DNA from: a virus
DNA length: 29,387 nucleotides
Virus record (IMG/VR): IMGVR_UViG_3300006921_000089
Location: 1-29,387 of that record
Strand: one strand, 5' to 3'
How positions within the stretch are numbered: the stretch's first letter is position 1; each line of letters starts with the position of its first letter. Both the position numbers and the translations under genes were made by a program. Shown here piece after piece: positions 1-29,387 of the stretch. The notes beneath the pieces were generated by a model, which worked only from the letters and a program-made list of their open reading frames with translations, did no database searches and was not told where the DNA came from.

Positions 1-1
1 T

Positions 2-175
2 GTAAGGCAAAGAGATATGCCAAGAGAAGACCTTACATTCTTGTCTTCAATATTAAGAGGTGTTCCAGTTCAACCGTCTACAGAGACAACCAAGCTACAA
101 AACAGAGACCCTTTCCAAGACTTGTTAGGAACAGGTATAGCTGGTCTTGGTTTATATAAAGGGATAACAGGATAA
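2..175 (+). CDS. C-terminal end of a phage virion-type protein (partial)
   Basis: An open frame enters from the left edge and stops with TAA at 173-175. It gives 57 residues containing LTFLSSILRGVPVQP and ending in LGTGIAGLGLYKGITG. From memory, similar tails (a short FLSS-LRGVPV stretch followed by a Gly/Leu-rich end) occur in proteins of the virion or ejection module of uncultured marine phages. I cannot assign a function from this fragment. The stop overlaps the next start (TAATG), so the genes are probably translationally coupled within the late operon. Confidence 0.6.
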   Translation, partial: VRQRDMPREDLTFLSSILRGVPVQPSTETTKLQNRDPFQDLLGTGIAGLGLYKGITG

Positions 176-1653
176 TGATGAATCTATTACAAGTTCAAGA
201 TGACTTAAAAAATTTCTCTCAAGATCAACTTGTAAAAGAAATGCAACAACCTAGTGGAACTACACCACAGTTTCTTGTTTTATCTGAACTAAACAGAAGA
301 AAAAGAGTTAAGGGTGACTTAGAAGCTAGACAAGCACAAAACCAACCTACAGTAGCAGAAGAAGCCGTTGCTGCAGCAGGTGTGCCTCAACAAGGCATGA
401 TGGGTATGCCTGAAGCAATGGCTCCTCAGAGTGCAGTGTCAGAAGGTGTAGGCACAAGTGCGCCTATGAAGATGGCTTCTGGTGGATTAATGCAGTTTGG
501 TAATGAGATAAGAAACAGTATGGGTCAAGAGATAGATCCTTATCTAGATGGTGTGCAACAAGAAGCAGAGCAAAAGTTTAATATTGATTTAAATAATAAT
601 ATGGGGAATATACAGACCGGAATTGTTCCTAGACCTACCATTCCTATGCCTGCGTTTCCTAGACCCGGATATAGAGGCCCTCCAACACAAATAGGTTTTG
701 GTGGTAAAGGTATGGCTAGACCAGAACCAGCAGTGTTAAGGAATGGAAGAGATAAATATTTTACAAGCGCAAGAATAAATGAACCTTTTGGGACAGAGGC
801 GAGAAGATTTGCAGAAGGTGGGGTTATAAGAGCGCAGGATGGATTGCCTGATGAAGAAAGTTATTTATCTAAATTTGGCTCATACATATCAGAGGCATTA
901 AATCCAGATTTAGAAACTGTTATGGGAAGAATTGAAAAAAGAAATCCATTCGGGATGTTAGGAGCATTATCTAGTCCTGCAACTGATGCAACTTTAGATA
1001 ATGAGAAAGAAAAAGAAGAAACAATAGACGCTGAAGGTATTGATCAAGGTTTAAATGATGCAATAATAAATCAAACAGAAAATAAAAATCAGCCAAAGTT
1101 AAATTTAACTTCTGGCGATGAAAATAAAACGTTATCAATAGAAGAAGAGCTTCTTAAAAGACAGGCTGGATTAGATAAGAGCAGAAACTTTGATAAATAC
1201 ATGGCACTTGCTCAAGCTGGTTTAGGCATACTTGCATCTGAGAAGCCAACATTAGCTGGTGCTATTGGTGAAGGTGGAATGCAGGGTCTAGATGCTTTTA
1301 ATGCAGCTAATAAAAGATACGAAGAAGGTATTACCGACATCCTTAACGCGCGCAGCAAGATACAACAAGCTAGAATAGCCGCTGGAGCTAAAGGAAAATT
1401 AACTCGATCTGGTGCTATACAAGCTTTGAATAGCTTTAGCACTTCTATATCATCTAAAGAAAAATTAATTTCAGATATTATGAAAGATTCGTATAACTCT
1501 CCAAGCGAAGAACAGAAAAATGAAATAGCAGCGTTAAGAGAATCTATAAAAGATTTAGAATTTCAAAAAAGTCAATTATTTGGAGAGGCTAAGATAAGAC
1601 CAAGGCCTTCAATTAATGTAGGAAAGTTACCGTCAACACAAAAGGCATCTTAA
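175..1653 (+). CDS. Virion-associated / internal protein, hypothetical (492 aa)
   Basis: The 492-residue protein has a charged helical start (residues 1-60, with LVLSELNRRKR near 36-46). A Met/Gly/Ala/Pro-rich middle follows at about 65-110, containing KMASGGLMQFG. A Pro/Gly-rich stretch covers about 150-175, and the C-terminal half is alanine-rich and helical (about 335-400). I recognise the N-terminal pattern from late modules of uncultured marine podovirus-like genomes, where it lies next to ejection proteins, but no enzymatic motif is visible. It starts at overlapping tandem ATGs (175 and 178), coupled to the previous stop, and its own stop abuts the ATG of the giant polyvalent gene. The role as an internal or ejected virion protein is inferred from position. 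Confidence 0.6.
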   Translation: MMNLLQVQDDLKNFSQDQLVKEMQQPSGTTPQFLVLSELNRRKRVKGDLEARQAQNQPTVAEEAVAAAGVPQQGMMGMPEAMAPQSAVSEGVGTSAPMKMASGGLMQFGNEIRNSMGQEIDPYLDGVQQEAEQKFNIDLNNNMGNIQTGIVPRPTIPMPAFPRPGYRGPPTQIGFGGKGMARPEPAVLRNGRDKYFTSARINEPFGTEARRFAEGGVIRAQDGLPDEESYLSKFGSYISEALNPDLETVMGRIEKRNPFGMLGALSSPATDATLDNEKEKEETIDAEGIDQGLNDAIINQTENKNQPKLNLTSGDENKTLSIEEELLKRQAGLDKSRNFDKYMALAQAGLGILASEKPTLAGAIGEGGMQGLDAFNAANKRYEEGITDILNARSKIQQARIAAGAKGKLTRSGAIQALNSFSTSISSKEKLISDIMKDSYNSPSEEQKNEIAALRESIKDLEFQKSQLFGEAKIRPRPSINVGKLPSTQKAS

Positions 1654-4600
1654 ATGGGAATGTACTCTACGATTAGTCCTTTATCTGGGAAGCTATATGA
1701 CTTTGAAATAGAAGGTGAAACACCTAATCAAGAAGAATTTGATAAGATTCAAAACTATATTTCTACTGATGGAAATTATAATCAAGAAGTCCCCGCTGCG
1801 CCCGAAGAAGATGAAGGCGGATTACTAACTTTTGGTAAGTCTACTGCTGGAGGATTTTTATCTAGTCTAGCTCAAATTCCCGGAGGTATATCTGCATTAG
1901 GAGAATATGTTGGTGGCTATGATATAGGCTCTACTGATTTTGGTAAAGCTGCTCAAAACTGGTCTAATGAAGCAGCGTTAGGCTTACAAGATACTTTTGA
2001 TATGAATGAAAGTATATCAAGTAAATCAGGTCAAGCTGCTGGTTCATTGCTTTCTTTCTTTATTCCCGGAACATTTGTGGCTAAAGGAGCCTCTTTATTA
2101 GGCGCTGGAGCAAGAGTAGCTGGAGCATCTGCTTTAGGAACGATGGCAACGCAAGGTGCAGCTTTACAAACATCTGATCAATTAAATAGAATGGCTAATT
2201 TTATTGAGAATGGTGGTGAAATTGATGAACAAACTAAAAGAGATGCAGTTGGTTTAAGTGCACTGTTAGGAACAACCGAGGCATTGCCTTTTGCTCCTAT
2301 GTTCAGAACACTTGGCACTACAATGAGAATACTCAAAAAGGTTCCTAAAGCCGATATAGATAAAGCATTAATGACGATAGGTGGTAAATTAAAAAGATCC
2401 TTTGGTGCTGGTATTGCAGAGGGGGCGCAAGAACTAGGTGCTGGAATTGTTCAAGATTTGATTGAGCAAGGTTTATATAATCCTGACCTTGAGGTAGGAC
2501 AAAGTGCTTACGATGATGCTGTATACGGTGGTGGTGCAGGTGCTGCTTTAAACTTAATTGTAGATAGCGTTAGAGGTAGGCAGTTAAATAAGTTTTATAA
2601 AAAAGGAATGCAACTAGACGAAGACCTTAAAAACTTAAATAGAGAAGCTACACAACGTCAAAAGAATTATGAAAATTATGCCGAGTCTTTGAAGCCTACT
2701 TTGCTATTAGAAGGACCTAAGAAAGACATACCTGAAACACAAGAGCAACGTCTCCTTCAAGGGCCTAGTCAAAAGATAGAAAAGTCTATAGCACCAAGAG
2801 CTATAGAGGACTTAAGGACTAGAGGAGAGAAAAGTGCATCAGCAACTATGGCCGCCGCTAGAGAAACCACTCAGCCATTAAATAATATTTCATTGCAAAA
2901 CTTACCTAAAGACGAGGCTTTAAGAATTGCACAACGTAGACAAATGCGTGGAGCTGATCCAAGCGCAGATGTATCTATTGATGAATTAGAAAATACTATA
3001 GGCGCTTCAGCTGCAAGACGAGAGACAGCAAAACAAAAACCAATATTAACTGAACAAGAAAAAGATATTTATTACTCTCCATCTGGTCAAGAAAACCAAA
3101 TGACAGATCAAGAAGTGGATTCAAAAAACAAAGAAGCTTCAATAATAGTGGAAGACCTTGCTGTTAATGGCAAGTTAAATAAAAATACTTTAAGAAAAGC
3201 ATTGAACGATAGTTTTGGTGGATCAATTAAAATAACTAATACAGATGTTGATACTTATTTAAAGTTATTGGAAGAAGATGGAGTTGTTTTAAAAGATAAA
3301 AAAGGTAGATATGTAAAGGCCGATCAACGAGCGTTAGACATTAAAGCCAAGTCAGAAGCTATTAAGCAAAGAGGTAAAGAAATACTGAACCTGCAGAATA
3401 AAGCTATGTCAGAAGAAGAGATAGATAATTTAGCTATAGAATACATGGCACTAAAAAATGAAGCCGATGCATTAGAGTCGGCCTCAGAGAAAGCTAAGAC
3501 AGAAAAAACAGAGCAGGTAAAATCTGAAGACGTTATTCCTGACTACACATCTAAAAGAACATCAGATCAAGCCTCAAAATCTCCATATACAGATGCCTAT
3601 AAGTTAAAATTAACTTCTGTGCTTAATAATTTAAAGCAACAATTAAATGATATGGGTCTTGGCGATATTAGATTAGAAGGCGAATCTATTATTTCTAACC
3701 AATATGGCAAAGAAGATGCTTCGTTAGAAGGTTATTTTGGCTCTACCCCTGAAGGAAAACGTATTATTGGACTGGCGATGGATTTGTATGATCCTAATCT
3801 TACAGAGGCTCAGTTAACAAAAAAACTTTCTGGCGTTATGAACCATGAGATTATACACGCTCTTAAAAACATGGGAGCGTTTACAGATGCAGAATATGAC
3901 ATCCTCGTTAAGGCGGCCATAAAGAGGAAGTATGTTGGATTAGAAAAAGGTAAGTTTGTTAAAAAAGAATATTCTTATATGGAAAGAGCAAGCGCACTTT
4001 ATAAAGACCAAGGATTGACTGAAGAAGGAATACAAGAAGAAGCCGTAGCAGAAATGTTTCGTGACTACGCAGATGGTAAATTAAAAGTTGTTGCAAAGCC
4101 AAAAAGTATATTTGATAAGATAATCAGATTCTTAAAAGCAATATTTACTAGCAATTATGATGCTGGATTTACTGAGTCAAATCAAATATTTGCAAACATT
4201 CTTTCAACTAAAACAGAAGTTGAAATCAAAAGAAAACAATCTGTTCCAAAGTCTGCTAGAAGTTTAACAAAATACTCTACCGCTGGTATAGCTGCCGGGT
4301 ACATAAGACCTGAGCTAGGTAACACAGAAAGAATAAAACAATCATTTAAAGATGTAACAACAAGAATAGATGCCCTAACTGAAGCCTCTGAAAAATTATA
4401 TCAAGGCAAAATAAACTACGCACAATATGATAAGTTAGTTAATGATGTAAAGCCTATAGTTCCTTATGAAACTGTTCCTGCTCCTGCAACAATTAATGAA
4501 ATGAGAGAGGCTTTAGCTGGAGAAAAGAAAAAAGCAATTATAAACAAATTACAAGAAATACCTGAAGGAACAAGAATAAAATTAAGATTGGATATTCCAG

Positions 4601-7600
4601 CTTACACAACAAAAGGCACATGGGTTCCAACTATACATAATATGGCAGGGAAAGCTATATCACATGAATCTACTGCTATAATAACAAATGCAGACTTTAC
4701 AATGTCTGAAGCAGATCAAAATAAAGGATTAGATATAGCTAGAAGAAAGCCATTTGGTGCTGAATTTAGAGAAACAGGAGATATTACTAAAGCTAAAAGA
4801 ATGACAAAATCTCCTTATGCTACAATTTCTGGTGATTTAGTTCAAACAACTCCTGATAATTCTTTTGCAGAAGCTCAAGCCGCTATGAATGATCCTACAT
4901 TTATACAAGTTGGCTTTGATCCTGAAAGACATTCTTATTTTTACGATAGAACAACAACACAACCAGTTGTTTCAGCGGAGCGTGTTATACAAGTTGGACC
5001 ACTTGTACTAGCTAAAAACCCTGTGTTTGAAGGCAAAGAACAATTTAAATACTCTAAAATATCAAATAAGCCACAATCATTAGAAAATAGATTGTTAGGT
5101 TTTATAAGAGATAATCCTGATGGATTTACTGTAGACCCAGATACATTAGAAGTTCCTAACAAAGGCTTTGCTGTGGCCCCAGTAAAAGAAGCTGAAATGG
5201 TTATAAGAGCAGAAAATCTTACTCTTGATGATGTAATGCAATTTGCTAAAAACTTAAAATTAATGACAGAAATATCTGGTAAAAAACTATATGCTGGTGG
5301 ATGGGCATCAGATGGAATATATTATTTAGATGCAACTATGGTTATAGAAGACCTCAATGAGGCTCTTTATGTTGCTGAAGAAGGTAATCAGTTAGCAATA
5401 TTTGATTTAGGAGAGTTTAATGAAATCCAAACACCAGAAGGAGTCGAAGGACTCAAAAATGCCGGTACTTACAGTAGTGAAGCCAGAGCAATCAGTGGAA
5501 GAGATATACGAAAACTTGCTGAAGAATTTTCAAAGGCAAGGGATAGAGGTTCTGCCGAGCAAAAAATAGATAAAAAGTATTCATCTATAGCAAGAGCTAA
5601 ATCTACCCTTGATCCAAATGGTAGACCATTAATTGATAGCACTATTGTTAATGAATATGATAAAAAAGGAAATATCCTACCTCAACCTGAGTATCAAACT
5701 GATCCTACAAAAGCTAATATAGCTGTAGCTAATAAAGTTCTTAAATTAGATGCTCTTGCCAATCATCAAATTAAAAGAGGCGGTATAGTATTTGATATTC
5801 ATTCAAAAAAAGCCGTAGAAAGAGAAGAAGCTAGGGAAAACGTAGCCATTATGATGGCGGCTGAAGCTGAAAAAGCTTTAGAGCAAGGCGATAATGCCAT
5901 TGGCTGGTATGACAAAACGTTAAAAGCTGCTAAAAAAGCCGTATCAATTATACATCCTGAAATATTAACAGATAAAGATGCAAACTTAGCTTTTGATTTT
6001 GCTTTATCAGTTACATCAAATGGCATGGGCGTATTATTTAATTTTAAACATGCTGAAGAACAATATGCTGCATGGAAAGCATCTACAAACGGCAGATTTC
6101 CTAAAAAAGGCTGGGGCAAGAGATCATCTGCAATGAAAAAAGCATTTTTATTTTATAATGCAATGAAAGATAATGGAGTATCAACTCAAGAATTTATAGA
6201 TTTTATGGACATGGAAACAACTCCTAGTCAATTAAAACAAAATCAATTTGTAAAAGAATTAAAAATTACGATATCAGGTGGAGAATCAGCCAACACGCCA
6301 GTTACGGGCGCTTTTGTAATAGGGCCTAAGATAGGACATGGCTTTTATCAAAACTTACGAGGAAATTACGATAACTTGACAATGGATATATGGTTTATGA
6401 GAGCCATAAACAGATTGACTGGTGACGTATTTAAAAAACCACCTACACAAAAAACATTAGACAGAAACCTAGAAAGAGTTTTATTGGCTCTTGATGGAAG
6501 AAAACAAAGCGCAAAACAAAACGAAGAGCCTACTGATAATGAATTAACAGAATTAGATAGAGAGCTAATAGACAGAACTCAAGAAGCATTGAGTATGGAT
6601 ATAACTAATGCAAATAATGCTTTACTTTTTTCTGAACAATTTGTTAAGGAGTATCAATCTTTTAGAAAAGAATTTGAAAGTGAAGGATACCAAGCAGGCA
6701 ATATGAGATTTGGCACTAAACTGCCTGACAAATCAGAATTACAATTAGCTACTGAAACACATTTTAATAATACACAAACGCAAGAGCAAGAAGCTCCAAG
6801 AGGCGCGGCTGATAGAGCCGCTATGCGAGAAATAGTAAATAGAGCAAGAGCTATATTAGAAGCAGATACTGGAATTAAAATTACTAATGCAGATTTTCAA
6901 GCATTGTTATGGTACGCAGAGAAGAGGTTTTTTGAGAAGCAGGGTGTTTCAAAGGGCACAGGCGATGACAATGACTATCTTGATGGAGCAATATATTTAT
7001 TAAAATTGAAAGGATTTGAAAATGGAGAAATCTCAGATACACTCCCCGAAGCAGAGCGAACTAGAGTCTATAGTAGAATCAGTGCCGGAAGAGGAGATGG
7101 ACAACTTCGCGAAGGCGATGATTCAATTATTGAAAGAGAACAAAAAGAAGAAGCTCTCCCAGTAGACCCTGACTTTGATCCTTATGAAAATTTACCTGCA
7201 GAAGAAGCTTCTAGACTTGAAGAAGCTAGTTTAGATTATAAATATTCTCAAATAGCAGGAAATCCAAGAGCCTTAGATGACCCTAACTATCCAATAAGAC
7301 TGCCTCAAAGATTTTTAGGCAGAAAAACTGCAGGATTAGGCGGATATAAATATAAACCATCTTATCCATATGGAAATCCAAATCAATATGGTTATGCAAA
7401 GACTATGAACGGCGTAAATGAAATAGTTGTTGTGCCTCAAGGAGATCATTTTCCTTTAGAAAATAGAAAAGGTAAATATGGTGGATATGGTTATCAACAT
7501 ATTTTTGGAGAAAGATTTAATGAGGATGGCATTAAGCTGCCTACTCACGCTGAAAGTATACTAAAATACCACACTGTTATTGATGGTGATCCATTAAATT

Positions 7601-10600
7601 TACTATTTGATACAATGGAAGAATACAGAAAATACAACAGAGATATATCAGAGGGTCTTTATAAAGATGGCTCTATAAGAAGACCTAAAGATTATGGTAT
7701 AAGAGTTTTTCCTGATGGTGGTGTAGGCAATAATGACATTAGAATTGAGTGGGACAATGCTCCTTTAGCGTTGCCTGTGAAGATGATACCTAATGCAAAT
7801 GGCAGATTTCCAGACGGCTCTTCTATGTCAAAAGACAAATATGGGAAGCCTTGGACAAGACAAAATCCTAGACCTCAAGAGATAAAGCCTCAAGAAAGAA
7901 CTCTTGTTCTTTCATTAAAATTTGAGCCAAAAGGATTTAAATCAGTAAAGAAAGTTTCTCCAAAGAGTTTTGCTGATAACGTTGCCCAAGCTTTTGCTCC
8001 AAGAGAATATGAGTGGAGGTCTTTATATCAAGTTAGAACTTTTTTTACCAAGCCACAGAATACAGCAATAAAAGATAAGTTTAAATATTCTACTATTAGC
8101 TCTAACCCAGCACAAACAACAAGCCCTAACTCAGAAGAGTTTGTTCAAGACATGAATCAAAAAGCTCAGAATATGACTTATGATAATTTGTCTAAATTCA
8201 TAGCTAAAGGTTTGGGTGTTTTTTATGAAGAAGATGTTGCTAAGGCAAGAGCCCAGAGAATACTTACATATTTTCAAGATGCCATGTTACCCGTTGGGTC
8301 TATGATAGACGAGTTAAGAAAGAATGGCTTTACTATAACAGATGCTATGGACTCTTATATGCAAGAGGCTAACTATTCAGGAATAGTAGGAGATAAGGTT
8401 ACTAAAGTACAAGAAGAGTTATTCGAGCCTATGATTAATGTAATGGACACATTAAATATTAGTGAAGAGAAAATACAAGAATTAAGAGACATAAAAGGTT
8501 CAGCAGGCTCTACTGGATTTTACGACAGTATTGAAAAAGATTATGTTGGTAAAAAATTAGCTATGACAGATGCCGTTTTATACGCATTTCATGCAAGACA
8601 AAGAAACGCATATATAAAGCAAAAAACTGGAGGCAAAACAGTCACAGGATCAGGAATGACTGGCACTGAGGCTGATCAAATTATTGATTGGTATAATAGT
8701 TTAGATAAAACAGAAATTGCTAAATTTGAAGAAATAAGAGAGTTTGCTAGAAAAATAAATGAAGACACTATAGATAGACGTATAGAGGCAGGTTTATTAC
8801 CGGCAGATGCAAGAGACCCTAACAGACAACCTCCTATTATTATTTACACTGATGGTTCTTATGTACCGCTTCAAGGCGACAGCGACATAGAAGTTGAGTC
8901 TATATTAGATAGTCAGTACGGAAGGAAGAGAGTATTTACTAACTTTTTTGGAGCAAAAGGTAGGGAAGATAAATCAGCAAGAGGTAGAGCAGGCATAAAC
9001 GATTATGCTGAAAATATTGTTGCATCATTGATGGCACAAAATAATAACTCTATAGACAGAGGCGAAAGAAATAAAGTAGGACAATCTTTTGGTAGGCTTG
9101 TTGAGGGCCTTGAAGAACAACCTGATGGCAGTATGGCTATAAACGACTCTCTTGCAAAAGAAATGAAAGAGATTGCTGAAGAAATAACAAATCTAAACAG
9201 TCAGCAAAGAAATCAAAGAGGAGTAAAGCCAGAAAATATTTTTACATATAAAGAAAATGGAGTAGAGAGAGATTTTCTTATAAAAGACCCAAGAATAGCT
9301 AAGTCTATGAACGGCGCTTTAACACCACAACAAAATGCCGCAATATTTAGATACATGGGAAAGTTTAACAGATTTCTATCTGCGGTAAATACAACCTATA
9401 ACCCGTCATTTGTTATTCCAAACTTTGCAAGAGACCTTGAGACGGCAGGCATAAATGCACAAGAGTATGACGAAAAGGGTTTTACTAAAGAAGTAATGAA
9501 AGGAACTCCTTCAGCAGTTATAGGTATTGGTAAATTATTATTTGATAAAAATGCAGTGAACAAATGGACAGATATATATAAAGAGTATGTTTCTGCTGGT
9601 GGAAAGAATGCCACTAACCAAATGGGAGATGTTAAAGATCAGATAGATAATATTGATAATATAATAGGAGATATATCTGATAGTGGTATTAAACAAAAAT
9701 TAGGATTAAATAGAAATCAATTTGTAGGTAAGAATGCTAGATCACTGCTATCTATGTTAGATAATGCAAATACTGCAGTTGAGAATGGTGTCAGGGTATC
9801 TTTGTATAAATCACTTCGTGATAGAGGCGTGTCTAAGTCAAGAGCTGCGTTGGCAGCGAGGAACATCACTGTTAACTTTGCGAAAGGCGGAGAGAATAAA
9901 GCAGTAATGAATAGCATGTATTTATTTTATAATGCTTCTTTACAAGGTTCTATGGCACTTGTTAACGCGGCTACTAGATCATCCAAAGTAAGAAAAATGT
10001 GGGCGGGATTAATGGTGTACGGCATTATGCAAGATACTATTAACGGACTATTTTCTGGAGATGAAGACGAAGATGGTATTAGTGATTATGATGAGATACC
10101 AAGACATATACTTGAACACAATATAATTGTACCAACTTTAGGTCTTACAGGCGACAAGCATATAACAATCCCAATGGCTTATGGTCTTAATATGGCAGTT
10201 AATTTTGGTAGAAGTTTGAGTAGGATGGGCAGAGGCGAATACACCCCGGGCGAAGCAATGAGGAGTATCGTTGGAACAACTGTTGAAAGCATTAGTCCTA
10301 TAGGTGCTTATGATAACTTCTTAAACTTCGCAGCCCCTACAGTATTTGACCCATTTATATCAGTAGGAATAAATGAGGATTACAAAGGCGATCCTATTTA
10401 CAAAGAATCGCCTACCTACGCATCTGTAGCAAAAGCAAACAGTTCTCAATATTGGTCTAATACTAGTTCTATAGCTAAGACAATAGCTTCTAGTGTTAAT
10501 AGCTTAACTGGTGGAGACGATATAAAAGGCGGACTAATAGATATGTCGCCTGACATTATAGAGTATTGGTTTGGAACTTTTACGGGTGGGGCAGGAAGAT

Positions 10601-11049
10601 TTGCGATGAGAAGCCTTGAAGCTCCCGTAGACATATACGATGCACTACAAGGAGACTTTGAAGGCAGTCTAATAAACAGTATACCTTTAGCAAGAAAGGT
10701 TATAACAACTCCGTCTCCAAGAGCAGACACGGGTAATTATTTAGATAACAGACAAGACCTATTTACGTTAATAGCACAACTAGATATGGCAAAGAGGTCT
10801 GGGGATAAAGAAGCAGTCGCATCTATCTACGAGAATAATAAGAAACAAATAAGTATAGTTGGAAGAATGAAAGCCATAGATAATGCAAGAAATAGGATGC
10901 AAAGGCAGATAAAAGAGATTGAAAGAAATCCACAAATACCTGAGAATACAAAAAGAAAAATTATAAGAATTAGAAGAGATAAGATAAACGAGCTTCAGCA
11001 AATGGGTCTTATTCTTATGAGGTCTGCGGGATATAAAAAGGCAGGCTAG
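1654..11049 (+). CDS. Giant polyvalent ejection protein with HExxH metallopeptidase and LPD38-like region (3131 aa)
   Basis: One uninterrupted frame of 3131 codons fills about a third of the window. Residues about 55-190 hold Gly/Ala-rich hydrophobic segments, as in membrane-inserting ejection proteins. Residues about 493-556 look like a winged helix (ending LLEEDGVVLKDKKGRYV). A zincin follows: H731-E-I-I-H735 in NHEIIHAL, with E800 in EEAVAEMF as probable third ligand. Around 1945-1949 GYGYQHI resembles nuclease-like domains of polyvalent proteins (weak). Near 2583 NPSFVIPNFARD fits the LPD38 type. A hydrophobic helix lies near 2785-2808, and the tail is basic and helical. Short KYS motifs recur between segments (873, 1132, 1308, 1863, 2144). 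Polyvalent proteins of this type are thought to enter the cell with phage DNA and to counter host functions. It is the last gene of the plus-strand late operon. Its TAG stop is part of a palindromic repeat. Confidence 0.8.
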   Translation: MGMYSTISPLSGKLYDFEIEGETPNQEEFDKIQNYISTDGNYNQEVPAAPEEDEGGLLTFGKSTAGGFLSSLAQIPGGISALGEYVGGYDIGSTDFGKAAQNWSNEAALGLQDTFDMNESISSKSGQAAGSLLSFFIPGTFVAKGASLLGAGARVAGASALGTMATQGAALQTSDQLNRMANFIENGGEIDEQTKRDAVGLSALLGTTEALPFAPMFRTLGTTMRILKKVPKADIDKALMTIGGKLKRSFGAGIAEGAQELGAGIVQDLIEQGLYNPDLEVGQSAYDDAVYGGGAGAALNLIVDSVRGRQLNKFYKKGMQLDEDLKNLNREATQRQKNYENYAESLKPTLLLEGPKKDIPETQEQRLLQGPSQKIEKSIAPRAIEDLRTRGEKSASATMAAARETTQPLNNISLQNLPKDEALRIAQRRQMRGADPSADVSIDELENTIGASAARRETAKQKPILTEQEKDIYYSPSGQENQMTDQEVDSKNKEASIIVEDLAVNGKLNKNTLRKALNDSFGGSIKITNTDVDTYLKLLEEDGVVLKDKKGRYVKADQRALDIKAKSEAIKQRGKEILNLQNKAMSEEEIDNLAIEYMALKNEADALESASEKAKTEKTEQVKSEDVIPDYTSKRTSDQASKSPYTDAYKLKLTSVLNNLKQQLNDMGLGDIRLEGESIISNQYGKEDASLEGYFGSTPEGKRIIGLAMDLYDPNLTEAQLTKKLSGVMNHEIIHALKNMGAFTDAEYDILVKAAIKRKYVGLEKGKFVKKEYSYMERASALYKDQGLTEEGIQEEAVAEMFRDYADGKLKVVAKPKSIFDKIIRFLKAIFTSNYDAGFTESNQIFANILSTKTEVEIKRKQSVPKSARSLTKYSTAGIAAGYIRPELGNTERIKQSFKDVTTRIDALTEASEKLYQGKINYAQYDKLVNDVKPIVPYETVPAPATINEMREALAGEKKKAIINKLQEIPEGTRIKLRLDIPAYTTKGTWVPTIHNMAGKAISHESTAIITNADFTMSEADQNKGLDIARRKPFGAEFRETGDITKAKRMTKSPYATISGDLVQTTPDNSFAEAQAAMNDPTFIQVGFDPERHSYFYDRTTTQPVVSAERVIQVGPLVLAKNPVFEGKEQFKYSKISNKPQSLENRLLGFIRDNPDGFTVDPDTLEVPNKGFAVAPVKEAEMVIRAENLTLDDVMQFAKNLKLMTEISGKKLYAGGWASDGIYYLDATMVIEDLNEALYVAEEGNQLAIFDLGEFNEIQTPEGVEGLKNAGTYSSEARAISGRDIRKLAEEFSKARDRGSAEQKIDKKYSSIARAKSTLDPNGRPLIDSTIVNEYDKKGNILPQPEYQTDPTKANIAVANKVLKLDALANHQIKRGGIVFDIHSKKAVEREEARENVAIMMAAEAEKALEQGDNAIGWYDKTLKAAKKAVSIIHPEILTDKDANLAFDFALSVTSNGMGVLFNFKHAEEQYAAWKASTNGRFPKKGWGKRSSAMKKAFLFYNAMKDNGVSTQEFIDFMDMETTPSQLKQNQFVKELKITISGGESANTPVTGAFVIGPKIGHGFYQNLRGNYDNLTMDIWFMRAINRLTGDVFKKPPTQKTLDRNLERVLLALDGRKQSAKQNEEPTDNELTELDRELIDRTQEALSMDITNANNALLFSEQFVKEYQSFRKEFESEGYQAGNMRFGTKLPDKSELQLATETHFNNTQTQEQEAPRGAADRAAMREIVNRARAILEADTGIKITNADFQALLWYAEKRFFEKQGVSKGTGDDNDYLDGAIYLLKLKGFENGEISDTLPEAERTRVYSRISAGRGDGQLREGDDSIIEREQKEEALPVDPDFDPYENLPAEEASRLEEASLDYKYSQIAGNPRALDDPNYPIRLPQRFLGRKTAGLGGYKYKPSYPYGNPNQYGYAKTMNGVNEIVVVPQGDHFPLENRKGKYGGYGYQHIFGERFNEDGIKLPTHAESILKYHTVIDGDPLNLLFDTMEEYRKYNRDISEGLYKDGSIRRPKDYGIRVFPDGGVGNNDIRIEWDNAPLALPVKMIPNANGRFPDGSSMSKDKYGKPWTRQNPRPQEIKPQERTLVLSLKFEPKGFKSVKKVSPKSFADNVAQAFAPREYEWRSLYQVRTFFTKPQNTAIKDKFKYSTISSNPAQTTSPNSEEFVQDMNQKAQNMTYDNLSKFIAKGLGVFYEEDVAKARAQRILTYFQDAMLPVGSMIDELRKNGFTITDAMDSYMQEANYSGIVGDKVTKVQEELFEPMINVMDTLNISEEKIQELRDIKGSAGSTGFYDSIEKDYVGKKLAMTDAVLYAFHARQRNAYIKQKTGGKTVTGSGMTGTEADQIIDWYNSLDKTEIAKFEEIREFARKINEDTIDRRIEAGLLPADARDPNRQPPIIIYTDGSYVPLQGDSDIEVESILDSQYGRKRVFTNFFGAKGREDKSARGRAGINDYAENIVASLMAQNNNSIDRGERNKVGQSFGRLVEGLEEQPDGSMAINDSLAKEMKEIAEEITNLNSQQRNQRGVKPENIFTYKENGVERDFLIKDPRIAKSMNGALTPQQNAAIFRYMGKFNRFLSAVNTTYNPSFVIPNFARDLETAGINAQEYDEKGFTKEVMKGTPSAVIGIGKLLFDKNAVNKWTDIYKEYVSAGGKNATNQMGDVKDQIDNIDNIIGDISDSGIKQKLGLNRNQFVGKNARSLLSMLDNANTAVENGVRVSLYKSLRDRGVSKSRAALAARNITVNFAKGGENKAVMNSMYLFYNASLQGSMALVNAATRSSKVRKMWAGLMVYGIMQDTINGLFSGDEDEDGISDYDEIPRHILEHNIIVPTLGLTGDKHITIPMAYGLNMAVNFGRSLSRMGRGEYTPGEAMRSIVGTTVESISPIGAYDNFLNFAAPTVFDPFISVGINEDYKGDPIYKESPTYASVAKANSSQYWSNTSSIAKTIASSVNSLTGGDDIKGGLIDMSPDIIEYWFGTFTGGAGRFAMRSLEAPVDIYDALQGDFEGSLINSIPLARKVITTPSPRADTGNYLDNRQDLFTLIAQLDMAKRSGDKEAVASIYENNKKQISIVGRMKAIDNARNRMQRQIKEIERNPQIPENTKRKIIRIRRDKINELQQMGLILMRSAGYKKAG

Positions 11050-11070
11050 AAGTTAATTTTAACTTTTAGG
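11047..11070 (+). repeat. Junction palindrome copy 1 (TAGAAGTT family)
   Basis: TAGAAGTTAATTTTAACTTT begins with the TAG stop of the giant late gene and continues TTAGG. It is one of eight copies of an AT-rich near-palindrome at gene junctions. A half copy (TCTAAAAGTT, 11071-11080) and a degenerate inverted copy (11142-11161) follow in the same gap. The stem is weak, so an operator-like role is as likely as termination. Confidence 0.7.
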
Positions 11071-11207
11071 TCTAAAAGTTTGCAATATAGTAAGTAATTT
11101 ATACTGCAGCCGTTATCTAAACATGCTTGTTCAAGATGTAGCTAAAAGTTTGGGTTTCTAGATACATTTTTTTACGCAGCCTCCGCCACATTTTCTAACA
11201 TTGGTTT

Positions 11208-11260
11208 AAGATGGTCTTCGATCTAGGGATCATATAAATAAGTATAAAAGCGACCATCTT
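11208..11260. repeat. Inverted repeat between converging operons
   Basis: AAGATGGTC (11208-11216) is perfectly complementary to GACCATCTT (11252-11260) across a 35-base spacer. The gap 11050-11281 separates the late plus operon from the minus operon that ends at 11282, so a bidirectional terminator, an RNA element or a protein site is possible. No U-tract follows directly on the plus strand, although a T-run occurs at 11284-11297. No credible gene was seen in this gap. Confidence 0.4.
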
Positions 11261-11281
11261 GCACCAACTACTATCATACTA

Positions 11282-11503
11282 TCATTTTTTCTTTTTTAGT
11301 TTGATTAACTCTGAGAGATACCATTGAGCCTTTTGCAAATCCTCTAGCCCATTCTTATGATTAAATCTCCACATGTACTTGATGACGTTCCCCTGTAGGT
11401 AAAATTGGTAGCCATCTCCCGTAGCACTTTTGATTGCGTCTATACATTCAACCTTTCCTTTTCTGTAGTGGCTAGGTCTGTTTACGTTATCTTTAGCTTT
11501 CAT
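11282..11503 (-). CDS. DUF3310 family protein (73 aa)
   Basis: The small protein carries the DUF3310 signature at its start (residues about 7-22, NRPSHYRKGKVECIDAI). An aromatic core (YQFYLQGNVIKYMWRF) and a lysine-rich helical end follow. This family is widespread in phages. The related region in T7 gp1.7 belongs to a nucleotide kinase, but the short single-domain versions have no proven activity, so I leave the function open. The start follows a strong GGAGG site and overlaps the end of the upstream gene by 11 bases. It is the last gene of the minus-strand DNA-metabolism operon. Confidence 0.8.
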   Translation of the reverse strand: MKAKDNVNRPSHYRKGKVECIDAIKSATGDGYQFYLQGNVIKYMWRFNHKNGLEDLQKAQWYLSELIKLKKKK

Positions 11504-11753
11504 CTTGATCCTCCAAATAATCTTCTATGTTTAAAATTGTATGCTGATTGATGTATATGGGGGTATCTTCGCCTACCCAAGACCCAATTACGTTGTAATC
11601 AAAATATTCTATGGCATCATCTTCTTTCATATGATTGTCATGCATAAGTATTAATATGCATTTATCGTAATCATATATCGCCACTTGTTTTCTACCGAAG
11701 GCACTTATAGTTGTGCCTACAAACGCATCTTCAAACCCATCTGCTAGTCTCAT
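11493..11753 (-). CDS. Hypothetical phage protein (86 aa)
   Basis: An acidic protein starting MRLADGFEDAFVGT, with alternating hydrophobic strands (KQVAIYDYDKCILILM) and a strongly acidic end (EDYLEDQDES). No catalytic motif is seen. It has a good AGGAG site before the ATG and overlaps both neighbours by short lengths (about 23 and 11 bases), which supports it as a real operon gene. The strand-rich pattern would fit a small alpha/beta protein. Function unknown. Confidence 0.7.
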   Translation of the reverse strand: MRLADGFEDAFVGTTISAFGRKQVAIYDYDKCILILMHDNHMKEDDAIEYFDYNVIGSWVGEDTPIYINQHTILNIEDYLEDQDES

Positions 11754-12177
11754 TTATTTCTCCTACTCTTTTAAAATATTTTAATTCAAAGTGTGCCATT
11801 GGCTCCTGATCTTGCCAATCGTTTCTATCTGATCTACCACCTTGCTTGATGGTGAAAGGGGAAAAAAAATCCAAATAAGCTAATACATCTAGCCACGACA
11901 CCAATAGTATTGGAGTTGTATTTGTTTCTTTTCCTAATCTCCTAGCCTCTAAAACTTTTGCTAGTGATATTATGTATGTTGGGAATGTTCCAAAATTATG
12001 TGTTCTGCATTTTACTTCTGCCCAGCCAACCAGCAATTCTGATCGATACATAGAATAATCTAACTTATAGGACATTGGAAGTTTGTGATAGACTATGCCC
12101 CAACATTTTGAGACATAGTCTAGAACTTGTTTTTCTGATCTTCTATCTTGTGAAGTTTCATATAAAGACCTAGCCAT
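11731..12177 (-). CDS. Probable PD-(D/E)XK-fold nuclease-like protein (148 aa)
   Basis: The first third is helical and basic (RRSEKQVLDYVSKCWG). It is followed by KLDYSMYRSELLVGWAEVK, which matches the D-x(n)-E-x-K core of restriction-endonuclease-fold proteins, then a hydrophobic helix (TYIISLAKVLEARR) and a strand (PILLVSW). This pattern is known from VRR-NUC, Holliday-resolvase and restriction-like families, and which one applies here is not clear. The ATG lies directly at the end of a junction palindrome and has no Shine-Dalgarno sequence, so translation may depend on coupling to the helix-turn-helix gene upstream. It could instead be a catalytically dead binding protein. Confidence 0.55.
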   Translation of the reverse strand: MARSLYETSQDRRSEKQVLDYVSKCWGIVYHKLPMSYKLDYSMYRSELLVGWAEVKCRTHNFGTFPTYIISLAKVLEARRLGKETNTTPILLVSWLDVLAYLDFFSPFTIKQGGRSDRNDWQDQEPMAHFELKYFKRVGEINETSRWV

Positions 12178-12197
12178 AAGTTTAATTTAACTTCTAG
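12178..12197 (-). repeat. Junction palindrome copy 2
   Basis: Read on the minus strand this is CTAGAAGTTAAATTAAACTT, running straight into the ATG of the gene at 12177. The TAA stop of the upstream helix-turn-helix gene (12187-12189) lies inside the repeat. One 20-base element therefore spans both the end of one gene and the start of the next. Confidence 0.7.
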
Positions 12198-12420
12198 GAC
12201 TTTTTTCTAACCAAGCAATTACGTCTGATTTCTTATAAAGTCTTTTAGGTCTGTTCTTTTCAGACTTAATTATTTCAAAACTTTTTGGGAAAGTAGAGTT
12301 CTCATCATTGATTATGTTATATAATGTCATTCGACTTATAGAAAGATAATTAGCAACACCATCTAAAGTCAAATAGTCTGATTGAATATCAGCATTATTC
12401 TCCGACTTTTTCTTTGTCAT
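12187..12420 (-). CDS. AlpA/excisionase-like helix-turn-helix protein (77 aa)
   Basis: The 77-residue protein holds a MerR/AlpA-type helix-turn-helix at about residues 18-40 (TLDGVANYLSISRMTLYNII). The characteristic RLYKKSDVIAWLEKS end of small excisionase-like DNA-binding proteins follows. I chose the ATG at 12420 (MTKKKSENN) because the longer frame overlaps the upstream gene extensively. The chosen start still overlaps it by 26 bases. It is the only clear helix-turn-helix regulator in this operon and is therefore a candidate binder of the junction palindromes, which is inference. No integrase is present, so a role in excision is not supported. Confidence 0.75.
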   Translation of the reverse strand: MTKKKSENNADIQSDYLTLDGVANYLSISRMTLYNIINDENSTFPKSFEIIKSEKNRPKRLYKKSDVIAWLEKSPRS

Positions 12421-12625
12421 TTTCTTGCCTTTCATCAGGTGTGCCATCTTCATTAAGCTTAACCATAGCAACCATGTATCTTGAGCCAATCCAATCTTTG
12501 TGCAAAGCCTCAGGGACATCATTTGGATGTATTGTTAAACGTATGTTCGTTCCATTTTTGTCTTGCATCATGGATGTTTTGACTGCTTCAAAATGGACAT
12601 TAGCAATTTTATTTTCTTCTTCCAT
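12395..12625 (-). CDS. Hypothetical phage protein (76 aa)
   Basis: A small acidic protein (MEEENKIANVHFEAVK at the start) with a strand-like middle (NIRLTIHPNDVPEALHKDW and SRYMVAMVKL) and a charged disordered end. It has an AAGGGAGAG ribosome site before the ATG. It lies 11 bases after the SSB-like gene and overlaps the helix-turn-helix gene. The pattern fits short phage proteins of recombination operons, but no function can be read from the sequence. Confidence 0.7.
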   Translation of the reverse strand: MEEENKIANVHFEAVKTSMMQDKNGTNIRLTIHPNDVPEALHKDWIGSRYMVAMVKLNEDGTPDERQENDKEKVGE

Positions 12626-12636
12626 TTAACTCTCCC

Positions 12637-12969
12637 TTAAAATGGTATTTCATCATCTAATATAGCACTAGATGATGATTGTTGTTGTTGCTGAGGGGCA
12701 TTGCTTTTAGTGTAGCCATGTTGTTGCTCTTGTCTTTCTCTTTCAACATTCCCTATGATTCTTAAATAAGGAGAACCCGCCTTACTCATCTTTTTCCAAC
12801 CAACTAAATTAATTTTAGGTTGGCTTATGCCCTCTTCCTTTTGTTTTATTATGTCGTTAACAACTTCCATTTCCAATGAAAGCATTCCTGAGTAATCAGG
12901 ACTTTTGTCTGACCTTTTTTCTCTTTGGGCAAATAGCCCACCCGTTGCGGGATATTGATTATTGTCCAT
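12637..12969 (-). CDS. Single-stranded-DNA-binding-like protein with acidic C-terminal tip (110 aa)
   Basis: The 110-residue product has a strand-rich N-terminal part (GGLFAQREKR and DYSGMLSLEMEVV) resembling DUF736/OB-fold-like small proteins. A KKMSKAGSPYLRIIG strand pair and a Gln/Ser-rich flexible linker follow, and the end is LDDEIPF. The linker plus acidic Pro-Phe tip is the hallmark of bacterial and phage SSBs, where the tip recruits replication partners. I chose the ATG at 12969 because a perfect AAAGGAG precedes it. A longer frame to 12993 would sit inside the upstream gene. Neighbours (annealing protein, nuclease) support a role in recombination or replication. The OB fold itself is inferred. 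Confidence 0.65.
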   Translation of the reverse strand: MDNNQYPATGGLFAQREKRSDKSPDYSGMLSLEMEVVNDIIKQKEEGISQPKINLVGWKKMSKAGSPYLRIIGNVERERQEQQHGYTKSNAPQQQQQSSSSAILDDEIPF

Positions 12970-13651
12970 TATTTTCTCCTTTATCATTGACAATTTCTTC
13001 TGCTCTCTTCTTGAAAGCCTTTTCTACGTCTTCGTAGTCCTTTGGGGATAGGTTTTCTAAAACTTCCCGTGCCTCTTTATTGCTTTTCCAAAAGCCAACT
13101 ATATCTGCTCTACTAGTTTTGCTTGGTAAAAACTGAATGAAGACTTCTTTAATAAACTCTATGCCTTTTATAGTTTCTTTAGTGTTATCTAAATTTATAA
13201 ATGTTGCTTTAGGCAGATTATCTTTATCTTGAGTTTCATTAGTACCGCCCTTTATTTCCTCAGGTCGTTCCTCTTTAAAACTGTCAGCCTCATCCTCTGC
13301 ATATACGTCTCCATGAAGACCAACTAATTTTAGTATAACTCTGTCCTTAGCCCTCTTCTCAGCCATAGCATATGGATAGCTATTTTTATTATTTGACGGG
13401 GATGCCTCGCCTATAGACCATTCTGACTTATCGCCCATATGACCCATGACCATTAGACTAACAACTCTTTTGCTACTGTCATTTTCTAATATTTGAGGGG
13501 CATCAAACTTAATGTTTCGAGCCACCGCAACTTTTTCCAAAGCCTTATGTAAAAGAACATAAGTTCCGTGACAGTTCCATCCCGCATCTGTGTGGTTCAT
13601 TCCTATTTCTTTTAAGGTTTCTACAACCTTATCAGGTATATTGCTTTTCAT
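12959..13651 (-). CDS. Putative Rad52/ERF-like single-strand annealing protein (230 aa)
   Basis: Residues about 1-125 form a conserved domain. It starts with a helix around HTDAGWNCHGTYVLLHKALEK, continues with strands (VVSLMVMGHMG), and has the motif GEASPSNNKNSYPYAMAEKR followed by AKDRVILKLVGLHG. From memory, this motif resembles annealing or recombination-mediator proteins (ERF, Rad52 or Sak types) of phages. I cannot separate the subfamilies without profiles. Residues about 125-230 are acidic and helical, possibly a partner-binding tail. It sits directly upstream of the SSB-like gene with an 11-base overlap, and downstream of a RecB-like nuclease. That gene order is typical of phage recombination modules. 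Confidence 0.5.
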   Translation of the reverse strand: MKSNIPDKVVETLKEIGMNHTDAGWNCHGTYVLLHKALEKVAVARNIKFDAPQILENDSSKRVVSLMVMGHMGDKSEWSIGEASPSNNKNSYPYAMAEKRAKDRVILKLVGLHGDVYAEDEADSFKEERPEEIKGGTNETQDKDNLPKATFINLDNTKETIKGIEFIKEVFIQFLPSKTSRADIVGFWKSNKEAREVLENLSPKDYEDVEKAFKKRAEEIVNDKGENNGQ

Positions 13652-13660
13652 TTTAATCCC

Positions 13661-13897
13661 CTACATACCAAACATTTTATTAATAAAATTATTCCATGCA
13701 TTACTTACATAAAGATATGCCCTTATGAAAATATTTTTCTCTACTGCATTTGCTTTGCCTGTAGCCTCTGCAATATGCTCTGCTATTAAAGACCTATCCT
13801 TTGGTCTTTCGCTTATTACTCTAGGCTTTAATTTTACAAGACCACTTTTTTTAACTTTCCTAACAACTCTTTTAGGTATCTTTATTTTTTCTGTCAT
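13661..13897 (-). CDS. Hypothetical basic protein (78 aa)
   Basis: The N-terminal 40 residues are very rich in Lys/Arg (KIPKRVVRKVKKSGLVKLK). A helix (AEHIAEATGKANAVEKN) and an aromatic amphipathic end (FIRAYLYVSNAWNNFINKMF) follow. This looks like a small nucleic-acid-binding or nuclease-associated protein, but no family is recognised. Its ATG overlaps the stop of the nuclease gene by four bases, and AAGGAAG precedes it. Co-expression with nuclease and annealing protein is therefore expected. Confidence 0.65.
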   Translation of the reverse strand: MTEKIKIPKRVVRKVKKSGLVKLKPRVISERPKDRSLIAEHIAEATGKANAVEKNIFIRAYLYVSNAWNNFINKMFGM

Positions 13898-14799
13898 ATC
13901 GATCTTCCTTTATATTGGTTACAAAAATCAGCAACTGAACAATAGTTGCCACATCGTGTGTACTCGCCACCACGAAATTCAATTTCTAAATGAGTTTTTT
14001 TGGCATATGCTTTGTCCGTTTCATTGTGCCATTCAATGTATTTGATAGCCTCTTCTTCGCTATCTAAAACTCTCAATGCCCTCTTCTGCCCTTTTTTCTT
14101 TACTGCCCATGTGTCGTTCTTTTTCCACATTTCTTCAGAACTACAAAGACCTAAATCCCCATGAACATCAGCCAAAATCTGTGCCTCTTGATGTAAAGCC
14201 ATTCTGTCAATTATATATTTTGATGCTTTTTCGTGATCCCATAAAGGTATATCAACAAAAACTATAGGTGCTTTTGGATAGTCTTCTTTTCTCTCTGCGT
14301 CTCTTCTGTTCCAATCTCTCAAGATTGCACATATTTTAAGATTAGTTACTTTGCTTTTATTGAAAGCATGTTTGTCATTTACCAAATAGGCATAACAATT
14401 TAATTGATTTTCCCACTCAGGCTTTCCGTATATTACAGACCAAACTGACGTAACCTTGTAATCAACTATGGTTATTTTGTCGTCTTTTATCTCTTGCCTA
14501 TCAACCGCACCTGACAAAACCCAACCACTAACAGTAGAATACAATCTCTCTTCTGTTATGCTATCTTCTGATTGTTTTGAATTTTCTAGAACTGAATGCA
14601 CCGCAGTACCAAACAATGCCCAAACCATATCAACCGCATCCACCTCTATCTGATGATCATGCTTTTCTTTCATTAATCTTATCTTGGGGCTATCGATTAA
14701 GGTAGTGACAGATATGTCAGCTTTACCTTTACTGTATTTGTCGTTTATGGCAAAGTCCACAAAAGGTTGTGGCATACCAAAGTTATTGGTTATTTTCAT
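13894..14799 (-). CDS. RecB/Cas4-like PD-(D/E)XK exonuclease (301 aa)
   Basis: The conserved motifs are in the order known for RecB-type nucleases: GTAVH (64-68, motif with the first His), LSGAVD (D100), IVDYK (D113 and K115, the D-x-K core), and NQLNCYAYL (Q132 and Y137). A C-terminal cluster C283-x3-C287-x5-C293 resembles the iron-sulfur cysteines of Cas4/AddB. The fourth cysteine is not obvious, so the cluster may be absent or incomplete. The family degrades DNA ends with 5'-3' or 3'-5' polarity, here probably for phage recombination or host DNA breakdown. It is the first gene of the minus operon, right behind its promoter, with an AAGGAG site. Confidence 0.75.
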   Translation of the reverse strand: MKITNNFGMPQPFVDFAINDKYSKGKADISVTTLIDSPKIRLMKEKHDHQIEVDAVDMVWALFGTAVHSVLENSKQSEDSITEERLYSTVSGWVLSGAVDRQEIKDDKITIVDYKVTSVWSVIYGKPEWENQLNCYAYLVNDKHAFNKSKVTNLKICAILRDWNRRDAERKEDYPKAPIVFVDIPLWDHEKASKYIIDRMALHQEAQILADVHGDLGLCSSEEMWKKNDTWAVKKKGQKRALRVLDSEEEAIKYIEWHNETDKAYAKKTHLEIEFRGGEYTRCGNYCSVADFCNQYKGRSI

Positions 14800-14823
14800 G
14801 TCATTTCTCCTTACGCACTTTTA

Positions 14824-14852
14824 TAGATAATAGGAATACCAATTTATGTCAA
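14824..14852 (-). promoter_or_regulatory. Sigma70-type promoter of the recombination operon
   Basis: On the minus strand TTGACA (14852-14847) is followed after exactly 17 bases by TATCTA (14829-14824). Then come AAAAGTGCG and the ribosome site AAGGAG before the ATG at 14799. The -35 box overlaps the start codon of rusA on the other strand, so the two divergent genes may interfere. The GCGTAAGGAGAAA leader is shared with the primase gene. Confidence 0.7.
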
Positions 14853-15238
14853 CAGAAACCCAAAAAAAAATAAATTTTATTATCGAGGGCGAACCCGCAA
14901 GTAAGTCAAACTCAAGAAAAATAGTTACATTTGGCAAAAGACCCGCCCTGATAAAATCAGATAAAGCTAGAAATTACGAAAAGATTTTTGCTCTTCAATG
15001 CCCACAATTAGAAAATCTTATTGAAAAAGATGTCAAAGTAGAGTTAGTTATATATTACTCTTCAAGAAGACCTGATCTAGATGAGAGTGTTATCTTGGAT
15101 TGTATGCAAGGAAAGATATATGCTAACGACAGACAAGTTAAACAAAAGTATATATATTGGGGATTGGATAGAGAAAGACCAAGAACTCATGTCAGAGTGT
15201 CGACTCTGGAAACATGTGATGTGCCAAGCGATTTCTGA
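14846..15238 (+). CDS. rusA: RusA-type Holliday junction resolvase (130 aa)
   Basis: A RusA-length protein with the opening FIIEGEPASKSNSRK and the acidic core RRPDLDESVILDCMQGKIYA, then NDRQVKQKYIY. D77 and D79 match the two Asp of the family's DLDN box. D95 matches the third catalytic Asp (the usual DD pair is ND here). RusA dimers cut four-way junctions symmetrically, which in a phage resolves branched DNA before packaging. It is the first plus-strand gene, divergent from the nuclease with only 46 bases between. The next gene overlaps its end by about 50 bases. Confidence 0.85.
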   Translation: MSTETQKKINFIIEGEPASKSNSRKIVTFGKRPALIKSDKARNYEKIFALQCPQLENLIEKDVKVELVIYYSSRRPDLDESVILDCMQGKIYANDRQVKQKYIYWGLDRERPRTHVRVSTLETCDVPSDF

Positions 15239-15446
15239 TTTGTATTTAGGGACTGCAAAAGAAAAGCTATCTGTGGCTGAGTGGATTATCAGCGATGACT
15301 ATGATCAGGTTTGCGATATGGCAGAGTTAAATGCGAGTAGACTGAAAAAATATTTATTTGAAATTGCAAACAGTAAACCTATCGTTGCTAGATACTTGGG
15401 CGAGAAGTTGAAGAAGACAATTCAAAATAGAAGTTCCCCCTACTAG
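15189..15446 (+). CDS. Conserved small phage protein, unknown function (85 aa)
   Basis: Helical protein with the pattern LWKHVMCQAISDLYLG, then AEWIISDDYDQVCDMAELNA. I know this type as a small phage protein commonly found near replication genes: a W-x-x-V-x-x-Q-A-x-x-D helix followed by a short hairpin ending in a Cys and an Asp or Ser pair. Its role is unproven. I chose the ATG at 15189 because the match to the pattern begins there. A longer frame from 15081 lies inside rusA, and a later ATG at 15222 is possible. The TAG stop lies inside the first ACTAGT of the repeat array that follows. Confidence 0.6.
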   Translation: MSECRLWKHVMCQAISDLYLGTAKEKLSVAEWIISDDYDQVCDMAELNASRLKKYLFEIANSKPIVARYLGEKLKKTIQNRSSPY

Positions 15447-15523
15447 TTATAACAAGAACTAGTTATAAATATATATAATATAAACTAGTTATATATATAC
15501 TAGTTATAACTAGTAATACTAGT
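15442..15523. repeat. ACTAGT array 1 (six sites) before the primase-helicase gene
   Basis: ACTAGT occurs at 15442, 15458, 15484, 15499, 15509 and 15518, i.e. six times in 82 bases, in very AT-rich DNA. The fourth and fifth copies form the perfect 16-bp palindrome ACTAGTTATAACTAGT (15499-15514). A second array with six copies and the same palindrome lies at 27175-27250. Iterated palindromic sites in AT-rich DNA before a replication gene suggest an operator array or a replication origin. Which one cannot be told from sequence. Confidence 0.85.
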
Positions 15524-15547
15524 AGAAGTTAAAATTAACTTTTGGAG
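15523..15547 (+). repeat. Junction palindrome copy 3
   Basis: TAGAAGTTAAAATTAACTTT, continuing TGGAG, abuts the last ACTAGT of array 1. Here no gene ends at the element. It stands alone upstream of the primase promoter, which argues for a DNA or regulatory role rather than a role tied only to stop codons. A 12-codon frame starting at 15551 follows the GGAG but is unlikely to be meaningful. Confidence 0.65.
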
Positions 15548-15622
15548 TACATGGGCAAGTATGGGGCGTATGAGAAAGAAAGTATTTAGTTCCCAAACTT
15601 ATAAAAATAATATTTTTTTTCA

Positions 15623-15651
15623 TTGACGATTATTTTTTATGGCACTATCTT
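15623..15651 (+). promoter_or_regulatory. Sigma70-type promoter of the primase-helicase gene
   Basis: TTGACG (15623-15628), a 17-base spacer and TATCTT (15646-15651) precede the short leader TTGCGTAAGGAGAAAAC. That leader contains the ribosome site AAGGAG. The leader shares GCGTAAGGAGAAA with the nuclease gene on the opposite strand, which supports both promoters. The ACTAGT array ends 100 bases upstream. Confidence 0.65.
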
Positions 15652-15675
15652 TTTCAAATTGCGTAAGGAGAAAAC

Positions 15676-17505
15676 ATGGAACTAGCATCAAACATCAGGG
15701 CTAATGCCCTCAGATTAGGTAGCGGTCAACACAAGGTTAACTGCCCCTTTTGTTCGCATAAGCGAAAGAAAAAAGATCAGAAAACAATGTCATTAAAAGT
15801 AGATAGCAGTCTTGTTATTTATAATTGTTGGCATTGCAATCAAAACGGGTCTGTAAAAATTGGAGATAATAACTTTAGGCTGATAAGGAGGAGCAATGTG
15901 GTTCATGCTGTAGACAAAAGATGGGATGATTTATCAGTTGAGAATGGCAGTATAGATTATTTAAAAAGCAGAGGGATATCAGAAAATACCGCAAAAATAG
16001 TAGGGGTAAAATTTAAAAAACATTACATTGCATCAGAGAAAAAAGAGATGCCTTGTTTGGTTTTTCCGTATGTCAACAAGGGCAATACTGAATTTGCAAA
16101 GCTGAGGTCGTTTCCAAGTAAGGGATTTTCTTCTCAGGGATCAGCGGTTAATTTTTTCAATATAGATAATGTTGAGACTAACGATTGGATTATTATTTGC
16201 GAGGGGGAAATGGATGCACTTTCATTTATCGAGGCGGGGTACAAATCTGTTGTTTCGATACCACATGGAGCAGTAATGAAAGTGGTTGATGGCAAGATAG
16301 ATGCACATGAAGACGGGAAATTTAAGTTTATTTGGAATGCCAAGAAGAAATTAGAACTGTGTGACAAGGTTGTTATAGCTATGGATAACGACAAGTCAGG
16401 TCAGGCAATGGCTGAAGAGATAGCTAGAAGAGTTGGTAAGGACAGATGTTACAAATTAGATTATCCTGAGGACTGCAAGGATGCTAATGAAGTTTTAGTA
16501 AAGCACGGCAAAACAAAGTTAGATGAGATTGCATCAAATCCTAAGCCGTATCCCGTTTCAGGTCTTTACGATGCATCGCATTTTTATGAGGAAGTCGATG
16601 AGATATATGAGAAAGGTGTAGGCTCAGGGGCATCAACGGGATATGAGGAAGTAGACCCGCTATATACGATTGTCGAGGGTCAGCTAACAGTTGTTACGGG
16701 GCATCCATCAAGCGGTAAGTCAGAGTTTGTTGATCAGATAATGGTAAACATAGCAAAAGAAAAAGGATGGAAATTTGGAATATGTTCTTTTGAAAATGAG
16801 CCTAGAATACATATAGCCAAGTTAATAAGTAAGCATGTAGGCAAGCCATTTTTTGATGGCATTACACCAAAATTAAATAAGGAAGATTTGATTGAGGGGA
16901 AGAAATTTGTGCAAGATCATTTTTCATTTTTGTATCAGGCAGATGGCTCGCTATCTACGTTAGATAGCATTATGGAAAGAATGAAAGTTGCGGTAATGAG
17001 GCATGGAGTTAGGGGAGTTGTAATTGATCCATACAATTATATCTCAAAAGATAATTTAACTTCTGAGACAGATTGGATTTCAGATATGTTGACTGCCCTG
17101 AGAGTTTTTGCTCAGGCACATGGCATACATATTTGGTTTGTTGCTCATCCAACAAAAATGATGAGGAAAGATGACGGGACTGTTCCACCACCAAAAGGAT
17201 ACGATATATCAGGTTCAGCCAGTTGGTTTGCTAAAGCTGACATAGGACTAACTGTTCATAGACCTAAGCCATCAACGTCAAGCATAAGTCAGATAATGAT
17301 TTGGAAATGTAGATTTTCTTGGGTGGGTTCTATTGGGGATTGTGACTTGTCTTTTGACAAAATAACATCTAGGTATAATAGTGTAGACAAAAGTTCTCAT
17401 GCTGAGGACATGCTTGCACCAAGCGGATACAATATGCCAAAAGCAAAATCTCCGCCTAGAAGTTATTATGAAAAAGAAGAAGATGACGAAGACTTACCAT
17501 TTTGA
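15676..17505 (+). CDS. T7 gp4-like primase-helicase (609 aa)
   Basis: The protein makes RNA primers and unwinds DNA at the phage fork. It holds an N-terminal zinc ribbon (C23, C26, C51, C54), then a TOPRIM domain with EGEMDA (176-181) and AMDND (235-239). The hexameric DnaB/Twinkle-like helicase domain has Walker A GHPSSGKS (342-349) and Walker B VVIDPYNYI. The C-terminus DEDLPF is acidic and resembles the tip of the phage's own SSB-like protein. The length fits T7 gp4 (566 residues) and related bifunctional enzymes. It starts at ATG 15676 with AAGGAG six bases before. It lies in a plus operon with the gene at 17468 that overlaps its end. No DNA polymerase is in the window. Confidence 0.9.
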   Translation: MELASNIRANALRLGSGQHKVNCPFCSHKRKKKDQKTMSLKVDSSLVIYNCWHCNQNGSVKIGDNNFRLIRRSNVVHAVDKRWDDLSVENGSIDYLKSRGISENTAKIVGVKFKKHYIASEKKEMPCLVFPYVNKGNTEFAKLRSFPSKGFSSQGSAVNFFNIDNVETNDWIIICEGEMDALSFIEAGYKSVVSIPHGAVMKVVDGKIDAHEDGKFKFIWNAKKKLELCDKVVIAMDNDKSGQAMAEEIARRVGKDRCYKLDYPEDCKDANEVLVKHGKTKLDEIASNPKPYPVSGLYDASHFYEEVDEIYEKGVGSGASTGYEEVDPLYTIVEGQLTVVTGHPSSGKSEFVDQIMVNIAKEKGWKFGICSFENEPRIHIAKLISKHVGKPFFDGITPKLNKEDLIEGKKFVQDHFSFLYQADGSLSTLDSIMERMKVAVMRHGVRGVVIDPYNYISKDNLTSETDWISDMLTALRVFAQAHGIHIWFVAHPTKMMRKDDGTVPPPKGYDISGSASWFAKADIGLTVHRPKPSTSSISQIMIWKCRFSWVGSIGDCDLSFDKITSRYNSVDKSSHAEDMLAPSGYNMPKAKSPPRSYYEKEEDDEDLPF

Positions 17506-17932
17506 AAATAAAACAGTTAAGCCTGAGTTTATAGGCAAATCAAATAAAGTAAGGATGCGAGTGGTTGATCAGACTTGTTTAGACAAGTTGCTACTCCATG
17601 ATAGTATATCGCTAGATCACTTCATGATATTAGATAAACTCCAAATGGACTACAATAGATCAGGTATGGTGGGGATAAGGGCATCCAATTACAATCCAAG
17701 AATTATCGCTAGCCACGACACCAATAGCAATGACAACGAGATTTTAAGAACAAAAGTTTTTGAATGCTTACGATCGTCTAGATCAGCAGGTGGATCTAAG
17801 GTTTACGACACTCTGTTAAAAATAATAACTGATAAGGATTTAAGTCGTATTGATATTGAATTTATTGAAAATAATATAGGTGGGATTGTTAAGCCAATAA
17901 AAAACTTTTATGAAAGTTGGGGAAATAGTTGA
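17468..17932 (+). CDS. Hypothetical protein coupled to the primase-helicase (154 aa)
   Basis: The product starts either at 17468 (MKKKKMTKTYHFEN) or at 17483. Both starts lie inside the last codons of the primase-helicase in another frame. The weak AAGAAG before 17483 does not decide between them. The protein is basic with the stretches RMRVVDQTCLDKLLLHDSI and MVGIRASNYNP, then a helical end with GGSKVYDTLLKIITDKDLS. No catalytic motif or family is recognised. Co-transcription with the primase-helicase suggests a replication-linked role. A strong terminator begins about 70 bases after the stop. Confidence 0.6.
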   Translation: MKKKKMTKTYHFENKTVKPEFIGKSNKVRMRVVDQTCLDKLLLHDSISLDHFMILDKLQMDYNRSGMVGIRASNYNPRIIASHDTNSNDNEILRTKVFECLRSSRSAGGSKVYDTLLKIITDKDLSRIDIEFIENNIGGIVKPIKNFYESWGNS

Positions 17933-18000
17933 CTTAATTAAAAGGTGGGATTATGTTTTGTGAAAGTGATTGTTTTCTCAGCATCTCACTTCTTACGCAA

Positions 18001-18040
18001 GAGGGCGGTAACTCCAATACCGCCCTCATTCTTTTTTTTA
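18001..18040 (+). terminator. Rho-independent terminator of the replication operon
   Basis: GAGGGCGGTA (18001-18010) pairs perfectly with TACCGCCCTC (18018-18027) around a 7-base loop, followed by ATTCTTTTTTTTA. It ends the plus-strand rusA to primase operon. The same stem can also form on the minus strand, behind the small gene 18038-18178, but without a U-tract there. Confidence 0.9.
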
Positions 18041-18178
18041 TCTATTAACTCTTTTTAAGAATAATTTATTTATTGCTAGATTAGTGCATTTATATTTTTG
18101 CATAATTCTCTTTTCATTTTCAGTTAAACAAATTAAACGTAAAAACTTTTTCTTATCTTTATTAATAGATTTTTTCAT
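18038..18178 (-). CDS. Small basic protein (46 aa)
   Basis: A 46-codon frame found by reading the minus strand begins MKKSINKDKKKFLRLICL. It has TENEKRIMQKYK in the middle and ends KLFLKRVNR with TAA. AAGG lies about eight bases before the ATG. It is strongly basic and helical and could bind nucleic acid, but no family is seen. It follows the lysin gene as the distal gene of the minus-strand block. Confidence 0.5.
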   Translation of the reverse strand: MKKSINKDKKKFLRLICLTENEKRIMQKYKCTNLAINKLFLKRVNR

Positions 18179-18263
18179 TACCTTTTTCCTTTTATAGTTG
18201 AACTTACGATGACCTCAGAAAGGTCTGTTGTGTATATTTGGTTCTGTTAAGGTAGGTAATTAT

Positions 18264-18287
18264 CTAAAAGTTTAATTTAACTTCTAG
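18264..18287 (-). repeat. Junction palindrome copy 4
   Basis: On the minus strand the element starts with the TAG stop of the lysin gene and reads TAGAAGTTAAATTAAACTTT, then TAG. The 85 bases between it and the small basic gene contain only a 5-bp hairpin (GACCT/AGGTC, 18211-18225). Confidence 0.7.
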
Positions 18288-18733
18288 TCGTATAGGTAGT
18301 TTTTATTTTCCTCAATGTCCCACCTATAAAATATGTGGTCATCAATTCTCATTACATATGTTTTAGTTTCAGCCCAACTAGGATTGACATAGTCAGCATG
18401 GTAATGTGTTGCCCCCTCAACAAAGTCAGATAGATGCTCATTATAAACACCATTGGCAACATGTTTAGCATCTTCCCATGCCTTACCTTGTTTAGGTTTG
18501 TCACTCTTGCCATCACAGTACCAACTAAATTGGCATTTATTTTTGATAGGGAATGATGGTTTCCATTTGTAAGTTAAGCCTTGTTTGACTACCTCACAAA
18601 CTGTATTGGGATACCTTGTATCATTTACTCTATTCATGACAACTTGTGCAACTGCAACTTGCCCTATGAAACTTTGATTTTTAGCCTCATGATATATGTT
18701 GAGAGCCAAGCACATTAATGATGTTGTCAGCAT
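18284..18733 (-). CDS. SleB-type cell wall hydrolase, candidate endolysin (149 aa)
   Basis: It matches the Hydrolase_2 (SleB) family over nearly its whole length: LNIYHEAKNQS near the start (catalytic Glu16 after His15), VAQVVMNRVNDTRYPNTVC, the CQFSWYCDG segment, AKHVANGVYN, and EGATHYHADYVNP. SleB-like enzymes cleave peptidoglycan, and in phages they act as lysins. The N-terminus is short and weakly hydrophobic, without a clear signal peptide, so release probably needs a holin. It is coupled to the upstream gene (TAATG) with GAGGAGG as the ribosome site. Confidence 0.85.
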   Translation of the reverse strand: MLTTSLMCLALNIYHEAKNQSFIGQVAVAQVVMNRVNDTRYPNTVCEVVKQGLTYKWKPSFPIKNKCQFSWYCDGKSDKPKQGKAWEDAKHVANGVYNEHLSDFVEGATHYHADYVNPSWAETKTYVMRIDDHIFYRWDIEENKNYLYD

Positions 18734-18984
18734 TATGAAACCTCCTCAAATGCACTACCGCCCCGCATGTGTTGAATGCCTGACGATGACACTTTATTAA
18801 CTCTTCCTATTTCTTTATCTTTATCTGATAAGCTAGTAGGAACATCTTCAAATTTTTCATCCATCCCCAATTCCTGAGGTGTCATTTTTTTGTTACGTTC
18901 AACAAGGTCTTTATGAGAATTTCTAACATCCTTATTTAAAAATTCATAAGTGCTTGAGTGACCGCCTTTTCCTTTTTTGTTCAT
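18733..18984 (-). CDS. Hypothetical hydrophilic protein (83 aa)
   Basis: A charged, probably disordered protein (MNKKGKGGHSSTYEFLNKD, later RNKKMTPQELG) ending GGSAFEEVS. No family is seen. It starts with GGAG eight bases upstream and is translationally coupled to the lysin gene, so it may act with it, which is inferred from position only. The upstream 300 bases are non-coding. Confidence 0.6.
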   Translation of the reverse strand: MNKKGKGGHSSTYEFLNKDVRNSHKDLVERNKKMTPQELGMDEKFEDVPTSLSDKDKEIGRVNKVSSSGIQHMRGGSAFEEVS

Positions 18985-19016
18985 TTTATATTCTCCATTT
19001 TATCCATGCACGGCTC

Positions 19017-19097
19017 GTACAGAGATGTTTGTTAAATTTACTAGTATTCGTACAGAGAGGTCTGCCAACCCCTCTGTACAAGGCTCTAATGAGCCTT
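19017..19097. other. Non-coding region with GTACAGAGA repeats and two hairpins (18985-19287)
   Basis: The 303-base gap before the lysin operon has no gene. It holds two direct copies of GTACAGAGA (19017-19025 and 19050-19058), each after TCG or CG. The second copy pairs with CTCTGTAC (19072-19079) as a hairpin. A second stem follows: AAGGCTC (19080-19086) with GAGCCTT (19091-19097). An isolated ACTAGT lies at 19040. It should contain the promoter of the lysin operon and the end of the upstream minus operon, but I see no convincing promoter boxes. A short T-run of six on the minus strand (around 19240) could be a terminator. Confidence 0.5.
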
Positions 19098-19287
19098 TGT
19101 TTGTGGCTTTCCATACATTTACCTGACATAATTTAAAGAGGTCTAGGTTTTGCCCATAATAAAAATCTCAAAGAAATATGTGAGGGGATAATTATCTAGG
19201 GATGTATAGCATTTAGGTTAGAGGGGAATATATATAAAAAACCTCAGGCATCCACTTTTGCCCACCTAATAGGAGTGACCTCTCCCT

Positions 19288-19485
19288 CTAATTATTTGAC
19301 TTGAAAAAGATACTGCCAAAACTGACAAGTATCATTGTTAATCCAATAGAGCCTATAAACAAAGTTATAAATATTCCCTCTATACTTTGCATATAATATC
19401 CGTCAGGATCAGCTAATGTTACAATGGACATAAGCATTACACATATACCCATCAAGAATAATAAAATTCTATCTATATTATCCAT
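19288..19485 (-). CDS. Small two-span membrane protein, candidate holin (65 aa)
   Basis: Two hydrophobic helices at about residues 6-25 and 38-61 flank a short polar loop (DPDGYYMQ), with a short polar end (KSNN). Small two-helix proteins of this kind near a lysin gene are commonly holins, but the lysin lies 300 bases downstream in a separate gap, and other small membrane proteins are possible. Start ATG at 19485 after GGGAG, adjacent to the stop of the upstream gene. Functional assignment is inference. Confidence 0.55.
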   Translation of the reverse strand: MDNIDRILLFLMGICVMLMSIVTLADPDGYYMQSIEGIFITLFIGSIGLTMILVSFGSIFFKSNN

Positions 19486-19838
19486 TATTCATTCTCCCAT
19501 TTTTCTATTTGCTCTAATAAATTTTCAGCACATTCAAGTCTTCCATCAAGTATGCCAAGTTCTCTAGCATCAACATCGTCTTCGTGACATTGTTTTCTTA
19601 CGTCAGAAACCTCTCCTTTAAGCCATACTTTAACCCTACTTAAATCGTCAGGACATTCTTCATCTTTTTCTTTACCATACATTTTTTCATGCAAGCTATC
19701 CCTCAAATTTTCTAATTCATATATTGTATCAATTAGACAGTCCATTTTAATGACATCTTGCATCTCATTATATGATGTAGTGGTTTTTATTTTACATTCT
19801 TCTTCATTAAAATTATAGCTAGATGATATTATTTTCAT
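19485..19838 (-). CDS. Hypothetical acidic helical protein (117 aa)
   Basis: After a strand-like start (MKIISSSYNFNEEECKIKTTT), the rest is helical and very acidic: YELENLRDSLHEKM, WLKGEVSDVRKQCHEDD, and LECAENLLEQIEKWENE. A coiled-coil or dimeric bundle is likely. No family is recognised. It starts after GGAG and overlaps both neighbours by one to four bases, in a tight run of small genes. Confidence 0.6.
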   Translation of the reverse strand: MKIISSSYNFNEEECKIKTTTSYNEMQDVIKMDCLIDTIYELENLRDSLHEKMYGKEKDEECPDDLSRVKVWLKGEVSDVRKQCHEDDVDARELGILDGRLECAENLLEQIEKWENE

Positions 19839-20044
19839 TGTTCATTCTCCTCAAAATTTTGAACATGTGCGGTTACGTTTATTAATGATCTCAAAAACCT
19901 ATATTGATCATGAGTTAACTGCTCGTAATTTACGTCTATAAATTCTTCCATCTCCATAGGCTTTGGGATGAAATGAAATTTACTATGCAAGACCCAATCT
20001 TTATAAAGACGATCTAATTTTTTTAAATGATATTCTTTATTCAT
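19835..20044 (-). CDS. Hypothetical protein (69 aa)
   Basis: A helical protein: MNKEYHLKKLDRLYKDWV, then HFIPKPMEMEEFID and LTHDQYRFLRSLINVTAHV. No motif is recognised. It has a GAGAGG ribosome site inside the end of the gene before it and overlaps the next gene by four bases. Operon membership makes it real, function unknown. Confidence 0.55.
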   Translation of the reverse strand: MNKEYHLKKLDRLYKDWVLHSKFHFIPKPMEMEEFIDVNYEQLTHDQYRFLRSLINVTAHVQNFEENEQ

Positions 20045-20218
20045 TTAATATCCTCTCTTGATTACATGCATTGATTTAAGAAGTAGATCAGCAATGTTAT
20101 CGTTACCTTTTTTTCTCAGGTGCGATATCTCAGCATTAACTAGCCCCTCTACCTCCAATATAGCCTCAGCCCAAGAAATTTTCTCAGGCTGAAGTTCTTT
20201 CCATTTTATTTTACTCAT
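20045..20218 (-). CDS. Small helical protein (57 aa)
   Basis: Read from the minus strand: MSKIKWKELQPEKISWAEAI at the start, a helical middle and the end LLLKSMHVIKRGY with TAA. The stop abuts the next ATG (TAAATG), and the start overlaps the previous stop (ATGA). A GGAG lies ten bases before the start. It sits in an unbroken chain of overlapping small frames, which supports it as a real gene. Function unknown. Confidence 0.6.
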   Translation of the reverse strand: MSKIKWKELQPEKISWAEAILEVEGLVNAEISHLRKKGNDNIADLLLKSMHVIKRGY

Positions 20219-20385
20219 AGATATTCCTCCAAGTCTATTTGCTGACTATTAAATTCAGCTTGATTAAATTGTTGTGCGACCTTTTGCTTTTCGATCTCAA
20301 TATTGATTGCGATATCATGCAATCCATCCTTAATTAGATCAGCAATGATGCCATCTAATTTTTGAATTATCTCCAACTCTGTCAT
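20215..20385 (-). CDS. Small acidic protein (56 aa)
   Basis: Read from the minus strand: MTELEIIQKLDGIIADLIKD, then IAINIEIEKQKVAQQFNQAE and the end LEEYL. It forms long amphipathic helices and is probably a coiled coil. It starts with a one-base overlap (TAATG) after the 41-residue membrane frame, with GGAG seven to ten bases upstream, and ends with ATGA overlap into the next gene. Unknown function. Confidence 0.6.
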   Translation of the reverse strand: MTELEIIQKLDGIIADLIKDGLHDIAINIEIEKQKVAQQFNQAEFNSQQIDLEEYL

Positions 20386-20510
20386 TATAAAACTCCTATG
20401 ATTAATATTGATAATATTACTGATAAAAAGAAAATAATTTTTAAATAAAGATTTTTTAAATAATTATCTTGATACATTCTATTTTGATAGTGCTTGAAAT
20501 TGTACTTCAT
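20385..20510 (-). CDS. Tiny single-span membrane protein (41 aa)
   Basis: Read from the minus strand: a polar aromatic N-terminus (MKYNFKHYQNRMYQDNYLKN) followed by one strongly hydrophobic helix (residues 21-41) to the last residue. GGGAG lies seven bases before the ATG, just after a junction palindrome. Its end contains GGAGTTTTATAATG, the ribosome site and start of the next gene, a 14-mer also found before the ATG at 24965. A small inner-membrane effector or holin-like part is possible but unproven. Confidence 0.55.
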   Translation of the reverse strand: MKYNFKHYQNRMYQDNYLKNLYLKIIFFLSVILSILIIGVL

Positions 20511-20516
20511 TTTGAA

Positions 20517-20542
20517 CTCCCAAAAGTTAAATTAAACTTCTA
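20517..20542 (-). repeat. Junction palindrome copy 5
   Basis: On the minus strand the TAG stop of the 81-residue gene opens the element TAGAAGTTTAATTTAACTTT, followed by TGGGAG. That GGGAG serves as the ribosome site for the tiny membrane gene. The element therefore fills the whole junction. Confidence 0.7.
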
Positions 20543-20785
20543 CAGACCTGATTTAGTTGCTCTGATCATGTAATCTACAAAATCAATAAACGTATCACGA
20601 TCCATAAATTTTTGAAGACTGCCCTCATAAAAGAATGGCTCTTTGTCAGGATCAGACATGTCAACAATCTCATGGCTGAATATCTGATCTCCAACAGTTA
20701 GAACGGGGCAATACATATACCCCTTATGAACCCAAGCGACTAAATCGCTTGGATTAACATTGCTTTGATTTAAATTAATTTGCAT
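20540..20785 (-). CDS. Hypothetical protein (81 aa)
   Basis: A strand-rich start with LVAWVHKGYMYCPVLTVGD, then FSHEIVDMSDPDKEPFFYEG, and a helical end (FIDFVDYMIRATKSG). The fold could be a small beta-barrel. No family is recognised. A strong AGGAGG ribosome site precedes the ATG, 10 bases after the stop of the 275-residue gene. Its stop is the TAG of a junction palindrome. Confidence 0.6.
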   Translation of the reverse strand: MQINLNQSNVNPSDLVAWVHKGYMYCPVLTVGDQIFSHEIVDMSDPDKEPFFYEGSLQKFMDRDTFIDFVDYMIRATKSGL

Positions 20786-20795
20786 TTGATACCTC

Positions 20796-21623
20796 CTAAT
20801 CTAACAAATTATTAATAACACCATTTGTTATTCTCTGAGAGACGTTAGTCTCTGCTCGTCTTAACTCAGGGCTTAATGAAACGATACACTCAGCGGGCTT
20901 AGTATCCCACAATGAACCACCTTTTTTTTCTACAATAAAAGGGCTAGTCTCAAATGATGCTAACCAAAGGTCTTCAATGTATGAAAGTACACCGCCCTTA
21001 GAACTGACGACATCAGCTTTGTACATTTTGATATTGTCTTGCTCTAACCTAGCAATAGGATAAGGCTTTACATCGATAACAAAATGAGGTCTGCCTTTAT
21101 ACTCAACACCTGACAAACCTTTTTTCCAAACCTTATGATACCACAAAGGCGGGACATGTATTTTTCTATCGCCCCATGTACTGCTTGCATCTTGCTCGAT
21201 ACCTTTTTGTGTATCCTTTTCGCAGATAACTTTTGCCTGAGTTCTTTGATGGTTTTTTCTCCACCAATCATAAGCAGTATTTTTTGACGAGTGTATTGCT
21301 TTAGTGTAAACATCATACTGCTTATTAAACTCTTCAGTATTGAGAATAGAATTTTTCTTTTGATCTTTTCTATATCCTACTATAGACGAAAGCATAGTCG
21401 ATAAATTGCTAATAGATTGTTGCTGATCATAATCTAAATATGATTTTAATTGCTCCATCTTGTCAGCTTTTTTCTTACAAAATAAAGGATGTTGTCTGTA
21501 CTGATACATCGATGACATAACGTCAGCAATATCAAGATCAAAATCTTTTAAAGAAGTTTGTAAGTTTTTGATAATATTTAAATGAACTTTGTGCTTTATG
21601 GCACTTTGTCTTTTCTTACTCAT
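20796..21623 (-). CDS. Hypothetical protein downstream of the MoxR-VWA pair (275 aa)
   Basis: I chose the ATG at 21623 (MSKKRQSAIKHK) because GGAG precedes it. A longer frame to 21674 runs over a hairpin. The N-terminal half is helical and polar (YQYRQHPLFCKKKADKMEQL), then WWRKNHQRTQAK. The C-terminal half is strand-rich: HVPPLWYHKVWKKGLSG, RPHFVIDVKPYPI, VLSYIEDLWLASFE, and AECIVSLSPELRRAE. No catalytic motif or family is recognised. Position directly after the ATPase and VWA genes suggests it acts with them, perhaps as a substrate or adaptor, which is only inference. Confidence 0.55.
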   Translation of the reverse strand: MSKKRQSAIKHKVHLNIIKNLQTSLKDFDLDIADVMSSMYQYRQHPLFCKKKADKMEQLKSYLDYDQQQSISNLSTMLSSIVGYRKDQKKNSILNTEEFNKQYDVYTKAIHSSKNTAYDWWRKNHQRTQAKVICEKDTQKGIEQDASSTWGDRKIHVPPLWYHKVWKKGLSGVEYKGRPHFVIDVKPYPIARLEQDNIKMYKADVVSSKGGVLSYIEDLWLASFETSPFIVEKKGGSLWDTKPAECIVSLSPELRRAETNVSQRITNGVINNLLD

Positions 21624-21662
21624 AATTGTAACTCCAAATAATGATAGTAGTTGATGATTTGA

Positions 21663-21690
21663 CCACAAGCCCAAATTAGCGGGCTTGTGG
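21663..21690. other. Perfect 10-bp hairpin after the VWA gene
   Basis: CCACAAGCCC (21663-21672) and GGGCTTGTGG (21681-21690) pair perfectly around an 8-base loop, 15 bases after the stop of the VWA gene. No U-tract follows on either strand, so it is not a standard terminator. It could be a pause or RNA-processing site between the VWA gene and the next gene. Confidence 0.55.
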
Positions 21691-21704
21691 ATAACTTAGT
21701 TTTG

Positions 21705-22868
21705 TTAGGCTACTTTGAGGTAAGTGGTCTCTCCAATGGGAGCCTCTTCCCCTCTCATATCGCTTGATACCCAAAGGATAGGATATCCAACATCTTGCTG
21801 AGGATAATCGCCAATGCCCATGTCAGTAAAGTAAATGAAGTTATCGACATTGATATTGTTCTCAGCAATATAATCGAAGACGGGCATTACTCTTGTACCG
21901 CCTCGACCTTTACATGATATGTCCTCAATCTGATCGCCTTTCTCATACCTGACAACATCTTGAACATCATAGTCGCATGTAATGATTGTGACACTTTCAG
22001 CACCTGAGCTTTCAGCGATAGCATTCAGCTCGCCCAAGAAGTGGGATAACTCAATACTTGAAACTGATCCGCTAGTATCGATGCCAACAACAATGTCTCC
22101 GCATCCGATCTTGTTTGATACGGGAGTGACAACCTCGTTTAAGTACCATTGTCTGCGATTAGGTCTGCGATAAGAATATCCCTCAGGCTGATCTCCGCCA
22201 ACAAATCTGCGAAGTACATCTTTCCAATCAATCTGAGACCTCTTCATCTCGTCAATGATTTCCTTGATGTTAGCGGGAAGTTTACCCGCCTCAGTCTTCA
22301 TTGAGTTGACCGCCATAACAACCTGAGCATTGATTGTTGCCTCTTCAGATTTGATCTGATCTTCAGACATACCACCGCCCTGATCTTCAACATTGCCCCA
22401 CTCCTGAGGTTGAGGCTGACCGCTACCGCCACCGCCGTTTCCATCATCGCCCTGATCTTGTTTCAGTAGGTCGTAAATTTTTTCTGCTGACATACCTTTG
22501 AACTTGTCATCAATCAAAGCCCCCTCAGGAAGAACAAGACCTGACTGAATTATTATTGGATTGATCGCATAATCACATGCAATATTCCATAACTCAGCAT
22601 CTCTTTTGCCCATCCTTAAATGATGCTTTAGGATACGATGGTAAGCCTCATGAACTTTAACTCCATCCAACTCAGCCTCAGATAAGGCATCAGTAAATTC
22701 TGCATTATAGAAAATACTTTTGCCGTCAGTTGCCATAGTAGGAAGAGAACTTTTCTCAACCATTGGCATTTGATAAAGGACTGAGGCATAAAAGCCCCAA
22801 CCTTTTGAAAGTTTATCAAGCATAAGCCTGACCTTTGATCTTGCGATCTTCCTTGGTAAATCATGCAT
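21705..22868 (-). CDS. VWA-domain protein with HExxH metallopeptidase-like region, MoxR partner (DUF2201-like, 387 aa)
   Basis: The N-terminal half contains H73-E-A-Y-H77 in a helix, the zinc-binding motif of the peptidase-like domain seen in DUF2201 proteins. A Gly/Gln-rich flexible linker covers about 138-168. The C-terminal half is a von Willebrand A domain with the metal-ion site D264-T-S-G-S268 (VVGIDTSGSVS) and later YFTDMG. Such proteins pair with MoxR-type AAA+ ATPases, here encoded directly upstream, as in RavA-ViaA or APE2220-type pairs that remodel or activate other proteins. In the phage, the target is unknown. The ribosome site TAGGAGTGC is shared with the MoxR gene and follows a junction palindrome. 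Confidence 0.8.
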   Translation of the reverse strand: MHDLPRKIARSKVRLMLDKLSKGWGFYASVLYQMPMVEKSSLPTMATDGKSIFYNAEFTDALSEAELDGVKVHEAYHRILKHHLRMGKRDAELWNIACDYAINPIIIQSGLVLPEGALIDDKFKGMSAEKIYDLLKQDQGDDGNGGGGSGQPQPQEWGNVEDQGGGMSEDQIKSEEATINAQVVMAVNSMKTEAGKLPANIKEIIDEMKRSQIDWKDVLRRFVGGDQPEGYSYRRPNRRQWYLNEVVTPVSNKIGCGDIVVGIDTSGSVSSIELSHFLGELNAIAESSGAESVTIITCDYDVQDVVRYEKGDQIEDISCKGRGGTRVMPVFDYIAENNINVDNFIYFTDMGIGDYPQQDVGYPILWVSSDMRGEEAPIGETTYLKVA

Positions 22869-22875
22869 ATTTGCA

Positions 22876-22902
22876 CTCCTAAAAGTTAAAGTTAACTTCT
22901 AG
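22876..22902 (-). repeat. Junction palindrome copy 6
   Basis: On the minus strand the element is TAGAAGTTAACTTTAACTTT, then TAGGAG. It starts with the TAG stop of the MoxR gene and ends in the AGGAG ribosome site of the VWA gene. It thus sits exactly between the two partners. Confidence 0.7.
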
Positions 22903-23945
22903 GCAACGAGATATTTCCCGTTGCCCTTTGCAGATGCCCACAATCTGACATCTTTATTTTGCTTAAGACTGTTGTCCCTAGATAATGCATCCTTAAGAAC
23001 AAAAGCTTGAAACTCCTCATTAGGTAATCTTTTGAGGTATTTCAAAATGTTGCCTATGTTCTTATCGTTAGCCTTAGTTGATAACGATGAACAAAGTGCA
23101 TACATAATCGCAGGCTCTTCAACAATCTCAGCAGTATCAGGGCTTGCGATCAGCTTATCAATGTCAGGACATTTGTCATGTACATCCATATGAGTTTTAA
23201 GGTTTGCATAAGCGGGGCGACCAATTTGACCGCTGATAGCCTCAGCCATTGCCTCGTCATCCAAGTCCCAATTCATGATCTGTGCTGACCTCTCGATTGA
23301 CCTTGGAGTTGGATAAGCATTCACTCCAACTTTAAACTGATGCAAGAACTCAGGCTGAAATCTCAACCACGATATAACTCTGTGATCAACACCGCTTTTA
23401 GCGAAGTATCCGCAAGTGTCCTCGAGGTTTGGCTCAATCTCTAGGAACGTAAGTCTATCGATCAAGTGGCTTGGCATTGTATTAGTCCCCGCCTTATCTG
23501 ATAGCTTGTTCCCCGCTGACATTACATAGCATTTTGTTCTGTCTAGCTTGTACTCTCCAACTCTATATTCGTCAGCAATTTGAGCGAATATATTCATGTT
23601 AAGTACGGGGCTTTGAGGCAACTCATCGAAGAAATAAAGTACACCTTTAAAGCCCTCAGCCTCTAGCTGAGCCATGCGATCAGCATCTATATACCAATCA
23701 GGCTGAAGAGTAATCATCTTATCGCCCTGAGGCATTCTCATACCGCCAATGTCTGTAGGCTCTAGCTGAGCAAGTGCAATATTCTGCATGTAAAAGCCCA
23801 AGTCCTGAGCAATCTGTTTTGCTAGTGCAGTTTTACCAATTCCCATACTACCATCTAAATGGAAAGTAATTGGCTTAGTTGAAGTTTGAGCAACATTCTT
23901 TTTGATGCCCTCGACAATGATCTTTTTTGCTAATGATAATCTCAT
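22899..23945 (-). CDS. MoxR-type AAA+ ATPase (348 aa)
   Basis: The core AAA+ motifs are present: Walker A GSMGIGKT (32-39), Walker B VLYFFDELPQ (D107, E108), sensor 1 Asn146 in SAGNKL, and the probable arginine finger R164 in LIDRL. The insert TDIGGMRMP is typical of the MoxR clade. MoxR proteins form hexamers that act as chaperone-like unfoldases on complexes containing VWA-domain partners, here the next gene. The C-terminal lid part is helical. The ATG follows directly after the TAA of the gene before, with AGGAGTGC inside that gene's end. The substrate and role in infection are not known. Confidence 0.85.
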   Translation of the reverse strand: MRLSLAKKIIVEGIKKNVAQTSTKPITFHLDGSMGIGKTALAKQIAQDLGFYMQNIALAQLEPTDIGGMRMPQGDKMITLQPDWYIDADRMAQLEAEGFKGVLYFFDELPQSPVLNMNIFAQIADEYRVGEYKLDRTKCYVMSAGNKLSDKAGTNTMPSHLIDRLTFLEIEPNLEDTCGYFAKSGVDHRVISWLRFQPEFLHQFKVGVNAYPTPRSIERSAQIMNWDLDDEAMAEAISGQIGRPAYANLKTHMDVHDKCPDIDKLIASPDTAEIVEEPAIMYALCSSLSTKANDKNIGNILKYLKRLPNEEFQAFVLKDALSRDNSLKQNKDVRLWASAKGNGKYLVA

Positions 23946-24215
23946 TTAAGCACTCCTAGTTTTTAAAGTTACACCATTATGGCTATTGTATTTGTACCAA
24001 ATCTTACCGCTATTTAATGTAATAGCACCTTGATCTAGCCTAAATCTACGATACTCAGCTATTCTGAAATCGTAGACTGTTACGAGGTTAGGAATATCCC
24101 TATCCTCATATTTGAGAACTCCCCAAAATTTTCTGCGAGAGCCATCAATTTTTTTAAAAACACCTCGTATAATTCGACCGCCAAAGTGTTTTGTTATTTC
24201 CTGATTTTTATTCAT
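23946..24215 (-). CDS. Hypothetical basic protein upstream of the MoxR gene (89 aa)
   Basis: A basic, strand-rich small protein: FGGRIIRGVFKKIDGSRRKF, KYEDRDIPNLVTVYDFRI, YRRFRLDQGAITLNSGKIW. This resembles the pattern of small phage proteins with a KKxDGSxR motif (DUF2693-like), but the match is weak. It may bind nucleic acid or act with MoxR. Start ATG at 24215 after GGAG. Stop abuts the MoxR ATG. Confidence 0.55.
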   Translation of the reverse strand: MNKNQEITKHFGGRIIRGVFKKIDGSRRKFWGVLKYEDRDIPNLVTVYDFRIAEYRRFRLDQGAITLNSGKIWYKYNSHNGVTLKTRSA

Positions 24216-24259
24216 ATCTACTCCATGATAGTTGTTGTTATTGCTCGATTGAACAAGCA

Positions 24260-24284
24260 GAGACAGACCGCTTTGATCTGTCTC
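24260..24284. other. 8-bp hairpin in the gap before gene 24215
   Basis: GAGACAGA (24260-24267) pairs perfectly with TCTGTCTC (24277-24284) around a 9-base loop in the 84-base gap 24216-24299. No U-tract follows on either strand. It may attenuate or stabilise the minus-strand message between two genes. Confidence 0.45.
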
Positions 24285-24299
24285 AATTTGTGCATTCGA

Positions 24300-24965
24300 T
24301 TAGGCAGTAAGAGCATCAAGAACGTCATTAGTCTCTTGATTATCTTCGTTAGTCTCAGCCAACTTCTTTTCATTAGCCTTGTCAGTTGCGATGCGAACTC
24401 TCTTGATATCAGCCATATGGCTTTCGATCTCCTCGATCTCATCCATATTTAAATCTGTCGCTACGAAAACAGTTTGCTCAATACCATCGATCTTTTTGGT
24501 AACCTCTTTGCCGTAAACCATTTTAGCAATCTTCTCAGCAAGAGTTACTTCTTTTTTACCTGAGACCTTAGCTACAATGTCTGTCTGCTTTTCAAGGTTA
24601 TTGTCAGATAAAATATTCCTGACGTACTCAGGTGTTGCCTGAGTTGGTACATTGAAATACTCGCAGAATTTTACACATGTTTCCTTGAGCAACTTGGCTG
24701 AGGACTTAGACAAACCGCAATGATTAATCAGGTCATCATACATGATAGCCGTTACACCTTTTGCCACGTTACCACTTGCAGTCCTTGGGAACTTTGCAGT
24801 ATGAACGATGAAAGGCACATACTGATCTTGTACTTTGCTCTCATTAATTGATGCGACATTCTCTTTATTTGTATCCTTGAGACCTGAGACTAAAACCTCT
24901 GAAGAGGCTATTGTCTTAATGCTATCGTCTGAAAGTGCATAGTCTTGAATAATATTTTTCTGCAT
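24300..24965 (-). CDS. Hypothetical helical protein in the MoxR-VWA operon (221 aa)
   Basis: The start has Ser/Glu/Asn-rich helices (LSDDSIKTIASSEVLVSG), followed by KVQDQYVPFIVHTAKF and GVTAIMYDDLINHCGLS. A helical region has SSAKLLKETCVKFCEYFN, and lysine/acidic helices form the end (EEIESHMADIKRVRIATDK). No family or catalytic residue is recognised. It could be an adaptor or a substrate of the MoxR-VWA pair. It is coupled to the small gene before it (TAATG with GGAGTTTTATAATG). Confidence 0.55.
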   Translation of the reverse strand: MQKNIIQDYALSDDSIKTIASSEVLVSGLKDTNKENVASINESKVQDQYVPFIVHTAKFPRTASGNVAKGVTAIMYDDLINHCGLSKSSAKLLKETCVKFCEYFNVPTQATPEYVRNILSDNNLEKQTDIVAKVSGKKEVTLAEKIAKMVYGKEVTKKIDGIEQTVFVATDLNMDEIEEIESHMADIKRVRIATDKANEKKLAETNEDNQETNDVLDALTA

Positions 24966-25120
24966 TATAAAACTCCATTTGTTGCAGTTGATTTTGAGGA
25001 CATTAGATTAATGAACTCTTCTTGAGATAATTTTTTAGGCTTAGTCAAAATTATATATCCATCTCCATCTATTAAATTTGGAAATAAATTTCTTCCTAAA
25101 ATTGATAATAATTTTCTCAT
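24965..25120 (-). CDS. Small hypothetical protein (51 aa)
   Basis: Read from the minus strand: MRKLLSILGRNLFPNLIDGD, then GYIILTKPKKLSQEEFINLM, ending TATNGVL. It has a small amphipathic N-terminus and mixed strand and helix. It overlaps the next gene's start by one base (TAATG) and ends in GGAGTTTTATAATG. The start is only two bases after the upstream stop at 25123. Unknown function. Confidence 0.6.
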   Translation of the reverse strand: MRKLLSILGRNLFPNLIDGDGYIILTKPKKLSQEEFINLMSSKSTATNGVL

Positions 25121-25122
25121 GT

Positions 25123-25434
25123 TTAAACTCCCTCGCTATTTGTTATTTTTATTAACTCATCTACATCGTAATTTGATCCATTGATCCAATACTCATGTAA
25201 CTCTTCCCCAATTATGGAAGTTACCGCTTTAGATATTGGATTGCATACACTTGAAACAATTCTAGGATTTAATTCGTTGACCATCTCCATTGTTTCATAA
25301 TTGCCTTTATACTTAGCACTTGATCCATCATCCTCAGCATATGAGGAATGAACATCTGCGATATTTGCAAAGTTATAAGCATCAGCTAAAAGCCTTAGTA
25401 ACTTGATCTCGTCTTGATTTAATTTCTTGTACAT
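25123..25434 (-). CDS. Hypothetical acidic protein, first gene after the structured leader (103 aa)
   Basis: An acidic helical protein: MYKKLNQDEIKLLRLLADAY, then YAEDDGSSAKYKGNYETM, and helices SSVCNPISKAVTSIIGEEL. No family is recognised. AGGAG lies eight bases before the ATG, and the 3' strand of the proposed leader helix ends about 36 bases upstream of the start. Control by the leader RNA is therefore possible. Confidence 0.6.
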   Translation of the reverse strand: MYKKLNQDEIKLLRLLADAYNFANIADVHSSYAEDDGSSAKYKGNYETMEMVNELNPRIVSSVCNPISKAVTSIIGEELHEYWINGSNYDVDELIKITNSEGV

Positions 25435-25469
25435 TATTGTACTCCTGAGTTGTTGATTGATTTGTTAGT

Positions 25470-25657
25470 GTCAGCCACTATTGAGAAACCCGTTTAATTT
25501 TAAACTTCTTATGTTCAGTCCATATCGCTCAGATCATCTCTGTGAATTGTGGGGGGCGGTTCACTCTTGCCGATCTTTAATTCTGCCTAGTTTCCCATGT
25601 AGGTCAGATCGGGATGTTTGTGGTTCGCATCAAACGGGTTGCCAAATAGGGGCTGAC
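25470..25657 (-). ncRNA. Candidate structured RNA or 5' leader closed by an interrupted 21-bp helix
   Basis: On the minus strand, GTCAGCC (25657-25651), CTATT (25649-25645) and AACCCGTTT (25640-25632) pair in nested order with AAACGGGTT (25495-25487), AATAG (25482-25478) and GGCTGAC (25476-25470). One mismatch and one 4x4 internal loop interrupt the helix. Inside, CCGATCT/AGATCGG (7 bp) and GTGAA/TTCAC can form branches. A TTGCAT-17-TATATA promoter starts transcription about eight bases before the helix, and the gene at 25434 begins soon after it. This could be a cis-regulatory leader or an independent small RNA. I do not recognise a known family. Confidence 0.5.
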
Positions 25658-25671
25658 TTGGTCGCACTATT

Positions 25672-25700
25672 TATATAGCAATTGGCTAATGTATATGCAA
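25672..25700 (-). promoter_or_regulatory. Sigma70-type promoter of the MoxR-VWA operon and leader RNA
   Basis: On the minus strand TTGCAT (25700-25695), a 17-base spacer, then TATATA (25677-25672). A run AATAGTGCG follows, similar to AAAAGTGCG behind the 14852-14824 promoter. Transcription would start near 25665. Confidence 0.6.
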
Positions 25701-25787
25701 GCCCAAATATATAAATAAATGTAAATAATTGTAAATGTTCCTTGTAACTGTTGCTGACGTTCAAATCTTTTTTTTCTAAACTTCTGT

Positions 25788-25807
25788 AAAAGTTAAATTA
25801 AACTTTT
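25788..25807. repeat. Junction palindrome copy 7
   Basis: AAAAGTTAAATTAAACTTTT (one mismatched base pair in an otherwise full palindrome) lies next to the terminator of the zinc-ribbon gene and shares its TTTT. A TTCTG half copy lies at 25782. No gene ends inside this copy. Confidence 0.65.
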
Positions 25808-25833
25808 GGGGGCAATAAAAACTGCCCCCAAAA
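25804..25833 (-). terminator. Intrinsic terminator after the zinc-ribbon gene
   Basis: TTTTGGGGGCA (25804-25814) pairs perfectly with TGCCCCCAAAA (25823-25833), 11 bp, around an 8-base loop. It ends the minus-strand zinc-ribbon gene (stop at 25838). The U-tract on the minus strand is short (TTTT within AAAAGTTTAA), and termination could work in both directions. Confidence 0.75.
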
Positions 25834-25837
25834 TATT

Positions 25838-26077
25838 TTATTCTAGATGCAGTTCGATATCGTCATGATCAAAAGGCTCTTCACACTCAGGACAAAACTC
25901 AGTATCATGTAATATAGAACTTGGGAATGTTGCCCCGCATCCATAATAAGGGCATCTGATATCACTTGGCTTTATGTCGTTTTCGATCTCCTGATCTAAT
26001 AGGATTTCGTGTATTTCTTGCTCTAGTTCTTTTATTTTGTTTTCGTATGTTATTTTTACTGTAAGTTTTTTTCTCAT
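25838..26077 (-). CDS. Zinc-ribbon protein (79 aa)
   Basis: A basic start and a charged helix (residues 11-37) lead into a C4 ribbon: C42-x4-C47 (RCPYYGCG) and C62-x2-C65 (FCPEC). The end is acidic (DHDDIELHLE). Four cysteines with this spacing would hold one zinc ion. It may bind nucleic acid, for example as a phage transcription factor. The first gene of the minus side facing the terminase operon, it ends at a strong terminator and has only a weak ribosome site (GAAAGCGAGACA). Confidence 0.7.
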   Translation of the reverse strand: MRKKLTVKITYENKIKELEQEIHEILLDQEIENDIKPSDIRCPYYGCGATFPSSILHDTEFCPECEEPFDHDDIELHLE

Positions 26078-26115
26078 TGTCTCGCTTTCTTTTGTTGTTG
26101 TACTAACTATTACGA

Positions 26116-26142
26116 ATGAGTTTAGAAAATTTCCGAACTCAT
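26116..26142. repeat. Inverted repeat between divergent operons
   Basis: ATGAGTT (26116-26122) and AACTCAT (26136-26142) are perfectly inverted around 13 bases. They lie in the 330-base gap between the zinc-ribbon gene and the small terminase gene. The spacing fits a dimeric repressor site better than a hairpin. Confidence 0.45.
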
Positions 26143-26290
26143 AATTAATAAGATTGAGAGACTGTTTTTCTTGTAAATAAATTGAATTATTTTAATCTTT
26201 TTTTAATGATGCTCTGTAACGTAAGCCCCAAGCCAAAAACTGCGAAACAAACTTTTATGATATATCGTAGCCTATAACACCTTTTATCTC

Positions 26291-26310
26291 TGTATGGGCT
26301 TGTATGGGCT
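26291..26310 (+). repeat. Tandem repeat TGTATGGGCT
   Basis: Two exact copies of TGTATGGGCT stand side by side, 32 bases before the candidate promoter of the terminase operon. A regulatory site is possible, or chance. No gene is seen in 26078-26407. Confidence 0.5.
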
Positions 26311-26341
26311 ATTAATAGATGTTTCACGAAATGAGAAAATA

Positions 26342-26370
26342 TTTACAGTAAGTGAATGAGGTGCTAACTT
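26342..26370 (+). promoter_or_regulatory. Candidate promoter of the terminase operon
   Basis: TTTACA (26342-26347), a 17-base spacer and TAACTT (26365-26370), followed by CTGAGTGGC. The -10 box is weak, but spacing and the GTG-containing start region resemble the other promoters in this window. The transcript would begin 30 bases before the small terminase ATG. Confidence 0.4.
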
Positions 26371-26407
26371 CTGAGTGGCTTATTTTTTAATAATAGGAAG
26401 TAAAATT

Positions 26408-26923
26408 ATGGCGGACAAAAAAGACGATAAAAAACCAAAGTTGAAAATAGTTGGAGGCACTCAAAAAGAGTTCAAATCAACAAGACAAAAAGAACAACCA
26501 ATAACTGCAAAACAGTCAGAGTTTGCGAGGCTTGTAGCTGAAGAGGGAAAGACTGCAAGCGATGCTTATAGAGCGGTCTATAATGTAAGCCCTAACACAT
26601 TAGATAAAACTATTTGGAGTATGGCATCCGCTTTAATGGCTAACCATAAGGTATCCAAGAGGATTAAAGATATTCAAAAGAGATTAGAGGAAGATAAGTT
26701 GACGAGAGCGGTCAGGCGTGAAGAGTATGTATTGAAAAGGTTAACTGAAGAGGCTGATCAGGCTGACAATGCATCGAGTAGAATAAGAGCGTTAGAGTTG
26801 TTAGGTAAAACTGTTTCAATGTTTAGTGATAAGGTTGAGATGGAAACAAAACAAGCTGATCGCAGTACTGAAGAAATAGAACAAGATTTAAAAGATAAGT
26901 TACAAAAGTTGCTAGGTGATTAG
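26408..26923 (+). CDS. terS: Terminase small subunit (TerS-like, 171 aa)
   Basis: I chose the ATG at 26408 (MADKKDDKKP) because AGGAAG lies eight bases upstream. A 5' extension to 26375 has no site. After a basic disordered start comes the DNA-binding helix-turn-helix segment ITAKQSEFARLVAEEGKTAS, then DAYRAVYNV, as in the Terminase_2 type. A long helical region with two heptad-like stretches (residues about 85-135) forms the oligomerisation part, and the end is acidic with EEIEQDLKDKLQKLLGD. TerS recognises the packaging site and loads TerL. TerL follows after one small gene and a 340-base gap, which is unusual for adjacent subunits. Confidence 0.75.
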   Translation: MADKKDDKKPKLKIVGGTQKEFKSTRQKEQPITAKQSEFARLVAEEGKTASDAYRAVYNVSPNTLDKTIWSMASALMANHKVSKRIKDIQKRLEEDKLTRAVRREEYVLKRLTEEADQADNASSRIRALELLGKTVSMFSDKVEMETKQADRSTEEIEQDLKDKLQKLLGD

Positions 26924-27174
26924 CCTAGAAGTTTGTATAATTTCGCCTCCCCTAAAAGTTAATTTCGACTTCTAGCTACCCCACCTACCCCGTATACCCC
27001 CGTATGTTGGTCGCCCCCTACGCACGCGCGTAGTTTATGTTGCACACTAAAATTATAAATTCTGTCAAGAGGGGGTCACCCCTAATATTTTTCTAGAATC
27101 TAATGCCCCCACATGCCCATATATGTAAAAACCAATAAAAAAAAGTAAAAAAAAATTGATTTAGGGGGTTCCCT
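26924..27174. other. Gap between TerS and the TerL operon: palindrome copy 8, C-rich tract and hairpins
   Basis: The gap 26924-27263 has no gene. CTAGAAGT (26925-26932) and ACTTCTAG (26968-26975) bracket the inverted junction palindrome 26952-26975. A C-rich tract of repeated ACCCC units covers 26977-27005. A 6-bp hairpin CTACGC/GCGTAG lies at 27018-27033, and AGGGG/CCCCT with a trailing AATATTTTT at 27070-27092 looks like a small intrinsic terminator. Its position between the subunits makes it a candidate place for the packaging start, but no known pac or cos signature is visible. Confidence 0.45.
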
Positions 27175-27250
27175 ACTAGTTATTACTAGTATATATGTTT
27201 ATTTATACTAGTATAACAATACTAGTTATAACTAGTATTATATAACTAGT
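27175..27250. repeat. ACTAGT array 2 (six sites) before the TerL operon
   Basis: ACTAGT occurs at 27175, 27185, 27207, 27221, 27231 and 27245, six times in 76 bases. ACTAGTTATAACTAGT (27221-27236) is the same perfect 16-bp palindrome as in array 1, within a shared 19-mer ATACTAGTTATAACTAGTA. Both arrays also start with TTCCC then TACTAGTTAT. The array ends 13 bases before the probable start of the next gene. Confidence 0.85.
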
Positions 27251-27263
27251 TGGGATTTTTCGA

Positions 27264-27506
27264 TTGACAGACAACGTTATAAATCTAGACGACTTTAGAA
27301 AACAAAATATTTTCTCAGAAGAGGTTGAGGGAGATTACCCTGAGCTAGAAGAGCCTGTTGTTATTGGATGGGTTACTGATGACAATGGTGACAGGTCTTT
27401 GCACATTGTTTCTGCTGTAGACACAAAAGAATGTTTATGGATGATTGATCTTGCTCAGAGGATTGTTGATAACAAGCCTAGTGAATGCATAAACGAAAAT
27501 GAATGA
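27264..27506 (+). CDS. Hypothetical protein before TerL, TTG start (80 aa)
   Basis: A small acidic protein beginning (M)TDNVINLDDFRKQNIFSEEV, with a strand-rich middle (PVVIGWVTDDNGDRSLHIV) and helical end (ECLWMIDLAQRIVDNKPS). The only plausible start is a TTG at 27264, with no clear Shine-Dalgarno and array 2 directly upstream, so expression may be low or controlled by the array. Its stop overlaps the TerL start by eight bases, which implies coupled translation. NVINLDDFR-type starts occur in several phage proteins. Function unknown. Confidence 0.65.
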   Translation: MTDNVINLDDFRKQNIFSEEVEGDYPELEEPVVIGWVTDDNGDRSLHIVSAVDTKECLWMIDLAQRIVDNKPSECINENE

Positions 27507-29019
27507 TCTATCTAAAATAATAAAATCGGCATCTAAGAAGTTAGACCAGTTTTCTCCAGAGAAACAAAAAGAGATTTTAGCTTTAGTTGAAGAGCTTAGT
27601 GAAATTCAGGAAAAGGAACAGGCACGAAAAGAGTTTCTGCCTTTTGTTAATTTGATGTGGCCTTCATTTATTCATGGGAGGCACCATGAGATTATGGCAG
27701 AGGCATTTGAGAGGGTAGCCCGGGGTGAATTAAAAAGATTGATAATAAATATGCCACCCCGTCACACCAAGTCAGAGTTTGCCAGTTATTTATTTCCTGC
27801 ATGGTTCTTGGGAATGTATCCAGATAAGAAAGTTATCCAGACAGCACACACTGCAGAGCTGTCAGTTGGCTTTGGCCGTAAGGTTCGTAACTTAATACAG
27901 AACGAAGACTTCCAAAATGTATTTCCCGGCATAGAATTATCCACAGATAGTAAAGCCGCAGGTAGATGGAACACAAATAAGCGTGGTGATTACTTCGCGA
28001 TAGGTGTTGGAGGTGCCGTTACAGGTAAAGGTGCTGATATTCTTATCATTGATGACCCACATTCAGAGCAAGAAGCCACAATGGGTGAGTATAATCCTGA
28101 AGTTTATAACAAAGTTTACGAATGGTACACCTCTGGGCCCCGTCAAAGACTTCAACCGGGTGGTGCAATCATACTTGTGATGACAAGATGGTCAAAAAGA
28201 GACCTAACAGGGCAAATAATTAACAAATCTACCGAAAGAGAAGGCTCAAATGAGTGGGAAGTCATACAATTACCTGCAATTATGCCTTCAGGCAAGCCAT
28301 TATGGCCTGAATTTTGGAGCGGTGCAGAATTAGACGCACTAAAAGCTGAATTACCTGTATCAAAGTGGAATGCACAGTACCAACAGGACCCTACATCGGA
28401 AGAAGGTGCTTTAATCAAGCGTGAATGGTGGCAGGAGTGGGATAAAAAAGATTTACCCCCATGTGACTCCATAATCCAATCATGGGACACAGCCTTCTTA
28501 AAAACGCAAAGAGCGGATTATAGTGCTTGCACAACGTGGGGCATCTTTCACCACCCTGATGATGACGGAAATGAGATACCTAACCTAATATTGATAGATT
28601 CTTACAAAGAAAAGCTTGAATTTCCTGAATTAAAGCGTGCAGCTTATGATAAATACTGGGAATTTGAGCCAGATCAGATGATTGTTGAGGCAAAAGCAGC
28701 AGGCTCACCCTTGATTTTTGAGCTTCGTGCTATGGGAATACCAGTTACAGAGTTTACACCAAGCCGTGGACAGGATAAGATAGCTAGGGTAAACGGTGTT
28801 ACTGATCTGTTTGCAAGTGGCGTAGTTTGGTATCCACCTACAAGATGGGCGGAAGAAGTTATTGAAGAATGTGCAGCGTTTCCAGCAGGAGACCATGATG
28901 ACTTGGTTGACTCAACCACACAAGCGCTGTTAAGATTCAGGCAAGGTGGCTGGATAAGAACAACTATGGATGACTGGGATGATGAGCCGAAATATAGAAG
29001 ACCAGTTGAATATTACTAG
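27499..29019 (+). CDS. terL: Terminase large subunit (TerL, 506 aa)
   Basis: The packaging motor has an ATPase domain with the phage-type Walker A PPRHTKSE (86-93) and Walker B ILIIDD (181-186). The nuclease domain has Asp330 (SWDTAFLK), Glu/Lys in VEAKAAGSPL, and the C-terminal GDHDDLVDST (D467, D468, D471). These fit RNase H-type terminase nucleases. The motor pulls DNA into the prohead through the portal, and the nuclease cuts concatemers. Length fits the family. It starts at ATG 27499, coupled to the small gene before it, with no own ribosome site. The portal gene follows after a short AGAGGAA gap. Confidence 0.92.
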   Translation: MNDLSKIIKSASKKLDQFSPEKQKEILALVEELSEIQEKEQARKEFLPFVNLMWPSFIHGRHHEIMAEAFERVARGELKRLIINMPPRHTKSEFASYLFPAWFLGMYPDKKVIQTAHTAELSVGFGRKVRNLIQNEDFQNVFPGIELSTDSKAAGRWNTNKRGDYFAIGVGGAVTGKGADILIIDDPHSEQEATMGEYNPEVYNKVYEWYTSGPRQRLQPGGAIILVMTRWSKRDLTGQIINKSTEREGSNEWEVIQLPAIMPSGKPLWPEFWSGAELDALKAELPVSKWNAQYQQDPTSEEGALIKREWWQEWDKKDLPPCDSIIQSWDTAFLKTQRADYSACTTWGIFHHPDDDGNEIPNLILIDSYKEKLEFPELKRAAYDKYWEFEPDQMIVEAKAAGSPLIFELRAMGIPVTEFTPSRGQDKIARVNGVTDLFASGVVWYPPTRWAEEVIEECAAFPAGDHDDLVDSTTQALLRFRQGGWIRTTMDDWDDEPKYRRPVEYY

Positions 29020-29030
29020 AGGAAATTAGA

Positions 29031-29387
29031 ATGGCTATTGAAAAACCTATGATTCCATTTACTGCTGACGATGATGTTATTGATGAAGATATAAATGTAG
29101 AAATAGTAAATCCTGAAGAGGTTACAGCCAAAAACCCTGATGCTGTTTCAGTGGAAACAGAAGATGGAGGAATGATAATAGATTTTACTGGAGAGCAGGT
29201 AGATGAAATTACAGGAGGTGATTTTGACAGGAACCTTGCAGAAGAAATAGATGAAAGTGATTTGCAGTCTATGGCTAGTGAGTTACTTGGTAATTTTCAA
29301 ACAGACCAACAATCAAGAAGTGAATGGGCAAAGAGTTACGTTAAGGGTTTAGATTTACTTGGATTGAAGATAGAAGAAAGACAGCAA
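29031..29387 (+). CDS. Portal protein, N-terminal part (partial, runs off the window)
   Basis: The open frame from ATG 29031 (site AGAGGAA eight bases before) runs to the edge, 119 codons. It begins with a strongly acidic, probably disordered part (MAIEKPMIPFTADDDVIDED), then SRSEWAKSYVKGLDLLGLKI. A W-x-x-x-Y-x-x-G-LxLLGL pattern after an acidic N-terminus and directly behind TerL is typical of portal proteins in T7-like marine phages. Assignment rests on the pattern and the gene order. The rest of the gene is outside the window. Confidence 0.7.
   Translation, partial: MAIEKPMIPFTADDDVIDEDINVEIVNPEEVTAKNPDAVSVETEDGGMIIDFTGEQVDEITGGDFDRNLAEEIDESDLQSMASELLGNFQTDQQSRSEWAKSYVKGLDLLGLKIEERQQ

Follow-up and report, generated by a model that had tools for sequence, protein, structure and literature searches.

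The pRNA of phage phi29, which is built on a three-way junction, forms part of the packaging motor. The put RNA of phage HK022 comprises approximately 70 nt and folds into two stem-loops (PMC9378689), and HHphage of haloviruses HF1 and HF2 is located 13 nt upstream of an early gene (PMC3088659). Here we describe an RNA from a virus record of 29,387 bp, which was analysed over its whole length (the window) and in which the RNA is single-copy. The minus strand at positions 25470-25657 encodes a real structured RNA of approximately 190 bases, with an established fold, strand, genomic place and family. It belongs to a new family of phage 5′-leader RNA, termed R1, that is carried by marine phages and is absent from Rfam 15. 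Large, strongly conserved RNA folds with no assigned function are few, and R1 adds one.

Identification of a structured RNA on the minus strand

An earlier note on this DNA had described three nested complementary segments at the two ends of the region, and these were confirmed at 25651-25657/25470-25476 (7 bp), 25645-25649/25478-25482 (5 bp) and 25632-25640/25487-25495 (9 bp). In the 9-bp block, the first seven pairs are general among homologues and the pairs past those occur only in some. A repeat search likewise returned arms at 25470-25498 and 25629-25657 (29 nt, 83% complementary, approximately 130 nt between them). The predicted folding energy of the minus strand from 25657 to 25470 is -55 kcal/mol, compared with -37.6 ± 4.2 kcal/mol for 200 shuffles (z -4.16), none of which folds as well, in agreement with the view that such nested pairing is unlikely to arise by chance. 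The region had also been judged to carry no credible protein gene. This judgement stands, as a 65-amino-acid plus-strand open reading frame at 25481-25678 (TTG start) is disrupted by many indels in the homologues and is therefore not credible.

The strand is fixed by searches with a covariance model of the family, in which complete copies score 190-240 bits in the sense and 33-41 bits in the antisense orientation (190 versus 37 bits for the window RNA). In the alignment of R1 homologues, G-U cells number 64 and A-C cells only 2, and the selected molecule is therefore the minus-strand RNA. The strand, operon and leader position first assigned to the RNA are the same in all homologue contigs that reach far enough.

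Secondary structure and covariation

The RNA consists of a closing helix of approximately 21 bp that leads to a three-way junction, from which two arms with nearly invariant loops extend (Table 1). In most homologues two extra G-C pairs (25642-25643/25484-25485) connect the P1 blocks, such that P1 is nearly continuous. The first arm is formed by H2, H3, P3 and P4; some members carry an additional insert between P4 and P3. The second arm, P6-P5, ends in the GAUGA loop; P6 is invariant and therefore falls outside the covariation test. The RNA also has a variable 3′ strand, which is longer in L027 and L032.

Table 1. Helices of the R1 RNA and neighbouring features, in window positions.
Feature	Positions	Strand	Remarks
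Structured RNA, core of R1 family	25470-25657	-	Fold z -4.16; R1 190 bits, E ~1e-40; covariation in 18/44 pairs
P1a 5′ strand GUCAGCC	25651-25657	-	Pairs with 25470-25476; compensatory changes at outer two pairs
P1a 3′ strand GGCUGAC	25470-25476	-	Compensatory changes
P1b 5′ strand CUAUU	25645-25649	-	Pairs with 25478-25482; A-U/G-U/G-C and U-A/A-U changes
P1b 3′ strand AAUAG	25478-25482	-	Covariation
P1c 5′ strand AACCCGU	25634-25640	-	Pairs with 25487-25493; two-sided changes in three pairs
P1c 3′ strand ACGGGUU	25487-25493	-	Covariation
H2 5′ strand GCG	25626-25628	-	Pairs with 25556-25558; GCG:CGC, GAG:CUC, CUG:CAG among homologues
H2 3′ strand CGC	25556-25558	-	Covariation
H3 5′ strand, 2 bp	25620-25621	-	Pairs with 25563-25564; both covary after adding divergent sequences
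H3 3′ strand	25563-25564	-	Covariation with divergent sequences added
P3 5′ strand CCGAUCU	25606-25612	-	Pairs with 25570-25576; compensatory changes in 5/7 pairs
P3 3′ strand AGAUCGG	25570-25576	-	Covariation
P4 hairpin CCUA(CAUGGGAAAC)UAGG, conserved UGGGA in loop	25586-25603	-	4/4 pairs covary
P6-P5 arm: CCA/UGG, conserved 7x7 internal loop, 4-bp P5, GAUGA pentaloop (25534-25538)	25520-25552	-	P5 4/4 pairs covary
AC-rich linker, Shine-Dalgarno AGGAG at 25442-25446	25435-25469	-	AC/AU-rich; no terminator
Promoter-like TTGCAT-17-TATATA, ~15 nt before P1	25672-25700	-	Weak consensus match
First operon gene, 103 aa, no family	25123-25434	-	Other genes replace it in some homologues
MoxR-type AAA+ ATPase	22899-23945	-	phrog_1297 ATPase, 5e-64
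VWA protein, DUF2201_N metallopeptidase and DUF2201 VWA	21705-22868	-	Pfam 1.2e-39, 6.7e-23

The structure was drawn, in part by eye and in part after RNAalifold, from an alignment of 21 distinct homologues (A2) that was itself made without the covariance model. Among these, 99.1% of base-pair cells are paired, and pairing falls to 39-45% when the partner is shifted by one base. Two-sided changes occur in 18 of the 44 pairs, compared with 9.4 ± 1.8 in shuffles, and none of 500 shuffles reaches this number. Kinship alone can lift related sequences above shuffles; in view of how many distinct pair types occur and of the covariation of inner stems, it is unlikely to be the cause of this signal. 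The covariance model was built from the 21 A2 sequences. With 28 sequences, four of them divergent and not used for the model, the covarying pairs rise to 23, and all four P4 pairs and both H3 pairs covary in this enlarged alignment (the four divergent sequences and a few close copies added), although these counts lean to the structure because the alignment was fitted to the model. Compensatory changes among homologues, one of the tests on which the earlier note had staked its proposal, are therefore strongly evident.

The loops that are invariant in A2 (CAAACAUCC, UGGGA, GCAAGAG, CCCCCACAAU and GAUGA) argue for a specific partner or a tertiary fold. A loop GGG and a C-run, which are possible pairing partners, are both invariant. 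We considered and rejected a GUUUG/CAAAC hairpin with a loop pseudoknot, which is missing from divergent members and in which the C at model column 43 instead covaries with column 133. Also rejected were short start-stop codon series inside the RNA (AUG GAC UGA and AUG GGA AAC UAG), which are lost in L048 or L027.

Distribution of the R1 family

Covariance-model searches, and scans of IMG/VR with exact and gapped DNA patterns derived from the RNA loops, identified the RNA in approximately 43 IMG/VR viral contigs, of which two hardly differ from the window. The model search added seven matches on five more-divergent contigs, plus a cut-off fragment (L208). Scores of 69-73 bits were obtained for L122, L124, L125, L202, L203, L205 and L206, none of which was used in model building.

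In Rfam 15 the window RNA has no match at gathering thresholds or at E values up to 10, and searches with L058, L022 and L122 gave only chance matches far below gathering. A blastn search with the RNA against named phages and plasmids returned nothing. The R1 model also gave no match in 299 bacterial genomes sampled from one phylum, a weak result obtained with stricter filters and no positive control, and eight pattern matches in genome contigs that might have indicated bacterial hosts of the RNA look like chance. Among named phages with related TerL or MoxR proteins, no credible match was found in HTVC023P, HTVC027P, 023Pt_psg01, DSL-LC04 and CRP-7 (the first 50 kb of each) or in Pag-Yong1 (41 kb). 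The RNA is not described in the literature that was searched, which consisted largely of papers available without subscription.

Genomic context

In every contig that is long enough, the RNA sits between the terminase genes, which are on the opposite strand, and the MoxR-VWA operon. The first gene after the RNA varies among homologues, and MoxR and VWA are constant. The MoxR proteins of R1 phages form two groups that are approximately 37% identical, compared with 87-100% identity for TerL, and the RNA is kept with both. In the phage VWA protein (21705-22868), the DUF2201_N domain, a putative metallopeptidase, retains an HExxH-like motif (VHEVxHRxLKHH). A WYL_2-like gene was considered as the partner of the RNA and rejected, being undetected in many R1 loci.

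A promoter had been proposed directly upstream of the RNA on the same strand, and this proposal is only partly borne out. By eye, a similar site (TTGYAT-17-TATAWW) precedes P1 by 10-15 nt in most members, but a consensus scan detected no excess of promoters over shuffles (27 compared with 32.5), and a subgroup (L022, L023, L024, L034, L038, L039 and L046) departs from the usual promoter spacing. Directly upstream of the promoter-like site, at 25705-25740, repeated TTTACA/ATTTACA boxes with a spacing of approximately 10 bp, present in several homologues, are a possible regulator site. Farther upstream is a hairpin (25804-25833) that resembles a terminator on both strands and would isolate the leader. 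It follows a reading frame (25838-26077) for a 79-amino-acid protein that has no family match and whose Cys pairs look zinc-ribbon-like by eye. Elsewhere in the window, a single open frame of 3131 amino acids (1654-11049) is preceded by a frame of 492 amino acids that has no Pfam or PHROG match.

No terminator was found between the RNA and the start codon. Nor was a consistent anti-Shine-Dalgarno platform detected, the Shine-Dalgarno sequence being 0.15-0.92 unpaired across homologues.

Sister-phage leaders and hammerhead ribozymes

In some phages whose TerL is 83-96% identical to that of the window, no R1 match was obtained, although short contigs may end before the slot. Where the contigs of sister phages extend as far as the slot, it holds other leaders, and a hammerhead ribozyme usually follows. 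As the TerL proteins of these phages are up to 96% identical, the operon itself does not require the R1 RNA.

Type B leaders occupy the R1 slot and are followed by a hammerhead (L078:4056-4265, L083:4590-4890, L102:4180-4465, L223 and L224; alignment A5), and some members begin with CAGCCYCNNUUUGGCA, as does R1. Upstream of the MoxR-VWA operon there are also type C leaders, again followed by a hammerhead (L089:2417, L092:3993, L090:3745 and L188), and type D leaders (L117:3090, L127:914 and L138:1311), after which no hammerhead was seen. Types C and D are conserved leader motifs that differ in sequence. A GC-rich leader at L128:4483-4775 starts with CACAGCCCCUGAUUUGGCAACC, which resembles the 5′ strand of R1, and terminates in a hammerhead (CUGAAGA) that overlaps the Shine-Dalgarno sequence; its own fold is no better than shuffles. 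Fold z values for single examples (type B, -3.0; C, -2.1; D, -2.5; L128, -0.8) indicate that only some of these leaders are well supported as structured.

The hammerheads of types B, C and L128 sit directly before the Shine-Dalgarno sequence, and many R1 phages have others at later positions within the operon. Those in intergenic gaps of the MoxR-VWA operon (L022:7984-8038 on the minus strand, L025, L029, L030, L034, L035, L047, L065 and others) mostly have an open stem III, and many lie directly before a Shine-Dalgarno sequence. One that was checked with Rfam matches Hammerhead_3 (RF00008) with a score of 36 bits (E 8e-7), which falls short of the curated threshold of 48.5, and standard annotation would therefore miss it. 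Hammerhead-like motifs whose stem III may be closed (CUGANGAGACC...GGUCGAAACAUUGAGCAGU...) were observed in L222 (minus strand, ~8709), L030 (plus strand, ~3559) and L035 (minus strand, ~2755). In the window, the same pattern detected no hammerhead core with stem III.

Possible functions of the R1 RNA

We tentatively favour a cis-acting function, at a level just short of probable, in which the R1 RNA would be the 5′-terminal leader of its own message and would be recognised by a partner. The transcription start, the partner and the effect on the operon are elements that we infer. Transcription of the MoxR-VWA operon would probably start approximately 8 nt before the RNA, the compact domain would be made first, and the closing helix would bury the 5′ end. 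With no terminator after the domain, the AC-rich linker, the Shine-Dalgarno sequence and the first gene would come next. The loops might be bound by a specific partner, whether a small molecule or a protein encoded by host or phage, and this binding would set the stability or translation of the operon mRNA. The closed 5′ end may in addition shield the message from 5′-end-dependent decay. This reading is favoured by the covariation, by the strand, by the position at the head of the same operon whichever first gene follows and with either MoxR group, by the promoter-like site of most homologues and by a terminator-free, AC/AU-rich linker. Against it count the failure to find an expression platform, downstream genes that do not point to any ligand, the other leaders of sister phages and the deviating promoter spacing of one subgroup.

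Since sister phages seem capable of releasing their leader by means of a hammerhead, the main rival to a cis-acting leader is a free-standing noncoding RNA that would be made from the operon promoter, cut from the message and act in trans, a serious if somewhat unlikely alternative. A hammerhead placed between the leader and the first Shine-Dalgarno sequence, as in sister phages, would detach the leader from the message, which suits a free RNA better, and the loops are very conserved. However, the 3′ end of R1 carries neither a hammerhead nor a terminator, its linker runs into the gene, and R1 was never found apart from the MoxR-VWA operon. It is also conceivable, though fairly unlikely, that the slot at the operon head in this group of phages is a hot-spot at which unrelated structured RNAs swap, those other than R1 mostly with a hammerhead after them, and that R1 is not an ordinary leader but an exchangeable module, possibly self-processing or involved in counter-defence.

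A metabolite riboswitch controlling the operon seems decidedly unlikely. The strongly conserved, junction-built core in the 5′ leader is aptamer-like, but the absence of a detectable expression platform, whether terminator or consistent anti-Shine-Dalgarno pairing, makes a classical riboswitch less likely; no metabolic gene is linked, and other leaders fill the slot in sister phages. We consider it highly improbable that R1 acts as does HK022 put RNA, in which the nascent RNA binds polymerase, which then resists termination. Its position directly downstream of the putative operon promoter matches that of putL (PMC9378689), and such an action would be independent of which first gene follows, but the size and fold differ and a search of the operon revealed no strong minus-strand terminator. 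Sister-phage hammerheads occupy the very slot in which R1 lacks one, and R1 might accordingly be a new self-cleaving ribozyme that replaces them; this is very improbable, as sister leaders have long RNA besides the hammerhead and no Rfam ribozyme model matches. A packaging RNA would account for the three-way junction and the adjoining terminase genes on the other strand, yet is barely credible for an RNA read with the MoxR-VWA operon, away from a TerL that is a Terminase_6C enzyme (phrog_38) and not of the phi29 type. Finally, a MITE or other palindromic DNA element, suggested by the 29-nt inverted repeat around approximately 130 nt, is a remote prospect given the excess of G-U over A-C cells, the covarying inner stems, the single copy in the record and the location of homologues at one syntenic site.

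Dozens of natural variants, together with a constant genomic position and clear natural compensatory changes, make R1 a direct test of operon control in these marine phages. Its exchange with other leaders and hammerheads raises the question of why such an RNA is needed at one site.

Comparison with known RNAs

R1 resembles phi29 pRNA in its phage origin, three-way junction and proximity to packaging genes; the terminase type and operon differ, and by eye the arm loops of R1 are not complementary. Riboswitch aptamers have in common with R1 the 5′-leader location, the junction and the invariant loops, whereas R1 has no expression platform that was found and was phage-only in these searches. Type III hammerheads (RF00008) occupy the R1 slot or operon in sister phages, before Shine-Dalgarno sites, but R1 lacks the CUGANGA...GAAAC core, and the GAUGA of R1 forms a pentaloop on a 4-bp stem that covaries. 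The HK022 putL and putR RNAs, which act on RNA polymerase, differ from the three-way junction of ~190 nt in R1, and share with it a structured phage RNA at the start of an operon transcript, directly after the promoter.
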